NCBI RefSeq assembly: GCF_009451885.1
Contig: NZ_WIAO01000001.1
Location: 248,001-312,000, forward strand
Reading direction: 5' to 3'
Origin: Glycomyces albidus
GTDB taxonomy: Bacteria; Actinomycetota; Actinomycetes; Mycobacteriales; Micromonosporaceae
Length of the DNA stretch: 64,000 nt
In this document: positions 1-64,000 of the stretch, in pieces
Layout: every line of letters begins with the position of its first letter
Position numbering within the stretch: position 1 is the first letter of the stretch
Position numbers and translations under genes: made by a program
The notes under the pieces: model-generated
What the model was told of the DNA's origin: nothing
The model's input: only the letters and a program-made list of their open reading frames with translations
The model's database searches: none

Positions 1-1671
1 GCCGCGGTCGGTGGAGACGCCGACGTGTCCCTTCTCGTTGCCGTGGACGTTGCCGGTGCCCACGATGATGTCCGGGTTCGACTGGGCGAAGTCGACGCTG
101 GTGCCGGTGGACCAGTCGGTGTCGATCATGGGTTCGGCCCGGTCGAGGTCGGTGTGGACGAAGCCGCCGACGTCGCCGACCGCGGAGACGAGCGTGCCGC
201 CGATCGCGGCGAGGTCGAGGACCGCGCACTCCTCGACGCCTTCGGCGCGGACGCCGACGGCGAACTGCTCGACGGGCAGGGGCACGCGCTCGCCCGCTTC
301 GTTCTCGCCGATGAGCTCGCCTTGCGAGTCCCACTGGGTCAGCGAGTCGGTGCCCCAGATGGTGGCGCCGGTGCCCCACATGATCCGGTCCGAGTCGTGG
401 GGGTCGATGGCGAGCGCGTCGATCATCCAGCCGTGCTTGACCGCGTACGCCGGGCCCTGGTCCTCGCCGTTCCACGACAGCCACGGGCTGCCGCTGTCAT
501 CCATGGCGAACCGGTCGTGCCGGTCCTGGCCCTCGGCGTAGCCCCAGCTCAGCGACCAGGTGGCGCCGGAGTCGGTCGAGCGGTAGAGGATCTCGTCGGG
601 CCACCAGTTGTTGCGCGTGGCCGCCATCAGCGTGCCGGGGTTCTGGCGGTCGACGGTGATGCCGCCGAAGCCGGGGATCACGCCGCGCGGGTTGTAGGCG
701 GGCGTGACGTCCGTCCATTCGCCGGTCTGGGTGGCGAGCCGCACGATCTTCCCGCCGCTGCCCGAGGCGGGGGCGCCGTTGTACGGTCCGGGGTCGTGGC
801 TGGTCACCATGTACAGGTAGCCGTTGGTGTTGTCCACTGCGGACTGCGTGGGGAAGGTGCGGTTGCCGTCGGCGGAGCCGAGGATCTCGGCCGCGCCGGG
901 GACGGGCTGCCAGGTCGCGCCGCCGTCTTCGGAGACGTACAGCGGGTCGGCCGGGTCGGCCACGCCCACGTAGATCTTGCCGCCGATCTGGTCGAAGTCG
1001 ATCCAGATGACGCCCTGGTTGTCGGAGAGGGTCGGGTTCGAGGGGTCGACGACGAAGTTCCCGGGGTTGGGGAAGTTCTCGACGGCGGCCCAGGTGCGCC
1101 CGTGGTCCTTCGAGCGCCACAGGCCGTTCCCGCTCGGCGTTCCCAGGTACAGCTCGCTGTTGTCGGCGGGGTTGACCGCGAGGCGTTCGCCCATGCCGCG
1201 GCCGGGCATGTTGCCGCCCTGCTTGAACGGCAGTTCGGCGGCGCCCCAGGTCTCGCCCTGGTCGTCGGAGTAGAGGACCGCGCCGTTGTTGGGGTCCCAG
1301 TCGATGGTGTAGGTGCCGACGGCGGCGTAGACGCGGTTCGGTTCGACCGGGTCGGTGGCCATGGAGACGACGCCGGACCAGCCCCACTTGTCGCGGCCGA
1401 CCCAGTCGAGGAGCGGCTTCCAGGTCCGGGTGTCCTCCTGCCAGCGGTAGCAGCCGCCGATGTCGGTGCGGGCGTAGATCAGGCCCGGCTCGGTCTCGTT
1501 GAAGACGATTCCCGGGACGAAGCCGCCGCCGTTGATGACGGCGTTCTTCCAGACGTAGGCGTCGCCGCCGCGGCCGCCCTCTTCACGGGCCCAGGCCGGC
1601 AGGGTGCCGGCGGTGACCGCGGCGGCGGCCGCCGCCGCGCCGACGGATGCGGTGAATGTGCGTCGTCGCAT
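1..1671 (-). CDS. GH74 xyloglucanase / endoglucanase-like glycoside hydrolase, partial (3' end outside window)
   Basis: Secreted beta-propeller glycosidase that would cut xyloglucan or a related beta-glucan outside the cell. The start ATG at 1671 follows an AAAGGAG ribosome site. The protein opens with a twin-arginine export signal (MRRRTFTASVG, then an Ala-rich core ending near AWA). It then shows the GH74 signature NGGGFVPGIVFN followed by YARTDIGGCYRW, and many Asp-box/BNR-like repeats such as SDDQGETW, SKDHGRTW, SEDGGATW and STDSGATW. 557 codons are visible with no stop before the edge; family members usually run 700-900 residues, so the C-terminus is missing. It lies downstream of the sugar ABC operon, behind a terminator, so it is probably transcribed on its own. 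Family call firm; exact substrate inferred. Confidence 0.88.
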   Translation of the reverse strand, partial: MRRRTFTASVGAAAAAAAVTAGTLPAWAREEGGRGGDAYVWKNAVINGGGFVPGIVFNETEPGLIYARTDIGGCYRWQEDTRTWKPLLDWVGRDKWGWSGVVSMATDPVEPNRVYAAVGTYTIDWDPNNGAVLYSDDQGETWGAAELPFKQGGNMPGRGMGERLAVNPADNSELYLGTPSGNGLWRSKDHGRTWAAVENFPNPGNFVVDPSNPTLSDNQGVIWIDFDQIGGKIYVGVADPADPLYVSEDGGATWQPVPGAAEILGSADGNRTFPTQSAVDNTNGYLYMVTSHDPGPYNGAPASGSGGKIVRLATQTGEWTDVTPAYNPRGVIPGFGGITVDRQNPGTLMAATRNNWWPDEILYRSTDSGATWSLSWGYAEGQDRHDRFAMDDSGSPWLSWNGEDQGPAYAVKHGWMIDALAIDPHDSDRIMWGTGATIWGTDSLTQWDSQGELIGENEAGERVPLPVEQFAVGVRAEGVEECAVLDLAAIGGTLVSAVGDVGGFVHTDLDRAEPMIDTDWSTGTSVDFAQSNPDIIVGTGNVHGNEKGHVGVSTDRG

Positions 1672-1788
1672 CGAGTACTCCTTTGATTTCGGTTGCGAGC
1701 GGTTGCTGAAAGCGCCGGGACGCGGACGCGGGCCGGCGCGGGAAGTGTTCGGGTGCGGTGCGTGCCTTGGGGAGCGGCCGGGAGTTGC

Positions 1789-1820
1789 GGGCGTCCGGGC
1801 CCGGCGGGATCCGGACGCCC
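1789..1820 (-). terminator. Intrinsic terminator-like hairpin after the sugar ABC operon
   Basis: Inverted repeat GGGCGTCCGG (1789-1798) and CCGGACGCCC (1811-1820) with a 12-base loop, 31 bases after the permease stop at 1851. The stem is perfect; no clear T-run follows, as is usual in high-GC actinomycetes. Confidence 0.6.
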
Positions 1821-1850
1821 TCCCCCTTGCGGACCCTCACAGACCGCGGG

Positions 1851-2789
1851 TCATCCCTTCACGGCGCCGGTGATGACGGCCTTCGTGAAGTGCTTCTGAA
1901 TGAACGGGTACATGAGCACGATCGGGATGATCGTGCAGACCACGACGGCCATCTTGAGCGCGGCGGTCGGCGCGGCCTCGCCCTGGTCCCGGTACTGGGC
2001 CGCGGCCTGGGCGCCTTCGGGCAGGCCCTGGGTGGACATGAGCATGCGCTGGAGGACGACCTGGATGGGCTGGGTCTCCAGCCCGGGGGTGTACAGCACC
2101 GCCTGGAAGTACATGTTCCAGTAGCCCACGGCGTAGAACAGGGCGATGACGGCGAGGATCGCCTTCGACATCGGCAGCACGATCGTGAACAGGGTGCGGA
2201 ACTCGCCGGCGCCGTCCATCTTGGCGGCGTCGAGGAGCTCGCCGGGGATCGAGTTCATGAAGAACGCGCGCAGGATGATGATGTTGAAGGTGCCCACGGC
2301 CCCCGGCAGGATGAGCGCCCAGTAGCTGTTGAACAGCCCCAGCTTCTGCACCACCAGGAAGCTGGGGAACATGCCCGGTCCGAACAGGAACGTCAGGAGG
2401 ATGAACCACAGGATCGGGCGGTGCAGCAGCGAGCCGGTCCGCGAGAGGGCGTAGGCGCCGCAGATCGTCAGGACCATGCTGATGGCGGTGCCGGCGATGG
2501 TGAGGACGGTGGTCAGGATCAGGGAGTCGGTGAGCGCGCCGCCGGAGAAGATCTCCTGGTAGGCCTGGAAGCTCACTTCGGTGGGCAGGATCAGGAGGTT
2601 GCCGCCGGCGCGGCTGAGCGCCTCCTCGCTCGCGACGCTCGTGGCGACCACGGCCCAGAGCGGCAGCACGATGGCCGCTCCGTAGCAGATCAGGAACAGG
2701 GCCTTGACGGCCTTGCCGATGAAGGACGGCTCCTCGTCCCAGACGGGCCGTGCGCTCCTGCGGCGGGGTTTCACGTCGATGGCGGTCAT
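1851..2789 (-). CDS. Carbohydrate ABC transporter permease (LplC/MalG type, CUT1)
   Basis: Inner-membrane subunit of an oligosaccharide importer, 312 residues, with about six transmembrane segments. The cytoplasmic EAA-loop that docks the ATPase reads ELLDAAKMDGAGEFRTLF, followed by IVLPMSKA. The N-terminus is basic (MTAIDVKPRRRSARP). Its ATG overlaps the stop of the upstream permease (ATGA), so the two are translationally coupled and made in equal amounts. No ATP-binding subunit is encoded nearby. CUT1 systems of actinomycetes commonly borrow a shared MsiK-type ATPase, and that is the likely case here (inference). Substrate unknown, but the neighbouring GH74, GH36 and GH5 genes suggest plant cell-wall oligosaccharides. 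Confidence 0.92.
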   Translation of the reverse strand: MTAIDVKPRRRSARPVWDEEPSFIGKAVKALFLICYGAAIVLPLWAVVATSVASEEALSRAGGNLLILPTEVSFQAYQEIFSGGALTDSLILTTVLTIAGTAISMVLTICGAYALSRTGSLLHRPILWFILLTFLFGPGMFPSFLVVQKLGLFNSYWALILPGAVGTFNIIILRAFFMNSIPGELLDAAKMDGAGEFRTLFTIVLPMSKAILAVIALFYAVGYWNMYFQAVLYTPGLETQPIQVVLQRMLMSTQGLPEGAQAAAQYRDQGEAAPTAALKMAVVVCTIIPIVLMYPFIQKHFTKAVITGAVKG

Positions 2790-3769
2790 GACTTCTGGTA
2801 GATCCCTTGCTCTCCGAGGCGGTGCGCGATCTTGTTGGCGACGAGGATGAGGATCAGCCCGATGACGCCCTTGAACAGGCCCGCGGCGGTGCCGAAGGAC
2901 TCGCCCTGGCCGCCGACGATGCTCTGGTAGTACACGTAGGTGTCGAGCACTTCCGTGGCCTGGAAGCCGACCGCCTGCCGCTGCAGCTGGTACTGCTCGA
3001 AGCCGACGGAGAGGATGCCGCCGATCTGGAGGATGAGCAGCAGGATGATGACGGGGCGGATGCCGGGGAGGGTGATGTGCCACATCCGGCGCCACCGGTT
3101 CGCGCCGTCGGAGGCCGCGGCCTCGTAGAGGCTGGGGTTGATCGAGGAGAGCGCGGCCAGGAAGATGATCATGCCCCAGCCGGCGTCCTTCCAGGCCCAC
3201 TGCATCCACACCAGGAACGTGAAGGTCTCGGGGTTGGACGTGAAGTCGAGCCGTTCCCCGCCTCCGGCCATGATCCAGTTCGAGACGAGGCCGTCGGCGC
3301 CGAGGACCTGCACGAACACGGTGACGACGAGGACCCACGAGAAGAAGTGGGGAAGGTACACGATGGACTGGAACGTGGACCTGACCTTGACCGAGATGAT
3401 GCTGTTCATGGCCAGCGCCAGCGCGACCGACAGCGGGAACATGCACAGCAGGTTCAGCGCCGCGAACTTGAGCGTGTTCGCCAGCGCCGGAGCGAAGTAC
3501 GGGTCGGCGAAGAGCCGCTCGAACCACGCGAAGCCCACGAACGGGTTCTCCCAGAACGGCCGGTAGGGGCTGTAGTCCATGAACGCGATGATGTTCCAGG
3601 CCGTGGGCCAGTAGTGGAACACCGAGAGGTGGGCGACCACGGGGAGCGCCAGCAGCAGCAGGGGCCAGTCGTGCCGCAGCCGCTGCAGCACGGTCCGCTT
3701 GCGCCTGACGATGGGGCGGTCCGCGGGCCGGTCGGTGTCCGGTGGCGCGGTGCTCTGGAGTGTTGCCAT
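2786..3769 (-). CDS. Carbohydrate ABC transporter permease (LplB type, CUT1)
   Basis: Second membrane subunit of the importer, 327 residues. After a basic N-terminus (RRKRTVLQRLRHDW) there are six hydrophobic segments, and the EAA-loop reads EAAASDGANRWRRMWHI then TLPGIRP. The sequence style (FMDYSPYRPFWENPFVGF) is that of the LplB/YtcP branch that pairs with large LplA-like lipoproteins, which matches the neighbour. Start ATG at 3769 lies about 95 bases after the binding-protein stop. The stop overlaps the next permease by four bases. Confidence 0.93.
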   Translation of the reverse strand: MATLQSTAPPDTDRPADRPIVRRKRTVLQRLRHDWPLLLLALPVVAHLSVFHYWPTAWNIIAFMDYSPYRPFWENPFVGFAWFERLFADPYFAPALANTLKFAALNLLCMFPLSVALALAMNSIISVKVRSTFQSIVYLPHFFSWVLVVTVFVQVLGADGLVSNWIMAGGGERLDFTSNPETFTFLVWMQWAWKDAGWGMIIFLAALSSINPSLYEAAASDGANRWRRMWHITLPGIRPVIILLLILQIGGILSVGFEQYQLQRQAVGFQATEVLDTYVYYQSIVGGQGESFGTAAGLFKGVIGLILILVANKIAHRLGEQGIYQKS

Positions 3770-3864
3770 CGTTTGGGATTCCAGTCGTCGTAGATCCAGG
3801 GTGGAGCCGGTGGACGGTCGGGCGGCCTCCGATTCGGGAGGGCCGCCCGGCCGGAGCGCGCGTC

Positions 3865-5559
3865 CTATTCGCCGTGGAGGGCCTTGTACGCGTCGGTGTA
3901 GTACTGGCGGGCGGCCTCGCCGCCGTTGTTCAGGTACGTCTCGACCATGTCGGGGATCGACGAGAGTTCGGCGCGCCCGTAGGCGATGTCCTGCTGCTGG
4001 TCCCAGAGGGTCGAGCCGGCGGCCTTGGCCTCGGCGGGGGGTTCGATCCGGACGCCCTCGAAGGGGTTCTCCATGCGGTAGTCCTGGATCGCGGCGTCGT
4101 ACGCGAACCGCTCGGCGACCATGTCGGGGTCGCCGGTGAGGAACGTCTGGACCTGGCAGGCCAGCGCCTTGTAGTGCACCGGGCCCTGGACGACTTCGCT
4201 GCCGAGCGTGGTGAAGACGGGGGTGCCGTCGGCGCCGATGGTGAAGTGCTCGCCTTCGACGCCGTAGTTGAGGAGCTCGTACTCCTTGGTGCCGAACGGC
4301 GAGGCGCACCAGTTCGCGATGTCGAGGATCTCCTCGACCTGCTCCCTGGAGAGGTTCTTGTTGAGGAAGGTCCAGCCGCCGCTGCCGGCGGCCATCGCGA
4401 CGGTGGGGGTGCGGCCCTTCGCGGCCAGCGGCGGGAGCGGGGCGACCCGGCCCTCGATCTCGCCCCGCTTGACCTTGAGGTTGTAGTCGTTCCAGCGGAC
4501 GAGGTTGTCCTGCGTGAACATGACCTGTCCGGCCTCCTGCATCGCGGCGGCGTCCAGGGTGCCGGTGGGGGCGTCGGGGTGGATGAGCTTCTCGTCCCAC
4601 AGGGTGCGGCGGAACTCCATCAGCTCGGTGAACTCGGGACGCTCGATGTTGTTGATCATCTTCTTCTGGTCGGGGTCCCAGTTCCAGCCGTCGGTGCCGC
4701 CGAGGCCGAACCACTGGCCGATGAACCAGTCGAGGCCGACGGTGGCCCACCTGCCGGCGGCGTCGTCGGACCAGGCGCGGGCGACCTCGAGGAACTCCTC
4801 GACCGTGGTCGGCATCGCGAGGCCTTCGGCCTCGAGGAGGTCGACGCGGGCGAGGATGCCGTTGCCCTGGCCGCCGTTGTAGTTCATGGGGATGGCGTAG
4901 ATGCCCGCGGTCTCGGGGTCGTCGGGGTCCTTCTGCCACACCGCGTAGCCCCACGCCTCCGACGGGATCGCGGCCAGCAGCGGCCAGCGTTCGGAGATGT
5001 CGCCCTGCACGATGTCCGTGAGGTCGTAGAAGCTGTTGACCACGGTCTCCTGGAAGTTGCTGAAGGAGCCGGTCATGTAGTTGAACAGCTGGATGCCGTC
5101 GCCGTACTCGTCGGCCTTGACCCACTGCACCGCCGTGTCGCCGTAGGTCATGCCGTCGCCTTGGCGCAGTTCGAGCTTCGTGCCGCCCCAGGCCTCGTAC
5201 ACGGCCGTGAAGTACGGGTCGTCCTTGGCGGGGGCGGGGCCCCAGCACGGCACGGTCAGCTCGTAGGTGCCGCTGCCCGAGGGCAGGTCGGTGATGGCCT
5301 GGACCGGCTCGGGGTAGGACGTGAAGCCGGAGGGGTGGTGCGGCGGTTCGCCGACCAGGTCGGGCTCGACCGGGAGCGGCCATTCCTCGTGGGTCGGGAG
5401 GAAGTCGTAGCCGGTCGTGGCCTGCGTGCTGCCGCCGCTGGACTCGATGTCGGAGCAGGCGGCGAGGACCGGGAGGCCCGCGGCCCCCGCGGCCCCGAGT
5501 CCTGCGGCCTTGAACAGTGAGCGGCGCTTGAAAGGCGTCCGGTCGGAGGGAGTAGCCAT
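3865..5559 (-). CDS. Extracellular solute-binding lipoprotein (LplA type, family 1)
   Basis: Captures the sugar outside the membrane and hands it to the two permeases encoded just downstream. ATG at 5559 is chosen because the Tat-type lipoprotein signal follows directly: KRRSLFKAAGLG, hydrophobic stretch, lipobox LAAC (Cys about residue 34). The mature part begins with a Ser/Gly/Thr-rich linker, and the total of 564 residues is the long size typical of LplA-like proteins. Aromatic-rich segments (for example GLDWFIGQWFGLGGTDGWNW) suit carbohydrate stacking. First gene of the three-gene operon; a promoter with a motif shared with the alpha-galactosidase lies about 85 bases upstream. Confidence 0.93.
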   Translation of the reverse strand: MATPSDRTPFKRRSLFKAAGLGAAGAAGLPVLAACSDIESSGGSTQATTGYDFLPTHEEWPLPVEPDLVGEPPHHPSGFTSYPEPVQAITDLPSGSGTYELTVPCWGPAPAKDDPYFTAVYEAWGGTKLELRQGDGMTYGDTAVQWVKADEYGDGIQLFNYMTGSFSNFQETVVNSFYDLTDIVQGDISERWPLLAAIPSEAWGYAVWQKDPDDPETAGIYAIPMNYNGGQGNGILARVDLLEAEGLAMPTTVEEFLEVARAWSDDAAGRWATVGLDWFIGQWFGLGGTDGWNWDPDQKKMINNIERPEFTELMEFRRTLWDEKLIHPDAPTGTLDAAAMQEAGQVMFTQDNLVRWNDYNLKVKRGEIEGRVAPLPPLAAKGRTPTVAMAAGSGGWTFLNKNLSREQVEEILDIANWCASPFGTKEYELLNYGVEGEHFTIGADGTPVFTTLGSEVVQGPVHYKALACQVQTFLTGDPDMVAERFAYDAAIQDYRMENPFEGVRIEPPAEAKAAGSTLWDQQQDIAYGRAELSSIPDMVETYLNNGGEAARQYYTDAYKALHGE

Positions 5560-5643
5560 GTCGCTGACCTCGTAACTGCGAAGGGATGGGAGGGACACAG
5601 GTCTGGGCATCGAGGGATGTGCATCCCTGACCTGGTGCGGTGT

Positions 5644-5673
5644 ACCGTACGCAGACGCCGGCGACTTTGTCAA
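5644..5673 (-). promoter_or_regulatory. Promoter of the sugar ABC operon with candidate ROK operator
   Basis: On the minus strand TTGACA (5673-5668), an 18-base spacer and TACGGT (5649-5644) form a good housekeeping-type promoter. The -35 box is embedded in TTGACAAAGTC, with the small dyad GAC-AAA-GTC. The same 11-mer occurs in the alpha-galactosidase promoter at 6977-6987, so it is a candidate operator of the ROK regulator encoded between them. Confidence 0.6.
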
Positions 5674-5796
5674 CTATCCGTATCAAGTATTCGCGCTGGG
5701 CCGGGTGCGAAACTCTGCAGAACCAGACATACAAGGGCAGACATCGGCGACCGGGCAGCCCGATACCGTTGCTTGAGCGCAAACCGAGGAGTAGCA

Positions 5797-7044
5797 ATGC
5801 AGACGACGTCGCCACCGCCGGCCGAGGGCCGACCGCCCCGGGCTCCGCTCAGCGGCCTGGAGCGCAGCGCCCTCCGGGAGCTGCTGATCCACGGGCCGAA
5901 GTCGCGGGCGGAGATCGCTCGCGACCTGGGCATCTCGCGGACGAGCCTCACGGTGGTCATGCGGGCCCTCATCGAGCAGGGCCTGGTGGCCAGCGGGGCT
6001 CTCGAGCTGCGCGGGCCGACCGGGCGGCCCAGCGAGGTCCTCCACATCCGGCCGGAGGGCAGGCGGTTCCTCGGCGTCAAGCTGACCAGCGACCGGCTCT
6101 TCGCCGTCGTCACCGACCTCAAGGCGCAGGCGCTCGCGGAGTACGACGAGCCCTTGGCGTCGCGGCGGGTCGAGGACGTCGTCGCGCAGATCGGCGGCGT
6201 CCACGAGCGCCTGTCGGCGCAGTTCCCCGGGATCGCCGCGGCGGGGATCGGGCTGGCGGGCGACGTGATCGCCGTGGGCGGGCACCAGATCGTGCGGGAG
6301 TCGCCGTTCCTGGGCTGGCGCGAGGTGCCGCTGGCCGAACTGGTGACCGAGCGGTTGGGCGTGCCCGCCGCCGCGGAGAACGACGTCCGCGCCCTGACGG
6401 TGGCCGAGCACTGGTTCGGCATCGGCGTGGGGTACGAGTCGATGGTGCTCATCACCGTCGGTGCGGGGGTCGGGGTCGGCATCGTCGTGGACGGGAGGGT
6501 CATGACCGGCGCCAACGGCAGGGCCGGCAGCCTCGAGCACCTGCCGGTCGACCCGGGCGGCCCGCGGTGCGCGCGCGGCCACCGCGGCTGCGTCGGCTCA
6601 TACCTCTCGAACGCGGCGATCGTCGGCGCGCTGCGCACTCCGGGCCTGGACTATGCGAGCGTCGTCGCGCTCGCGCGCAGCGGCGACCCCGCCGCGGAGC
6701 AGGCGTTCCGCGAGGCCGGCCACGCACTCGGCGTCCTGGTGGCGGTGCTGGCGAACACCGTGGACCCGCAGAAGATCGTCGTCACCGGCGACGGCATCGC
6801 CGTGACCGAGTTCGCCCGCGGCGAGCTCGACGCCGCGATCGCGGCGAACCGCGACCCCGACGGGGCGCCGATCGCCCTCGACGTCCAGCCGTTCGAGTTC
6901 GACGAATGGGCCCGGGCCGGCGCCGTGCTCGCCATCCGGGACTTCCTCGGGCGCGACCAGGAGTTAGTGATTTTATTTGACAAAGTCAGGCGGCTTGTCG
7001 ATACTGGGTCGGCCCCGAACCCGTCTACCGAGGAGTCCGCATGA
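5797..7044 (+). CDS. ROK-family transcriptional regulator
   Basis: Sugar-responsive regulator, 415 residues: a winged helix at about 20-80 (SRAEIARDLGISRTSLTVVM) and then a ROK sugar-kinase-like domain from about 85. The ROK zinc signature, normally CxCGxxGCxE, reads CARGHRGCVG here. One Cys is Arg and the Glu is Gly, so zinc binding may be weakened. ATG at 5797 follows a GAGGAG site; a longer reading from 5617 would run through the divergent promoter and is not preferred. It is divergent from the ABC operon and overlaps the alpha-galactosidase start (ATGA), so it most likely controls both in response to a galactoside. The C-terminal 25 codons overlap an internal promoter and are less GC-rich than the rest. 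Confidence 0.9.
   Translation: MQTTSPPPAEGRPPRAPLSGLERSALRELLIHGPKSRAEIARDLGISRTSLTVVMRALIEQGLVASGALELRGPTGRPSEVLHIRPEGRRFLGVKLTSDRLFAVVTDLKAQALAEYDEPLASRRVEDVVAQIGGVHERLSAQFPGIAAAGIGLAGDVIAVGGHQIVRESPFLGWREVPLAELVTERLGVPAAAENDVRALTVAEHWFGIGVGYESMVLITVGAGVGVGIVVDGRVMTGANGRAGSLEHLPVDPGGPRCARGHRGCVGSYLSNAAIVGALRTPGLDYASVVALARSGDPAAEQAFREAGHALGVLVAVLANTVDPQKIVVTGDGIAVTEFARGELDAAIAANRDPDGAPIALDVQPFEFDEWARAGAVLAIRDFLGRDQELVILFDKVRRLVDTGSAPNPSTEESA
6977..7005 (+). promoter_or_regulatory. Internal promoter for alpha-galactosidase with the shared TTGACAAAGTC motif
   Basis: TTGACA (6977-6982), exactly 17 bases, then GATACT (7000-7005), inside the 3' end of the ROK gene and 36 bases upstream of the alpha-galactosidase ATG. 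The first 11 bases (TTGACAAAGTC) repeat the -35 region of the divergent ABC operon, which suggests one repressor for both. Confidence 0.6.
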
Positions 7045-9257
7045 CCGAACCGCGAGCCGTCGCCGAAGTCCCGCGCCTCAGGCACGCCGACACCGCGCCG
7101 AACGGAACCGCCGCGGGCGGCCCCGGCGGTCGCGACGAGGGCGGGCAGACCCGGGTGCTCTCGGCCGGCGGCGTATCGGTGGTCGTGCACCTGCCCGAGC
7201 ACGGACTCCCCGAGGTGCTGCACTGGGGCCGGGACCTCGGCGACCTCACCGACAGGGACTTCGAGCAGCTTCGACTGGCGCGCGCACGGCCGGTCTCGCC
7301 CAGCGCGCTCGACGAGCCGTGGCCGCTCACCCTGGTGCCGGGCGAGCATGACGGCTGGGAGGGACGCCCCGCCTTCGCCGCGCACCGCGCGGGCCGGGCC
7401 CAATATCCGGAGTGGACCGTCGTCGGCTCCGGATCGGAGACCGGCGTCGCCGCCGGGACGCTGCACGTCCGGGCCGAGGCCCCCGGTCTCCTCCTCCGCA
7501 GCGAACTCCACCTCGACGACGCCGGGGTCCTGCGCATCGCGCACGAGGTCACGAACACCGGAGACCGGCCGCTGTCGCTCGCCGCGCTCGAAGCGGTGCT
7601 GCCCGTGGACGACCGCGCCGCGGAGGTCCTCGACTTCACCGGCCGCTGGACCCGCGAACGGTCCCCGCAGCGCCGGACCCTGGCACAGGGCAGCCACGCG
7701 CGCGAGACCCGGCGCGGGCGCACCGGCCACGACACGCCGTTCGCCCTCGTCCTCGGCACCGCCGGCTTCGACACCGCCGCAGGCGAACTGTGGGCGGTCC
7801 ACCTCGCCTGGAGCGGCGACGCCGTCTACCGCCACGACGCCCTCCCCGAGGCGCGGACCGTTCTGGGAGCGGGACCACTTCTGCGGCCCGGCGAGATCGA
7901 CCTCGCCCCCGGCGAGTCCTTCCGCACCCCCGACGCCGTGTTCGTCTGGACCGACCGGGGCCTCGACGGGCTCGGCGACCGCTTCCACCGCTCGCTGCGC
8001 GCCCGGCCCTCGCACCCCCGCACTCCCCGCCCGGTCGTGCTGAACACCTGGGAAGCCGTCTACTTCGCACACGACCTCGACCGCCTCACCACCCTCGCCG
8101 ACACCGCCGCCGGCATCGGCGTCGAACGGTTCGTCCTCGACGACGGCTGGTTCCGCGGCCGCCGCGACGACACCGCCGGCCTCGGCGACTGGACCGTCGA
8201 CGCGCAGGTGTGGCCCCGAGGGCTGCATCCGATCGCGGACCGGGTCCGCTCCCTGGGCATGCAGTTCGGGCTCTGGTTCGAACCCGAGATGGTCAACCCC
8301 GACTCCGACCTCGCACGCGAGCACCCCGAATGGCTCCTCCAGCCCCTGACGGCGCGGGCGTGGCGCGGCCAGTACGTCCTCGACCTCACCCGGCCGGCGG
8401 CGTTCGAGTACCTCCTCGCCTCGATCTCCGCGATCGTCGGCGAATACCGGCTCGACTACATCAAATGGGACCAGAACCGCGACCTCATCGAAGCCGTCCA
8501 CGACGGACGCGCGAACGTCCACCGGCACACCGAGGCCGTGTACCGCCTCATCGACCGGCTGCGGATGCTGCACCCGGACCTGGAGATCGAGTCCTGCGCC
8601 TCGGGCGGCGCCCGCGTCGACCTCGGCGTTCTCGAACGGACCGACCGCGTCTGGGCCTCCGACACCAACGACCCGGTCGAACGCCTCGCCATCCAGCGCT
8701 GGACCGAGCTGCTCCTCCCCCTCGAGCTCATCGGCTCCCACATCGGCCCGCCGACCGCCCACACCACCCACCGGCAGTCGAGTCTGGACTTCCGGATCGC
8801 CGTCGCCCTCTTCGGTTCCGCGGGCATCGAATGGGACATCACCTCGTGCACCCCGGCCGAACTCGACCGGCTGCGCCACGGCATCGCCTGCTACCGCCGC
8901 CTCCGCGGACTCCTCCACACCGGAACGCTCACCCACCCCGATACCGGCGACACGGGCGTGACCGCGACCGCCGTCGTCGACGACGACCGCAGCCACGCGG
9001 TCGTGCGCGTCGCACGGCACGCCACCGGGAACCGCGCGCTCGCCACCGCGCTCCGCGTACCGGGCCTCGATCCGGAGAGCCGGTACCGCGTCTCGCCCGT
9101 GCGCGAACTGCCGGTGCCGCGAGGGCTCGACGCGGCGCCGCCGCACTGGCTGGAGCACGGGTCCCTGCTGCTCCCCGGCGCGGTGATCGCCGATGTGGGC
9201 CTGCAGCTCCCGCTCCTCGCGCCCGGAGAGGCACTCGTCCTCGAGATCACGCGCTGA
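7041..9257 (+). CDS. Alpha-galactosidase, GH36
   Basis: Releases terminal alpha-1,6-galactose from oligosaccharides such as raffinose or galactomannan fragments. 738 residues, no signal peptide, so cytoplasmic, acting on imported sugar. The GH36 core shows FVLDDGWF, FGLWFEPEMVNPDSDL, the nucleophile motif DYIKWDQNRDL (Asp about residue 476), ESCASGGARVDLGVL and the acid/base motif WASDTND (about 541). A beta-sandwich N-domain precedes the barrel and a short beta domain follows. The ATG overlaps the ROK stop; it also has its own promoter 36 bases upstream. The coupling with a sugar importer argues for uptake followed by internal cleavage. Confidence 0.95.
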   Translation: MTEPRAVAEVPRLRHADTAPNGTAAGGPGGRDEGGQTRVLSAGGVSVVVHLPEHGLPEVLHWGRDLGDLTDRDFEQLRLARARPVSPSALDEPWPLTLVPGEHDGWEGRPAFAAHRAGRAQYPEWTVVGSGSETGVAAGTLHVRAEAPGLLLRSELHLDDAGVLRIAHEVTNTGDRPLSLAALEAVLPVDDRAAEVLDFTGRWTRERSPQRRTLAQGSHARETRRGRTGHDTPFALVLGTAGFDTAAGELWAVHLAWSGDAVYRHDALPEARTVLGAGPLLRPGEIDLAPGESFRTPDAVFVWTDRGLDGLGDRFHRSLRARPSHPRTPRPVVLNTWEAVYFAHDLDRLTTLADTAAGIGVERFVLDDGWFRGRRDDTAGLGDWTVDAQVWPRGLHPIADRVRSLGMQFGLWFEPEMVNPDSDLAREHPEWLLQPLTARAWRGQYVLDLTRPAAFEYLLASISAIVGEYRLDYIKWDQNRDLIEAVHDGRANVHRHTEAVYRLIDRLRMLHPDLEIESCASGGARVDLGVLERTDRVWASDTNDPVERLAIQRWTELLLPLELIGSHIGPPTAHTTHRQSSLDFRIAVALFGSAGIEWDITSCTPAELDRLRHGIACYRRLRGLLHTGTLTHPDTGDTGVTATAVVDDDRSHAVVRVARHATGNRALATALRVPGLDPESRYRVSPVRELPVPRGLDAAPPHWLEHGSLLLPGAVIADVGLQLPLLAPGEALVLEITR

Positions 9258-9353
9258 CCGCCCGGCGAGGCGATCGACGACGCCGGACATGAGGACCTGC
9301 TGGTCACGCTCGCGCGTCGGCGAGCGGCCCTGCGACGGAGGGGACCTGACGAG

Positions 9354-9383
9354 TCGAGGTGCCGGTCGCGACCGGCACCTCGA
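9354..9383. terminator. Bidirectional terminator between convergent genes
   Basis: Perfect 30-base palindrome with 15-base arms (left arm TCGAGGTGCCGGTCG), centred between the ends of the alpha-galactosidase (9257, plus) and the GH5 gene (9399, minus). Expected to stop transcription from both sides. Confidence 0.75.
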
Positions 9384-9398
9384 CATGGCGGTGGGTCG

Positions 9399-11003
9399 CT
9401 ATCGGAGGGCCCAGCGCTGGTTGGCGGCGCCGGTGCAGGTCCAGAGGATGATCGGGGTGCCGTTGGCGGTGGCGGCGCCGTTGGCGTCGAGACATAGTCC
9501 GTTGTGGACGTTGGTGATGGTGCCGTCGGCGTTGGCGGTCCACTTCTGGTTGTTGCCGCCGTGGCAGTCCCAGATGGCCGCCTTGGTGCCGGCGGCGGTC
9601 CCCCAGCGTGCGGCTTCGAGGCATTTGCCGCTGACCCGCAGTTCACCTGCGGCGGTGCGGGTGAACGCCTGGTTGGTGCGCTGGTTGCAGTCCCACAGCT
9701 GCGCCTGGGTCCCGTTCGCCGTGGACGCGTTCGGGATGTCCAGGCACCGGTTCGAAGCCGCGCCGACGATCGCCACGGAGGTGGACGGCTGGCCCGTTCC
9801 GAGGCCGGTCATGATGGCGTCGACGATGCCCGGTTGGGTCACCGAGTTGTTGGACCGGTTGAACAGCCCGAACCCGTACTGCCCGTTGTAGCCGTTGTCC
9901 CAGTAGATCGTGGCGGCGCCGTACTTCTTGGCGGTGGACACCAGTGTGCGCGCGAAGTCCTGCCGGTACCGGTTGTTCGCCGAGTCGTGCGAGGACTTGT
10001 CGATGGCGCCGTACTCGCCGACCACGACGGGGTAGCCCTTGGTGACGAAGGCGTCGTAGGTCTTCTTCAACTGGGAATCCATGTAGTCCTCCTGGCCCCA
10101 GGTGGACGTCTTCGACGGATTCGCGGCGCCCGGCCCCCACTGGGTGATGGTCCCGTTCTCCTCTCCGGCGAAGTCCCACGGCGAGTAGTAGTGGACCGAG
10201 ATCATGATCCGCCGCTCCGCGCTGGGGATGGCGGGAGACCGGTGGTTGTCGGACGGGATCGCGAATCCCCAGTTGCCGGTCGTGTAGTCGATGTTGGTGT
10301 TCCAGCCGGGGACCAGCAGCCACCGCGAGGCGTTGTTCCCGCCGGTCTGGCGCACGGTGTCGACGAAGATCTGGTTGTAGGCGTTGATGTTCGAGTAGCA
10401 CGGCTGGGTCGGGTCGCCGTACTGGCCGTCGAAGTTCTCGTTCATCGACTCGAGGATCAGGTGCTGGTCGTAGTCGCGGAACCTGGTGGCGATCTGCTGC
10501 CAGGCCCGCTGGTACTTGGCCTTGATCGCGGTCTGGTTCGCCGCGTCGCAGATGAGCCAGGAGCCGCCGACGGTCTTGTACCCGTCGCCGTGCATGTTGA
10601 TCACGACGTACATGCCACGGTCGTAGGCGTAGTCGACGACCTGCTGGACGCGGTTCAGCCAGGTCGGGTTGATCGTGTAGTCAGGGCCAGGACCGATGTG
10701 GTTCAGGTACGACACCGGGATGCGGATCGTGTCGAACCCGGCCGCCTGCACGCGGTCGATGAGCGCCTGTGTCACGGCGGGGTTGCCCCACGCGGTTTCG
10801 CTCGGGACGCCGTTGGCGTTGGCCTCCAGGCTGTTGCCAAGGTTCCAGCCCGCTCCCATCTCGGCGACGATCTGCGAGGCGTTCAACTGCGTCATGGTGT
10901 CGGCCGACGCCGGCGGCGGCCAACTGGCGACCGACAGCCCGACTGCCACCGCCGAGAGCACGGCCGCGAACGCGGCCCTGAACCTGATCCTTGTAGCGCC
11001 CAC
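9399..11003 (-). CDS. Secreted GH5 endoglucanase with C-terminal CBM13 (ricin B-type lectin)
   Basis: Retaining beta-1,4-glucanase (cellulase, possibly mannanase). 534 residues: signal peptide at about 1-35 ending near ASA, GH5 barrel at about 40-400, then a CBM13 trefoil from about 410. Barrel motifs are MGAGWNLGNSLEA, FDTIRIPVSY, NMHGDGY, the acid/base LESMNENFDG (Glu about 188) and the nucleophile VVVGEYGA (Glu about 328). The trefoil repeats carry NRCLDIPNAST, GKCLEAARW and GLCLDANGA with three QxW-type ends (NQAFTR, NQKWTA, NQRWAL). Single gene with its own operator-rich promoter; it fits the polysaccharide-degrading neighbourhood. Confidence 0.94.
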   Translation of the reverse strand: MGATRIRFRAAFAAVLSAVAVGLSVASWPPPASADTMTQLNASQIVAEMGAGWNLGNSLEANANGVPSETAWGNPAVTQALIDRVQAAGFDTIRIPVSYLNHIGPGPDYTINPTWLNRVQQVVDYAYDRGMYVVINMHGDGYKTVGGSWLICDAANQTAIKAKYQRAWQQIATRFRDYDQHLILESMNENFDGQYGDPTQPCYSNINAYNQIFVDTVRQTGGNNASRWLLVPGWNTNIDYTTGNWGFAIPSDNHRSPAIPSAERRIMISVHYYSPWDFAGEENGTITQWGPGAANPSKTSTWGQEDYMDSQLKKTYDAFVTKGYPVVVGEYGAIDKSSHDSANNRYRQDFARTLVSTAKKYGAATIYWDNGYNGQYGFGLFNRSNNSVTQPGIVDAIMTGLGTGQPSTSVAIVGAASNRCLDIPNASTANGTQAQLWDCNQRTNQAFTRTAAGELRVSGKCLEAARWGTAAGTKAAIWDCHGGNNQKWTANADGTITNVHNGLCLDANGAATANGTPIILWTCTGAANQRWALR

Positions 11004-11111
11004 GAGGGCCCCCTTTTCACATCTTCCCGATCGCCGCCGACGTTCGAAGGCCAGCGCCTTCGCTTCGCTCCCGCGGCGGTCCGACCGAGCCGGAGCGGCT
11101 CACGAACGTTT

Positions 11112-11172
11112 GTTGGACCAACTGCTAAAACAATCATCCATGACAATATTTCCAATTGTCAATGGTTGGTCC
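11112..11172 (-). promoter_or_regulatory. Promoter/operator of the GH5 gene with nested inverted repeats
   Basis: AT-rich island upstream of the GH5 start. Outer arms GGACCAAC (11115-11122) and GTTGGTCC (11165-11172) enclose inner arms TGACAAT (11141-11147) and ATTGTCA (11155-11161). The left outer arm is itself part of the perfect dyad GTTGGACCAAC (11112-11122). On the minus strand TTGACA (11162-11157) with GATGAT 18 bases on is a candidate promoter inside the inner repeat. Regulator not known; the site differs from the CebR consensus TGGGAGCGCTCCCA. Confidence 0.5.
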
Positions 11173-11245
11173 GGGAGGTCGGATCGGTCGCTCGGCAGGC
11201 GGCACGGGCCGGTTCGACAGTCCGCCGCCGTCCGGGGATCGAGTG

Positions 11246-11998
11246 CTAGGCGGCTCGGCTGAATCGGCGCGGCTCGGCGAGGAGCGCGGGCAGCTCCGCG
11301 AGGGAGGTGATCCGCATGGGGCCGTCCGGTTCCGGTTCGGTTCCGCTCCGGTCGAGCCAGATGCCGGTGAGTCCGGCGGCGTCGGCCGCCCGGGCGTCGT
11401 TGTCGGCCAGGTCGCCGACGTAGGCGACGGCTTCGGGCGGCAGGTCGAGCGCGGCGCAGGCGGCGTGGAAGGCCGCGGCCGCGGGCTTCGCGACACCGAG
11501 CTCCTCGGCGCAGGCCAGCACCTCGAAGCGGTCGCGGATGCCCAGGGCGCGGAGCTTCTGGTCCTGCTGGAAGGCGGCGTTGTTGGAAAGCACCCCGTGC
11601 CGGTATCCGGCGGCGAGCGCGTCCAGCGCCGGCACGGTGTCGGGGAACGCCCGCCAGTGGCGTTGATAGGCGCCCAGGTAGCCGCCGAACCAGGCATCGG
11701 CCTCGTCGTCGGTGAACGCCCGGCCCGCGAGGGCGCGCGCCCGCTCCCGCCGCTGGTCCTGGAAGGTCAGCGCCCCGTCGAGATAGCGCCGCACGAACGC
11801 CTCCGACACCTCGTGCCAGTGGGCGGCGGCCTCGTCCTCGGAGCCGTACCGCCCGAGCAGCCCTTCGGACGCGAGGTGCTCGAGCGCCGCGAGCCGCTCC
11901 GCACCCGAATGGTCGAACAGCGTGTCGTCGACGTCCCACAGCACCGCGGCGATCCGCCCGTCGCCGGCGGTGGCGTTACGGCCGCTCATGGGCGACAA
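11246..11998 (-). CDS. HAD-superfamily hydrolase (phosphatase-like)
   Basis: Cytoplasmic phosphatase of the haloacid dehalogenase fold, 250 residues. Motif I is VLWDVDDTLFD (catalytic Asp pair near residue 22), a helical cap follows, motif II is LSNNAA, motif III Lys lies in GVAKPAAAAFHAA, and motif IV is YVGDLADNDARAA. The layout is that of small-molecule phosphatases of the phosphoglycolate phosphatase/YjjG kind; the substrate cannot be told. Start ATG at 11998 or 11989 is equally possible (MSPMSG). It stands alone between unrelated genes. Confidence 0.87.
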   Translation of the reverse strand: MSPMSGRNATAGDGRIAAVLWDVDDTLFDHSGAERLAALEHLASEGLLGRYGSEDEAAAHWHEVSEAFVRRYLDGALTFQDQRRERARALAGRAFTDDEADAWFGGYLGAYQRHWRAFPDTVPALDALAAGYRHGVLSNNAAFQQDQKLRALGIRDRFEVLACAEELGVAKPAAAAFHAACAALDLPPEAVAYVGDLADNDARAADAAGLTGIWLDRSGTEPEPDGPMRITSLAELPALLAEPRRFSRAA

Positions 11999-12045
11999 GC
12001 GGATCGGCTGCGGAGGATCACTTGCGGAATGCTACTCGGCCCCCA

Positions 12046-12381
12046 TCAGAGCGCCAACGTGACGCGGCGGGCGGCGATCGCGGTGCCGCTGAGGCGAATC
12101 CCGGCGTGCGAGCCGGCCGGTGCGGCCGCGGTGATCGCGGCGGGGCTCCCGAGCGCATCGCCCATGTCCACGGTGATGGAGCCGAGGCCCTGTCCGGCGA
12201 GCATCGCGGCGAGGCAGGCGGTGCTGTCGGCGTCGGCGATGTCCTCTTCGACGCCGATCGAGGGCGCGGACATGCGCGCCGCCAGACGGCCGTCGCCGTC
12301 GGGACGGCTGTAGGCGTAGCAACCGAGGAGCCCAGCCGGTCGCAGACGGCACGGAGCCGTCCCGTGCGCAGACCGGGTCAT
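12046..12381 (-). pseudogene. Truncated PhzF-like (isomerase fold) C-terminal fragment
   Basis: 111 codons from an ATG that overlaps the HxlR stop (ATGA). The stretch RMSAPSIGVEEDIADADSTACLAAMLAGQ resembles the C-terminal half of PhzF/PhzC-PhzF proteins, where an EDPATGSA-type motif precedes a helix. Here that motif is degenerate, and the N-terminal half with the catalytic Glu is absent. Full-length relatives are about 260-300 residues, so this is a remnant or a much shortened protein. It could still be translated because of the coupling to the HxlR gene. Identification by pattern only. Confidence 0.45.
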
Positions 12382-12764
12382 GACCGGTTGCGCCGGCCGT
12401 CGCCGGCGTCCTCGGCGGCAGCGGGCGGGGCGTCGGCGAGTTCGGCGGCCCACCTTTGCGACCACTCGATGAGCGGATCAAGGGACTCGCGGGCGTCGCG
12501 TCCGAGCGGGGTGAGGGAGTAGCCGTCGTCGGGCAGCACCTCGACGAGCCGGGCTTCTTGGAGCTCGGTGAGCCGCTGCCGCAGGACGCTCGACGACATG
12601 CCGTCGCAGCGCCGCTGCAGGAGCCGGAAGCCGAGCGGCCCGTTCCTCAGCTCCCAGACGATGCGCAGCGTCCAGCGGCGCCCGAACAGGTCCAGTGCCG
12701 CCATCAGCGATCGGCCGGTGGTGGAACCGCGGACCGGCCGGCCCGGCATCGGCGTCGCGTTCAT
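12378..12764 (-). CDS. HxlR-family winged-helix transcriptional regulator
   Basis: 128 residues from ATG 12764. HxlR signature: LMAALDLFGRRWTLRIVWEL, GPLGFRLLQRRCDGMSSSVLRQRL, LQEARLVEV and YSLTPLGRD. The family acts as redox- or aldehyde-responsive dimers that control a divergent gene. A perfect palindrome and a second dyad lie in the 103-base gap to the divergent DUF1330 gene, which is the probable target. A longer reading from 12875 would cross the operators and the neighbour's start, so it is rejected. Confidence 0.92.
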   Translation of the reverse strand: MNATPMPGRPVRGSTTGRSLMAALDLFGRRWTLRIVWELRNGPLGFRLLQRRCDGMSSSVLRQRLTELQEARLVEVLPDDGYSLTPLGRDARESLDPLIEWSQRWAAELADAPPAAAEDAGDGRRNRS

Positions 12765-12781
12765 GGCTCTCCGTCGAACTC

Positions 12782-12843
12782 TTGCGCTTCGGATATCGAA
12801 GCAGTAGTATCGCACATCGCCGGCGCTTCGGAATCCGAAGCGC
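12782..12843 (+). promoter_or_regulatory. Divergent HxlR operator pair and DUF1330 promoter
   Basis: TTGCGC (12782-12787), 17 bases, TAGTAT (12805-12810) form a promoter for the DUF1330 gene. The dyad GCTTCGGATATCGAAGC (12786-12802) fills its spacer. A second, perfect 21-base palindrome with arms GCGCTTCGGA / TCCGAAGCGC lies at 12823-12843. The dyad centres are 39 bases apart, nearly four helical turns, fitting two HxlR dimers on one face. Confidence 0.7.
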
Positions 12844-12867
12844 TCATTCCAACACTGGAGGTTCCAC

Positions 12868-13164
12868 ATGCCCAAGGGCTACTGGGTCAGCGTCTACCCC
12901 GCCATCGAGGACCCCGAGGGACTCGAGTCCTACAACGAGCTGGCAGGTGTGGCCGTCAAGGCCGCAGGCGGACGGCTACTCGCCGGCATCGGCAGCCGGG
13001 TCGCCGCATACGAGGCCGGGATCGCCGAGCGCGTCGTCCTGATCGAGTTCGACAGCTTCGAACGGGCGGTCGCCGCATACGAGAGCGCGGCCTACGAGAA
13101 GGCGCTGGCCGAACTCCCCGCCGGCTTCGAACGCGACTTCCGCATCATCGAAGCCCTCGACTGA
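12868..13164 (+). CDS. DUF1330-family protein (dimeric alpha-beta barrel)
   Basis: 98-residue single-domain protein. MPKGYWVSVYPAIEDPEGLESYNELA followed by GGRLLAGIGSR and RVVLIEFDSFERAVAAYES is the DUF1330 pattern, with the ferredoxin-like fold of small oxygenases and antibiotic-biosynthesis monooxygenases. No catalytic role is established for the family. Good ribosome site (TGGAGG) before ATG 12868. Divergent from HxlR with operators in its promoter, so expression should respond to the HxlR signal. Confidence 0.88.
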   Translation: MPKGYWVSVYPAIEDPEGLESYNELAGVAVKAAGGRLLAGIGSRVAAYEAGIAERVVLIEFDSFERAVAAYESAAYEKALAELPAGFERDFRIIEALD

Positions 13165-13241
13165 CGATCAGGCTGCGCCGCAACGATCCCGACGCCGGCC
13201 CCGGGGTTCACCGCCTCGTCCCCCGTTCTCCCGGCGAATGG

Positions 13242-13847
13242 CTACCAGAAGGCGTCGGGTGCGACCTCATTACAGTAGGCGGCCAGGAGGAAGGCCCCCA
13301 GCACCAGGCCCGCCGCCTGTCCGGCGGCGGTGATGCCGCGGCGATTGCGGGCCCGGGCGTCGGCGGGCCGCGGCACCGCCGCGAACCAGTCCTGGGTGCG
13401 CTGCCGCGACAGGTTCACGATGACGGCGACGGGCAGCACGATCAGCAGCAGGCCCAGCAGGAAGTTCCAGTTCGAAATGGCCGCCGAGTTCGGGAGCATC
13501 GGCATGACGGCGACCGGGACCGCGAGCGATGTGTACACCCCGAGCACGGGCGCCCATCTGATGCGCCGCAGGAGCAGCGCCACCGAGGCGGCGGAAGCGC
13601 ACATGGCAAGGAAGACGATCACGTAGGCACCGCCGAACAGGAGATCCCAGCTGTACAAGTACAGCGCGCCCACCTCGATCCCGGTCTCGATCGCGCCACC
13701 CCACAACGGCAGGAACGGCATGGCCTGCAACGCCAGGAGCACCGCGGCGACGACGACCGGCACGGGCACGCGCGCCGCTGCCGCACCCTTGGTCCTCGGC
13801 TGCCCGGGATCCGGAGGCAGCGGCCGGCGGTCGGTGTGCTGCGGCAC
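13242..13847 (-). CDS. Multi-spanning membrane region, probably the C-terminal half of the Hsp70 protein in a shifted frame
   Basis: About 200 codons with five hydrophobic segments (VPVVVAAVLLALQAMPFLPL; AYVIVFLAMCASAASVALLL; VYTSLAVPVAVMPML; FLLGLLLIVLPVAVIVNL; AAGLVLGAFLLAAY). The frame is open upstream of the nominal GTG at 13847, reading a proline-rich TEPPASPVPVASV that continues the proline-rich linker of the Hsp70 gene. It overlaps the out-of-frame tail of Hsp70 by 229 bases. The simplest view is one ancestral gene, Hsp70 ATPase-linker-membrane domain, split by a -1 shift; two overlapping genes are the alternative. Confidence 0.65.
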   Translation of the reverse strand: MPQHTDRRPLPPDPGQPRTKGAAAARVPVPVVVAAVLLALQAMPFLPLWGGAIETGIEVGALYLYSWDLLFGGAYVIVFLAMCASAASVALLLRRIRWAPVLGVYTSLAVPVAVMPMLPNSAAISNWNFLLGLLLIVLPVAVIVNLSRQRTQDWFAAVPRPADARARNRRGITAAGQAAGLVLGAFLLAAYCNEVAPDAFW

Positions 13848-15001
13848 CGACGCGACGGGGACGGGGGAGGCAGGGGGCTCGGTCGGTAGTCCATGCGCGG
13901 CGCCGGCTCGACCGGCGGTGTCCCGGAGGCGGCGGGCGGCATCGGGTCTGCGGCGTGCTCGTCGTCCGGCGGCGCGGCCAGGCTGCCTTCGGCGACGACC
14001 AGCTCCGGGTGGTCGATCGCGGTCGGCGCGAGGCCCAGGGCCTGGTGGAGCATGGTGGCGACGAGCGGCATACGGGAGGCGCCCCCTACGAGGAACACCC
14101 CCGCGGTCGCGGCCGGCAAGAGCCCGGCTGCGGCGATGACCGCCCGGGTCACCTTGACGGTCGGGGCCAGGAGCGGCCGAGCCAGGTCGTCGAGTTCACC
14201 GCGAGTGAGGTGCGATTCTCGGTTCGAAGCCGGGAGCGTGACCGCTGCATGGCTGTAGGTCGAGAGGCTCTCCTTGGCGAGACGGATCTCTTCCTGCAGT
14301 TCCTGGCGGTGGCGGCCCTGCCCGTCCTCACCTGCTTCATCGGGATGCTGGAGACGCAGGTGGTCGGCGATCGCCGCGTCGATGTCGAGGCCGCCGAGGT
14401 CGTCGCGTCCGTCCTGGGCCAGCACCGTGAAACCGCCGTCGCGCCGCTCCACCACTGTCGCGTCGAAGGTGCCCGCGCCGAGGTCGTACACCACGACCGT
14501 TTGTCCCTCGCCGATCCGGTGGCCCAGGCGGTGCAGGAAGTACGCGGCCGCCGCCACGGGCTCGGGCAGGAGCCGCACCGCGCCGAGCCCCGCGCGTTCG
14601 GCGGCGTCGGTGATGACCAGTCTTCGGGTCGGCCCCCACGTCGCGGGAACGGTGACCGTGACCGACACCGGCACCCCGGCGACCCGCTTCGCCTCGGCCC
14701 GCACGCGCCCCAGGACCGCTGCGATCGCGTCGGGGACGGCGACCTCCCTGCCGCCCAGGAGCATCGCGTCGGCATCGATCCAGCGTTTCGGATGCGGTTC
14801 CAGGGCGGCGGGCCTGCGCCGCCCCTGTTGCAGTGCGGCCCTGCCGACGATCAACTCGCTCCCATCGGCGAACACCGCCGACGGCAGGAGCGGCGACCCC
14901 TCGAAGATCAGCGGTCGGCCTGGGCCGCCCTCGGAGCCGAGCATCGCGATGGTGTGAGAAGTCCCGAAATCGATGCCGAGTTCGATCCGCTTGTCCGTCA
15001 C
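13619..15001 (-). CDS. Hsp70-family ATPase (DnaK-like nucleotide-binding domain), 3' end frameshifted
   Basis: GTG start at 15001 with AAGGAGG eight bases upstream. The first about 370 residues are the actin-fold ATPase of Hsp70: ELGIDFGTSHTIAMLG (phosphate 1), LPEPVAAAAYF, VVVYDLGAGTFDATVV (phosphate 2) and VFLVGGASRMPLV (adenosine). No substrate-binding beta domain follows; instead there is a Pro-rich linker. From about 13890 on, the frame turns Arg/Cys/Ser-rich (RRCRSTPTAGRCL), typical of reading out of frame, while an adjacent frame encodes membrane helices. C-runs of five at 13863-13867 and 13873-13877 are likely slip sites. It lies 151 bases downstream of the receptor kinase on the same strand, so the two probably work together. 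Confidence 0.85.
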   Translation of the reverse strand: MTDKRIELGIDFGTSHTIAMLGSEGGPGRPLIFEGSPLLPSAVFADGSELIVGRAALQQGRRRPAALEPHPKRWIDADAMLLGGREVAVPDAIAAVLGRVRAEAKRVAGVPVSVTVTVPATWGPTRRLVITDAAERAGLGAVRLLPEPVAAAAYFLHRLGHRIGEGQTVVVYDLGAGTFDATVVERRDGGFTVLAQDGRDDLGGLDIDAAIADHLRLQHPDEAGEDGQGRHRQELQEEIRLAKESLSTYSHAAVTLPASNRESHLTRGELDDLARPLLAPTVKVTRAVIAAAGLLPAATAGVFLVGGASRMPLVATMLHQALGLAPTAIDHPELVVAEGSLAAPPDDEHAADPMPPAASGTPPVEPAPRMDYRPSPLPPPSPSRRCRSTPTAGRCLRIPGSRGPRVRQRRACPCRSSSPRCSWRCRPCRSCRCGVARSRPGSRWARCTCTAGISCSAVPT

Positions 15002-15152
15002 CGGTCGCGCCTCCTTCCAGATCCGTGCCCTCGCCGCACGGCGATGCCGTTGCCACTCATCCGATACCCGTGCGAACCGCCGCGTCCGACGAGTCCCGTT
15101 TCGAGACGGGCGGTTCGCAGATGCCCCCCGCGGTGAACGCACGCGGCCGCCG

Positions 15153-17135
15153 TCACCCGGGGTCGAGGTAGCCGGAGTCGATCAGCACCTCCTGGCAGTT
15201 CTGCGCATCCACGGCGACCGGTTCGAGGTACACCGAAGGGACGTCGGCGGCGGCCGCGGCGGGGTCCTCCCCGGCGAGGACCGTCGCTAGCAGGTCCACT
15301 GTGGCCTGCGCAAGCGTACTCGGGTCGTTGAAGACCGTCATGGCCTGGAGGCCGTCCTCCAGGTACGCCAGGGATTCCGCGCTCGGGTCGTGGCCCACCA
15401 CCAGCGGCATCGCGATGTCGGCGTTCTGGATCGCGTCGATGACGCCCGCGGTGATGCCGTCGTACGGGGACAGGACCGCGTCGAGCCGGGTCCCGTCGTC
15501 GTAGAAGGACGCCAGCAGGTCCTCCATGCGGGACCGGGCGAGTGCGGAATCCCATCGCTCGGTGGCGGTCTGCTCCAGACTCGTCTGCCCGGAGGGCACC
15601 ACGAGCCGGCCTTGTTCCACATAGGGCCGCAGCACCTCCCAAGCGCCGTCGAAGAAGAGCCGGGCCACGGGGTCGGAGGACGCGCCCGCGAAGACCTCCA
15701 AGCGGAAGGGACCGGTCTGACCGTCGAGTCCGAGCCGGTCCACTATGTACTGGCTCTGGAGCGCCCCGACCCGCGCGAGGTCGAACCCGACGTAGTAGTC
15801 GGCGACGGCCCCGTCCTCGACCAGGCGGTCGTACGCGACGACGGGCACGCCCGCGTCCCTGGCCCGTTCGAGCGCGTCCCGCTCGGCGGCCGGGTCGATC
15901 ACTGCGACCACCAGGGCGTCGACGCCGTCCTCCAGCATGCGCTCGATCTGGGTGGCTTGGGAGTCGGCGGTGCCGTCGGCGTACTGGAGCAGGACGTCAT
16001 GGCCTGCGGCCTCGAACAGGGAGGTGAGCTGTTCGCCGTCGTAGTTCCAGCGGGGTTCGGAGTTGTGGGGCAGCGCGATCCCGATCCGCTTCGCGTCCCC
16101 GCCGGAACCGCCGCCGAGCGAATCGTCGCGGTCCAGCAGCAGCCACAGTGGAACGGCCGCCGCGAGCGCCGCGACGACGCCGGCCAGGAGCGCCCGCCGG
16201 GCCGGCCCGCGCTTCGCGTCGGGCGGCGTCGGCTGCACGACGGTGTCGCCGGCAGGGAACGGCGCAGCTGGGCCGGACCGGCCCGGCGCGAAGTCGGGCA
16301 CCCCGGCATCCGGGTCGACCGCGGTGGGAGGGTCGGTCACGGCGGTGAGCCCGACTCGGAGCTCGTCCGTGGTCGGGCGCTGCTCGGGCGCCTTGGCAAG
16401 GCAGGCTTCGAGGACCGGGCGCAGCCGATGCGGGACGCCGTCGAGCCGCGGCGGTTCGGAGAGGACGCGGTGGATGACCGCGGGCACCGTGGAGGCGTCG
16501 AACGGGCCGTTCCCGGTGGCGGCGAACGCGAGCACGCAGCCGAGTGCGAACACGTCGCTCGGGGTCCCGGCCGTGTCGGCGGTGATCTGCTCGGGCGACA
16601 TGAACCCGTACGTGCCGAGCACGGTTCCGGTCCCCGTGAGCGTGCTGGCGTCCACCGCCCGCGCGATGCCGAAGTCGATGATGCGCGGCCCGTCCTCGGC
16701 CATGATCACGTTGCTCGGCTTGAGGTCGCGGTGGATGAGCCCGCAGGCGTGGATGGCGGCCAGGCCCTCGGCGAGGCCGACCCCGAGGGCCGCCGCCGCG
16801 GCCGGGCCCAAGGGCCCGTGCTCGAACACGTGCTCCCGCAGCGTGGGCCCGGGGATGTGGGCGGTGGCGAGCCAGGGCCGCTCGGCCTCCGGGTCGGCGT
16901 CGACGACGTGCGCGGTGCGGTCCCCCGCGACCCGCCGCGCCGCGGCGAACTCGCGCGCGAACCGCTCGCGGTACTCGGGGCTGACGGCGAGTTCGGGGTT
17001 GAGCAGCTTGACGGCCGCACGGCGGCCGTCCCCGTCCTCCCCCAGGTACACCTGGCCCATCGCACCCGCGCCCAACCGCGCGATGAGGGTGTACGGCCCG
17101 ATCCGCTCCGGATCGCCTCCACGCAACGACTCCAC
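15153..17135 (-). CDS. Transmembrane Ser/Thr protein kinase with extracellular sugar-binding (periplasmic-binding-protein) domain
   Basis: 660 residues from GTG 17135 (GGAGAG site seven bases upstream). Kinase domain at about 14-275: glycine loop LGAGAMGQVYLG, VAIK-type Lys in AAVKLL, catalytic loop LIHRDLKPSNVIM (about 133), DFGIA, GTYGFMSPEQ. A Pro-rich linker, then one membrane helix (ALLAGVVAALAAAVPLWLLL, about 315), then an outer domain of about 320 residues that reads like ChvE/xylose-binding proteins: IGIALPHNSEPRW, DALVVAVIDPAAERDALERA, GVPVVAYDRLV, LDAVLSPYDGITAGVIDAI, LVVGHDPSAESLAYLEDG. A sensor that binds a sugar outside and signals by phosphorylation inside is the natural reading. 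The ligand is unknown. Confidence 0.9.
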   Translation of the reverse strand: MESLRGGDPERIGPYTLIARLGAGAMGQVYLGEDGDGRRAAVKLLNPELAVSPEYRERFAREFAAARRVAGDRTAHVVDADPEAERPWLATAHIPGPTLREHVFEHGPLGPAAAAALGVGLAEGLAAIHACGLIHRDLKPSNVIMAEDGPRIIDFGIARAVDASTLTGTGTVLGTYGFMSPEQITADTAGTPSDVFALGCVLAFAATGNGPFDASTVPAVIHRVLSEPPRLDGVPHRLRPVLEACLAKAPEQRPTTDELRVGLTAVTDPPTAVDPDAGVPDFAPGRSGPAAPFPAGDTVVQPTPPDAKRGPARRALLAGVVAALAAAVPLWLLLDRDDSLGGGSGGDAKRIGIALPHNSEPRWNYDGEQLTSLFEAAGHDVLLQYADGTADSQATQIERMLEDGVDALVVAVIDPAAERDALERARDAGVPVVAYDRLVEDGAVADYYVGFDLARVGALQSQYIVDRLGLDGQTGPFRLEVFAGASSDPVARLFFDGAWEVLRPYVEQGRLVVPSGQTSLEQTATERWDSALARSRMEDLLASFYDDGTRLDAVLSPYDGITAGVIDAIQNADIAMPLVVGHDPSAESLAYLEDGLQAMTVFNDPSTLAQATVDLLATVLAGEDPAAAAADVPSVYLEPVAVDAQNCQEVLIDSGYLDPG

Positions 17136-17242
17136 CGGCCACTCTCCGATTCGACACACGCAATGTCTTGCAGGACAACCGGACCAATCTGACCTGGGCC
17201 GCCATCGTTCCGTCCCGACTCCGTCACCGCGGGAGCACTGCC

Positions 17243-18034
17243 TCACGGCTGGCCGGGCGCCACGGCGGGTCGATGCGGCGTGAACGCGATCTGCGGCCGT
17301 CCAGTGGCATCGCCGATGCTCACCGCCGCTTCGACTTCGTAGACCTCGGCGATGAGGTCGGCGGTGAGGACTTCGGCGGGGGTTCCGGCCGCGACCGCCC
17401 TGCCGTCCTTGAGGACCAGGAGCGAATCGCAGAACATCGCCGCGAGGTTGAGGTCGTGCAGGGCCGCGATCGTCGTGACCGGCAGTTCGCAGACGAGTCG
17501 AAGCAGGTCGAGCTGGTGCCGGATGTCCAGGTGGTTGGTGGGTTCGTCGAGCAGGAGTTCGCGGGGCCGCTGCGCGAGCGCGCGTGCGATGTGGACGCGC
17601 TGGCGCTCTCCCCCGGAGAGCCGGTGCCAGAACTGCCCGGCCTTCGCGGTGAGCCCGGTGCGCGCCAACGCTTCGGCGACGGCCTCGTCGTCGGCGCCGC
17701 GATCGCCGCCGAAGGCGCCGCGGTGCGGGATGCGGCCGAGGGCCACGATATGGCGCACCGTGAGATCCGCGGTGGTGTCGGCGTGCTGGGTGACCGCGGC
17801 GATGGCGCGAGCGGCCTCGCGGCGGGGCACCGTCGGCAGCGCGCGGGCGTCGAGGGTCACGACTCCGGCGGTGGGCCGTGCGATGCCCGCGAGCAGGCGG
17901 ATGAGGGAGGACTTGCCCGAGCCGTTCGGGCCGAGGAGGCCGACGGTCTCGCCGGGCTCCGGGCGCAGTGAGACGCCGTCGACGACGAGTCTGCCGCCCC
18001 GGTCCCAGGAGACCTCGCGGGCCTGGAGCGTCAC
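17243..18034 (-). CDS. Iron-siderophore ABC transporter ATP-binding protein (FecE/FhuC type)
   Basis: 263 residues from GTG 18034, overlapping the permease stop (GTGA). Walker A LLGPNGSGKSSL, Q-loop AAVTQHADTT, ABC signature LSGGERQRV, Walker B RELLLDEPTNHLD, switch His in AALHDLNLAA. The pattern is that of FecE-like ATPases for Fe(III)-siderophore, cobalamin or heme uptake. Last gene of a binding protein-permease-ATPase operon with an iron box upstream. Confidence 0.95.
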   Translation of the reverse strand: MTLQAREVSWDRGGRLVVDGVSLRPEPGETVGLLGPNGSGKSSLIRLLAGIARPTAGVVTLDARALPTVPRREAARAIAAVTQHADTTADLTVRHIVALGRIPHRGAFGGDRGADDEAVAEALARTGLTAKAGQFWHRLSGGERQRVHIARALAQRPRELLLDEPTNHLDIRHQLDLLRLVCELPVTTIAALHDLNLAAMFCDSLLVLKDGRAVAAGTPAEVLTADLIAEVYEVEAAVSIGDATGRPQIAFTPHRPAVAPGQP

Positions 18035-19086
18035 AGGGTCCTCCTTCGGTGGAACATGATCGCGATGAACACCGGGACGCCGACCAGCGCGGTGCTGACG
18101 CCGATCGGCAGCGGCGAGGGCGAGAAGGCGACCCGCGAGAGGGCGTCGACCCAGACCATGAAGACGGCGCCGACGAGCGCGGTGACCGGCACGAGGCGCA
18201 GGTGGAGCGGCCCGGCGAGGTACCGGGCCGCGTGCGGCAGGACGAGGCCGACGAATCCGATCGCGCCGGCGATGCTGACCATGACCGCGGTCAGCAGCGC
18301 CGCTGCGGCTATGAGCACGGCGCGCTCCCGTCTGACGTGGACGCCCAGGGAGGCGGCGACCTCGTCGCCGAACGCGAAGGCGTCGAGGACGTGTGCGCGC
18401 GCCAGGCACAGGACGGTCCCGGCGAGCGCGGCGATCCCGCACAGGGCCGCACCGTTCCAGCGGACGCCTTCGAGCGATCCCAGGAGCCAGAACATGACGC
18501 CGCGGGTCGCGTCCGAGTCGGCGAACGCGAAGATCACGAACGAGGTGAGCGCGGAGAACATCTGGGTGACCGCGATCCCGGCGAGGATGAGCTTGTCGTC
18601 GCCGCCGCCGGCGAGGCGCGCGATGAGCAGGACCGCGGCGAAGGAGACGAGCGAACCGACGAACGCGCCGCCGGGCACCCCGAAGCCGGCGGTGCCGACG
18701 CCGAGGATCGCGACGACCACCGCACCGGAGGAGGCGCCCGAGGAGATCCCCAGCACGTACGGGTCGGCGAGCGGGTTGCGCAGCAGCGACTGGAGGACGA
18801 GGCCGCACAGGCCGAGTCCGGCGCCGCAGGCGGCGGCCACGAGCGCGCGTGGCAGCCGGTCCTGCCACACGATCGCCTCTTTGGAGACGCGCACCGGGAT
18901 CTCTGCTCCCGCAAGGTGGTTGAGAAGGATGTCGCGCACGTTCATCAGGGACACGTCGGCGGGGCCGAGCGTGATCGCCGCGCCGATCGAGGCGAGCAGG
19001 AGGGCGAGGGCGCCGAGGCTGACAGCGGCGAACTGCAGGCGCGTCCCTCCGCGCGGGGGTGCGGCCTCCGCGAGCGCGGTGGTCAC
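18031..19086 (-). CDS. Iron-siderophore ABC transporter permease (FecCD/BtuC type)
   Basis: 351 residues, GTG start at 19086 overlapping the binding-protein stop (GTGA). About nine or ten hydrophobic segments. FecCD signature: RLPRALVAAACGAGLGLCG, LQSLLRNPLADPYVLGISSGAS, the ATPase-contact loop SLGVHVRR, and GAIGFVGLVLPHAAR. Acts as a homodimer in the membrane. Middle gene of the operon, so it shares the iron-box promoter. Confidence 0.95.
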   Translation of the reverse strand: MTTALAEAAPPRGGTRLQFAAVSLGALALLLASIGAAITLGPADVSLMNVRDILLNHLAGAEIPVRVSKEAIVWQDRLPRALVAAACGAGLGLCGLVLQSLLRNPLADPYVLGISSGASSGAVVVAILGVGTAGFGVPGGAFVGSLVSFAAVLLIARLAGGGDDKLILAGIAVTQMFSALTSFVIFAFADSDATRGVMFWLLGSLEGVRWNGAALCGIAALAGTVLCLARAHVLDAFAFGDEVAASLGVHVRRERAVLIAAAALLTAVMVSIAGAIGFVGLVLPHAARYLAGPLHLRLVPVTALVGAVFMVWVDALSRVAFSPSPLPIGVSTALVGVPVFIAIMFHRRRTL

Positions 19087-20129
19087 GCGGCGGCCTCGAT
19101 GGACTGCAGTCCGGCGGCGAGCGCCTCGATCCCGTCGACCATCCGGATCGAGGGGTTGAGCTCGGCGCCGGTCAGCAGAATGAACCGCTCCTCGGCCACG
19201 GCGGTGAGGTCCTTGGTGACCGGGTCGGTGGTGAGGAACTCGATCTTCTCCGCGGCCTGGTCGCCGGGCCAGCGTTCGCGGGCGAGGTCGGCCAGGACGA
19301 TGACGTCGGGGTCGCGGTCGACGACGGTCTCCCATGTGGTGGCGGGCCAGTCGTCGGCGAGGTCGCCGAACGCGTTCTCGGCGCCGACCTGGTCGGCGAG
19401 GAGCGCGGGTGCGCCGAGCCCGCCGGCGATGTAGGGGGTCTTGAGGTCGGAGAACCAGAATGCGACCGTCAGGCCGGTGCCGGTGATCCCTGCGATCGCG
19501 GCCTGGCGGCGGGCTTCGAGTTCGGCGACCAGGTCCTCGCCGCGGCTCGGGACGTCGAAGACCTGGGCGAGTTCGCGGATCTCCTGGTAGAGCGGGTCGA
19601 ACGTGAGCGGCTCTGTGCGGGTGCCGCCGCCGTTGATGCTGACGCCGCCGTCGCAGTCGGTGGGCGAGAGGTAGGACTCGATCCCGGTCTCGGCGAACCG
19701 GTCCCGGCCCGCGACGCCGCCTTGGACGAAGTGGCGGCCGAAGGAGGCGGTGACGAAGTCGGGGTCGGCGCTCATGACCACTTCGTAGGCGGGGGCCTCG
19801 TCGGCCAGTCGCGGCACGCCGGAGCCGGCCTCCGCGAGCGATTCCAGGACCGGGTCGGTCCACGAGGCCGTGCCGACGATGCGGTCCTCGAGTCCGAGCG
19901 ACAGCAGGATCTCCGTCGAGCCCTGGTCGAGGGAGACCACGCGCTGGGGCGCGGCGTCGAAGACGACCTCCTGGCCGCAGTTCTCGACCGTCAGCGGATA
20001 GGAGGTCGCGCCTTCGCCTGCGGCGGTGGTCGTCTCGGGGACGGGCTCGGAGGCGCCGCAGCCGGCCAGGGTGGCCAGGAGCAGGAAGGCGGTTGCGGCG
20101 GTGGGAAGTGCGCGCGGGCCGGGATGCAT
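19083..20129 (-). CDS. Iron-siderophore-binding lipoprotein (FepB/TroA-like)
   Basis: 348 residues with a lipoprotein signal (FLLLATLAGC, Cys about 25) and an acid/Thr-rich linker. The body follows the type III binding-protein pattern: QRVVSLDQGSTEILLSLGLEDRIVGTA, PDFVTASF, LTVAFWFSDLKTPYIAGG, DPDVIVLADLA, FILLTGAELNPSIRMVDGIEAL. It delivers a ferric siderophore to the permease encoded next. First gene of the operon; the upstream gap holds a DtxR/IdeR-like box. The exact siderophore is not deducible and no biosynthetic cluster is seen here. Confidence 0.93.
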   Translation of the reverse strand: MHPGPRALPTAATAFLLLATLAGCGASEPVPETTTAAGEGATSYPLTVENCGQEVVFDAAPQRVVSLDQGSTEILLSLGLEDRIVGTASWTDPVLESLAEAGSGVPRLADEAPAYEVVMSADPDFVTASFGRHFVQGGVAGRDRFAETGIESYLSPTDCDGGVSINGGGTRTEPLTFDPLYQEIRELAQVFDVPSRGEDLVAELEARRQAAIAGITGTGLTVAFWFSDLKTPYIAGGLGAPALLADQVGAENAFGDLADDWPATTWETVVDRDPDVIVLADLARERWPGDQAAEKIEFLTTDPVTKDLTAVAEERFILLTGAELNPSIRMVDGIEALAAGLQSIEAAA

Positions 20130-20188
20130 CGGAGTTCCCTTCGGGATCTGGTGGACGCGGCCTTCGCGACCGCCTAGCGCGCGCCAGA

Positions 20189-20206
20189 TTAGGCTAGCCT
20201 CCCTAA
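20189..20206 (-). promoter_or_regulatory. Candidate DtxR/IdeR iron box upstream of the siderophore operon
   Basis: TTAGG and CCTAA arms flank an 8-base centre, 60 bases upstream of the binding-protein ATG. On the minus strand the half AGGCTAGCCTAA differs at one base from the right half of the known iron box TTAGGTTAGGCTAACCTAA; the left half is one base short. Iron-dependent repression is expected. Confidence 0.55.
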
Positions 20207-20217
20207 TAGTTGAACGT

Positions 20218-20892
20218 TCATCGATTTTGTGAGGCGGCAGTCACACCATTGGCCGCCTCATCGACCACGAGGCGTCCGTTCGCCAGGGCGATGCGGTGAT
20301 CGGCGCTCGCGGCGTCCTCGGGATCGTGCGTGGCGTGGACGACCGTCACCCCTCTAGCGCTCTCCTCGGCGAGCAGGGCGGCGATCTGGGCCTTGGCCTC
20401 CGCGTCGAGGCCGGTCGCGGGCTCGTCCAAGAGGAGGAGATCCGACTCCTGCGCGAGACCCTGAGCGAGGAGGACGCGCTGGCGCTGCCCGCCCGAGAGC
20501 GTGCTCAGCCGGCGGCGGGCGAGTGCGGCGATGCCGAGGCGCTCCATGCACCGGTCGACAATGGACCGGTCTTCCCTGGTGAGGCGCCGCCAGGCGCCCC
20601 GATGCGCCCAGCGGCCCATCGCCACCGCCTGCCGGACGGTGATGGGCAGCGCGTCGGGAACCTCGCTGCGCTGGACCACGAGCGCCGCCCGTCCCGCGTG
20701 CGTCCGCCGCAGCGCTCCCGATGCGGGAGGGTGAACGCCGGCGAGGACGCCGAGAAGCGTCGACTTCCCCGAGCCGTTGTGTCCGGTGAGAGCCGTGATC
20801 TGTTGTGCCGCAATGGAGACGGTGAGTTCGTGCAGTACCGTCACGGCACCGTGGCGTGCGCTCACACCGGTCAGCTCGATCGCGTTCGACAT
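20218..20892 (-). CDS. aztA: Zinc ABC transporter ATP-binding protein (AztA/ZnuC type)
   Basis: 224 residues from ATG 20892. Walker A LTGHNGSGKSTL, signature LSGGQRQRV, Walker B DLLLLDEPATGLD, switch His in VVHATHDPEDA. Short relative to other ATPases, as usual for metal importers. It is divergent from the permease gene with one Zur-like box between them, and the neighbouring binding protein and AztD homologue identify the system as the Azt type. Name is by context. Confidence 0.85.
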   Translation of the reverse strand: MSNAIELTGVSARHGAVTVLHELTVSIAAQQITALTGHNGSGKSTLLGVLAGVHPPASGALRRTHAGRAALVVQRSEVPDALPITVRQAVAMGRWAHRGAWRRLTREDRSIVDRCMERLGIAALARRRLSTLSGGQRQRVLLAQGLAQESDLLLLDEPATGLDAEAKAQIAALLAEESARGVTVVHATHDPEDAASADHRIALANGRLVVDEAANGVTAASQNR

Positions 20893-20916
20893 GTCGGGGA
20901 TCACTCTTCCATGCGG

Positions 20917-20946
20917 TTGGCTATTGCAAATGATTGTCATTATAGT
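20917..20946. promoter_or_regulatory. Divergent zinc-transport promoters with a Zur-like box
   Basis: TGCAAATGATTGTCA (20925-20939) matches the actinobacterial Zur pattern TGAAAATGATTTTCA except at two positions. Plus strand: TTGGCT (20917-20922), 18 bases, TATAGT (20941-20946), with GTG 20954 seven bases after the -10, so the permease mRNA may be leaderless. Minus strand: a consensus TATAAT at 20944-20939 serves aztA. A bound Zur dimer would cover both promoters. Confidence 0.65.
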
Positions 20947-20953
20947 TCTCGCC

Positions 20954-21787
20954 GTGGAATGGTTGACCGGCCCCTTCGAGGTGGGCTTCGTGGCGCGAGC
21001 ACTGTGGGGCGGACTGCTCGTGGCGGTGATCTGCGCCCTCGCGGGCACCTGGGTGGTGCTGCGCGGCATGGCCTTCATGAGCGACGCGATGGCCCACGGC
21101 ATGCTGCCGGGCGTCGCCATCGCCTCGCTGCTCGGAGGCAGCCTCCTGCTCGGGGCCGCGCTCAGCTCGGTGGCGATGGCCCTGGGCGTCACCGCGCTGT
21201 CCCGCTCCTCCCGGCTGTCCAGAGACACCGGGATCGGACTGCTGTTCGTCGGCATGCTCGCGGCAGGCGTCATCATCGTGTCCCGTTCCCAGTCCTTCGC
21301 CGTCGACCTCACCGGATTCCTCTTCGGCGACGTGCTGGCGGTGCGCGGCAGTGACCTGCTGGTCCTGGCCGGGGCGCTCGTCGCTGCGCTGCTGATCACC
21401 GTCGCGTGCCATCGGTCCTTCACGGCGCTGGCGTTCGACCGCCGGAAGGCCGCGACCCTCGGGCTGCGGCCCGGTCTGGCGCAGGGACTCATGACGGCCC
21501 TGCTGACCCTGGCGATCGTCGCGTCCTTCCACGTGGTCGGCACGCTCCTGGTCTTCGGCCTGCTGATCGCACCGCCCGCCGCGATGGCGCTGTGGGCCGA
21601 CCGGATCCCGGCGATCATGGCCGGCGCCGCCCTCATCGGCGCGGTCGCCACCGTCTGCGGGCTGCTGATCTCCTGGCACTTCGGGACGGCCGCCGGGGCG
21701 ACCGTCGCCGCGTCCGCCGTCGCCTGCTTCTTCGTCTCCGTGCTGGCCGCCTCGGTCCGCGACCGGATCCCCGCCACCGACCGATGA
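20954..21787 (+). CDS. aztB: Zinc ABC transporter permease (AztB/ZnuB type)
   Basis: 277 residues with about eight membrane segments, of the ABC-3 family: VEWLTGPFEVGFVARALWGG, TWVVLRGMAFMSDAMAHGMLPGVAIA, DTGIGLLFVGMLAAGVIIVS, FHVVGTLLVFGLLIAPPAAM. GTG 20954 is preferred over ATG 20930, because the latter lies in the Zur box and -10 region. The stop overlaps an ATG of the next reading frame, but the following gene more likely starts at 21799. First gene of the plus-strand zinc operon. Confidence 0.88.
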   Translation: MEWLTGPFEVGFVARALWGGLLVAVICALAGTWVVLRGMAFMSDAMAHGMLPGVAIASLLGGSLLLGAALSSVAMALGVTALSRSSRLSRDTGIGLLFVGMLAAGVIIVSRSQSFAVDLTGFLFGDVLAVRGSDLLVLAGALVAALLITVACHRSFTALAFDRRKAATLGLRPGLAQGLMTALLTLAIVASFHVVGTLLVFGLLIAPPAAMALWADRIPAIMAGAALIGAVATVCGLLISWHFGTAAGATVAASAVACFFVSVLAASVRDRIPATDR

Positions 21788-21798
21788 AAGGACACCGC

Positions 21799-22947
21799 AT
21801 GCCGCACGCGACCCGAGCCCGCATCGCCGCCCTGACCGCCGGATGCGCCCTGCTCGCAGGCTGCTCCTCCGGCGCACCGCCGGGCGAGGACGCGCCCACG
21901 CCGCACGGGTACGTCGAAGGCGCCGAAGAGACCGCCGAAGCCCAGCTGCGGCTCGTCATGGCCGACACCGAAACGGGCGCGGTCCACATGCTCGACCCCG
22001 TCACCGAGGAGACGGTCGAGGTCGCGCAGTTCGAAGGGGCGCAGGCGATGGACACCGACGGCCGCTTCGTCTACATCGGCGGCGCCTCGAGCACCGAGGT
22101 GCTTGACAGCGGCGTCTGGACGGTCGACCACGGCGACCACGTGCACTACTACCGCACCGAACCGCGGACCGTCGGCGGGATCGACGGGTCCGGGTTCGCG
22201 CCGATCGGCGACCCGGCCGTGACCGTCCTCAACTCGGCGGCGCACGTGATCGCACTCGACCGGGAGTCCCTCGAAGCGGGCGAGGCCGGAGCCAGCGACG
22301 AACTCGACGCCGAGGCGGTCCTCCCGTACGGCCGGCGGCTGCTCGCGGTCGACGGCGGAGCGGTCCGGGTTCTGGGCCGCGACGGCTCGCTCGAGTCCGA
22401 ACTGGACGCGACCTGCGCCGAACCGCAGGGGCAGACCGTCACCCGGCGGGGCGCCGTGTTCGGCTGCCGGGACGGCGCGGTGCTCATCACCGGCGACGAC
22501 GAGCTGACGGCGGAGACGATCCCGTATCCGGGCGCCGGCGTCGACGGCGGATTCCACCACCGCCCCGGCACCGCGGCTCCGGCCGCCCGCAGCGAGACCG
22601 GGGGAATCCTGGTGCTCGACATCAAAGAACGGCGTTGGACCGAGATCCCAGTGCAGGGAGTGGTCGCGGTGACCGCGACCGGTGAGGACTCCCCCGTCCT
22701 CGTCCTCACCGACGACGGCGTCCTGCGGTCCTACGACCCCGCCAGCGGCGCCGAACTCGCGCGACTCGCGCTCATGACCATCACCGACGGCGGCACGCCC
22801 GCGATCCAAGTGGACACCGCCCGGGCGTACGTCAACGATCCGGCCGGCGCGGCGGTCTACGAGATCGACTACCGCGACGACCTTCGCCTGGCCCGGACCT
22901 TCGAGGTCGACTTCCGACCCGACCTCATGGTGGAGACGGGATGGTAG
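21799..22947 (+). CDS. Lipoprotein, beta-propeller-like, of the zinc-transport locus (AztD-related)
   Basis: 382 residues, ATG 21799 with GAAAGGA upstream; lipobox LLAGC (Cys about 19). The repeats AVHMLDPVTEETVEV, GRFVYIGGASSTEVLDSG, GILVLDIKERRWTEI and GVLRSYDPASGAEL suggest a propeller. A His-rich segment WTVDHGDHVHYYRTEPR could bind zinc. It is less similar to AztD than the gene at 23941 and lacks its HPHHGVAV motif, so it is a second, distinct accessory lipoprotein. Encoded between permease and binding protein, so it is certainly part of the zinc operon. Role as zinc carrier is inferred. Confidence 0.7.
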   Translation: MPHATRARIAALTAGCALLAGCSSGAPPGEDAPTPHGYVEGAEETAEAQLRLVMADTETGAVHMLDPVTEETVEVAQFEGAQAMDTDGRFVYIGGASSTEVLDSGVWTVDHGDHVHYYRTEPRTVGGIDGSGFAPIGDPAVTVLNSAAHVIALDRESLEAGEAGASDELDAEAVLPYGRRLLAVDGGAVRVLGRDGSLESELDATCAEPQGQTVTRRGAVFGCRDGAVLITGDDELTAETIPYPGAGVDGGFHHRPGTAAPAARSETGGILVLDIKERRWTEIPVQGVVAVTATGEDSPVLVLTDDGVLRSYDPASGAELARLALMTITDGGTPAIQVDTARAYVNDPAGAAVYEIDYRDDLRLARTFEVDFRPDLMVETGW

Positions 22948-23873
22948 CCGCGATGAAGCGCCGCTCGCTCGCGGCACTGCCGCTCCTCGCCGCCGCCTCG
23001 GCAGTGCTGCCGGGCTGCGCCGCCTTCGGATCCGACCGGTCGGGCATCGTCGTGACCACCAACATCCTGGGCGACCTCACCCGGAACGTCGTCGGCGACC
23101 AGGTCGAGGTGACGGTCCTGATGGCGGCCGGCGCCGACCCGCACTCCTTCGGCGTCTCCGCGCGGCAGGCCGCCTCGCTCGAACAGGCCGAACTGCTGAT
23201 CCACAACGGGCTCGGCCTCGAAGAAGGAGTCATCGGGCATGTCGAGGCGGCCGTCGCGGCCGGCGTGCCGGACCTGGCCGTCGGCGAGCACGTCGACCCG
23301 ATCGACTACAGCGCCGACGCGACCGCAGGCCTGCCCGATCCGCACTTCTGGACCGATCCGGTGCGAGTGGGCGAGGCCGTGGACCTCATCGCCGACCGCG
23401 TGATCGAACAGGTCTCGGGCATCGACGCCGAACAGGTCCGCGCCGACGCCGAGGCCTACCGGGCGCAGATCGACGAGCTGCACGAGCACACCACCGCGCT
23501 GTTCGGCCGGATCCCCGAGGAGCACCGCAAGCTCGTCACCGACCACCACGTCTTCGGCTACCTGGCGCAGCGCTACGACTTCGAGATCATCGGCGCGGTC
23601 ATCCCCAGCGGCACCACCCTCGCCTCGCCCAGCGCCTCCGATCTGAAGGACCTCGCCGACGCCGTCGCCGCGTCCGGCGTCCCCGCCGTGTTCGCCGACT
23701 CCGCCCAACCGGACCTGCTCGTCCAGGCCATGGCCGAGGAGACCGGCGTGGACATCGAGGTGATCCCGCTGTTCACCGAGTCGCTCACCGAGCCCGGACA
23801 AGGCGCCGGGACCTACCTGGAGATGGCCCGCAGCAACGCCGAAGCGATAGCCGGAGGCCTTGCGGGCCACTGA
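22941..23873 (+). CDS. aztC: Zinc-binding lipoprotein of ABC importer (AztC/ZnuA type)
   Basis: 310 residues, cluster A-I metal-binding protein. Signal with lipobox LPGC. Likely zinc ligands: His in ADPHSFGVSARQ, His in LPDPHFWTDP, His in VTDHHVFGYLAQRYDFEI and Asp in AVFADSAQPDLLVQAMAEETG. The His-rich loop of classical ZnuA is missing, as in AztC, which is loaded by a separate chaperone (AztD). ATG 22941 overlaps the previous stop. Confidence 0.88.
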   Translation: MVAAMKRRSLAALPLLAAASAVLPGCAAFGSDRSGIVVTTNILGDLTRNVVGDQVEVTVLMAAGADPHSFGVSARQAASLEQAELLIHNGLGLEEGVIGHVEAAVAAGVPDLAVGEHVDPIDYSADATAGLPDPHFWTDPVRVGEAVDLIADRVIEQVSGIDAEQVRADAEAYRAQIDELHEHTTALFGRIPEEHRKLVTDHHVFGYLAQRYDFEIIGAVIPSGTTLASPSASDLKDLADAVAASGVPAVFADSAQPDLLVQAMAEETGVDIEVIPLFTESLTEPGQGAGTYLEMARSNAEAIAGGLAGH

Positions 23874-23940
23874 CATCCTTCCTCCCGCACACGAGCGGGA
23901 GGACCGCCCGACCCATCGACCACAGGAAAGTGATGTACAC

Positions 23941-25086
23941 ATGAGCATTCGCGCACTCGCGGCGCCTTCACTGGCGGCCGCCGGCCTGCTGCTCGCGGCC
24001 TGCTCCGCACCCGCCGAGGAGACCGCGGACGAGCGGTCCGCGGAGGTCGCCGACGCCGTCGTCGTCACCTATGACGGCGGCCTCTACGTCCTCGACGGCG
24101 AGACCCTCGAGGTCGCGGCAGACCTCCCTCTCGAAGGTTTCAACCGGCTCAACCCCGCCGGCGACGGACGGCACGCCCTCGTCTCCACCTCGACCGGATT
24201 CCGGGTCCTCGACGCGGTCGCGGCCGAACTCACCGAAGACGAGTTCGCCGCGCCCGAGCCCGGCCATGTCGTCAACCACGCCGGCGTCACCGTGCTGTTC
24301 TCGGACGGCGCCGGGGAGGTCACCGTGTTCGACCCCCAGGAGCTGGGGGACGGTCTGCCCGACACGCAGACCTTCACCACCGAGCACCCGCACCACGGTG
24401 TCGCCGTCCAGCTCGAGAACGGCGAGCTGCTGGTGACCCACGGCGACGAGGAGACCCGCACCGGGATCCAGATCCTCGACGCCGAGCGCAACGAGATCGC
24501 CCGCAGCGAGGAATGCCCTGGCGTGCACGGGGAATCGGCCGCGATGAACGAGGCCGTCGTCGTCGGCTGCGAGGACGGCGTCCTCATCTACCGGGACGGC
24601 GCCATCACGAAGGTCGACAGCCCGGACGAGTACGGCCGCATCGGCAACACGCGAGGACACGAGGACTCCCCGTACATCCTCGGCGACTACAAGGTCGACC
24701 CCGAGGCCGAACTGGAGCGCCCCGAACGCGTGTCGATCATCGACACCGAGACCGGCGAGCTGCGGCTGCTCGACGTGGGGACCAGCTACAGTTTCAGGTC
24801 CCTCGGCCGCGGTCCCGCCGGCGAAGGCCTGCTGCTGGGCACCGACGGCGCGCTCCACGTCATCGACATGGCGAACGCCGCGGTCGTCGAGTCGATCCCG
24901 GTGGTCGAGGCGTGGGAGGAGCCGCTCGAGTGGCAGGAGGCCCGCCCCACCCTCTTCGTGCGGGGCGGCACCGCTTACGTCACCGAGCCGGCCGCCTCGA
25001 AGATCTACGCGGTGGACCTCGCGACCGGCGACATCACCGCCGAAGCGGAGCTGCCGAACCCGGCCAACGAAGTGACCGGAGTCTGA
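23941..25086 (+). CDS. aztD: Zinc metallochaperone AztD-like lipoprotein
   Basis: 381 residues with lipobox LLAAC at the N-terminus. Propeller-type repeats GGLYVLDGETLEVAADLPLEGFNRL, GFRVLDAV and GALHVIDMANAAVVESI, plus the AztD hallmark segments HVVNHAGVTVLFSDGAGEVTVFDP and EHPHHGVAVQLENGELLVTHGDEE and a Cys pair CPGVHG...VGCEDG. In the described Azt systems this protein passes zinc to AztC. Last gene of the plus-strand zinc operon, followed by a strong terminator. Confidence 0.83.
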   Translation: MSIRALAAPSLAAAGLLLAACSAPAEETADERSAEVADAVVVTYDGGLYVLDGETLEVAADLPLEGFNRLNPAGDGRHALVSTSTGFRVLDAVAAELTEDEFAAPEPGHVVNHAGVTVLFSDGAGEVTVFDPQELGDGLPDTQTFTTEHPHHGVAVQLENGELLVTHGDEETRTGIQILDAERNEIARSEECPGVHGESAAMNEAVVVGCEDGVLIYRDGAITKVDSPDEYGRIGNTRGHEDSPYILGDYKVDPEAELERPERVSIIDTETGELRLLDVGTSYSFRSLGRGPAGEGLLLGTDGALHVIDMANAAVVESIPVVEAWEEPLEWQEARPTLFVRGGTAYVTEPAASKIYAVDLATGDITAEAELPNPANEVTGV

Positions 25087-25104
25087 ACGGGCGCCTACCG
25101 ACCC

Positions 25105-25141
25105 GGCCGCCGCAGGCTTCTCCGTGAAGCCCGCGGCGGCC
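25105..25141 (+). terminator. Terminator of the zinc operon
   Basis: Near-perfect hairpin: GGCCGCCGC-A-GGCTTC pairs with GAAGCC-C-GCGGCGGCC around the loop TCCGT, followed by TTGTCTT. It begins 19 bases after the aztD stop. Confidence 0.8.
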
Positions 25142-25392
25142 TTGTCTTCGGATGAATCGCCCGGGGACGGCGCATCCGGGGCCACCGGGGACGGCGCGCG
25201 TCGTTCTCCGCGTCGCTGCAGGGCACCGGCCCCCGGAGTGAGGCGGCCGTCGAGTGCCGTTGTTGCAAGTATCTGGCAATAGTAAGCTGATGGCGATACT
25301 GCTCCGATCACGAAGGACCCGCTGGTGTACACGACCTCGGCCCCACCGGGCCCGCATCGTCTCGACGCCGCCGACTCCCGAGAAGCGAACGC

Positions 25393-26433
25393 GTGAGCGG
25401 GACGGTCCCCCCGGTGGTGCTCGGGATCGAGTCGTCATGCGACGAGACCGGCGTCGGGCTGGTCGCGGGCGGGAAGCTCCTCGGTGAATGCACCGCCACG
25501 AGCATGGACCGGCACGCGCGCTTCGGCGGCATCGTGCCCGAGGTCGCCGCCCGAGCGCACCTGGAGTCGTTGGTCCCGACCGTGCGGACGGCACTCGAGC
25601 GCGCCGGAATCGGGAAGGGCGACGTGGACGCGGTCGCGGTGACCGCCGGGCCCGGCCTGGCGACCGCGCTTGCGGTGGGGATCGCCGCCGCGAAGGCGTA
25701 CGCGATCGCGCTCGGCGTTCCGCTCATCGGCGTCCACCACCTCGCCGGGCACATCGCGGCCGACACCCTCGAACACGGGCCGCTGCCCGAGCGCAGCGTC
25801 GGGCTGGTCGTCTCCGGCGGCCACACCTCGCTGCTCATGCTCGGCGATCTTGCCCGCGACCCGATCGTCCACCTCGGCGACACCGCCGACGACGCCGCCG
25901 GGGAGGCGTTCGACAAGGTCGCGCGGCTCCTGGGACTCGGCTACCCGGGCGGTCCCGCGCTCTCCGAGGCGGCCCTCGACGGCGACCCCGCCGCGATCCG
26001 CTTCCCCCGGGCGTCGGTCGGGAAGTACGGGTTCTCCTTCTCGGGGTTGAAGAGCGCGGTCGCCCGCCGGGTCGAGGCCGCCGACGGGCCGCCGCCGGCC
26101 GCCGACGTCGCCGCCTCGTTCCAGGAGGCGGTGTGCGACGTGCTCACGGCCAAGGCCGTCGCCGCGTGCACCGATCACGGCGTCGACACGCTCGTGATCG
26201 CCGGCGGCGTGGCCGCCAACGGGCGGCTCCGCGAACTCGCCGAGGCCCGCTGCGCCGAGCGCGGCATCACGCTGCGCGTCCCCGCGCCGCGTCTGTGCAC
26301 CGACAACGGCGCCATGATCGCCGCCGTCGGCTCCATGCTCGTCGAGGCCGGAGCACCCTGGGCGCCACCGGGCCTCGGAGCCGACTCCTCCGCGCCGCTC
26401 ACCGCTGCACTCCTGCACCCGAGTGCACGTTGA
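25393..26433 (+). CDS. tsaD: tRNA N6-adenosine threonylcarbamoyltransferase TsaD
   Basis: Transfers threonylcarbamoyl from TC-AMP to A37 of tRNAs that read ANN codons. 346 residues from GTG 25393. Kae1/TsaD motifs: [31 protein letters not shown], metal site HHLAGH (about 116), [42 protein letters not shown] and CTDNGAMIA. TsaB, TsaE and RimI, its usual neighbours, are not here; the gene is alone between the zinc operon and an aminotransferase. The gap 25142-25392 upstream holds no gene that I recognise. Confidence 0.95.
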
Positions 26434-26539
26434 CGACGCTCGCGAAAAGATTCCACACGAAACCACATTCGCCACGCTTCCAACGGAAACCCCGCGTGCG
26501 CATACTGTGGCTCACGAGTCGCCCCTGAGAGGAGCGCCA

Positions 26540-26707
26540 TGGACCGAGAGCCGGGCCCGACGATCGCCGACCTCGCCGCCGAGACCCCGCCGGGCGGTGA
26601 ACGCCGCGAGGCGGTGCGCGGCCTGCGCCGCACGGTCGCGGCCGTTCCGCTCGAATCCGAAGCGCCGCAAGCCGGCTGACACCCGCCCACCGAGAGGAAG
26701 TCCATGA
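26540..26707 (+). CDS. Possible 55-residue basic Cys-containing protein, coupled to rocD
   Basis: ATG 26540 has a strong ribosome site (GAGAGGAG). The reading frame keeps high third-position GC and ends in a TGA that overlaps the rocD ATG (ATGA). The product starts MDREPGPTIADLAARPRR and is Arg/Lys-rich with a CAAC pair in its middle. No family recognised. It may be a real small protein or only a leader that couples translation into rocD. Evidence is the ribosome site and overlap, not homology. Confidence 0.35.
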   Translation, partial: WTESRARRSPTSPPRPRRAVNAARRCAACAARSRPFRSNPKRRKPADTRPPRGSP

Positions 26708-27900
26708 ACCGTGCGAGCGATCTGACCGCACTCGAGCACCGCTACGGCGCGCACAACTACCACCCGCTGCCGGTGGTCCTGGCCGAGGGCGAGGGCGCCT
26801 GGGTCACCGACACCGAGGGGAACCGCTACCTCGACTGGCTCGCGGCCTACTCGGCGCTCAACTTCGGGCACCGCCACCCGCGCCTCGTCGCGGCGGCGAA
26901 AGCGCAGCTCGACCGGCTCACGCTCGCATCGCGCGCCTTCCGCACGGACGCACTCGGCCCCTTCCTGTCCGCCCTGGCCGAACTGTGCGGCAAGGACGCC
27001 GTCCTGCCCATGAACACCGGCGCCGAAGCCGTCGAGACCGCGATCAAGGCCGCCCGCAAATGGGGCTACACCCGCAAGGGCGTCGCGGCCGGAAACGCGC
27101 GGATCGCGGTCTTCGACGGCAACTTCCACGGCCGCACCACCACCATCGTCGGCTTCTCGTCCGACCCCGACTCCCGCGAGGGCTTCGGGCCCTTCGCCGG
27201 CGGATTCGACTCGGTGCCCTACGGCGACATCGACGCCCTCGGCGCCGCCATCGGACCCGACACCGTCGCCGTCCTCATCGAACCCGTCCAGGGCGAGGCC
27301 GGCGTCATCGTCCCGCCGGCGGGGTACCTCCGCGCCGTGCGCGAGGCCTGCGACGCGAACGGCGTCCTGATGATCGCCGACGAGATCCAGTCCGGCCTGG
27401 CCCGGACCGGGCACACGTTCGCCTGCGACCGCGAGCAGGTCGTCCCCGACGTCTACCTGCTCGGCAAGGCCCTCGGCGGCGGCATCGTCCCGGTCTCGGC
27501 GGTCGCGGCCGACCGCGAGGTCATGGACGTCTTCACCCCCGGCACCCACGGCTCCACCTTCGGCGGCAACCCGCTCGCCGCCGCCGTCGGGACCGAGGTG
27601 GTCGCCATGCTCGCCACCGGCGAATGGCAGGCCCGCGCCCTGGAACTGGGCGAGCACCTCGAAGGCGCGCTCACCGGGATCGAAGGCGTCGACGAGGTGC
27701 GAGTGTGCGGACTGTGGGCGGGCATCGACCTCGCCGCAGGGGGCCCGACCGCCCGGGAGGTGTGCGAACGCGCGGCGCGGATGGGCTTGCTGTGCAAGGA
27801 GACCCACGACCGGACCGTGCGCGTCGCACCGCCGCTGGTCATCGAACCGGACGAGATCGACCGCGGCGTCGCGATCCTGGAGCAGGCGATCGGCGGCTGA
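26704..27900 (+). CDS. rocD: Ornithine aminotransferase (ornithine-oxo-acid transaminase)
   Basis: PLP enzyme converting ornithine and 2-oxoglutarate to glutamate semialdehyde and glutamate in arginine/proline catabolism. 398 residues. The N-terminal motif GAHNYHPLPVVLAEGEGAWV is diagnostic for ornithine aminotransferases. Also seen: MNTGAEAVETAIKAARKWGY, NFHGRTTTIVGFS, LIEPVQGEAGV, IADEIQSGLARTG, the PLP lysine in LGKALGGGIVPVSA, and HGSTFGGNPLA. Cytoplasmic. The usual Lrp-type regulator and dimethylargininase are not adjacent. Confidence 0.93.
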   Translation: MNRASDLTALEHRYGAHNYHPLPVVLAEGEGAWVTDTEGNRYLDWLAAYSALNFGHRHPRLVAAAKAQLDRLTLASRAFRTDALGPFLSALAELCGKDAVLPMNTGAEAVETAIKAARKWGYTRKGVAAGNARIAVFDGNFHGRTTTIVGFSSDPDSREGFGPFAGGFDSVPYGDIDALGAAIGPDTVAVLIEPVQGEAGVIVPPAGYLRAVREACDANGVLMIADEIQSGLARTGHTFACDREQVVPDVYLLGKALGGGIVPVSAVAADREVMDVFTPGTHGSTFGGNPLAAAVGTEVVAMLATGEWQARALELGEHLEGALTGIEGVDEVRVCGLWAGIDLAAGGPTAREVCERAARMGLLCKETHDRTVRVAPPLVIEPDEIDRGVAILEQAIGG

Positions 27901-27967
27901 TCGGGGCGCTCGGGCTGGCCGACCGAAGTCGACGGTCCGTGCCCGGACGCATCAGCGCTTCCGGTGA

Positions 27968-28002
27968 GCAGCGCCTCCTCCGACTATCGAAGGAGGCGCT
28001 GC
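27968..28002 (+). terminator. Terminator after rocD
   Basis: Perfect 12-base stem GCAGCGCCTCCT / AGGAGGCGCTGC with an 11-base loop, about 68 bases after the rocD stop. Confidence 0.75.
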
Positions 28003-28084
28003 GCTTCCGATCCTCCTTGCGTCGTATATGAAGTTCCTTCCCATTGCGGTGGTTCGGGATGGCGCGCTTCAATAGCGTTGCAGC

Positions 28085-29338
28085 ATGCGCACATACCTCC
28101 CCATCGCGGGCGCTCTCGCGCTCGCGCTCATCGCACTCCCCGCCTCTGCCGCCGGCGCGGCGCCCTCCGGCGGACTCGACGAAACACTGCTCGACAAGGA
28201 ACTCCAGGAGCTCTACTCGGTCGCCGACCACTCCATCACGGCTGAGGTCCGCCTCGGCGACGAGACCTGGGCCGAAGCCATCGGCCCCAGAAAGGTGAAC
28301 GGCTCCGGAGGCGGCGTCGACGAGGACGACCGGGTCCGGATCGCGAGCCTCACCAAGTCGATGGTCTCGGCGGTGCTCCTCCAGCTCCAGTCCGAAGGCG
28401 AGGTCGACCTCGACGACACCATCGGCGACCATCTCCCGGGGCTCCTCCCGTACGAGAACGAACCGACCATCCGCCAGGTCATGCAGCACACCGGCGGCCT
28501 GCGCGACTACTTCGTGTACCTCTACCCCTCGCTCCTGGAGAACGACATGAGCGACGTGTACGAGGGCTACCGGAACGACTACGCGCCGGAAGAGCTCGTC
28601 GCGATGAGCACCGCGGACCCGCTGCTGTTCGAGCCGGGCACCGGCTACTCCTACTCGAACACCGGCTACATGGCCCTCGGCGTACTCGTCGAGCACCTCA
28701 CCGGGGACGAGCTGCACGAGGTCCTCGACGAGCGCGTCTTCGAGCCGGCCGACCTCGACGACACCTACCTGCCGAAGGACGGTTCGTCCGGCATCCGCGG
28801 CGCGAACCCGGTGCCGTACATGACGACCGGCGAGGCCGACCACCCGTACTTCGACACCACGAGGCTCTCGAACGACCAGCTGTGGGCCGCCGGAGCCGTC
28901 GTCTCCACCATGGAGGACGTCAACGACTTCTACGACGCCCTGCTCGACGGCACGCTCCTGACCGGCGCCGAACTGGCCGAGATGACGGACTTCCACGACG
29001 CCGGCGAGGACGGCCTGTACGGGCTGGGACTGGCCGGCCTCCCGCTGCGGTGCACCGACGGCCCTGCGGAGACCTTCGTCGGCCACACCGGCGGCGGACT
29101 CGGGCACATGACCTACTCGTTCCACTCCCTCGACGGTGACAAGCAGGCCACCTTTACATGGAACATCGACGACCGCCACGGCGCGGCCGACCCGGAAGCG
29201 CTCACCTGGGCACTCGTGTCACTCCTCGCCGCCGGACTGTGCGGCATCGATTTGGGGGCGATGCCGGCCGATGCGGAGGAACGCGCCGAGGCGATGACCG
29301 CAGCGGTCTCCTTTGCAGAGCCGACGCTCCTCGGCTGA
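28085..29338 (+). CDS. Secreted serine hydrolase, class C beta-lactamase / D-Ala-D-Ala carboxypeptidase family
   Basis: 417 residues with a Sec signal (LPIAGALALALIALPASAAGA). Penicillin-recognising fold: SxxK in RIASLTKSMVSAVLL (Ser about 91), YxN in GYSYSNTGYMALG, and the third motif HTGGGLGHM. The family includes peptidases, esterases and beta-lactamases; an acid-rich sequence with no membrane anchor suggests a free secreted enzyme. Substrate not deducible. Monocistronic, with a terminator after it. Confidence 0.9.
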   Translation: MRTYLPIAGALALALIALPASAAGAAPSGGLDETLLDKELQELYSVADHSITAEVRLGDETWAEAIGPRKVNGSGGGVDEDDRVRIASLTKSMVSAVLLQLQSEGEVDLDDTIGDHLPGLLPYENEPTIRQVMQHTGGLRDYFVYLYPSLLENDMSDVYEGYRNDYAPEELVAMSTADPLLFEPGTGYSYSNTGYMALGVLVEHLTGDELHEVLDERVFEPADLDDTYLPKDGSSGIRGANPVPYMTTGEADHPYFDTTRLSNDQLWAAGAVVSTMEDVNDFYDALLDGTLLTGAELAEMTDFHDAGEDGLYGLGLAGLPLRCTDGPAETFVGHTGGGLGHMTYSFHSLDGDKQATFTWNIDDRHGAADPEALTWALVSLLAAGLCGIDLGAMPADAEERAEAMTAAVSFAEPTLLG

Positions 29339-29394
29339 GACTCCTGGACCGGGATCCCTCGATTGGGACTCCTCGACTGGGATGATGACCGGCC

Positions 29395-29437
29395 CGGACG
29401 GGTCCTTCCGGCGGTCGTACCGCCGTGGACCCGTCCG
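29395..29437. terminator. Terminator between convergent serine hydrolase and DUF397 genes
   Basis: Outer stem CGGACGGGTCC / GGACCCGTCCG (29395-29405, 29427-29437) enclosing an inner stem CGGCGGT / ACCGCCG. Long two-part hairpin. Confidence 0.7.
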
Positions 29438-29536
29438 AGACCCCGGCGCATGGAACCGCCCTGTGTCGGCAAGCGTCGCCGCGAAAGGCCCTGCCACGGC
29501 CCACGCAGAACCACGTGGGCCGGGACGTACCTGTGA

Positions 29537-29707
29537 TCAGGACTTGGTCATGCGCAGCAGACCGGCCAGGTCACTGCCGGTCAGGTCGAAGACCGGTGAC
29601 CGTTCGTCCAGCTTGCTATCGCGAATCTGGAATCCTTCGGCCGTACTGCGCAGTTCAACGCAGGCGTTCTGGCCTGCACTGCGGGTTGACTTTCGCCATT
29701 TCGCCAT
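29537..29707 (-). CDS. DUF397-domain small protein
   Basis: 56 residues from ATG 29707 (GAGGAG site). WRKSTRSAGQNACVELR, IRDSKLDERSPVFDLTGSDLAGLL is the DUF397 pattern. These small proteins are confined to actinomycetes and usually sit next to an XRE regulator with a DUF5753 domain, affecting development or acting toxin-antitoxin-like. No such partner lies here: the flanks carry a GNAT gene and a serine hydrolase. Local base composition is less GC-rich (29600-29900), hinting at an acquired or decayed segment. Confidence 0.88.
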   Translation of the reverse strand: MAKWRKSTRSAGQNACVELRSTAEGFQIRDSKLDERSPVFDLTGSDLAGLLRMTKS

Positions 29708-29886
29708 CGCGTACTCCTCTCCGACGAACCAGCGATGACTGTATCGCAGGAGCATCCATGATAATCAATTGCACGCTGCGTCAGCATCGTTCAGAGAGAA
29801 TTCGAGAACGGGCGATTCGCGTCCTATACGAAGTCGCTATCCGGTTGCGGCAATCCCGGCTGAGAACGTCGGTTCGCATACGATGC

Positions 29887-30315
29887 CTAGTCGAGTTCCA
29901 CAGCGAAGTGAAAAGCCATGATGGTCAGTCGCTCCCGCATGTAGAAGCGGTGGGCGTCGCGCCGGTGCGTTCCTGAGTCCAGATGGAGTGCAGTGCAGCC
30001 GAGTTCACGAGCTCGCCGCTTCAGGTCCTCCAGAAGGGCGTGTCCGACTCCGGTCGACCGCGCCTCCGAAACCGTGACGAGGTCGTCGACATAGAGCATC
30101 CGCCGCCGATTCGTGTTCGCGACAGTGCGCCAGCCCGCCACCCCCACGCAGCGCCCTTCCGAGTACGCCGCGGTGAATCGCAGTCCCTGTCCATACCCCT
30201 CGTCGTATACGGCGATGAAGTCCCCGGCGCTCAGATCCGGGCGCAGTTCTCGGAGGACGGGCAGCAGTTCTGCGGTGAGCCGGGCGTCTCCGGGCTCGAT
30301 GTCGATGATCTCCAT
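29887..30315 (-). CDS. GNAT-family N-acetyltransferase
   Basis: 142 residues. Acetyl-CoA-binding motif A reads LYVDDLVTVSEARSTGVGHALLEDLKRRARELG (Q/RxxGxG/A form RSTGVGHA). The C-terminal motif B HLDSGTHRRDAHRFYMRERL ends in the usual Tyr. Substrate unknown. Single gene upstream of the orphan DUF397 on the same strand. Confidence 0.87.
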   Translation of the reverse strand: MEIIDIEPGDARLTAELLPVLRELRPDLSAGDFIAVYDEGYGQGLRFTAAYSEGRCVGVAGWRTVANTNRRRMLYVDDLVTVSEARSTGVGHALLEDLKRRARELGCTALHLDSGTHRRDAHRFYMRERLTIMAFHFAVELD

Positions 30316-30465
30316 CGCAGGATTGTACGAAGGCCGGCCCGCGGCGAACCGGACCGCAGGATGCCCCGCAACGGAAGAGCACCGCGCTGCGCCGCATCAA
30401 GCTCGCCGGCCGGGCGGCTGCTCCGCCGGTCTCCGAGGAGGGCCCGGCCGGGACGGTGGTGCCGC

Positions 30466-31425
30466 CTACCGGCCCCAAAACCTGTCCGTGGCCGCCACGA
30501 GGGCGTCGGCGGTCGTGCCTCCCGAGGCGTCGTGGCCCTCGTTCTCGATCAGGACGAGTTCGGCGTCCGTCCAGACCTGCGCGAGGTTCCACGCGATGTC
30601 CGCCGGACCGCTGATGTCCAAGCGGCCGTGGATGAGCACGCCGGGGATTCCGGCGAGCCTGCCGGCTTCGCGCAGGAGCTGCCCGTCCTCCAGGAAGCCG
30701 GCGTGCCGCCAGTAGTGGGTGACGAGGCGCGCGAACCGCATCCGGAACGGCGGCTCCTCGAACCGGGGGTCGGGCTCGTGATCGGGGGCGGTCGAGACGT
30801 GCACGTCCTCCCACCGGCACCATTCGCGCGCCGCCCGGTCCCGCACGGCGGGATCGGGGTCGGCGAGCATCCGGGCGTACGCCGCCGCCAGGTCGCCGTC
30901 GCGCTCGGACTCGGGGACGACGTCGCGGAAGCGGGCCCACTCCTCGGGGAAGATCCGGCCCATGTCCCGGGTGATCCACTCGACCTCCCGGCGGCTGGTG
31001 TTGGTGACGCTGAACAGCACCAGCTCCGACACGCGGTCGGGATGCCGCTCGGCGTACGCGAGCCCGAGCGTGGTCCCCCACGAGCCGCCGAGGACCAGCC
31101 AGCGGTCGATGCCGAGATGCTCGCGCAGCAGCTCGATGTCGGCCATCAGGTGCGCAGTGGTGTTGGCGGCCAACGAGGTCTCCGGGTCGGCCGCATCAGG
31201 GGTGCTGCGCCCGCAGCCGCGCTGGTCGAAGACCACGATGCGGTAGGCCGCCGGGTCGAACATCCGCCGCCAGAGCGCCCCCGCTCCGGACCCGGGCCCG
31301 CCGTGGAGCGCCAGCGCGGGCTTGCCCTCGGGGTTGCCGCTGACCTCCCAGTACACGCGGTTGCCGTCGCCGACGTCGAGCATGCCGTGCTCGTAGGGCT
31401 CTACCGGGGGATAGAAACTGCTCAC
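30466..31425 (-). CDS. pip: Proline iminopeptidase (alpha/beta hydrolase)
   Basis: Removes N-terminal proline from peptides. 319 residues from GTG 31425 (GAGGAG site). Oxyanion motif ALHGGPGSGAG, then VVFDQRGCGRSTPDA, the nucleophile LVLGGSWGTTLGLAYAERHP (Ser about 110), Asp in HGRLDISGPAD, His in ENEGHDASG. These match the bacterial S33 iminopeptidases. Divergent from a MarR gene with a palindrome in between, which suggests MarR control. Confidence 0.92.
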   Translation of the reverse strand: MSSFYPPVEPYEHGMLDVGDGNRVYWEVSGNPEGKPALALHGGPGSGAGALWRRMFDPAAYRIVVFDQRGCGRSTPDAADPETSLAANTTAHLMADIELLREHLGIDRWLVLGGSWGTTLGLAYAERHPDRVSELVLFSVTNTSRREVEWITRDMGRIFPEEWARFRDVVPESERDGDLAAAYARMLADPDPAVRDRAAREWCRWEDVHVSTAPDHEPDPRFEEPPFRMRFARLVTHYWRHAGFLEDGQLLREAGRLAGIPGVLIHGRLDISGPADIAWNLAQVWTDAELVLIENEGHDASGGTTADALVAATDRFWGR

Positions 31426-31447
31426 GGACGTCTCCTCGAGAAAGATG

Positions 31448-31461
31448 TAACAGTGCTGTTA
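31448..31461. promoter_or_regulatory. Palindrome between pip and marR, candidate MarR operator
   Basis: Perfect palindrome TAACAGTGCTGTTA. It overlaps a TAGATT -10 (31460-31465) for the MarR gene, whose GTG lies seven bases beyond, so that mRNA may be leaderless and self-repressed. Confidence 0.6.
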
Positions 31462-31471
31462 GATTACCAGT

Positions 31472-31945
31472 GTGAAGACGCAACCCGACTCCGACGCCGT
31501 CGGCACCCTGCTTCGCCACGTCCTGGACCTGCTCGAAGGCGATGTGGCCGCGGTCTACCGGGATCAAGGACTCCCCGAGTACCGCCCCAGGTTCTCCCCG
31601 GTCGTCCGGGTCCTCGCGGCCGAAGGCCCGCTCTCGATCCGGGACCTGGCCGCGGCGATCGGCGTCACGCACTCGGCCGCGAGCCAGACGGCGGCGCAGA
31701 TGTCGCGCGCCGGCCTGGTCACCCATGCCTCCGACCCGGGCGACCACCGCCGCCGGCTGGTCGCACTGACCCCGAAGGCGCGGGCCCTGCTCCCCCGGAT
31801 CTCCGAGGAATGGAAGGCGACGGCGGCGGCGATGGCCGATCTGGACGCCGAGCTGTCGACACCGTTGGGCCTCTTGCTGAAAGAAGCGGCCGAGGCGCTC
31901 CATCGACGGCCGCTTCGCGAACGGATCGCCGAACGGAGCCGCTGA
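31472..31945 (+). CDS. MarR-family transcriptional regulator
   Basis: 157 residues from GTG 31472. Winged helix: LSIRDLAAAIGVTHSAASQTAAQMSRAGLV, then the wing DPGDHRRRLVALTPKARALL. Helical ends for dimerisation flank it. No ribosome site precedes the start, in line with leaderless translation. The likely target is its own promoter and the divergent proline iminopeptidase. Confidence 0.9.
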   Translation: MKTQPDSDAVGTLLRHVLDLLEGDVAAVYRDQGLPEYRPRFSPVVRVLAAEGPLSIRDLAAAIGVTHSAASQTAAQMSRAGLVTHASDPGDHRRRLVALTPKARALLPRISEEWKATAAAMADLDAELSTPLGLLLKEAAEALHRRPLRERIAERSR

Positions 31946-32154
31946 ACCGGATTCGCCCGCCGGCGCAGATCCGAAGCGGCGGTTCAGCGGTCGAGGCGCC
32001 CTCCGGGCAGCCGAACCCGGACGGGGTGGTCGACCGCTCCGGCGTCGGGGATCCCGGTCGGGAGGCGGCGGCCGCCGCCCTGCTCGGCACGACTCGTGGC
32101 CGGGGTCGGCGCGCCGTCGCCGTCCCGTGCGACTCGGTCGCGCTTCTGGGCTGC

Positions 32155-32184
32155 GTCCGGGGCCGGCCGTGACCGGCCCCGGAC
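32155..32184 (-). terminator. Terminator after the tandem esterase gene
   Basis: Perfect 12-base stem GTCCGGGGCCGG / CCGGCCCCGGAC with a 6-base loop, 5 bases beyond the esterase stop. The rest of the convergent gap 31946-32154 shows no gene. Confidence 0.75.
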
Positions 32185-32189
32185 GTGCG

Positions 32190-34415
32190 CTAACTGTCGG
32201 CCGTGAACAGGCGCGGGAGGAAGTCGATCAGCGACTTCTGCCAGACGTCCCAGCTGTGCGGACCGGCGATGATGGGTGCGAACTCGTGCTCGATGCCGCG
32301 GCTCTCCATCGCCGCGATCAGGTTGAGCGTGGGAACGTAGGTGAAGTCCTGGCGGTCGCCGGAGTACACCCGGAGCAGCTCGGTGCCGGCGTTGACGGCG
32401 TCGACGTCGGTGCCCGCGGGCGGACTGCCGAAGGCCGACATCGCTCCGATGTAGGCGAACTCGCCGGGGTGTGCCCACAATGTGCTGAGGGTGTGCCCCG
32501 AGCCCATGGACAGGCCGGCCAGCGCGCGCAGGCGCGGGTCGGCGCTCACGTTGTACCGCTCCTCGGCCGTCGGGGCGATGCGTGTCGTCATCTCGGTCGG
32601 GAAGTCGACGCCGTTGCCGTTGGCCATCACCACGACCATCGGCACCATGGTGCCCTGCCGGTAGTGGTTGTCGAGGATCCGGTCGACATGGCCGACCTCG
32701 AGCCAGTCCGTCCACGTCTGCCCGCCGCCGTGCTGGAGGTAGAACACCGGGTACGGCTCGGCGCGGTCGGCGTCGTAGTCCGGCGGCGTCCAGACGTAGG
32801 CCGAGCGCTCCTGCTCTCCGGCGGTGCTGGTGTAGCTCATGACGCTCACCTCGCCGCGCTCGTCGGCGGGCACCTCTGCGGTGTAGCGGCCGCGGAGGGT
32901 GTCGCCGGCGACGGTGAACGTGCTCCAGGCGGGTTCGGAGAACACCGACGTCGGGTTGCCGGGGTCCTTCTGGTCGACGCCTTCGACCTCGAACTTGTAG
33001 TAGTACGAGCCGCCTTCGAGCGGCATCGTCAGGCGCCACGAGCCGTCGTCCTGCCGGGTCATCGGTGTGCGCGGCCAGCTTCCGGCGGGTCCGAAGTTGC
33101 CCCAGACGGTGACCCGGGAGGCGTCGGCGAACTCGGGGCCGGCCTCGAAGGTGACGACGCCGTTCTCGTCGATCCAAGGTGTGGGGGTCGTGCCCGGTGC
33201 GGGAACCTCGCGGGCGGTGAAGGGGAGGTGTCCCGCGCTCGGACCGCCGTCGCCGGCGGGCCGGAACAGGCGCTGGGCGAAGTCGTGCAGGCCCGCCTGC
33301 CAGGTCTCCCAGGTGCCGCCGAAGGCGGGGTTGGATCCGTCCGACTGGAACTCGACACCGGCCGCGGTGAGCTTGGCCTCCAGCGCGACGACGTCGTCGT
33401 AGGCGGGGTCGGTGACGTTGCCGCCGTACACGCGGATGAGGTCGGTGCGGTCGTTGATCTGGCGTGCCTTGCCGTGGCTGATCCGCTCGTCGAAGCCGCC
33501 CGAGAACGACCCGACACCGGTGAACGTCCCGGTGGCGGCGGTGAGCGTCTCCAGCGCGAGCTCGGCTCCCCTGCCGATGCCGGCGATGGCGCGGTCGCAC
33601 GGCTGGGAGGAGACGTGGAACGCCTCTTCCGCGGCGGGCACGAGTTCCTTGGTGAGGTCGTGCTTGACCGAGAGTCCGTCGCTGTCGGCCATGACGACCA
33701 CCATCGGCTCGGCGTCGCCGTCGAGCACGAGGTTGTCGAGGATCTGCTTCAGTCGGCCCAGTTCCGCCCACTCGCGGTGGCTCTGGCCCTCGTCCTGCAG
33801 CAGGTAGAGCGCGGGGTACGGCTCGGCGCGGTCCGGGTCGTAGCCCGGCGGGGTCCAGACGAGCGCTTCGGAGCCGGCGCCTCTGCCGTACTCGAGGGTC
33901 GCGAACTCGCCGCCGCCGTCGACGTCGGCGAGCCATTCCGCGCCCGGACCGGGCACGAACAGGGTCGTGAGGTTCGGTTGCGACGTCACTTCCCGGTCGG
34001 TCTCGGGGTTGCGGAACGCGACGGCCTCCTCGTCGGGGGCGGTGCGCACCGCGTACTGGTAGTAGTACAGGCCCGGCTCGAGCGGGCCGATCGTGGCGAC
34101 GCGGTTCGCGTCGCCGTCGGCGTTGAACTCGGTCCAGGACCTGCCCGGCCCGAAGTTGCCCTGCACGGTGACCTGGCCGTCCTCGACGCCCGTCACCTCG
34201 CTCATGACCTCGGCGGGCACGGTGAAGCGATACACGTCCTCCACTGGGTTGTCCGGTACTTCGGTCACCCACGGATCGCTGCTCACGGCCGCTGTCGCGG
34301 AGGGGGCCGCCAGGAATGCGCCCGCACCCACCGTCGCCGCCGCCACGGCGGCGAGCACTGCGGTGGGGCCGGGGCGGTCCGGCGGGACCGTCCGTCGTGC
34401 GTGAGACTCCATCAT
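32190..34415 (-). CDS. Secreted tandem esterase: two (CBM48-like + CE1-type esterase) units, first catalytic domain degenerate
   Basis: 741 residues with a signal peptide (about 1-43, ending PSATA). Each unit has an E-set domain (QVTVQGNFGPGRSW; RVTVWGNFGPAGSW) followed by an enterochelin-esterase-like hydrolase (ALVWTPPGYDPDRAEPYPALYLLQDEGQ; AYVWTPPDYDADRAEPYPVFYLQHGGG). In the second unit the nucleophile is GLSMGSGH (Ser about 638) with His in IAGPHSWDVW. In the first the same place reads GIGRGAEL, so the serine is Gly, and the final His motif is NPAFGGTWETW, so it is probably inactive. Likely removes acyl or feruloyl groups from plant polysaccharide; the substrate is inferred from family and context. 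Confidence 0.85.
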   Translation of the reverse strand: MMESHARRTVPPDRPGPTAVLAAVAAATVGAGAFLAAPSATAAVSSDPWVTEVPDNPVEDVYRFTVPAEVMSEVTGVEDGQVTVQGNFGPGRSWTEFNADGDANRVATIGPLEPGLYYYQYAVRTAPDEEAVAFRNPETDREVTSQPNLTTLFVPGPGAEWLADVDGGGEFATLEYGRGAGSEALVWTPPGYDPDRAEPYPALYLLQDEGQSHREWAELGRLKQILDNLVLDGDAEPMVVVMADSDGLSVKHDLTKELVPAAEEAFHVSSQPCDRAIAGIGRGAELALETLTAATGTFTGVGSFSGGFDERISHGKARQINDRTDLIRVYGGNVTDPAYDDVVALEAKLTAAGVEFQSDGSNPAFGGTWETWQAGLHDFAQRLFRPAGDGGPSAGHLPFTAREVPAPGTTPTPWIDENGVVTFEAGPEFADASRVTVWGNFGPAGSWPRTPMTRQDDGSWRLTMPLEGGSYYYKFEVEGVDQKDPGNPTSVFSEPAWSTFTVAGDTLRGRYTAEVPADERGEVSVMSYTSTAGEQERSAYVWTPPDYDADRAEPYPVFYLQHGGGQTWTDWLEVGHVDRILDNHYRQGTMVPMVVVMANGNGVDFPTEMTTRIAPTAEERYNVSADPRLRALAGLSMGSGHTLSTLWAHPGEFAYIGAMSAFGSPPAGTDVDAVNAGTELLRVYSGDRQDFTYVPTLNLIAAMESRGIEHEFAPIIAGPHSWDVWQKSLIDFLPRLFTADS

Positions 34416-34801
34416 CGTCGTCTTCCTCTTGTGCGCTGCTTCTCGACCGGCCGGGAGGGGCGACCGGATCGAACGTCCACACCAGGCTTATATACCGATA
34501 AATCAATGTCAAGAGGTCACGGCCCGCATTCGCGCGGAAGCCACGCTCCGGACGAGGTGTTCACCTGCCGTGCGACACAACCCGTGACGGCAGCGGGCCA
34601 CCGGGGCTGACGGGGCCGGACTGGCGGGCGATGACCGCCGCCTGCGGGCGACGCGCCGGTCTGCGGAAGCGACCACCGGTCGTGATCGAAGGCGCCGTCC
34701 CGTGGTCGGCAGAACGCCGGAACGGTCCGCACGTCCAGGCCCTCCCGCGGAACCTGAACCAGGGCCCGACTGAGGCTCATGTCGCGGGCTATCGTGGCGG
34801 C
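34416..34801. other. Divergent intergenic region between esterase and LuxR-type regulator
   Basis: 386 bases without a convincing gene. An AT-rich island at 34485-34515 reads on the minus strand TTGACA (34512-34507), TTGATTTATCGG, then TATATAAG, and probably holds the esterase promoter. The boxes are not ideally spaced. No clear operator was seen. Confidence 0.45.
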
Positions 34802-37660
34802 ATGTCGCTGGTGGGAAGAGACGACGAGCTGAGGCGGATCGAACGACTGCTGGCGGAAGCGCGCGCCGAGCGCGGTGGAGCGCTGGTGGTGCGGGGAGAG
34901 GCGGGCGTCGGGAAGTCGGTCCTGCTCGACCGCGCGGTGTCGGTGGCGAAATCCGAAGGCTTCCAAGTGGTTCGCGGCATCGGGGTCGAATCCGACTCCG
35001 AGCTGGCGTACGGGGGCCTGCATCAGCTGTTGTTTCCGCATCTGGACCGGTTGAAGACGCTGCCGGAGCCGCAGGCCGCGGCATTGCGCGGTGCCTTCGG
35101 GCTGGCCGAAAACGGTGAGCCGAGCCGGTTCCTGATCTCCGCCGGCACCTTGGCGCTCCTGGCGGACATTGCCGAGGAGGCCCCGCTGCTCTGCGTCGTC
35201 GACGACCTCCAGTGGTTCGACCAGGGCTCTGCGGAAGCGCTGCTCTTCGCCGCTCGCCGCTTCGGAGCCGACCCGGTCGCGATGCTGTTCGCGGTGCGCG
35301 AGACGTCGATGCCGTTCGAGACTCCCGGTGTCGAGGTGTTGCCGCTGTCCGGCCTCGCGGCGAGCGACGCCGCCCGGGTACTCGACGAGCATGCTCCGGA
35401 CCTCGCCGACCCGTTGCGGGCCCGCGTGCTCGAGGAGTCGGGCGGCAACCCGCTTGCGATCATCGAGCTCGGATCGATCCGACGCCGGACCGATGAGATC
35501 GACTTGTCCGACCTGGCCGGAACGGTCGGCACACTGCCGGTTCCCGCCCGCGTCCAAGAACTGTTCCGCCGCCAGATCGCCGAGCTTCCCGACGCGACGC
35601 GACGAGCGCTCCTGGCCGCCGCGGCCGACTCCACGGCGCCGGTCGAGACGGTCCTGCACGTGGTCGAAGCCCTCGGCGGTGCCGCCGCCGACCTGGAACC
35701 CGCCGAGCGCGCCACCTTGGTCTGCATCGGGACGCGCGTCGTGTTCCGGCATCCGCTGGTGCGGGCGGCCGCCTACCGGGGCGAGCCGCTGCATCGACGG
35801 GTCGAGGTGCACCGGGCGTACGCCGACGCGCTGATGGACGACACGGACGCCGACCGCCGCGCTTGGCACCTCGCCGCTGCCGCAACCGCTCCCGACGAGA
35901 CGGTGGCGGTCGAACTCGAAGGCGCCGCCGAACGCGCCCGGCACCGCGGCGGCGCGATGGCGGTGTCCCTCGCCTACGAGCGTGCCGGCCGACTCAGCGT
36001 GGACGCCAAGCTGAAAGCCCGGCGGATCGCCAGGGCCGCCCAGGCCGCGTTCGACGCGGGCAAGCCCGACCGAGCCGCTCGGCTGGCGGCCGAAGCGCTG
36101 TCGCTGACCGCCGACCCGGACATCCGAGCCGAGGCCATCTACGCCCAAGGCGCCGTGGCCTACGAGCGGACCTCGCCGCGGACCGACGCGGAGCTGACGA
36201 TCGAAGCCGGCGCCCTGGTGCGCGACACCAACCCCGAGCATGCCGCGCTCACGCTCTACGAAGCCGTGCACGCCGCCAGGCACGGGGCGGCCCACGACCT
36301 CCTCCAACGCGCCGCGGACCTGTTGCGCGAGTTCACGCCGCCCCCGCACTGGGCCGCCGTGGTCGCCGCGCTGCTCGCTTGGGAGGACCTGTTCTCCGGA
36401 CACCCGAAGCCGGCCGTCGGCCCGATGCGCGAACTTCTCGACGCCGCACCGGCTGGCGACCTCGACCTGACGCACCAGATGACCGCGGGCATCGGCGGCC
36501 TCCTGATCGCCGCCGACGACGAGGCCGTCACCGTATCCGAGGCCATGCTCGCCCACGTCCGGGCGACCGGGGCCCTGGGCTGGGTCCCCTACGTCCTCAA
36601 CATGCTCGCGGTGGCGCGGCTGCTCCGCGGCGAGTTCGCCGACGCCCGCGCGCATGTCGCGGAAGGCGCAGCCGTCAGTGCGGAGTTCGGCAACGCGACC
36701 GAGCAACTGGCCCACCGGTCGCTGGAGGTGTGGCTCCACGCCGTGTCGGGCGAGGAGTCCCGCTGCCGATACCTGGCCGCCGCAGTGCTTCCCGACGCTC
36801 AGAGCCGGCACCGGGTGAACGCGGAGATCGCGTCATGGGGCCTGGCGATGCTCGACCTCTCCGTCAAACGGTTCGAGACCGCCCTCGAGGCACTCGAGCA
36901 GGTCTGCCGCGGTCCCGCCCGCCGCGACGTGCTGATGCGCGCGGTGCCCGACCTGGTGGAGGCGGCCGTGCGCAGCGGCGCGCCGGACCGGGCGCGCGAA
37001 GCGCTGGCGGAGTTCACGCACTGGTCTGCGCAGGTCGACCGCCCGGTCACCACCGGGCTCGAGCTGCGCTGCCGCGCGCTCTTGGCCGATGGCGACGAGG
37101 CCGAAGCGCTCTACAGCGAGGCCGTGCGGCTCCATGCGCGCTGCGGCGGCCCGTACGACCACGCTCGCACCAGGCTGGTCTTCGGCGAATGGCTGCGTCG
37201 GCACCGCAGGCGCACGGAAGCCCGTGCCCACCTCGAGGCGGCTGCCGCGGGGTTCGAGCGCATCGGTGCGACCCTGTGGGCCGAACGCGCCCACGGCGAA
37301 CTCGCCGCCTTCGGCGGCGCCCGGACCGAGCATCGCGGCACCGGCCCCCTCGCCCTGCTCACCCCGCAGGAGCTGCAGGTCGTGCACCTGGCCGCTGCCG
37401 GGTACACCAACAAACAGATCGCCGCGCAGCTCTACCTCAGTCCTCGCACCGTCGGCCACCACACGACGCGATCACCTGGGCCAAGCAGGCCTCCAAGGCC
37501 CTGCGAAGCCGAGTCGAGGTCCGCGCCTTCCAAGAGGCGCCCCCCGCGTAAGCACCCGAAGCCTCGAACGGCTTCAGGCCGTGGACTTTCGCCCGGTTCG
37601 GGGATGACCTGGTCGTCGATGACCACGCAGCGTGCGGTCAAGAGGGTCTCGAAGTCTTGA
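34802..37660 (+). CDS. LuxR-family regulator of the large ATP-binding (LAL/MalT-like) type, 3' end frameshifted
   Basis: ATG 34802 opens MSLVGRDDELRRIERLL, the standard LAL start. Walker A is VVRGEAGVGKSVLLD (about 33), Walker B CVVDDLQWFD; helical repeats fill 350-840. The LuxR HTH begins at about 851 (LTPQELQVVHLAAAGYTNKQIAAQLYLSPRTVGHH), but directly afterwards the frame reads TTRSPGPSRPPRP and runs 60 odd residues to 37660. A neighbouring frame gives LRSRVEVRAFQEAPPA ending at 37551, which looks like the missing last HTH helix (SRxEL). So a frameshift or small rearrangement near 37460 has probably damaged the DNA-binding end. Confidence 0.85.
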   Translation: MSLVGRDDELRRIERLLAEARAERGGALVVRGEAGVGKSVLLDRAVSVAKSEGFQVVRGIGVESDSELAYGGLHQLLFPHLDRLKTLPEPQAAALRGAFGLAENGEPSRFLISAGTLALLADIAEEAPLLCVVDDLQWFDQGSAEALLFAARRFGADPVAMLFAVRETSMPFETPGVEVLPLSGLAASDAARVLDEHAPDLADPLRARVLEESGGNPLAIIELGSIRRRTDEIDLSDLAGTVGTLPVPARVQELFRRQIAELPDATRRALLAAAADSTAPVETVLHVVEALGGAAADLEPAERATLVCIGTRVVFRHPLVRAAAYRGEPLHRRVEVHRAYADALMDDTDADRRAWHLAAAATAPDETVAVELEGAAERARHRGGAMAVSLAYERAGRLSVDAKLKARRIARAAQAAFDAGKPDRAARLAAEALSLTADPDIRAEAIYAQGAVAYERTSPRTDAELTIEAGALVRDTNPEHAALTLYEAVHAARHGAAHDLLQRAADLLREFTPPPHWAAVVAALLAWEDLFSGHPKPAVGPMRELLDAAPAGDLDLTHQMTAGIGGLLIAADDEAVTVSEAMLAHVRATGALGWVPYVLNMLAVARLLRGEFADARAHVAEGAAVSAEFGNATEQLAHRSLEVWLHAVSGEESRCRYLAAAVLPDAQSRHRVNAEIASWGLAMLDLSVKRFETALEALEQVCRGPARRDVLMRAVPDLVEAAVRSGAPDRAREALAEFTHWSAQVDRPVTTGLELRCRALLADGDEAEALYSEAVRLHARCGGPYDHARTRLVFGEWLRRHRRRTEARAHLEAAAAGFERIGATLWAERAHGELAAFGGARTEHRGTGPLALLTPQELQVVHLAAAGYTNKQIAAQLYLSPRTVGHHTTRSPGPSRPPRPCEAESRSAPSKRRPPRKHPKPRTASGRGLSPGSGMTWSSMTTQRAVKRVSKS

Positions 37661-37671
37661 ATCTGATTCAC
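37590..37671 (-). pseudogene. Possible transposase N-terminal relic
   Basis: From ATG 37671 the minus strand reads MNQIQDFETLLTARCVVIDD then QVIPEPGE. This resembles the start of IS982/IS4-type transposases of actinomycetes (DFETLLTALYVxIDDxVIP). Similarity stops after about 28 residues and no terminal repeats are visible. It abuts the damaged end of the LuxR-type gene, so an old insertion and deletion may explain both. Confidence 0.35.
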
Positions 37672-37731
37672 ATCAATGACAACCAGACCCTCTCTTGCTG
37701 GTCACGCCCGGCCGGATGAGCGAACAATCAT

Positions 37732-39045
37732 CTAGGCACGGCGAGCCACCACGGCCCGGAACCGCTTCGGCGCGGTGACCGCGCCCCACTGGCGTCGCGG
37801 CGCGCCCGGCCGCGTCGTGACCGTCCGGTCCGCGAGCAGGTCGGCGGCGGTCTCCAGCACCGCGTTCGAGATGTGGACTCCGGTGCAGATGCGCGGACCC
37901 GCGCCGTAGGGCAGGTACGCGTGCGGGTCGTGGACGTCAGAGGCGAGCCACCGCGCCGGATCGAACCGGCTCGGGTCCTCGCGCCACCAGCGCGGGTCCG
38001 TGTGGAGCAGGAGCGGACTGAGGAAGACCGAGTCGCCCGCCGGGACCGTGACGCCGCCGAACCCGGTGTCCTCCAAGAGGATTCGGCTGGTGAGCGTCAC
38101 CGCCGGATAGACCCGCAGGGTCTCCCGCACGACGGCCCGGTTCCAGTCCTCGCGGCCCACCTCCTCCGGCCGGGCGAGGTCGTGGGCGGCATGAGCGGTC
38201 AGCAGCCACGCCAGGCCGGTGCCGCCGACCGTGTACAGGTTCTCGAGATTGATCGAGAGCGACTGCGCGACTTCGAGGTCGGAGAACGCCGGCCGGTCGC
38301 CGTCGCGGGCGTCCAGGAGCAGATCGAGCAGGTCCGAGGGCGCCTCCTCGGCGTCCCGGATCGCGCGTCGCGCGCCGACGTGTGCGATGAGGGCCTCGAT
38401 CCACGCGTCGTTCGCGCGGCGGCGGCGGCGCGTCAGCGAGGACAGCCAGTCGGGAAGTTGGACCGAGGCCGAACCCGCTTGCAGAAGGAGGTCGCCTACG
38501 GCGACGAAGGCGTCCCGCAGGTCGCACTCCAGGTCACGGACGAAGATACCGCCGGCCGCGTCGAGTACGGCGTGCTCGCAGTCGGCGAGACGGATCGGCG
38601 ATCGCCCGGGGGCGTCCAGGAATCGCTGGAGGGAACTGCGGATGACCGGTGCAGTCCGTTCGGCGACCTCGCGGCCGAGGCGATGCCACTGGGCGGTGCG
38701 CCTGGTGGCCATCCACGTCTCGACGCGATCGCGCAGGAGCGGTCGCTCCGCGATCTTCTCGGGCGGTGTCGGCGCGTCGACCCGGGTCTCGCGGTTGGTG
38801 CGGGCCAGCGCCCAGTGGACCCATGCGGGGTGGGCGAGCACGACCTTGCCCGGTGCGAAGGCGAACACGTCGCCGTATTCGTTCCGCAACCGCTTGAGGC
38901 ATGCGATCGGGTCGCGGTCGAAGTCGTCGGGGGGAAGGCCCAACGGCCGCCGTGCCGGTCCTGGGAGAGGTACGGCCGAATCCCGTGAATCAGCTTTGCT
39001 CAGGGGAGTCGGACGAATGTCGGCACTGCGACCGTTGGGATTCAT
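37732..39045 (-). CDS. Cytochrome P450, candidate RiPP-modifying (atropopeptide-type) enzyme
   Basis: 437 residues, soluble. K-helix ExxR in RETLRVYP (about 307), PERF-like DPSRFDPARWLA, heme loop YLPYGAGPRICTG (Cys about 384). The I-helix reads YTVGGTGLAWLL, without the common acid-Thr pair, which occurs in P450s that couple aromatic rings rather than hydroxylate. It starts two bases after the stop of a 29-residue peptide gene with an aromatic C-terminus. In tryptorubin-type clusters a single P450 makes C-C and C-N cross-links on such a peptide, so that is the proposed role here. No ferredoxin or reductase gene is nearby; partners must come from elsewhere. Confidence 0.9.
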   Translation of the reverse strand: MNPNGRSADIRPTPLSKADSRDSAVPLPGPARRPLGLPPDDFDRDPIACLKRLRNEYGDVFAFAPGKVVLAHPAWVHWALARTNRETRVDAPTPPEKIAERPLLRDRVETWMATRRTAQWHRLGREVAERTAPVIRSSLQRFLDAPGRSPIRLADCEHAVLDAAGGIFVRDLECDLRDAFVAVGDLLLQAGSASVQLPDWLSSLTRRRRRANDAWIEALIAHVGARRAIRDAEEAPSDLLDLLLDARDGDRPAFSDLEVAQSLSINLENLYTVGGTGLAWLLTAHAAHDLARPEEVGREDWNRAVVRETLRVYPAVTLTSRILLEDTGFGGVTVPAGDSVFLSPLLLHTDPRWWREDPSRFDPARWLASDVHDPHAYLPYGAGPRICTGVHISNAVLETAADLLADRTVTTRPGAPRRQWGAVTAPKRFRAVVARRA

Positions 39046-39047
39046 CT

Positions 39048-39137
39048 TTAGAGCCAGTAGTGCCAGGCGTACCAGCCGCGGGTGCCCTGCTTGCCTCCGA
39101 CGGCGCGTACGGCGGCTGCCTTGACGAGACTGCGCAT
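39048..39137 (-). CDS. RiPP precursor peptide, atropopeptide (tryptorubin)-like; candidate core AWHYWL
   Basis: 29 codons from ATG 39137 with GGAGG four bases upstream; stop TAA is two bases before the P450 ATG. The N-terminal part is a small basic helix (starts MRSLVKAAAVRAV, no acidic residue); the C-terminus is GWYAWHYWL. Tryptorubin A is the cross-linked hexapeptide AWYIWY; the last six residues here, AWHYWL, align with Ala-1, Trp-2 and Trp-5 in place. Length, aromatic C-terminal core, absence of any follower and coupling to one P450 all fit the atropopeptide class. The gene is too short for routine gene callers. Core length (six versus eight or nine residues) and cross-links are inference. 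Confidence 0.8.
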   Translation of the reverse strand: MRSLVKAAAVRAVGGKQGTRGWYAWHYWL

Positions 39138-39404
39138 GTGTCCTCCATTCATCCGGGCGACTAGAAGCCGCTTCGAGATTCGTGCGTCGAGTAGATCAGC
39201 CGGCGGCTGCGGAATCGAGGCGGAGAACCGGCGGGAAGGCGGCAGGAATCGCGCCGGAGAGCCGGCTGTGGCCGTTCATCCGCAAGACGATCCTGCGGTA
39301 CTTGCGCGGCTTGTAGCCGGCCGCCCGAGAGCGGCCGATGCGCCTGCGGTGCCGATCTCATGAACCTGTGCCAGGTGCCGGAGGGCCGGCCGCAAGCCTG
39401 TCGG
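39138..39404 (-). promoter_or_regulatory. Upstream region of the precursor-P450 operon
   Basis: Between the FAD gene's terminator and the precursor start. No convincing second gene; short open frames here (for example one from 39361) lack ribosome sites and family features. It must contain the promoter of the RiPP operon, but no good -35/-10 pair stood out. Confidence 0.35.
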
Positions 39405-39432
39405 GCTCGCCGCGCGGCGGCGCGCGGCGAGC
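39405..39432 (-). terminator. Terminator after the FAD enzyme gene
   Basis: Perfect 12-base stem GCTCGCCGCGCG / CGCGCGGCGAGC with loop GCGG, seven bases beyond the stop at 39440. It separates the FAD gene from the downstream RiPP operon. Confidence 0.75.
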
Positions 39433-39439
39433 TCGACGG

Positions 39440-40870
39440 TCAGAGGTGCAGCAGCGCTTCTCGGAAGGCCTGCACCGCTCGTGCGGCCTGGGCGGCGACT
39501 CCGGGGATGCTGGAGGTCAGGAACAGTCCGCCTGCGGCGAGGTCGCCGACGACGTGGAGCCGCGGGTCGGCCGCGTTCAGTCCGCCCTCCGGGCCCGTTG
39601 TCGCGAGGCCGGCCGCGAGGAGGGCCGCGACCAGCTCGGCGGCGCCGCTCGGCACCGACTGCGGCGCCGGGTTCACCGCGTTCAGGACCACGTCGGCGGA
39701 CGCCTCGCCGCCGCCGTGCCGAATGCGGAACCGCCCGCCCCGGTGCTCGATCCGTTCGAGCCCGGCGGTGACGGTGAGCTGCCCGGAGTCGAAGAGCCGC
39801 AGCATGGCGGCCGCGTTCACCGGCACCATGGGCGAGGCGATGCCCGTCGCCAGCCTGGCGATGCGCCGCACCCGGTCGCGGTCGGCCGCGGCGAGGTGCC
39901 GCCACGCGAGCGGGCCCGCCATGTGCGCGGCCTCCTGCAGGAACCTGCGGCCGATACGCGGGTCGTCGACCGCATCGAGCTGGGATCGCAAACGCTCCGC
40001 CGGGTCCTGCGACGGCGACGCCAGCAGATCCGACGCGAACGCGGAGAAGTCCTCGCCGGCCTCTGCGAGCTCCTTGCGCAGCAACCCGATCAGGTCGTCG
40101 ATCGTGACACCGCCGCGCTCGCGGGCCAGCGCGGCGACCCGCTCGCCCGTCATGTGCTGGGGACGCCGGTCGACCGGCCGCTGCCAGACGTGCGGGAGCG
40201 TCCCGCCGCGCGACAGCAGCCCGATGCGGCCGGTGTGGCCGCGGGCGGCCAGGGACACGACGATGTCCACGGCGGTGAGGCCGCTGCCGATGACGGCGAC
40301 GTCGGCGCTCGCGGGCACGGTGTCGAGCGTGCGGGCCAGCGGGTACGGATCGGCCGCGAATCCCGGTGCGCCCGTGAGCTTGTAGTGGTCGCGCGGGGTG
40401 CCTGCACCTACGCAGAGCACCACCCGGTCGGCACCGAACTCGCGCCCGTCCTCGGTCCGGACGGCCAGCCGGTCTCCGGCTCGCGCGATCGCGATGACGC
40501 GCGCGGCGACCGCCTCGACGGTGCCGCCGCGCTCGCGCAGCACGCGCGACGCCGCCTCCGCAGTGTCCACTAGGTACTGTCCGTACATCGCTCGTGGGAT
40601 CAGGGGCCGGTCGAGCCGCTCGTCGAGGTGGTCTCGTCCCCGCTCTCCCAGCCAGGCCGAGAAGTGCCCGAAGTCGCCGTGCCGGATCGACATGATGGCG
40701 GGCGGGGCGTTGACCAGGACCGAGTCGAGGTCCGGGCTGTAGGGCCGCCCCCGCCACAGGTGCGGGGACGGCTCGAACACCGTGATCGACGCCGTTCCTT
40801 CGGATTCGGCGGCCAATGCGTCCAGTACGCCGACCGCGGCGGCGCCTGCTCCGATGATGGCGATGTCCAT
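39440..40870 (-). CDS. FAD/NAD(P)-binding protein (FAD-dependent oxidoreductase of the NAD_binding_9 type)
   Basis: 476 residues, cytoplasmic. Rossmann motif at the start (MDIAIIGAGAAAVGVLDAL), a flavin-loop region PHLWRGRPYSPDLDSVLVNAPP, a second dinucleotide motif ADVAVIGSGLTAVDIVVSL, and the closing FAD motif LHVVGDLAAGG. Proteins of this type are often annotated as HI0933-like, lysine/ornithine N-monooxygenase-like or adenylate-forming helpers; the reaction is not known. Divergent from a LuxR regulator; upstream of the RiPP genes but separated by a terminator. A role in the RiPP pathway cannot be excluded. Confidence 0.8.
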   Translation of the reverse strand: MDIAIIGAGAAAVGVLDALAAESEGTASITVFEPSPHLWRGRPYSPDLDSVLVNAPPAIMSIRHGDFGHFSAWLGERGRDHLDERLDRPLIPRAMYGQYLVDTAEAASRVLRERGGTVEAVAARVIAIARAGDRLAVRTEDGREFGADRVVLCVGAGTPRDHYKLTGAPGFAADPYPLARTLDTVPASADVAVIGSGLTAVDIVVSLAARGHTGRIGLLSRGGTLPHVWQRPVDRRPQHMTGERVAALARERGGVTIDDLIGLLRKELAEAGEDFSAFASDLLASPSQDPAERLRSQLDAVDDPRIGRRFLQEAAHMAGPLAWRHLAAADRDRVRRIARLATGIASPMVPVNAAAMLRLFDSGQLTVTAGLERIEHRGGRFRIRHGGGEASADVVLNAVNPAPQSVPSGAAELVAALLAAGLATTGPEGGLNAADPRLHVVGDLAAGGLFLTSSIPGVAAQAARAVQAFREALLHL

Positions 40871-41059
40871 GGTGGTTTCCTCTCGTGTTCCTCGAGGTCT
40901 CCGGCTCGGGCCGGGACCGCCTCAAATCTGGCCCGGGCGGGCGCCGGCGCCCATCCCGCAGGTGCGGGCGGCCGCGCCGCGCCGACCCCCGCAATCGAGG
41001 GATGGGCGATGTCGGCCGGGCGGGGCAGACTGGGGGTTCCGTACGACTCCGGAGGACTG

Positions 41060-42163
41060 ATGACCGACTCGCGACTGCTCACCGAACTGGCGTCGACGGC
41101 GGATCGGGCGGCGGATGCGCTGGACCTGTTCACCCGGACGTCCGCCAGGTTGCGGCGGAGCGTCCCGTTCGATGCGGCCGTGTGGGCCGCGACGGACCCT
41201 GACACGGGTCTCATCACGGCGCCGATGCTCGTGGAGAACCTCGGTTCGAGCGAACGGTGCGGCGAGTACTGGGAGAGCGAGCTGCTGGAGGAGAACGTCG
41301 CCTCCTTCCGGGACCTCGCCCGCGCCGCCGTCCCCGCGATCGGTCTGCGGGTGGCGACCGGCGATTCGCCCGCGCGCAGCGCCCGGTTCCGGCGGCTGCT
41401 GCAGTACCAAGGGGTGCACGACGAGCTGCGGGCCGTGTTTCGGATCGGCGACCGGCCGTGGGCGGTGGTGAGCCTGTTCCGCATGGGCGCGGGCGCTCCG
41501 TTCGGTGCGGAGGAGACCTCGCTGATCGCCGACCTCTCGACTCCGCTCGCGGCGCGGCTGCGCCGGTTCGCCCGCCTGCCGGCGACCGGTGCCGGCGCGC
41601 CCGCGCCGGGTCTGATCCTGTTCGACGGCTCGGGCGAGGCCACGTCGATCAATGCCGAGGCGCTGCATCACCTCTCGTTCCTGCCCGACGGCCCTTCGGT
41701 GCCCTCCGCGCTCGGCCTGCGGCTCCCGATCTGGCTGGCGGCCACCGCGATGCAGGCGCGCGCCATCGCCGAGGGCCGCGACCGGGGCGTCGCGCGTATG
41801 CGCATCCGCACCGTCGACGGCCGGTGGCTGACGTGCCGGGCCTCGTGCCTGACCGGCCCGACCGGGCTCGGGCCGGTCGCGCTCGTCATCGAACCGGCCG
41901 CCGCGGCCGACCTGGTGGAGATGATCGCCGAGGCCTACGGGCTCACGGCGCGCGAACTGGAGATCGCCCGCCTGGTCGCGCTGGGCCGGCGCACCGCGGA
42001 CGTCGCCGCCGAGCTGTTCATCTCCGCGCACACGGTGCGCGACCACCTCAAGGCCGTGTTCGCGAAAGTCGGGGTCTCCAGCCGAGGCGAACTGGTCGCG
42101 CGCCTGTTCACCGGTTCGAGTCCGGCCGCCGGTCGTGAACGGGTGCCGTTGGAAGCCGCTTAG
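41060..42163 (+). CDS. LuxR-family regulator with GAF-like N-terminal sensor
   Basis: 367 residues from ATG 41060 behind GGAGG. The N-terminal 160 residues (RRSVPFDAAVWAATDPDTGLITAPML, WAVVSLFRMGAGAPFGAEETSLIADL) look like a GAF domain. The C-terminal HTH is complete: YGLTARELEIARLVALGRRTADVAAELFISAHTVRDHLKAVFAKVGVSSRGELVARLF. Divergent from the FAD gene, its likely target. The signal is not known. Confidence 0.88.
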   Translation: MTDSRLLTELASTADRAADALDLFTRTSARLRRSVPFDAAVWAATDPDTGLITAPMLVENLGSSERCGEYWESELLEENVASFRDLARAAVPAIGLRVATGDSPARSARFRRLLQYQGVHDELRAVFRIGDRPWAVVSLFRMGAGAPFGAEETSLIADLSTPLAARLRRFARLPATGAGAPAPGLILFDGSGEATSINAEALHHLSFLPDGPSVPSALGLRLPIWLAATAMQARAIAEGRDRGVARMRIRTVDGRWLTCRASCLTGPTGLGPVALVIEPAAAADLVEMIAEAYGLTARELEIARLVALGRRTADVAAELFISAHTVRDHLKAVFAKVGVSSRGELVARLFTGSSPAAGRERVPLEAA

Positions 42164-42370
42164 GGCGGTCCTTGAACCGGTGAAGCTGCTCGACCGGCCC
42201 GGCCGTGCACGAGACGGCGGTGCGCTGCGGCCGGTTGCGCGTCGGCTCGGCGCACTCGAGATATCCGGTCGAGCTCGACGTGGGCCGCGGCATGCGGGGT
42301 TTCGCGGTGGTCCGCAGCTCTGATCGGGTCGCGGGGCGATCGATCCGCTCGACGGTCTTTGTCCACTCTC

Positions 42371-42405
42371 GAGGGCCGAGGCCCGGTGTCCGGGCTCCGG
42401 CCCTC
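42371..42405 (-). terminator. Terminator-like hairpin after the 18-codon gene
   Basis: 16-base stem GAGGGCCGAGGCCCGG / CCGGGCTCCGGCCCTC with two central mismatches and a 3-base loop. On the minus strand it starts 17 bases after the stop of the small gene; on the plus strand it could also serve the LuxR gene 208 bases away. Confidence 0.6.
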
Positions 42406-42422
42406 GGTGCGGGGGCGCGCGG

Positions 42423-42479
42423 TCAGTCCCAGGGGCTGTCGCGGCGGGCGTCGGGGTGGCGGTATTCGCGGTCGCGCAT
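42423..42479 (-). CDS. Possible 18-residue peptide gene
   Basis: ATG 42479 preceded by the very strong ribosome site GAGAGGAGGAACCCC. The product is MRDREYRHPDARRDSPWD, charged and not hydrophobic, so neither a signal nor a toxin-like peptide. A terminator hairpin follows directly. Together these suggest a true small transcription unit in a 700-base gap (42164-42870) that is otherwise without genes. It may be a regulatory leader, a small protein or a RiPP-like peptide; no family recognised. Confidence 0.4.
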   Translation of the reverse strand: MRDREYRHPDARRDSPWD

Positions 42480-42624
42480 GGGGTTCCTCCTCTCGAACGG
42501 TGTCCCTCCCGTACCCGGTGCATCGGAGCTCGCGTCGTGCGCGTACGCCGGGCTCGACTGCCGGTGCCGCACGGGTGCGGGTGGTGGCCATTGCATCGGG
42601 TCGAGGCGCGGATGCGAAGGGCTC

Positions 42625-42644
42625 GTTGGAATCCGCTGGAACCC
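42625..42644. repeat. Tandem 10-mer motif (copy 1), candidate regulator site
   Basis: GTTGGAATCC followed at once by GCTGGAACCC, a direct repeat with a one-turn period. A close copy occurs at 46861-46880. Here it lies 145 bases upstream of the 18-codon gene on the minus strand. Confidence 0.4.
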
Positions 42645-42811
42645 GGCCGTCTCGCCGAACCGATCCCGTGGCGTCCTGTACTCCCCCACCCGCGCGACCG
42701 ACCGCGCATGAGGTCCCGGTGAACTGCCGAAGCGGGGAGCACCCGAGCGACGACGATCGGCCCAGTACCGGCCGGCGCGCAATGCCGGGGCGTCGGGCAT
42801 CGGGCGGCACC

Positions 42812-42838
42812 TGTCATGGATCGGGGCGCTGTCTCGTT
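42812..42838 (+). promoter_or_regulatory. Candidate ECF41-type sigma factor promoter
   Basis: TGTCATG, 16 bases, CGTT, 32 bases upstream of the oxidoreductase ATG. The described ECF41 consensus is TGTCACA-N16-CGTC, and ECF41 targets are carboxymuconolactone decarboxylases, oxidoreductases and epimerases. No ECF41 sigma gene lies in the window. Confidence 0.4.
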
Positions 42839-42870
42839 AAGAGGGTGCAAGACTCAGACAGGAGCCAGAC

Positions 42871-44061
42871 ATGAAACACCGCATCATCGTCCTCGGCGCG
42901 GGGTACGCCGGGGCGTTCTCCGCCGGCCGGCTCGCCCGCCAACTGCACCCGGACGACGTCGAGATCACCGTGGTCAACGCCGAACCCGACTTCGTCGAGC
43001 GGCTTCGCAACCACCAGGCGGCCGCGGGGCAGGAGCTTCCGCGCCGGCCGCTGTCGAAGGTGTTCGCGGGCACCGGGATCCGACTCAAGGTGGCGCGGGT
43101 GGCGAGGCTCGACCCCGACCGCCGGACCGTGCACGTCGAAGACAGCCTCGGCACCGACACGCTCGAGTACGACACGCTGCTGTACGCGCTCGGCAGCACG
43201 GTCGACGACCACGGTATCCCCGGCGTGCGCGAACACGCCCACCACGTCGCCACCCGGCCCGCCGCGCTTCGCCTGCGCGAGCGCCTGGACGAGCTCGGCG
43301 ACGGCGGGAGGGTGCTCGTCGTGGGCGGCAACCTGACCGGGATCGAGACCGCCACCGAGCTCGCCGAGTCCCGGCCCGGCCTGCGCATCGCACTCGCCAC
43401 CAGCGGCGAACTGGGAGGCTGGCTGGGCGACAAGGCACGTCGGCACCTCCTGCGGTCCTTCGAGCGGTTCGGCATCGAGGTGCACGAGCACGCCCCGATC
43501 GGTCGGGTCGAGGCGTCGGCGGCGATCGCGGCCGACGGCACGGTCTTCGACACGGACGTGACCGTGTGGGCCGCCGGATTCGCCGCTCATCCCATCGCGG
43601 CCGACAGCGGGCTCGCCGTCGAGGAGAACGGCCAGATCACCGTCGACCGCCGGATGCGGTCGGTCTCGCACCCGGAGGTCTTCGCCGTCGGCGACAGCGC
43701 GTTCGTCATCGCCGAGAACGGGAAGCCGCTCCCGATGTCGTGCGCCTCGGCCGGCCCGACCAGCAAGCAGGCCATCGCCGGGATCGTCGGCGGCCTCACC
43801 GGCCACGAGGTGTCGCTGACGAAGTTCCCGTACATCGGCAACCACATCAGCCTCGGCCGCAAGGACGCGATCTTCCAGCTCGTCGACGGCGACGCGCAGG
43901 CCAAGCCGGGCGCGATGCTGGGCGGCTCCGCCGCGCAGGTCAAGACGGCGATCCTCAAGACCGCCGCCTGGAGCGTCGCCCACCCGACCTCCGGCCTTCC
44001 CACCCGCAGGCACCGCAGCGCAACAGCCGAGGACAGGACGGTGCGGACCCTTGCCGCATAA
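42871..44061 (+). CDS. NAD(P)/FAD-dependent oxidoreductase (NDH-2-like)
   Basis: 396 residues. FAD motif at the start (HRIIVLGAGYAGAFSAGRLA), ATG motif YDTLLYALGST, NAD motif GGRVLVVGGNLTGIETATELAE, and closing FAD motif EVFAVGDSAF. The order is that of type II NADH dehydrogenases and related disulfide-oxidoreductase-fold enzymes. No C-terminal membrane helix is obvious, so it is probably soluble or peripheral. AGGAG ribosome site. A possible ECF41 promoter lies upstream and an AraC gene follows. Confidence 0.88.
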   Translation: MKHRIIVLGAGYAGAFSAGRLARQLHPDDVEITVVNAEPDFVERLRNHQAAAGQELPRRPLSKVFAGTGIRLKVARVARLDPDRRTVHVEDSLGTDTLEYDTLLYALGSTVDDHGIPGVREHAHHVATRPAALRLRERLDELGDGGRVLVVGGNLTGIETATELAESRPGLRIALATSGELGGWLGDKARRHLLRSFERFGIEVHEHAPIGRVEASAAIAADGTVFDTDVTVWAAGFAAHPIAADSGLAVEENGQITVDRRMRSVSHPEVFAVGDSAFVIAENGKPLPMSCASAGPTSKQAIAGIVGGLTGHEVSLTKFPYIGNHISLGRKDAIFQLVDGDAQAKPGAMLGGSAAQVKTAILKTAAWSVAHPTSGLPTRRHRSATAEDRTVRTLAA

Positions 44062-44167
44062 CACCGTCGACGCGGATGCCGCGGAACGCCTCGAGGCCGG
44101 CCGGCGACGGCCGGCCTCGTCGGCATCCCTCCCGCCCGGTTCGACCCTCCAGCCCTCGGAGCCGCCC

Positions 44168-45175
44168 GTGAACGCCGCTCGTCTCAACGGCACCGTGCCG
44201 CCGCACCTGACGCGGCTGCTGGTGGAGGCCGGCGGACTCGCCGGAGTGGAGCCGCGGGCGTTCGCAAGGATCAGCGGCCTGTCGGCGCTGGGAGACGACC
44301 GGGTCCGGATCCCGACCCGCTCGATGATGCGGGTCTGGGAGGAACTGTCGGTCGGCCTGCGCGGGGCCGGCGGCGGCACCCGTCCGATCGAACTGTGGCG
44401 ACCGGGCCGGCTCGGCGCCTGGGACTACCTCTTCACCGCCGCCGGCACCCTGACCGAGGCGTTCGCCGACGCCGACCGGCACTTCACCGCGGTCACCGAT
44501 CCGCGCGACGCGATGGCGGCGACACGCGACGACGACGGACTGACCATCGTCTACCACGGGCCGTACGAGGAGCTTCCCGTCGTCGGCGAGTTCGCGCTGA
44601 GCCTGCTGCTGGCACAGGCCCGCTCCGGGGCGGGCCGGGACCTGCGGCCGACCCGGATCCGGCTGCCCGGCGCGGCCCGCTCCCGCCACCGCGACCTCTC
44701 GACCGCGTTCGCCACCCGCGAGATCGAATTCGAGGCGCCGCGGCCATCGATCACGTTCACCGCCGCCGACGCCGAACGACCCTTCCCGCGAGCCGACCCC
44801 GCGCTGGCGGCGATCCTGCGCGAGCACGCCCGGCTGACGGTCGCGACCGCCAGACCCGTGCACGGCTGGCTGGACCGGCTCCACGCCGAGATCGACCGCG
44901 AGCTCGCCACCGGTGCACCGACGCTGGAACGAGTGGCGCACCGGCTCAATCTCAGCGTCCGCACGCTGCAGCGCCGGCTGCGGGACGAGGACACCACCTG
45001 GAGCGCCGAACTCGAACGCATCCGCGCCGAACGGGTCGAGCGGCTGCTCACCACGACCGCGCTGCCGGTCGAGGCGATCGCCGCCCGCGTCGGCTACCGC
45101 GATCCCCGAGCCCTGCGCCGCGCCGTCCACCGCTGGCTTGGCCGCGGGCCCGGCGCGGTCCGCGCCGGACGCTGA
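44168..45175 (+). CDS. AraC-family regulator (PF12625-type N-terminal domain)
   Basis: 335 residues from GTG 44168 (GGAG six bases before). The N-terminal 180 residues (RLLVEAGGLAGVEPRAFARISGL, FTAAGTLTEAFADADRHFTAVTD) resemble the arabinose-binding-type domain of OruR/ArgR-like AraC regulators. The C-terminal double HTH reads LERVAHRLNLSVRTLQRRLRDEDTTWSAEL and LPVEAIAARVGYRDPRALRRAVHRWLG. A longer reading from 44051 overlaps the oxidoreductase and lacks a good site. Target likely the neighbouring oxidoreductase or deacetylase (inference). Confidence 0.87.
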   Translation: MNAARLNGTVPPHLTRLLVEAGGLAGVEPRAFARISGLSALGDDRVRIPTRSMMRVWEELSVGLRGAGGGTRPIELWRPGRLGAWDYLFTAAGTLTEAFADADRHFTAVTDPRDAMAATRDDDGLTIVYHGPYEELPVVGEFALSLLLAQARSGAGRDLRPTRIRLPGAARSRHRDLSTAFATREIEFEAPRPSITFTAADAERPFPRADPALAAILREHARLTVATARPVHGWLDRLHAEIDRELATGAPTLERVAHRLNLSVRTLQRRLRDEDTTWSAELERIRAERVERLLTTTALPVEAIAARVGYRDPRALRRAVHRWLGRGPGAVRAGR

Positions 45176-45264
45176 CACGATCCGGTCGACATCGGCGCCA
45201 CCGGTCCCCTCCGTGTCGTCCGCAGCCCTCCCCGCGCCGCCGCACGGCCCATACCCTTCCGGTC

Positions 45265-46146
45265 ATGAACCAACACGACACCACCGAGAACGAGCTGTAC
45301 GACTACAGTCCCATCGTCGACCGCGAACCGATCACCTGGCCGGGCGGCGCCCGAGTCGCGTTCTACATCGGACTCAATGTCGAGCACTTCCACCTCGGCA
45401 AGCCCTCCACGAGCATCAACGCGGCGACCGCGTCCCTGGTGCCGGACCCGCTCAACCACGGCTGGCGCGACTACGGCGCCAGGGTCGGGATCTGGCGCGT
45501 CATGGACACCCTCGACCGCCACGGCATCCGCGCCAGCGTCCTCCTCAACTCCGACGTGTGCGAACGGTACCCGCAGATCATCGAGGCGGGGAACGCCCGC
45601 GGCTGGACATGGCTGGCCCACGGCAAGACCAACTCCGAGCTCCCGGCCGAGATCCCCGCCGAAGCCGAACGCGAGTACCTGACCGAGATCCTCGAGACCA
45701 TCGAGAAGGCCACCGGCCACCGGCCCAGGGGATGGATGGGGCCGGCGCTGAACCACACCTTCCAGACCCCGTCGCTGCTGGCCGAACTCGGCGTCTCGTA
45801 CCTGCTCGACTGGACCGCCGACGACCAGCCGTTCCGGCTGAAGGTACCGGGACTGCTGAGCGTCCCGTACTCGGTGGAGCTCAACGACATCGGCCTGTTC
45901 ACGATGAAGAGCCACACCGGCCCGGAGTTCGTCCGGATGCTCGAGGACCAGCTCGACCAGCTCTGCGACGACGCCGCCGACAGCGGCCGGGTCATGGCGC
46001 TCGCCCTGCACCCGTTCGTCATCGGCCAGGCGTTCCGCAACCGGTACCTCGACGAGGCGCTCGCGTACATCGCCGGACACGAGGGCGTCTGGCTCACCAC
46101 CAGCGACGAGATCGCCGACCACTTCGACCGGACCGCGCCCGCCTAG
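45265..46146 (+). CDS. Polysaccharide deacetylase-family protein (NodB/PuuE-like)
   Basis: 293 residues, no signal peptide, so cytoplasmic. NodB barrel with WPGGARVAFYIGLNVEHF, RVMDTLDRHGIRASVLLNSDVCERYPQIIEAG, WTWLAHGKTNS and ALALHPFVIGQ. The first metal-binding Asp pair of true deacetylases is replaced by Asn-Val (GLNVEHF), so the activity may differ, as in the allantoinase/PuuE branch acting on ureides or small amides. It follows the AraC gene by 90 bases. Confidence 0.85.
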   Translation: MNQHDTTENELYDYSPIVDREPITWPGGARVAFYIGLNVEHFHLGKPSTSINAATASLVPDPLNHGWRDYGARVGIWRVMDTLDRHGIRASVLLNSDVCERYPQIIEAGNARGWTWLAHGKTNSELPAEIPAEAEREYLTEILETIEKATGHRPRGWMGPALNHTFQTPSLLAELGVSYLLDWTADDQPFRLKVPGLLSVPYSVELNDIGLFTMKSHTGPEFVRMLEDQLDQLCDDAADSGRVMALALHPFVIGQAFRNRYLDEALAYIAGHEGVWLTTSDEIADHFDRTAPA

Positions 46147-46164
46147 CGCCCGGGCCGGGGTCGG

Positions 46165-46770
46165 TCAGCGCCGGACCTCGTAGCGCAGGTGCAGGGTTCG
46201 AGGGGCCTGGAGCACGCGGACCAGATCGAGTTCGACGTGCTCGGGCGGCAGACCCTCGAACAGCAGCCGGCCCTGGCCCAGCAGCACCGGTCGCAACTGG
46301 ATCTCGACCACGTCCAGCACGCCGGCTTTGAGGCATTCCTGGGCAGTGTAGGCGCCGTGGAGCATCACGTCGCGGTCGCCGGCCGCCGCCTTCGCCTGCG
46401 CCACGCACGACTCGATGCCGTCGGTGACGTAATGGACGCGCTCGTACGGGTTCTCGGGCGGAGCCTGGTGGGTCGGCACGAAGATGGGCACGCCGTCGTG
46501 GTGGTCGCCGCCCCAGTAGCCGGCGAAGTCCCCGGTCCGCTTCCCGGTCACGACGGCACCGGTCGCCATCGCCTCGTCGAAGACGATCCGGCTGCCGGGA
46601 TCGCTCGGACGGAACGCCTGCGGACCGTCCGCCGCGCCGCCCTCGCCGCCGCCCCCGAGCCAGTCCATCAGGCGCATGCCGCCGATGCCGGCGGGATTGT
46701 CGGCGTCGTCGTGCGGACCGGTGATGAAGCCGTCCAACGACATCGCCATGTACAGGATCAATTGGGACAT
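46165..46770 (-). CDS. Dihydrofolate reductase-family protein (RibD C-terminal-like)
   Basis: 201 residues from ATG 46770 (AAGGAAG site). MSQLILYMAMSLDGFITGPHDD and GAVVTGKRTGDFAGYWGG, then DVMLHGAYTAQECLKAGVLDVVEIQLRPVLLGQGRLLFEGL are hallmarks of YyaP/RibD-C reductases. These NADPH-dependent enzymes are common in actinomycetes, and their substrates are mostly unknown. Monocistronic; a tandem 10-mer motif lies 91 bases upstream. Confidence 0.88.
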   Translation of the reverse strand: MSQLILYMAMSLDGFITGPHDDADNPAGIGGMRLMDWLGGGGEGGAADGPQAFRPSDPGSRIVFDEAMATGAVVTGKRTGDFAGYWGGDHHDGVPIFVPTHQAPPENPYERVHYVTDGIESCVAQAKAAAGDRDVMLHGAYTAQECLKAGVLDVVEIQLRPVLLGQGRLLFEGLPPEHVELDLVRVLQAPRTLHLRYEVRR

Positions 46771-46860
46771 CCGTCTTCCTTTCGATTGCGGCCTGCGTCG
46801 GAGTCGCGCGCACGGACCACCGATCAGTGCACCCTGCGACCGGCGCGCCGGACAGGACCG

Positions 46861-46880
46861 GTTGGAATTCGTTGGAATCC
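46861..46880. repeat. Tandem 10-mer motif (copy 2), upstream of the RibD-like reductase
   Basis: GTTGGAATTC directly followed by GTTGGAATCC. It matches the copy at 42625-42644 at 17 of 20 bases and has the same orientation relative to the minus-strand gene it precedes. The rest of 46771-47129 shows no gene apart from the next promoter. Confidence 0.4.
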
Positions 46881-47060
46881 GAAGCCGGCGCCCCGCGGTC
46901 CGCCGCTCCAAGTCGAGCACATGCGGCTCGTCATCGACGGTGACCGACACCCCGACCGATCGCCTCCGTAGGCGCGGCGGCCTCGATGAAGCCGAGCAGC
47001 GCCGTTGACCAGGAAGCCCACCACCGACTCCGGAGCCGCCCGTTCGTAAGTGACACAACG

Positions 47061-47090
47061 AACTGACCAACAGAACTATTTTAGTCAGTT
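47061..47090 (+). promoter_or_regulatory. Candidate TetR operator/promoter of the FAD monooxygenase gene
   Basis: Inverted repeat AACTGAC (47061-47067) and GTCAGTT (47084-47090), spacer 16, in an AT-rich stretch just before TAGGGT (47098-47103), a plausible -10. The TetR gene downstream in the same operon is the likely binder. Confidence 0.5.
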
Positions 47091-47129
47091 AGTCTGCTAG
47101 GGTCGAGGCAGTCGAGAGAAGGAGTCACC

Positions 47130-48347
47130 ATGAACCAAGCCAAACGCCCCCGCGCACTCGTGGTCGGCCTCGGGATCGCCGGGATGGCGGCCGCGCTGCG
47201 GTTGCGGCAGATCGGTTGGGAGCCGGTCGTCGCCGAACGCGCACCGGGGCGCCGCTCAGGCGGGTACTTCATCATGCTGTTCGGCGCCGGGACCGCCTCC
47301 GCCCAGCGCCTCGGCGTCCTCGACGCGATCGGCGACCGCAGCCATCCCGAGGTGCGCAACTACTCGGTGAACCGGGCAGGGCGCCGGACCAGCGGTATGA
47401 ACCCGGCGACCAGCCCCGGCCCGAACCGGCCGCGACTGCTGCTGCGCGGCGATGTCGAACGAGGCCTGTTCGACGCGCTCCCCGAGGACGTCGAGATCCG
47501 GTACTCGACCGTCCCGACCCGCATCACCCAGGACGCCGGCGCGGCCGAGGTCGACCTCCACGACACCGCCGCCGACACGGTGAGCACCGAGCGGTTCGAC
47601 CTGGTGGTCGGCACCGACGGCATGCGCTCGACCGTCCGCCGCCTCGTCTTCGGCCCCGACGACCACCTGCACCCGCTGAACTACATGATCGGCGCGACCC
47701 TGCTCGACGGCCCGGTCGAAGGATTCGGGCCGCGCGAGGGCACGATCCTGGCCGAGCCGGGACGATCGGTGTGGACGTTCCCGTTCAAGGACCACGCCCC
47801 GAGCCTGCTGTTCTCCTACCGCACCAGCGATGTGGACGCCGAATTCCGGCGCCCCGCAATCGAGTCCATCCGCGCCGCCTTCGGCCCCCAGCCGCCCGGC
47901 CCGATCCTCGAGCACCTCTTCACCCGGTTCGAACAGGCCGACGACTACCTGTTCGACTCGGTCAACCAGGTGCGCATGCCGCGCTGGCACCGAGGCCGGG
48001 TGGTCCTGGCAGGCGACGCGGCCTGGTGCGTGACCTTGTACGCCGGCATGGGCGCCTCCAGCGGGATCGCCGGCGGCGAACTGCTCGGCACGATGCTCGA
48101 ACGCCACGCCGGCGACGTGCCCGGCGCGCTCCGAGCATGGGAGGCGCGGCTGCGGCCGTTCATCACCACCGAGCAGGAGTCGGCGTTCACCACTCGTAGA
48201 CTGTTCACGCCCCACGACCGCAGGGAGCACTTGGTGCGCGCCGTGATGATGCGGGTCATGAGCTCGCCGGCCCTCCGCCGGGCATTGGGGAGGTTCGCGG
48301 AGTTCCCGGGCATGGCGCACAAGGCGATCGACATCGCGGCGGCCTGA
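47130..48347 (+). CDS. FAD-dependent monooxygenase (aromatic hydroxylase / TetX-like)
   Basis: 405 residues, class A flavoprotein monooxygenase. GxGxxG start ALVVGLGIAGMAAALRLRQIGWEPVVAE, the DG motif DLVVGTDGMRSTVRRLVFG, and the GD motif RGRVVLAGDAAWCVTLYAGMGASSGIAGGELL. Such enzymes hydroxylate small aromatics or inactivate antibiotics; the substrate is not deducible. GAAGGAG ribosome site. Followed by a TetR gene 34 bases on, so a self-regulated detoxification pair is likely. Confidence 0.92.
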   Translation: MNQAKRPRALVVGLGIAGMAAALRLRQIGWEPVVAERAPGRRSGGYFIMLFGAGTASAQRLGVLDAIGDRSHPEVRNYSVNRAGRRTSGMNPATSPGPNRPRLLLRGDVERGLFDALPEDVEIRYSTVPTRITQDAGAAEVDLHDTAADTVSTERFDLVVGTDGMRSTVRRLVFGPDDHLHPLNYMIGATLLDGPVEGFGPREGTILAEPGRSVWTFPFKDHAPSLLFSYRTSDVDAEFRRPAIESIRAAFGPQPPGPILEHLFTRFEQADDYLFDSVNQVRMPRWHRGRVVLAGDAAWCVTLYAGMGASSGIAGGELLGTMLERHAGDVPGALRAWEARLRPFITTEQESAFTTRRLFTPHDRREHLVRAVMMRVMSSPALRRALGRFAEFPGMAHKAIDIAAA

Positions 48348-48381
48348 ACCGCCGAACACCACCGAGAAGGACGGACACGAG

Positions 48382-49101
48382 TTGAGCCAGTTGATCGAGC
48401 ACCGTTCGCGCAAAGCCGCCCGCGTGCTGGAGAGTGCCCGCGAGCTGGTGCTCGATCACGGCATCCGCAAGGTCACCGTGGCCGAGATCGCGAAGGCCGC
48501 CGGCGTCGGCAAGGGCACCGTCTACCTCTACTGGCCCTCCAAAGAGGATCTCATCGTGGGCCTGTTCGCCCGCGACGCGCTGACCGTCATGGAAGCCGTC
48601 ACCGAGCGCCTCACCGCCGACCCCGCGGCCGTACTCCCCAAGCACCTGGTGTCGCTGCTGATGAGCAGCGGCCGGAAGTCCATGCTCAAGAACCGGCTCA
48701 CCGCCGGGGACTTCGAGCTCCTGCGGCAACTGGTCCAGCAGTCGGGCGCCCGTGACCTGTTCGCCGGCATCACGCCCGCCGCACTGTGCGAATCGGTCAT
48801 GCCGCTCCTCCACCGGCACGGGCTGCTCAGGGACGACCGGCCGCTGGCGGACCAGACGTACGCCATGCACGCCATCCTCTCCGGCTTCGGCGCCGCGATC
48901 AGGGAACCGGACACCGCTCCGCGTCCCGAGGGCGACCCGGAGGCGATCCTCGCCGACACCGCGGACCGCCTCCTGGGAGCCGCGTCCGCCCCGCCGGAAT
49001 CAGCTGTCGCCGCGGCCGCCGCAGACGTCGTAGGGGCCTTCGACCGGGCCCGCGAAGCGGTCCTGGAACTCATCGGGCGCACCCAGGTCGACGGGGCCTG
49101 A
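48382..49101 (+). CDS. TetR-family regulator
   Basis: 239 residues from TTG 48382 (SQLIEHRSRKAARVLESA). HTH: LVLDHGIRKVTVAEIAKAAGVGKGTVYLYWPSKEDLIVGLF. The C-terminal ligand domain is helical and poorly conserved. The TTG start is accepted because no ATG or GTG lies close and AGAAGG precedes it. Likely represses the operon it shares with the FAD monooxygenase through the AACTGAC repeat at 47061. Confidence 0.9.
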   Translation: MSQLIEHRSRKAARVLESARELVLDHGIRKVTVAEIAKAAGVGKGTVYLYWPSKEDLIVGLFARDALTVMEAVTERLTADPAAVLPKHLVSLLMSSGRKSMLKNRLTAGDFELLRQLVQQSGARDLFAGITPAALCESVMPLLHRHGLLRDDRPLADQTYAMHAILSGFGAAIREPDTAPRPEGDPEAILADTADRLLGAASAPPESAVAAAAADVVGAFDRAREAVLELIGRTQVDGA

Positions 49102-49382
49102 CCGCCCGGCTCCAGCACGTCGACGTCATGCTCGCCGGGCTCTGGCTCGAAGGGAGCCGTTCCTCGCTCAGATAAGGATCGCCTTTCGGGCCTCGCGAAT
49201 CGTTGCGTGCGAGCTCTTCGGCGTCGATATCCGGGTGGCTCCTGGCGTTTCCTACCGCTAGGGTGCACCCATGCACGAGACGGAAGCCCCTCCCCCGGAT
49301 CATCCACTCCGAACGGATCGTCGACGAACGCGCCCTGCCGTCCCGTCGATCGCAGGTGTCGAACTTCCGGAGTGCCGGCGGC

Positions 49383-49793
49383 ATGAGCTGGACTGACCTC
49401 GTCCATGAGACCGAGGGACTTCTCGCCGCCTTCCAGGGTCGGCCGCCCAGCCTCGAAGCGGTGGCGATTCACCAGGTCAGTGTGAACGCGGATGGCTGGG
49501 AAGTCCGCGTCCGCTTCGACCTGCGCGAGTTCCCTGCGCAGCCTCCGGCGAAATGGGCCACGCGCTACGCGAACACTGTCCAGCTCGACCTCGGCCTCGG
49601 CAACCTCTCGCGCCTGGCCGTCACCGGTGTCCTTCGACCTGTCGGGCCTGGTCGGATCACGATCGGCGGTGATCGCGTCAACGGTATCGAGCTCGCCGTC
49701 GCGGCTGGCGACTTCCGCGTTGAGGCGTTCGGCGAGGTGGCCATGCTTCGCAGTCTCTCTGCGTACCTGCGCGGGGCCGGCTGCTTCGACTGA
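49383..49793 (+). CDS. Imm50-family immunity protein
   Basis: 136 residues from ATG 49383. The pattern GRPPSLEAVAIHQVSVNADGWEVRVRFDL, FPAQPPAKWATRYANTVQLDLGL and AVAAGDFRVEAFGEVAMLRSLSAY is that of Imm50 proteins of polymorphic toxin systems: an all-beta protein that neutralises a nuclease-type toxin. No toxin gene is seen within the window. An orphan immunity gene may protect against toxins of rivals. The upstream gap 49102-49382 has no convincing gene. Confidence 0.75.
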   Translation: MSWTDLVHETEGLLAAFQGRPPSLEAVAIHQVSVNADGWEVRVRFDLREFPAQPPAKWATRYANTVQLDLGLGNLSRLAVTGVLRPVGPGRITIGGDRVNGIELAVAAGDFRVEAFGEVAMLRSLSAYLRGAGCFD

Positions 49794-49953
49794 CCCGAGT
49801 ACCCCAGATGTGGAGTCAGGATGGCACCATCGCGCGGTACCCGGTTCCGCTGACTGGAGCACCGATGCGAACCGCGACCGCTGGTCGGCGCCCTCGCGGC
49901 CGCTTCTGGGGCGCGATGAGGGGCGGGCCCGGTCCGGTCCCGCCCCCGATCGC

Positions 49954-50625
49954 TCAGCCCCGCGGCTCCTCTGGTGCTGGAACCGTGATGCAGTTGTCCC
50001 TGGTGGCCACGTCACGGCCTCGGGCGCAGAATTGCAGGTCGGCCTCGAGTTCGGCGTCGTCCAGGATCTGGAAGGCCAAGGCGCCGATCATGGTCGCGCC
50101 GGCCGGGAGGTCGACGGTCCCCGCTGTGTCGGCGCTGACCCACATGTGGTCACGCCACTCGCCGTCGGCGACCTGCTCGATCTTGGTGATCGGTTTGGCG
50201 ACGCAGGCGCCATAGGCGTCGACACTGCTAGGGGCGCAGGCACTGTCGACGGTAGGGAAGACCAGCTCGAAGTCGAAGTAGTTGAACCAGGCGCCGGCCA
50301 CGCCGCGGTCGTCGGCCTCGCCGGTCACCGCCACGTAGATCACCAGGTAGTGGGCGCCCACTTCGGCGATCTCGCCGGCGAGTTCGGTCTGCCAGGCCGT
50401 GTCGACGGCCTTCAGCCGCAACCCGACCGGCACTACTCCCTGCTCGACGTACAGCAGTTCCTCACCGGGGAAGTCGGCGAACGCGGTAAAGGAGGGCCCG
50501 GACGTGCTCGGAGACGACTCCGGCTGCGAGGCCGATCCGGTGGAGTCGGTGTCGCCGCCGCCGGCGCATCCGGTGAGCGCCAGAAGAAGTCCGGCCGTGA
50601 GTACGGAGATCGAGCGTACCGGCAT
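49954..50625 (-). CDS. Lipoprotein of unknown function, paralogue of the upstream gene
   Basis: 223 residues: lipobox LALTGC (Cys about 20), Ser/Thr/Pro-rich linker, then a beta-rich domain (LRLKAVDTAWQTELAGEIAEVGAHYLVIYVAVTGEADDRG, ACVAKPITKIEQVADG) of the sort found in DUF4352-like actinomycete lipoproteins. Four Cys in the mature part could form two disulfides. The ATG overlaps the upstream stop (TGATG), so it is translated together with its paralogue. Confidence 0.7.
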   Translation of the reverse strand: MPVRSISVLTAGLLLALTGCAGGGDTDSTGSASQPESSPSTSGPSFTAFADFPGEELLYVEQGVVPVGLRLKAVDTAWQTELAGEIAEVGAHYLVIYVAVTGEADDRGVAGAWFNYFDFELVFPTVDSACAPSSVDAYGACVAKPITKIEQVADGEWRDHMWVSADTAGTVDLPAGATMIGALAFQILDDAELEADLQFCARGRDVATRDNCITVPAPEEPRG

Positions 50626-51317
50626 CAGGCTCGCTCCCCCGTCGGCTCGGGAACGGCGATGCAGGTCTCGTAGTCCATCAGGATCGATGCGCCGCCGCCG
50701 CAGAACTCGATCGGACCGGTCGCATCGGAGGTGTCGGCGACGGTGAAGGCCACGACCCCGGCCACGGTCTCCCCCGCGTCCAGCGGAATGCCGCCGAAGC
50801 CGCCCTCAGCCCAGTCGTACGAGCCCCAGTCCTGGTAGGGAACGTCCGCGAGGTACGTGGTCAAGGTGGCGTTGTCGTGGCAGATCGCCTCCATCGACTC
50901 GTCCCGGGCGCCGATCGCGTCGCGCTTGCAGTCGTCGCCCGACCCGAATCGCAGGCCCAGCGAGAAGGCGTTCAGGTAGGCCTCCTCCACGCCGCGGTCG
51001 GCGGCCTCGCCGGTGGCCACGACGTAGACCGCCAGGAAGTGGGTGCCCATCGAGGCGGGCCTGCCGGCCAGCTCGGTGAGCCAGGCCGTCTCGACCGCCT
51101 TGACGCGCAGGCGGTACGAGTCGCGGCCGTCGGTGTACACCATCTCCTCACCGGGGTAGTCCTCGTACGCCGAGTACGCGGGCTCGGACGGGCTCGTCGA
51201 GGCGTTCGCTTCGGAGGCCGTCGCGCCGGACGGGGTCTCGCCGCTGCCGCCTCCGGAGCAGCCGGCGAGCGCCAGGAGCAGGCTCAGGGCGAGTAGGGAC
51301 GGGGAACGTAGGGACAT
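50625..51317 (-). CDS. Lipoprotein of unknown function (first of a tandem pair)
   Basis: 230 residues: lipobox LALAGC (Cys about 20), Gly/Ser/Thr linker, then a domain sharing the order of the next gene: DYPGEEMVYTDGRDSYRLRVKAVETAWLTELAGRPASMGTHFLAVYVVATGEAADRGVEEA and a Cys-containing end (ILMDYETCIAVPEP). The pair arose by duplication. Surface-exposed on the outer face of the membrane. Function unknown. Confidence 0.7.
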   Translation of the reverse strand: MSLRSPSLLALSLLLALAGCSGGGSGETPSGATASEANASTSPSEPAYSAYEDYPGEEMVYTDGRDSYRLRVKAVETAWLTELAGRPASMGTHFLAVYVVATGEAADRGVEEAYLNAFSLGLRFGSGDDCKRDAIGARDESMEAICHDNATLTTYLADVPYQDWGSYDWAEGGFGGIPLDAGETVAGVVAFTVADTSDATGPIEFCGGGASILMDYETCIAVPEPTGERA

Positions 51318-51469
51318 GCGGTTTCCTCGATCTATGGGTTGGCTTCGCCGCCTCCGCCCGCCGTGCCGTCGGCGGTCCTGGCGGCTCCGCGGAGAAGTAT
51401 CGGCGAACCCGGCTTCAGATCGGCTTCACCGTCGCCGGAGCCATCGCCCCGCGGGACTAAGATGGCGAC

Positions 51470-54304
51470 GTGCCGGACCTTCATGGCAGCGAGAGCAGCG
51501 CGAACGCGCCCGCTGGATCGCCTGGCGGCGTTGCGCTCGGTGTGCTCGGGCCGCTGCGGATCGCCGCAGGCGGCACGGAGTTGGCGCTGACCTCACCCCG
51601 GTCGCGCATCTTCGTGGCAATGCTGGTGCTCAACGCCGGCAGGCAGGTGACGCTGTCGGCGTTCGCGGATGCCTTGTGGGGAACGGAGCTTCCGCAGAAC
51701 CCCCGTCGCGCGGTCCAGCTGTGCGCGGTGCGGGTGCGGGCGCAGCTCGACCGGATCGGCGCCGGCGACATCGTGCTGACCTGTCCGGACGGGTACCGGC
51801 TCGACGTCCCCCCGGAGGCCACCGACATCGGAGGGCTCGCGAACCACCTGCGTGACGCCGACGCGGCCGCCGCCGGCGACGATGCCGAACGAGAGCTGGC
51901 CGCAGTGACGGCGGCCCTGGGACTGTGGCGGGGTGAGCCGCTGGCCGACGTCCCGTCCGAAGAGCTCCAGCGGGAGGTGGCACCGGGCCTGCGCGAGAAG
52001 CGCCTGCAACTCATCGAACGGCGCATCGCGATCCTGCTCCGCGGCGGCCGCGCCGCCGAGCTGGTGGACGAGCTGGTGGCCCTCACCGCACGCCATCCAC
52101 TGCGCGAAGGGCTCTGCGGCCAGTTGATGCAGGCGCTGCACCACTGCGGACGACGCGCTGAGGCGCTGGACGTCTACCACCGGTTCCGCCGCCGGTTGAG
52201 CGACGAATTCGGCGTCGATCCAAGTGAGTCGATGCGCGAGCTGCACACCGCGATCCTGGCCGGTCGACAGGACGAGCGCGGCAGCGCCGAACCGCTGCGA
52301 CTGCCGGTCCCGCGCCAGCTCCCGTCGAGTGTGCCGGCGTTCTCGGGCCGCAGACGCGAGCTCGCGGAGCTCGACGACCTGCTGGCGGTCGTGCATGGAT
52401 CGTCGGAGCCGGTCGTCGGTGTGATCACCGGAACGGCCGGGGTCGGGAAGACCACGCTGGCGGTCCATTGGGCGCGTCGGGTCGCCGACGACTTCGTCGA
52501 CGGCCAGCTGTTCGCCGATCTGCGCGGGTACCACCCGGGACAGGCGGTGTCGCCGGATCGGGTGCAGGCGCGGTTCCTGCGGACGCTGGGCGTGCGCGTC
52601 GAGGACATCCCCACCGAAGCCGACGAGCTGACCGCACTGTACCGGTCCACGATCGACGGCCGGCGACTGCTCATGGTGCTGGACAACGCGAACGGCGCCG
52701 ACCAGGTGCGGCCGCTGCTGCCGGGCGGCCCAGGCTGCCTGACCCTGGTCACCAGCCGGGACGCGCTGCTGAGCCTGATCGCGACCGACGGGGCGTACCG
52801 GGTCGACCTCGACCTGTTCGACATGGTCGAGGCGCGGGAGCTGCTGGCACGGCGCCTGGGCACCGGACGGCTGGCCGTCGACCCGCAGGCGGCCGACGAC
52901 ATCATCGCCGCAAGCGCACGGCTTCCGCTCGCACTCGCGATCGCGGCCGCCCGTGCCGTGATCGACCGGGGCGCTCCGCTCAGCGCGCTCGCCGAGGAGC
53001 TGCGCGAAGGGCTCGACGCCTTCGACACCGCGTCGGAACTCACCGATGTGCGCGCGGTGTTCTCGTGGTCGTATCGCGCGTTGAGTCTTGACGCCGCCCG
53101 CATGCTGCGACTGCTCGGGCTGCACCCGGGACCGCATCTGACGGTGTCCGCCGCGGCGAGCCTCGGCGGACTCCCGGTGGCGGCGGCCGGGGAGCTGCTC
53201 GACGAGCTGGCACAGGCGAACCTCGTCATCGAACCGGTGCCGGGGCGATTCGCCCTGCACGACCTGATGCGCGAGTACGCCGTCGAGCTGGTGTCCGCCG
53301 ACGAGTCCGGGGACGACCGCGACCGGGCCGTCCGCCGCCTCCTCGACCACTACCTGCACAACGGATACGCCGCCGTGGCCGTCATCGACCCGATGCTGAC
53401 CGGTGACGTACCGGAGGAGGCGGTTCCCGACGTTCACCTGGAGGAGCTGGCGGACCATGACGCGGCCATGGCCTGGATCGCGGCCGAGCAGGACGTGCTT
53501 CTCTCCATCCTGGACTGGGCGGCCGACGCCGGGTTCGACCGGCAGGTCTGGCAGCTGGTGTGGGTCCTCGTCCCGTACTTCGGCCGCCAGGGCAATACGG
53601 CGCACCTCCTCCGCTGCATGGACGCAGCGCTGAAGGCCGGTGAACGGCTCGGCGAGCCACTGATGCAGGCGCGAGCGCACCGGGGGCTCGGCAACGTCTA
53701 CTTCAGGGCCGCGCGCAACGACGACGCCGACCGGCACTTCGCGACCGCGCTGGCGCTCTATCGCGGCGGCGGCGACCTGGTCGGCGAGGCGCACGTCGAA
53801 ATGGGGCTGTCGGCGTTCCGCGAACAGCAGGGACGACACCCTGAAGCACTCGAGCACGCACTGCGGGCGCTGGAGCTGCACCGGCGGCTGGGCGACCCCG
53901 GCTCCCACGCCAACGCCCTCAACTCGGTGGCCTGCTGCTACATCCAGGTGGGGCAGCATGAACCGGCCCTCGACTACGCCCGACGGGCGCTCGCGGCGTT
54001 CCGGGAGCTGAAGGCCCTCGACGCGGAGTCCGCGGCGCTGGACACGATCGGCGACGCCCACCAGCGGCTGGGGCAGTTCAGCGAGGCGATCGACAGGTAC
54101 CGGGAGGCCATCCGAGTGGCGCAGCAGGCGGGCAACCGCTTCTACTCGGCTCGGTCGCTCGTCAACCTCGGCGACGCCCATCACGCGGTCGGCGACCGGA
54201 CCGCTGCGCGCGACGCCTGGCGCCGGGCCGAGACCATCCTCGACGAGCTCCGGCACCCTGCCGCGGGACAGGTCCGGGACAAGCTCGCCCGCGCCGGCGT
54301 GTGA
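51470..54304 (+). CDS. AfsR/SARP-family regulator: OmpR-type HTH, BTAD, NB-ARC and TPR
   Basis: 944 residues from GTG 51470. DNA-binding winged helix at about 22-105 (LGVLGPLRIAAGGTELALTSPRSRIFVAMLVL, CPDGYRL), bacterial transcriptional activation domain at about 110-255 (LWRGEPLADVPSEELQREV, RHPLREGLCGQLMQALHHCGRRAEALDVYHRFRRRL), NB-ARC ATPase with GTAGVGKTTLAVHWA (about 320) and LLMVLDNANGADQVRPLLPG, winged helix, then TPRs (680-940). AfsR-like proteins switch on secondary metabolism or morphology. TAAGAT lies seven bases before the GTG, so the mRNA may be leaderless. Targets here are not known. Confidence 0.94.
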   Translation: MPDLHGSESSANAPAGSPGGVALGVLGPLRIAAGGTELALTSPRSRIFVAMLVLNAGRQVTLSAFADALWGTELPQNPRRAVQLCAVRVRAQLDRIGAGDIVLTCPDGYRLDVPPEATDIGGLANHLRDADAAAAGDDAERELAAVTAALGLWRGEPLADVPSEELQREVAPGLREKRLQLIERRIAILLRGGRAAELVDELVALTARHPLREGLCGQLMQALHHCGRRAEALDVYHRFRRRLSDEFGVDPSESMRELHTAILAGRQDERGSAEPLRLPVPRQLPSSVPAFSGRRRELAELDDLLAVVHGSSEPVVGVITGTAGVGKTTLAVHWARRVADDFVDGQLFADLRGYHPGQAVSPDRVQARFLRTLGVRVEDIPTEADELTALYRSTIDGRRLLMVLDNANGADQVRPLLPGGPGCLTLVTSRDALLSLIATDGAYRVDLDLFDMVEARELLARRLGTGRLAVDPQAADDIIAASARLPLALAIAAARAVIDRGAPLSALAEELREGLDAFDTASELTDVRAVFSWSYRALSLDAARMLRLLGLHPGPHLTVSAAASLGGLPVAAAGELLDELAQANLVIEPVPGRFALHDLMREYAVELVSADESGDDRDRAVRRLLDHYLHNGYAAVAVIDPMLTGDVPEEAVPDVHLEELADHDAAMAWIAAEQDVLLSILDWAADAGFDRQVWQLVWVLVPYFGRQGNTAHLLRCMDAALKAGERLGEPLMQARAHRGLGNVYFRAARNDDADRHFATALALYRGGGDLVGEAHVEMGLSAFREQQGRHPEALEHALRALELHRRLGDPGSHANALNSVACCYIQVGQHEPALDYARRALAAFRELKALDAESAALDTIGDAHQRLGQFSEAIDRYREAIRVAQQAGNRFYSARSLVNLGDAHHAVGDRTAARDAWRRAETILDELRHPAAGQVRDKLARAGV

Positions 54305-54464
54305 AGGCGGGCCCGCCCCTCACGCCCTCCCCGGGTCTCGGCCCGCACCAGGGGAAGAGCGGGCGGCGGCGAGCGGCCGGAGCACTCGTGCGTGTGATGC
54401 GGTCGCGGCCCGCCGCTCGTCTCATTTCGTGGGCCACCGACGCCGGGGTCCCTACCATTGGCCC

Positions 54465-55703
54465 GTGACCACGACCGCCACCGCGCCGACGCCCACCAGG
54501 CGCCGCCCCCGCCTCGACCGGCTCGATCTCGTCAGCCTCGGCATCCTCGCGGCCGGCCTCCTCTCCTGGGGCACCGGCGCGCTGCCGACGGCCGAAGCCG
54601 TCGCCAACCTGACCCGCGTCGCGCCGCTCGTGCTCTTCCTCGGCACCGTCATGGTCATGGTCGCGATCGTGCAGGCCTCGCAACTGTTCGACATCGCCGC
54701 CGTCGCCCTCGCCCGTCTCGGACGCGGCAGCCATGCCGCCCTGTTCGCCTGCTGCTTCGCCCTCGCCGCCGCGACCTCCATGCTCCTCAACCTCGACACC
54801 ACCGTCGTCCTCCTCACCCCCGTCATGCTCGCCCTCGCGGCCGCCACCCGCGCGCCGGCGCTCGCGCTGGCGATGACCACCGTGTGGCTCGCCAACACCG
54901 CGAGCCTGCTGCTGCCGGTCTCGAACCTCACCAACCTGCTCGCCGCCGACCGGATCGGCCTCGGCCCGGTGCCGTTCGCTGCGCGCATGTGGGCGCCGCA
55001 ACTGGCCGTCCTCGCCGTCACCGCCCTGTGCCTCTGGTGGTGCTTCTGGCGTCGCCGCCACCGCGAACGCGAGCGCTATGTCGTGCCGGGCGCACTGCCC
55101 GCCGTCGCCGACCGGCGGCTGCTGGCGACGTCGGCCGCGGTGTGCGCCGGGTTCGTGGCCGCCGTGGTCGCCGACGTGCCCATTCAGGTCGTCTCGACCG
55201 CCGCCGCCGGTCTCCTGCTCGTCCACTGTCTGCGCCGCCGCCGCGACCTGCTCTCCTGGGAGCTCATTCCGTGGCGGCTCATCACCCTCACCGCCGGACT
55301 GTTCCTCGTGGTGCCCGCGCTCATGCGCCACGGCGGTGCCGAAGCCGTCTCGGCGCTCATCGGCGCGGGGACGGGTGACGCGGCCGTGTTCCGGGCGGGC
55401 CTCACGGGTGCCGGTCTGTCGAACCTCGTCAACAACCTTCCCGCGTACACCGCGGTCGAGTCGGTCGTGCCCACCGGACGCGAAGACGTGCTCCTGGGGC
55501 TGCTCATCGGCACCAACGCGGGGCCGCTGATCCTGCCGTGGGCCTCGATGGCGACCCTCCTGTGGTTCGACCTGGTCGCCGGCCGCCGCTCGGACCCGGC
55601 GGCGCCCCGCCTCGACGTCCGCCTCGGCCGCTTCATCGCCACCGGCGCCCTCCTCGCGACGACCGCTACCCTGGCCGGACTGGCAGTGCTCGTCTGGGTC
55701 TGA
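54465..55703 (+). CDS. SLC13/ArsB-like anion or dicarboxylate transporter
   Basis: 412 residues from GTG 54465, about eleven membrane segments. The ion-transporter superfamily repeats read AATSMLLNLDTTVVLLTPVMLAL and TGAGLSNLVNNLPAYTAVESV, each with the Asn-containing re-entrant loop (NLTNLLAADRIG; GLLIGTNAGPLILPWASM). This pattern fits ArsB/CitMHS/SLC13 carriers. Substrate (arsenite, sulfate or carboxylate) is not deducible; no ars genes are nearby. TACCAT seven bases before the GTG suggests a leaderless transcript. Confidence 0.85.
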   Translation: MTTTATAPTPTRRRPRLDRLDLVSLGILAAGLLSWGTGALPTAEAVANLTRVAPLVLFLGTVMVMVAIVQASQLFDIAAVALARLGRGSHAALFACCFALAAATSMLLNLDTTVVLLTPVMLALAAATRAPALALAMTTVWLANTASLLLPVSNLTNLLAADRIGLGPVPFAARMWAPQLAVLAVTALCLWWCFWRRRHRERERYVVPGALPAVADRRLLATSAAVCAGFVAAVVADVPIQVVSTAAAGLLLVHCLRRRRDLLSWELIPWRLITLTAGLFLVVPALMRHGGAEAVSALIGAGTGDAAVFRAGLTGAGLSNLVNNLPAYTAVESVVPTGREDVLLGLLIGTNAGPLILPWASMATLLWFDLVAGRRSDPAAPRLDVRLGRFIATGALLATTATLAGLAVLVWV

Positions 55704-55828
55704 CGCCCGTCCCGGCGCCTCGCGTCCGGCGTCGCCGACTGCGAATCGGGGAAGTTCGTGAGGCCGCTTTGAGCATTCGTCGATCTTGGTAGGACACGGT
55801 GTCGTTCACGGCTCGATGTCACGACCGT

Positions 55829-56248
55829 TCAGCGGTCGCCCACGGCGGGGAGGAGCGATTGGAGTCGACGCCAGTCGCGTTTCGCGGTGTTCCACTTGGC
55901 GATCGGCGTCTTCGTCAGGGTTCCGTCGGCCCGCTGGGCGCAAACGGCGTTGCCCGCGATGACCCACCTGTCGCCCGCTTCGAGCCTGACGGGCGCCTCC
56001 CAGCCGTTGCGGCCCCGGTACATCACCCGGTCCTCCATGAGGCGCATCCAGGTGAACGGGAGCATGAGGGCGCCGAGAAGGACGCCGGCGAGGGACAGGG
56101 CTCCGACGAAGCCGAGCAGCGCGAGGCCCTCGAAGGTCAGGTCGGGCACGATGAGCATCATGACCAGCGCGACGAGCGCGAACAGTGCGCCGCAGACCGG
56201 CATCAGCCAGACCGAGAAGCGCAGCTTCAGCAGAGGGCTCTCGTTCAC
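55829..56248 (-). CDS. Small membrane protein, two transmembrane helices (YcxB-like?)
   Basis: 139 residues from GTG 56248: a short N-terminus (VNESPLLKLRFSVWLMP), helices GALFALVALVMMLIV and LLGFVGALSLAGVLLGALML, then a soluble tail DRVMYRGRNGWEAPVRLEAGDRWVIAGNAVC ending LQSLLPA. The tail resembles PH-like or YcxB-like membrane proteins, but I do not recognise a defined family. Single gene. Confidence 0.65.
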   Translation of the reverse strand: MNESPLLKLRFSVWLMPVCGALFALVALVMMLIVPDLTFEGLALLGFVGALSLAGVLLGALMLPFTWMRLMEDRVMYRGRNGWEAPVRLEAGDRWVIAGNAVCAQRADGTLTKTPIAKWNTAKRDWRRLQSLLPAVGDR

Positions 56249-56461
56249 GGCCCCATCGTCGCCGATCGTTCGGGCCGCCGCCAACGATCTGTGACGGCGG
56301 CGACCGGTGGTCCTGCCCGGGCCCCTCCCCTCGGGAGCGGGCACACGGGGAGTCTGCCGGGAGGTCGAGCAGGACGCGCGGGTCATTCCCCTCGCGAGTC
56401 CGGCTCCGCGCTCACCGGAAGGCGAATACCCCGCCGTCACAGTCAAGCGAGGGGCATCCGC

Positions 56462-57310
56462 TCAGCCGGACGAGACCGGTGCCCGGGTCGGCCAGGCGAC
56501 GTCGTCGATCGCGAGCCACGGGGCAGCGGCCACGACCGCGGGCGTGAGGCCGGTGAACGCCTTGACCTCGCGGTGGAGGTGCGACTGGTCGACGAAGCCG
56601 CCGGCGACGGCGGCCTCGGCGGCGGGGCGTCCGGCCGCGAGCAGGTGGGCGGCGTGGTCGAAGCGTACGAGTCGAGCGGCGCGTTTGGGCGTGATGCCGA
56701 GCTGGGAGCGGAAGCGGGACCACAGGCGCTTGCGGCTCCAGCCGACCTCGGTGGCCAGGCGCTCGACCCGGACCCGTCCTCGGCCGGTCAGGGTCCGGTT
56801 CCAGGCGTGGGCGACCTCCGGATCGACCGGTGGACGGGCGGCCGGCCGCGAGCGGAGGAGGTCCGCCGCGATCGTGAACCGTTCGCTCCACGAAGCGGCG
56901 GCGCGCAGCCTGTCCTCCGCCCGTTCGACGTCGCGGCCCCAGATCTCCTTCAGGGAGACCAGTGTCCCGTTGAGTTCGGATGCGGCGCTGAGCACTCCGG
57001 CCGCGGCGACCGGGTCGAGCCGGATCTGGAGGCACGAGCCGTGCCCTCGGCCGATCGCGCGAAGGTCGCCGGGGGCGAGTCCGGCGACGACACTGCCGCG
57101 TTCGCGCCGTCCGCGGACGTCATAGACGAGCTCGGATTCGTCGCTGAGATCGACGAGCACGGTGACGGAGGGGTGGGCGACCATGGCGATGTCCACTGTC
57201 GCGGGGGCGCGGTGGCGGAAGCCGGCCATGGTGATGCCCGGCAGTCTGAGCGACGGGTGCGGGACTGCGACGTCGACGTGCGCCCAGTCGAGGGTTCCGG
57301 TAGGCAGCAC
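56462..57310 (-). CDS. AraC-family transcriptional regulator
   Basis: 282 residues. N-terminal cupin-like sensor, then the AraC HTH pair: RVERLATEVGWSRKRLWSRFRSQLGITPKRAARLVRFDHAA and AAVAGGFVDQSHLHREVKAFTGLTP. The phrase GWSRKRLWSRF with LQIRLDPVAAAGVL is common in actinomycete regulators next to alpha/beta hydrolases or DoxX-type genes. Its stop is 38 bases downstream of the hydrolase gene's end on the same strand only in reverse order: the hydrolase lies upstream, so both may share a transcript. Confidence 0.88.
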   Translation of the reverse strand: MLPTGTLDWAHVDVAVPHPSLRLPGITMAGFRHRAPATVDIAMVAHPSVTVLVDLSDESELVYDVRGRRERGSVVAGLAPGDLRAIGRGHGSCLQIRLDPVAAAGVLSAASELNGTLVSLKEIWGRDVERAEDRLRAAASWSERFTIAADLLRSRPAARPPVDPEVAHAWNRTLTGRGRVRVERLATEVGWSRKRLWSRFRSQLGITPKRAARLVRFDHAAHLLAAGRPAAEAAVAGGFVDQSHLHREVKAFTGLTPAVVAAAPWLAIDDVAWPTRAPVSSG

Positions 57311-57348
57311 GTGACCAGTCTAGACGTCGGCGGGACAACCGTGCGGGT

Positions 57349-58158
57349 TCAGTGCTCCGCGGCCGTGAAGTCGAGCAGCAGCCTGGCGGTCCGCTCCGGT
57401 GCTTCGAGGAGCGGCAGGTGCCCGACGCCCGGCAGCGGCTCGATGCGCGCGGCCGGCACCGCCTCGTATCGGTGCGCCGACGCAGGGTCCCACCGAGGGT
57501 CGGCGGCGCCGAAGATCACCAGCACCGGGACGCCGAGGCCGGCGAGACGCTCGGGCACGCTCCGCTCGGTGATGTAGGCGCCGTTCTGGTGCAGCGACGC
57601 CCTGAACGCGCGATACGAGGTGCTTCTGACGGCGGCCACCAGGTCGTCGGGGAGATCCACTGGGCCGGCGGAGGTGGCTCTCAGTCCCTTGCGGATCATC
57701 GCGTCCGAGCGTCGCGACCAGAGGAGCGGACCGAGCGGCGGGGCCGGCAGCGCCCGGAGGATGAGCGGCTGCGGCAGCAGCGCATCGGGGCTCGGGCCGG
57801 TGCTGACCAGCGCGAGCGACCGCACCAGCTCGGGGCGTTGCTCGGCGAGGGCGGTGGCGATGTACCCGCCGCTGGAGTGCCCGGCCGCGATGACCGGGCC
57901 GAGGGCGAGGTCGTCGAGCATCGCCGCCACCCGCTTCGCTTGCGCGGGAACGTCGTACGAGCGCGCGGGCGGGGACTGGCCGCAGCCGGGGAGGTCGATC
58001 CGGATGACGCGGTGGCGCTCGGCCAACGCGGGGATCATCGGGTTCCAGAAGCCTCCTGAGGCGCCCGTTCCGTGGATGAGCAGCAGCGGCGGTGCCTGCG
58101 GCGGGCCAGCTTGGGCCACGAGCATCCCGTGCAGGTACTCGGATTCGTACTCGGTCAT
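57349..58158 (-). CDS. Alpha/beta-fold hydrolase
   Basis: 269 residues from ATG 58158. Oxyanion motif LLLIHGTGASGGFWNPM, then VIRIDLPGCGQS, nucleophile elbow VIAAGHSSGGYIATALAEQRPE (Ser about 101), Asp in VIFGAADPRWDP, His in LPGVGHLPLLEAPE. Cytoplasmic esterase/lipase-like enzyme of unknown substrate. It precedes the AraC gene with a gap of 38 bases, so likely one transcription unit. Confidence 0.9.
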   Translation of the reverse strand: MTEYESEYLHGMLVAQAGPPQAPPLLLIHGTGASGGFWNPMIPALAERHRVIRIDLPGCGQSPPARSYDVPAQAKRVAAMLDDLALGPVIAAGHSSGGYIATALAEQRPELVRSLALVSTGPSPDALLPQPLILRALPAPPLGPLLWSRRSDAMIRKGLRATSAGPVDLPDDLVAAVRSTSYRAFRASLHQNGAYITERSVPERLAGLGVPVLVIFGAADPRWDPASAHRYEAVPAARIEPLPGVGHLPLLEAPERTARLLLDFTAAEH

Positions 58159-58503
58159 GCGGCGATGATGCACGGTAGGACGGCTGCCCGTCTTGGACGA
58201 ATGTCGCCGTGCGGTTCTGCCGGAAGGCGGCGGGGTTGCTCCGGGGCAACGACACCGCGGCGGCCGGGGGCACGGGCGGCTTCGACTGCGAACGCTGATT
58301 CGCTTCCCGCCGGCCTTGACCGCGATCGCCGGCGGCGGGGCGCCGCGCAGTAGAGGTGCTCGGTACCGCATGTCGGCGTCGCCGCCGCATCTCTGGCGCA
58401 CACGCCGCGGCCGGCGGCGGGAACCGTGCCTCAGGAGAGGACGCGGTACTCGCCGTCGGCCGCAGGGCCGTCCGAACGCGGAACCGTCCGCGGACCGGAC
58501 CGG
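58159..58503. other. Intergenic region without a recognised gene
   Basis: 345 bases between the PrsW-like gene and the hydrolase gene. Open frames on both strands are Arg/Pro-rich and lack ribosome sites. No strong hairpin or repeat was seen. It should contain the hydrolase promoter. Confidence 0.4.
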
Positions 58504-59637
58504 TCACGCCCATCTGATCGCGGCGCGCCGCTCGGCGATCGCCGCGCGGAGCTGCTCGGCCGCTCCGGGCGGTTCCATGTCGGGAACCCGGTTCTCGAGG
58601 AGGTCGAGCTGCGCGGTCTGGAGCCGCTTGACCGCCGAGCGCGCAGGCGACGGAATGCGACGCAAGGACCTGCGCCGCGCATGCCGCTGTGAAAGGACCT
58701 GCGCCTCGCCCGCTCGGAGCGCACCCGAGACGGTCTCTTCGGCGCAGACCTCCCTCCAGCGGGCGAGGAAGCGGCGACGGACGAGCACGAACGCGACCAT
58801 GACGACGACGAGGTTCACGGCCGGCTTGAGCAGCGACTCCCACACCGTCCCGTCGAGGAACGGGCTGTCGAACTGGAAGTGCATGGCCATCGCGAGCGCC
58901 AAGCCTCCGAGCGCGACGAGGAGCCGCCGCGAGCGCGGTCGACCCGCGGCGCCGACGAAGTACCCGATGCCCGCCCCGGCGACGGCCGTCATCGCCCAGT
59001 GCGAGCCGTACCCGGTGCCGAGCACCCGTATGACCAGCACGTCGAAGGCCGAGCCCGCCGAACCCACGCCGCCGGTGGCGGCGACCTGGTTGAACCCGTA
59101 GACGAGATTCTCCGCGACCTGGAAGCCCAGGCCGACCAGCGCGCCGTACACCAGTCCGTCGGCGGCGCTGCGGACCAGTCGCGACGAGACGGCGGCCAGG
59201 AGGACGACGCCGAGGAGTTTCACCGTCTCCTCGTCGATCGGGGCGGTGAGGGCGGCACCCCAGCGGCCCGCGAACTGGAGGCCGGCCGCTTCGGAGAGCG
59301 TCGACTGGTTGAGGCTGTTGAGAATGAGGGCCAGGCCGGTGGCGGCGAGGGCGCCCCAGCCGACGGCCAGCCAGGACGCGGCGAGAGGCGGAGCCTGCAC
59401 CGGGCGCAGGACGCGCCGGGCCAGCCACATGCCGACGGTCGAGGTGACGACGAGGAAGAGGAGGTTCACGGCCGTGACGGCGGGGAAGGCACCGGCGATC
59501 GCGCCGAAGTCCTTCCACAGTGTCCACGCTCCGAAGAGCAGGTAGGCGCTGAACACCCAGAAGCCGAGGGAGGCCGCGCGGACCGGCGGCCGTCGCACCG
59601 CCGTCACGGGTGTCGCGGCCAAGACTGCATTCGTCAT
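58504..59637 (-). CDS. PrsW-family intramembrane metalloprotease-like protein
   Basis: 377 residues with about eight or nine membrane helices. Conserved motifs: APIDEETVKLLGVV (EExxK, Glu pair about 136), VYGALVGLGFQVAENLVYG, TGYGSHWAMTAVAGAGIGYF and AMAMHFQFDSPF, matching the Glu, Glu-Asn and His motifs of PrsW/Rce1-type proteases. PrsW cleaves anti-sigma factors in Bacillus; the target here is unknown. A long cytoplasmic tail (RARRRSLRRIPSPARS) follows. The ATG overlaps the upstream stop (ATGA), so it is coupled to the membrane-anchored protein gene. Confidence 0.88.
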   Translation of the reverse strand: MTNAVLAATPVTAVRRPPVRAASLGFWVFSAYLLFGAWTLWKDFGAIAGAFPAVTAVNLLFLVVTSTVGMWLARRVLRPVQAPPLAASWLAVGWGALAATGLALILNSLNQSTLSEAAGLQFAGRWGAALTAPIDEETVKLLGVVLLAAVSSRLVRSAADGLVYGALVGLGFQVAENLVYGFNQVAATGGVGSAGSAFDVLVIRVLGTGYGSHWAMTAVAGAGIGYFVGAAGRPRSRRLLVALGGLALAMAMHFQFDSPFLDGTVWESLLKPAVNLVVVMVAFVLVRRRFLARWREVCAEETVSGALRAGEAQVLSQRHARRRSLRRIPSPARSAVKRLQTAQLDLLENRVPDMEPPGAAEQLRAAIAERRAAIRWA

Positions 59638-60236
59638 AACACCTCCATGTTCGAGAGGAGCTCCACTGACTGGACGACCGCGAGTGCGGCATCGATATCG
59701 GTGTTCGAGGACTGGAGCGGGCCGAGGACGGTGCCCTCGACGGCTTCGAGGCCGTCGTCGGCGGTGACCACGAAGGCGGCTCCGGCCCGGTCGGCGACGT
59801 GGAGGCCGCTCCACTCGCCTTGGGCGGCGCCCTCGACCTGGAGCGGCTCGCGGTCGCCGAGGGCGATCCCGCCTTCCCGGGCCGTCGAGGCGCTGAGCAG
59901 GTGCTCGAAGCCCTGCCATGCGTCGTCGCCGGAGGCTTCGCGGCCGAAGCCGTGGTACGAGATGAGCAGCACCTGGTCGCCTTTGTCGAGCACGATCTGC
60001 TGCGCCAGGTCGCTTGCGGCGGTGTCGAGCGTCCATCCTTCGAGATCGGTCACCACGGCGCCCCCGACCTCGACGGCGTCGCCGGGAGGCACCGGCTCCC
60101 GGTTCGGCAGTGCCCGGTTGACTGCGACGGCGAGGACCACCCACGCCAGGGTGAACGCGACCGCCGCCGGCGGCACCCAGCGGCGGTGGCGTGCCCTGCT
60201 GGGACTCACATTCGTATTCGATGTGTCATTGCGCAT
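59634..60236 (-). CDS. Membrane-anchored protein of unknown function coupled to PrsW
   Basis: 200 residues: cytoplasmic N-terminus with Arg cluster (SRARHRRWVPP), one membrane helix (AAVAFTLAWVVLAVAVNRAL), then an outer domain (VGGAVVTDLEGWTLDTAASDLAQQIVLDKGDQVLLISYHGFG, GEWSGLHVADRAGAAFVVTADDGLEAVEGTVLG). Single-pass topology with an outer beta domain is that of a regulated substrate or partner of a membrane protease. Translational coupling to the PrsW-like gene supports a joint function. Confidence 0.72.
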   Translation of the reverse strand: MRNDTSNTNVSPSRARHRRWVPPAAVAFTLAWVVLAVAVNRALPNREPVPPGDAVEVGGAVVTDLEGWTLDTAASDLAQQIVLDKGDQVLLISYHGFGREASGDDAWQGFEHLLSASTAREGGIALGDREPLQVEGAAQGEWSGLHVADRAGAAFVVTADDGLEAVEGTVLGPLQSSNTDIDAALAVVQSVELLSNMEVL

Positions 60237-60408
60237 GTGCTCAACGTATGAAGACCGGCTCGACGGAAGCTGGGAATCAGATCGGCGCCTCCGTGGAGTC
60301 GGGCCGGCGGCGACCCGCGGGTCGGGTCGACCCGGCTGCGGTGGTCAGGTTCTGCACTGGAACAAGTTCGGCGTCGGCCTGGTCGAGCAGGCGCTCTGCG
60401 GAACCGCC

Positions 60409-61035
60409 TTAGTCGGTGATCCAGCCGTACTCGACGGCCCACTCGCGGGTGATCGCGTCGGCGGCGGGCAGTGTGGCGATGGAGGCGGTGAACATGATGA
60501 CGAGGACGGCGACCGGGAGCGCCCAGGCTCGCGGGCGGGTCTCCCAGGAGCGCATGCGGACCGCTGGTTCGGCGGCGGCCCGCTGCGGGAGTCGGGTCTC
60601 GGGGAATCGGCGGTCGGCGGGCCGCAGTGCCCAGGAGATCGCGCCGAAGATGGCGAACATGAGCGGCGGCAGCCAGGTCTTGGGGCCGTCGCCGAGGGTC
60701 AGATGGAAGATCACGGCGCCCGTCCAGAGGAAGCCCGTGCCCGCGTACGCCCATTCCTTCACGAGCGGCAGCCGCGGCGCCATGATCGCGATGGCGGCGG
60801 CCACCTGCGCGACACCCGAGATGTACGGGAAGTAGTGGGGGTAGCCGAGGTGCGCCGCCTGGACCTCGATCCAGTCGATCGTCGCCAGGGTCCACACCGA
60901 TCCGGCGGCCAGCTCGCCGACGATGATCAAGGTCGCGGTCCAGAAAGCGATGGGGCGCAGCCGTTTCCAGGTGCCGCTCCCGGTCACCGGGTCAGCGGTT
61001 CGGCCTGCGGCCGGGGCGTTTGCGGTCGTGTGCAC
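60409..61035 (-). CDS. DoxX-like integral membrane protein
   Basis: 208 residues from GTG 61035, preceded by the strong site AAGGAGGACCC. Hydrophobic segments: PIAFWTATLIIVGELAAGSVW, FPYISGVAQVAAAIAIMAPRL, GTGFLWTGAVIFHLTLGDG, LPPLMFAIFGAISWAL and VAVLVIMFTASIATLPA. The pattern (Gly-Val-Ala-Gln-Val helix, GxGF, HxxxGD) is of DoxX-like family proteins, often tied to oxidative stress. No partner oxidoreductase is adjacent. The gap 61036-61308 upstream shows no gene. Confidence 0.8.
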   Translation of the reverse strand: MHTTANAPAAGRTADPVTGSGTWKRLRPIAFWTATLIIVGELAAGSVWTLATIDWIEVQAAHLGYPHYFPYISGVAQVAAAIAIMAPRLPLVKEWAYAGTGFLWTGAVIFHLTLGDGPKTWLPPLMFAIFGAISWALRPADRRFPETRLPQRAAAEPAVRMRSWETRPRAWALPVAVLVIMFTASIATLPAADAITREWAVEYGWITD

Positions 61036-61308
61036 GGGTCCTCCTTGTTGACGGGCGTTCGGATTCGGTGTGTCGGGGCTGATGCAACAGCCCTTGCCGG
61101 TCGCGACCCTTTTGGGGGTCGACGGCCCGGTCACGCCCCCAAGACACCGGCGAGACCGTCGGACGTGACAGGCCGTGACCCAGGTCATCCACGTCGATGC
61201 GGTGAGCGGGGGCCGAGTACCGCACGGGTCCTGGTCGCCGCCGGCGGGCGTACGCCGAGCGGTGGCACCTGGAAGCCGGTCGTACGCCGCGGCGCAGCGC
61301 TTCGAGAA

Positions 61309-62076
61309 TCAGCGGTCGAGCTGGAGCCGCCGCCACGAGGCGACGGTGAGGGCGGCGAAGGCGAGGGCGAACGCCGGTGTGAGCAGGAGTTGGGCGGCGG
61401 TGACCGCCTCGGGCCGCATCGCCCAGAGGGCGGGCGCGGCGATCGGCAGCCATGCGCCGCCTGCCGGGAATGCGACGACGGCGACCTGGGCGGCGACGAT
61501 GAGGCCGATGGCCGCGGCGACGCCGGGCAGCGGTCCGCGGCCGAGCGTTGCGGCCCAGGCCGCCGGGGTCGCGACCAGGCCGGACAGGACGGTGAGGGCG
61601 AAGAGCCGCATCAGTGACGCCGCGGCATGCGCGTCAGGGGCGCCGAGCCCGGCGGCGAGGCCGGCCGCGGTCACGAGCCCGGTGAGCGCCGACGCCACGG
61701 CGACCGTCCACACCAGATGGACGATGAGTTTGGCGGCCACGATCGCCGGGCGGGAGACCGGGATCGCGGTGAGGCCGTTGACGGTGCCGTCGGTGAACTC
61801 GCGGCCGAAGCTCCATCCGAGCGTGACGCCGAACGCGAGCACCGCGCCGGCGCCCACGACCTGCGTGGCGACGACGACGAGGAGATCCCAGCCGGCGGCC
61901 GCGGCGAAGACGCCGAGCTTGGCGGTGACCTGCTCGTTCCCCGACCGCACCGCCGCGGCCAGGACCGCGGCGAGGACGGCCGTGCCCGCCGCCAGGGCCG
62001 CGCCGCCGACGCGCAGCACGAGTGCGGCCGCGGCCTTGCGGGCCTCGACTTCAAGGACCGCTGCCATGCCGGTCAT
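61309..62076 (-). CDS. ABC-2-type transporter permease
   Basis: 255 residues, about six membrane helices. LGWSFGREFTDGTVNGLTAIPVSRPAIVAAKLIVHLVWTV is the typical ABC-2 segment (EFxxGT then P-S/SR). An export system for a small molecule, lipid or peptide. The ATG overlaps the ATPase stop (ATGA). Last gene of a TetR-ATPase-permease operon. Substrate unknown. Confidence 0.9.
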   Translation of the reverse strand: MTGMAAVLEVEARKAAAALVLRVGGAALAAGTAVLAAVLAAAVRSGNEQVTAKLGVFAAAAGWDLLVVVATQVVGAGAVLAFGVTLGWSFGREFTDGTVNGLTAIPVSRPAIVAAKLIVHLVWTVAVASALTGLVTAAGLAAGLGAPDAHAAASLMRLFALTVLSGLVATPAAWAATLGRGPLPGVAAAIGLIVAAQVAVVAFPAGGAWLPIAAPALWAMRPEAVTAAQLLLTPAFALAFAALTVASWRRLQLDR

Positions 62077-62801
62077 GACGTAGTCCGCTGGACGTCGTCG
62101 TCGAGGACGAGGGCGAAGAAGGTCCGCTCGAGGTCGGTGCCGCCGGGGTCGAGGGCGCCGATGATGCGGCCGCGGTTCATCACGGAGATCCGGTCGGCGA
62201 TGCGCGCGACCTCGTCGAGGTGGTGGCTGGAGACCAGCACGCCCGCACCGGCCCCGGCGAGGCGGCGAACGGCCTCGCGCAGGGCGATCACGCCGACGGG
62301 GTCGAGTCCGTCGGTGGGCTCGTCGAGGATCGCCAGGTCGGGTCCCGCGAGCAGCGCGGCGGCGAGGCCGAGCCGCTGCCGGTTGCCTTTCGACAGCTTC
62401 GCGGCCTTGACCGGCCCGTAGCGGGCGAGTCCCCAGTCCTCGAGCACCGCTTGAGCCAGCGCGGCGGTGTCCGCTGACGGGATGCCGCGCAGGCGGGCGG
62501 CGATGGCGAGGTTCCCGGCGGCGTCGATGTCGGGGTACGCGAACGGGCGGTCGATGAGGTGCCCGACCCGGGCCCAGGCGGCGGTCGGCAGCCGCTCGAG
62601 CGGTGCGCCGCCGATCCGGATCATGCCGGCATCGAGCCGGACCATGCCCAGGGCGGCCCGCATCAGGGTGGTCTTGCCGGCCCCGTTGAGGCCGATGAGG
62701 GCGTGGACTTCGCCGGCGGCGACGTCGAGGGAGGCGCCGAGGACGCCGGCTTCGGCGCCGTAGGCGCGCACGGCACCGGTGATCGCAAGGCGCTCAACCA
62801 T
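62073..62801 (-). CDS. ABC exporter ATP-binding protein
   Basis: 242 residues. Walker A LIGLNGAGKTTLMRAALG, signature LSKGNRQRLGLAAALL (an LSKGxxQ variant usual in the DrrA/CcmA group), Walker B DLAILDEPTDGLDP, switch region VLVSSHHLDEVARIADRI. Partner of the ABC-2 permease. It overlaps the TetR stop by eight bases. Confidence 0.93.
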   Translation of the reverse strand: MVERLAITGAVRAYGAEAGVLGASLDVAAGEVHALIGLNGAGKTTLMRAALGMVRLDAGMIRIGGAPLERLPTAAWARVGHLIDRPFAYPDIDAAGNLAIAARLRGIPSADTAALAQAVLEDWGLARYGPVKAAKLSKGNRQRLGLAAALLAGPDLAILDEPTDGLDPVGVIALREAVRRLAGAGAGVLVSSHHLDEVARIADRISVMNRGRIIGALDPGGTDLERTFFALVLDDDVQRTTS

Positions 62802-63348
62802 TGCCGTGCTCCAGGGTGTCGAGTGCGGTGGCGATCGCCGCGGTCAGGCTCGTGCGTTCGTCCTCGGCCCAGGCGTAGAGCGCCGCGGTCACGGCCGCGA
62901 GCACTGCGGCGGCGGCGACGCGGGCGGCGAGCGGTTCGGCGCCGTCGGCACTCAGCCGGTCGCTGATGGCTTTGGCGGTCGTCTCGTTCTGTACTGCTGC
63001 GGCCCCGCGGAGCTCGGGTGTCGCCGCGACGATGCGGACGCGGCGGCGGGCGGTCTCAAGGTCCGCTTCGGACAGTGCCGCGAGCGCCGCCCGGAGGCCG
63101 CGGGCGGCCCGGGCCACCGGTGCTTCGGCTGCGGGCCGGGCCCCGACGGCTTCGGCGATGGCCGGGTCGAAGGGGTCGGTCAGGACCGCCTGCTCCTTGC
63201 TGCCGAAGTGGCGGAAGAAGGTCATCTCGGTGACGCCGGCGGCGTTCGCGATCTGCGCGACGCTGGTGGCCGCGAAGCCTTGGGCCTCGAACAGGTCGAG
63301 CGCGCATTCGCTCAGGCGCTCGCGGGTCCGGAGGCGTTTCGCACTCAT
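62794..63348 (-). CDS. TetR-family repressor of the ABC exporter operon
   Basis: 184 residues. HTH: ALDLFEAQGFAATSVAQIANAAGVTEMTFFRHFGSKEQAVLTDPF. The C-terminal domain is helical and Ala-rich. First gene of its operon; the start codon abuts a long perfect palindrome (63349-63377), so it most likely binds there and represses its own operon until the exported compound is present. Confidence 0.92.
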   Translation of the reverse strand: MSAKRLRTRERLSECALDLFEAQGFAATSVAQIANAAGVTEMTFFRHFGSKEQAVLTDPFDPAIAEAVGARPAAEAPVARAARGLRAALAALSEADLETARRRVRIVAATPELRGAAAVQNETTAKAISDRLSADGAEPLAARVAAAAVLAAVTAALYAWAEDERTSLTAAIATALDTLEHGNG

Positions 63349-63377
63349 CCCAGAATGTTAGTCCCTAACATTCTGGG
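63349..63377 (-). promoter_or_regulatory. TetR operator with 13-base arms
   Basis: Perfect inverted repeat CCCAGAATGTTAG and CTAACATTCTGGG around TCC, starting at the base next to the TetR ATG. The palindrome leaves no room for a leader, so the mRNA may be leaderless or start inside it. The operator can also affect the neighbouring potassium-channel gene's end region, but that gene reads toward it. Confidence 0.75.
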
Positions 63378-63391
63378 GTGTCAAGTGCCGG

Positions 63392-64000
63392 TCAGCTCAC
63401 CAGGGGCCGTTCCTCCGGGAAGGTGTAGAGGCGGCGGCGGGTGCGCAGGGCGAGCGCGGCGGCGACGGCGACGGTCCCGACGCGGCCGATGAACATGAGG
63501 ATGATGACCGCGATCTGGCTGGCCGGCGGCAGGTCGGGGGTGATCCCGGTGGACAGGCCCACGGTGGCGAACGCCGAGACGGCTTCGAACAGGACCCGGT
63601 CGAGGCCGAAGCCGGTGTCGACCATGATGACCGCGGTCCCCATCGCGACGGCGGCGACGCCCAGGAGCGCGACGGTGAGCGCCTGGCGCTGCGTCTCCGC
63701 GGGGATGGCGCGGCCGAAGACGGCCACGTCCGGCTCGCCGCGGATCTCCGACCAGATCACGACCGCCAGGAGCGCGAACGTCGTGACCTTGATGCCGCCC
63801 GCGGTTCCGGCCGGGCCGCCGCCGATGAACATGAGCGCGTCGGTCAGCAGCAGCGTCTCGGGGGTGAGCGCGCTGACGTCGAGGTTGTTGAACCCGGCGG
63901 TGCGGGGCTGGGTGCCGGCCACGAACGCCGCCAGCAGCTTGTCGCCGGCACCGAGCGGGCCGAGCGTCGCCGGGTTGCGCCATTCCAGGACCGCGTAGCC
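63392..64000 (-). CDS. Trk/Ktr-type potassium uptake protein (membrane subunit), partial
   Basis: C-terminal 202 residues only; the frame is open to the window edge. Filter-like segment TAGFNNLDVSALTPETLLLTDALMFIGGGPAGTAGGIKVTTF, a second one TVGLSTGITPDLPPASQIAVIILMFIGRVG, and the typical end ALRTRRRLYTFPEERPLV. This is the TrkH/KtrB superfamily, which imports K+ together with a TrkA/KtrA subunit. That subunit may lie beyond the edge. The protein starts outside the window. Confidence 0.92.
   Translation of the reverse strand, partial: GYAVLEWRNPATLGPLGAGDKLLAAFVAGTQPRTAGFNNLDVSALTPETLLLTDALMFIGGGPAGTAGGIKVTTFALLAVVIWSEIRGEPDVAVFGRAIPAETQRQALTVALLGVAAVAMGTAVIMVDTGFGLDRVLFEAVSAFATVGLSTGITPDLPPASQIAVIILMFIGRVGTVAVAAALALRTRRRLYTFPEERPLVS

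Follow-up and report, generated by a model that had tools for sequence, protein, structure and literature searches.

A small gene and a cytochrome P450 gene lie almost end to end in the genome of Glycomyces albidus. Which peptide the pair makes, and by which bond, is the question raised by the locus. The window, that is the whole stretch of DNA analysed, spans 64,000 nucleotides, and an earlier note on it had read the pair as an atropopeptide-type cluster. The reading favoured here, to which a probability of roughly 0.6 is given on sequence grounds, is that Glycomyces carries, in a patchy distribution, a minimal RiPP cassette of two genes, whose P450 would join two tyrosines in i,i+4 spacing and thus close a five-residue ring.

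The gene pair and its conservation in Glycomyces

The pair comprises the following features.

39048..39137, minus strand: RiPP precursor gene, 29 codons plus stop, product MRSLVKAAAVRAVGGKQGTRGWYAWHYWL, with a counterpart in 9/9 homologous loci
37732..39045, minus strand: cytochrome P450 of 437 aa, proposed peptide cross-linking enzyme
39141..39146, minus strand: Shine-Dalgarno GGAGGA of the precursor gene

Only 2 nt lie between the precursor stop and the P450 start, and the 29-codon ORF with its ribosome site (GGAGGA, 39146..39141) is found as the earlier note had described it. The DNA pattern TGGTACGCNTGGCAYTAYTGG occurs a single time in the source genome (5.76 Mb). An alternative in-frame start would give an ORF of 34 codons, and the Shine-Dalgarno sequence falls within that longer frame; the start yielding 27-29 aa is favoured, because a GGAG-type site precedes it in all nine loci.

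Homologous P450s (67-100% identity) have been identified at nine loci, the window's own included, in 8 of 22 Glycomyces genomes, among which those of G. terrestris, G. buryatensis, G. algeriensis, G. amatae and strains YM15 and L485. The G. algeriensis genome hosts two cassettes, L004 and L011, of differing subtypes (DYRLPYPK and WYVAYYTD). A tenth Glycomyces match, L010, is only 35% identical, represents a different type, and stands outside the nine. The search for short ORFs upstream of homologous P450s that the earlier note had proposed returned an ORF of 27-29 aa at 9/9 loci, each with a Shine-Dalgarno sequence; the spacing to the P450 is exactly 2 nt in eight loci, and the two genes overlap in one. 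Among 20000 random window positions, 11 had an ORF of 24-32 codons, preceded by a Shine-Dalgarno sequence, that ended 0-3 nt ahead of them; the occurrence of such an ORF at nine of nine homologous loci thus exceeds chance, and the pairing of a RiPP precursor with a P450 is supported. The locus is a small enzyme-peptide cassette, in which the P450 probably staples the 29-residue peptide into a ring.

Window ORFs of at least 100 codons, from ~24 to 52 kb, were compared by tblastn (>90 bits) with seven named loci of ~13 kb each. Apart from the P450 frame and ORFs antisense to it, no neighbouring gene was shared at a corresponding place in any of the seven; the sole other match, of the window ORF at 51461 (36%), lies at a non-corresponding place in L015. 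The pair therefore forms a RiPP cassette of two genes on its own, and plausibly moves as a unit. Plasmid-borne relatives were not found at E 1e-20.

The precursor genes of the window species and G. terrestris are identical over 90/90 nt, against 1221/1308 nt for the P450 gene and 170/243 nt for the upstream region. Since 1.9% of the 90-nt windows within the P450 gene are equally identical between the two species, the identity of the precursor is remarkable only in comparison with the upstream region.

An invariant pair of tyrosines in the core

The core was delimited by aligning eight distinct Glycomyces precursors and that of L044, a locus from another actinomycete family.

39051..39077, minus strand: probable core region GWYAWHYWL
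39071..39069, minus strand: invariant precursor Tyr23
39059..39057, minus strand: invariant precursor Tyr27

The nine C-terminal residues are GWYAWHYWL both in the window and in G. terrestris, and RWYVAYYTD, RWYVAYYTE, SWYSLYYME, HYYRLHYPE, ADYRLPYPK, ASYPLPYPK and ANYRLPYAQ in the other precursors. Just two of the nine columns, -7 and -3, do not vary, and both are Tyr (8/8); the remaining seven hold from three to five different residues each. Within-sequence permutations of seven of the eight cores gave two all-Tyr columns in 0 of 100000 cases, a figure that ignores the kinship of the sequences. In turn, column -5 reads W/A/A/L/L/L/L/L and column -2 W/T/T/M/P/P/P/A. The Trp residues at positions 2 and 5 of AWHYWL, which the earlier note had regarded as kept, are thus found together in one of eight distinct precursors, that of the window and G. 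terrestris. At core position 2, Trp occurs in 0 of the other seven, and is not a trait of the family.

Position -4 is occupied by His, Tyr or Pro. In three precursors, all with Pro at -4 and among them those of G. buryatensis and of the G. algeriensis DYRLPYPK type, the two Tyr are the sole aromatic residues of the core, and a P450 joining core aromatic side chains must, in these peptides, join this pair. The leaders of these three simplest precursors hold one Tyr or two Phe, which could in principle offer partners other than the core Tyr. Judging from this alignment, the P450 may bond the conserved Tyr pair across i,i+4; the invariant Tyr could instead serve in recognition. The idea that the bonds differ from those of tryptorubin, which the earlier note had argued from the residues replaced in the window core, still stands; the argument now rests on the conserved Tyr-Tyr pair. 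The core His, to which the note had also drawn attention, is no special feature, as 2 of 14 genuine atropopeptide loci have AWYHWY cores. In the P450 tree, the nearest relatives of the window and G. terrestris enzymes come from three species with cores of the YRLPY or YPLPY type, with moderate support (91/79 and 91/86).

Relatives outside the genus

The P450 of L044 is 29-33% identical to that of the window. Its precursor, of 26 aa, ends in KYYIRMYPV, with Tyr at -7 and -3 and Pro at -2, and is coupled to the P450 by an overlapping GTGTGA. In a P450 tree built without use of the precursors, L044 joins the Glycomyces enzymes with support of 100/99, a grouping to which the long-branch warning issued by the program applies. 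When 186 genomes related to that of L044 were searched (E 1e-35), no second L044-like locus outside Glycomyces was found.

A wider set of actinomycete P450s is about 29-37% identical to the window enzyme. Of 23 such loci, L044 included, 21 have a precursor-like ORF upstream of the P450, picked by eye from a filtered set. Many of the cores read YxYW, as RYPYWFYNY, and four read YxW (RYPWRH, RYVWYH, RYIWIP and RYHWAT). These YxW/YxYW loci are plausibly relatives inside the cyptide superfamily. Tyr-x-x-x-Tyr occurs within the last ten residues of 4 of the 21 precursors, and at -7/-3 in L044 alone; near the C-terminus of such Tyr-rich peptides the spacing is not rare.

Very short, rich in aromatic residues, directly upstream of the P450 and coupled to it, the small ORF might be taken for a regulatory leader peptide, working by attenuation or translational control, next to a P450 that acts on something else. 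Such a role is highly improbable. The gap of just 2 nt in eight of nine loci leaves no room for an attenuator, the core aromatics (W, Y, F, H) vary from two to six per precursor while two exact Tyr positions stay, and a precursor-like ORF is kept by relatives in other genera.

Two kinds of precursor met in these searches are set apart by their sequence. At L010, in genome G004, the ORF upstream of the P450 encodes MKIINRILRRKSQRMAGRNQWPPEHFYG, with an unfamiliar core. L023 and L025 carry odd precursors ending in TWYYYPIY and SGAYLYVPKICR, of which the second contains a Cys, and their P450s group together in the tree.

The P450 enzyme

The window P450 matches Pfam PF00067 with 105 bits and is intact, with the ExxR motif ETLR and the haem Cys loop YGAGPRICTG. 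At the place of the I-helix acid-Thr pair it reads Tyr-Thr-Val-Gly-Gly. The earlier note was right in reporting the loss of this pair, but the loss is common to all 41 RiPP P450s aligned (9/9 from Glycomyces, 18/18 related, 14/14 from atropopeptide loci), and is therefore a mark of the group rather than a peculiarity of the window enzyme. The L044 P450 keeps Thr-Thr and has Gln in place of the acid; the pair, as ETT, is present in 3/3 alignable ordinary P450s of the source genome. The haem loop carries Tyr in 10/10 enzymes of Glycomyces and L044, against Phe in 17 other related P450s.

An AlphaFold2 model has the P450 fold with a pLDDT of 81.2, obtained with 26 sequences as input; with nine close sequences the value was 51. 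Searched by fold and by sequence, the PDB gave ordinary P450s among the matches listed (7wzl, CYP170A1, CYP3A4, CYP51); no biarylitide P450 was among them, which excludes nothing.

Comparison with atropopeptides

Could the pair nonetheless be a true atropopeptide cluster, with a P450 that links Trp-2 to Trp-5 within the hexapeptide AWHYWL? A small precursor does adjoin a P450, and the window core has Trp at position 2 and fits the pattern xWxxWx, alone in its family. As defined in PMC11450843, atropopeptides are recognised by a class-defining P450, a KSLK motif in the leader and Trp at core position 2. A yardstick was obtained by searching 394 genomes for AWYIWY, which gave one locus; with the P450 of this locus as query, 14 loci turned up across 121 genomes of the same genus, presumably Streptomyces. 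What marks these P450s as references is thus the KSLK/AWYxW precursor rather than an accession. All 14 loci have a KSLK-xx-AWYxW precursor (13 distinct), with KSLK two residues ahead of the core. The six CoreFinder motifs, the KSLK type included, are absent from 8/8 Glycomyces precursors. Likewise, the tryptorubin precursor model NF038372 scores 58.5 bits (cut-off 33) on the genuine precursor of L045, and gave no match up to E 10 with four Glycomyces precursors.

The enzymes tell the same story. In the phylogeny with tryptorubin-type enzymes that the earlier note had called for, the P450s of the 14 atropopeptide loci cluster together, as a clade on a branch of length 3.74, and the window P450 falls outside it. 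A forced union of the Glycomyces and atropopeptide P450s is rejected (p-AU 0.0173), with long branches in play, and the backbone of the tree between groups is weak. By blastp, the window enzyme aligns with atropopeptide P450s in the C-terminal part only, with at most 63 bits. The assignment to atropopeptides is abandoned, the leader motif, the precursor model, the position of the P450 and the lack of conserved Trp all speaking against it; a Trp-2/Trp-5 link of this kind is very unlikely.

Proposed route to the peptide

According to the favoured reading, a single transcript would yield a precursor of 27-29 residues and a translationally coupled P450. The leader, of the form M-x-[SA]-L-x-[KR]-A ... 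G-G-[KST], would recruit the enzyme, which would oxidatively join the two Tyr of the C-terminal Tyr-x-x-[His/Tyr/Pro]-Tyr through a C-C or C-O bond, with loss of two hydrogens. A five-residue ring would result, and a general protease would plausibly release the peptide. Additional links may be permitted in the window species by its extra Trp at -8, -5 and -2 and its His at -4.

A P450-modified RiPP need not contain such a ring. The Tyr residues might be bonded otherwise, to the backbone, to a beta carbon or to the His/Tyr at -4, or might be merely oxidised. Known RiPP P450s make C-C, C-N, C-O and backbone links, according to PMC11450843 and PMC13192836, and the residue at -4 is His, Tyr or Pro, which also speaks for this alternative. 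In the three precursors with Pro at -4, in contrast, the Tyr pair provides the simplest partners. This alternative is possible, though not the one preferred. A further-reaching proposal would combine the Tyr-Tyr ring with a new Tyr-x-x-x-Tyr RiPP class having its own promoter, in which the Trp and His residues of the window core have been recruited to give a polycyclic product, atropopeptide-like by convergence; it is tentative, and should be regarded as rather doubtful.

A conserved element upstream of the cassette

Three features were delimited ahead of the precursor gene.

39228..39247, minus strand: 11-bp direct repeat TCCTGCCGCCTTCCCGCCGG, putative conserved operator/promoter element, 110 nt upstream of the precursor ATG
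39227..39215, minus strand: possible third, weaker repeat unit, noted by eye
39187..39199, minus strand: conserved CTGATCTACTCGA block, a possible -10 region suggested by column conservation

The 11-bp direct repeat TCCYGCCGNNNTCCYGCCGG is found 107-111 nt before the precursor ATG in 9/9 cassettes, and is followed by a conserved CTGnTnnACT block. The TCCYGCCGNNNTCCYGCCGG pattern gives 53 sites, two of which overlap, in 16 of 22 Glycomyces genomes, against one for the reversed control. Only 6 of 30 such loci inspected are cassettes, and a regulon shared across the genus may include the cassette. The architecture of the repeat resembles that of OmpR/PhoB or SARP boxes.

By eye, other TCCYGCCGNNNTCCYGCCGG sites precede genes for lipoprotein-like, MarR-like and secreted-protein-like products. 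One copy of the repeat, at L071 (G007:C20:42226, minus strand), heads a decayed cassette: the upstream repeat and the Shine-Dalgarno sequence are kept, the precursor has been lost, and the P450 remnant consists of the C-terminal 60 residues only, devoid of the haem Cys.

Relation to known P450-modified peptides

The cassette is best explained as a separate family among P450-modified RiPPs, the cyptides of the literature (term as cited in PMC11450843); a short precursor with conserved core aromatics lies beside a P450 in 9/9 loci. Cyptide loci with YxW/YxYW cores share with it a short precursor upstream of a single P450, an aromatic core at the C-terminus, and an enzyme that lacks the acid-Thr pair and shows 29-34% identity over most of its length. 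They differ because in the window family the core Tyr lie at -7/-3, the enzymes form a clade of their own with L044, and the haem loop carries Tyr, in place of the Phe found there. Aminopyruvatide is akin in that ApyO crosslinks two Tyr (YLY) and needs an upstream Arg/Lys (PMC13192836). Yet the spacing is i,i+2 and the precursor has 66 aa; the ApyO model, NF050147, is the best NCBIfam model for the window P450, at 81.2 bits, and its cut-off of 525 is not reached. In biarylitides (P450Blt, BytO) a P450 again crosslinks aromatic side chains of a ribosomal peptide, but the precursor has five residues and is encoded by an 18-bp gene (PMC13417212), against 29 codons in the window. Cittilins, likened to the family by description only, are likewise ribosomal, Tyr-rich peptides with bridges made by P450s (PMC13192836). 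Atropopeptides such as tryptorubin A and scabrirubin also derive from a two-gene cluster, with a precursor of similarly small size (25-26 aa at the 14 reference loci) and a P450 lacking the acid-Thr pair; their enzymes, with the haem motif GY..FGH...CWG, belong to another lineage, KSLK is absent from the window family, and the Trp pair is not conserved in it. In cittilins, the Tyr spacing differs from that of the window family.

The literature searched gives no account of the Glycomyces Tyr-xxx-Tyr group; the one paper in it that brings Glycomyces together with P450s and RiPP precursor peptides concerns a thiopeptide, and the term YxxxY does not occur among the matches listed. The principal surveys of such P450-modified peptides (Nam 2023, He 2023, Hu/Ge) lie outside that literature, and the Glycomyces group may for this reason already be listed in them; PMC12299652 mentions 1057 clusters in 11 categories, and three novel families. 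The proposed five-residue ring is larger than the three- and four-residue P450 rings characterised in the literature searched, to the extent that its sources describe them, and, if real, an i,i+4 Tyr-Tyr ring would widen the ring sizes shown for this class of enzymes. It would also show a core drifting to resemble another family. The eight cores share one scaffold and contain from two to six aromatic residues (His counted); they form a natural series in which conservation suggests the likely bond partners, open to direct test.

Other genes near the cassette

Two FAD/NAD(P) oxidoreductase genes lie near the cassette, at window positions 39440..40870 (minus strand) and 42871..44061 (plus strand). 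The enzymes are possible redox helpers; tblastn did not find them in the seven other loci compared. On the other side, an AAA/LuxR-type regulator gene, at window positions 34631..37660 (plus strand), is convergent to the P450 gene. The HTH match of its product covers only positions 2-39 of a 57-position model, and a truncation or frameshift may affect the end of the gene.
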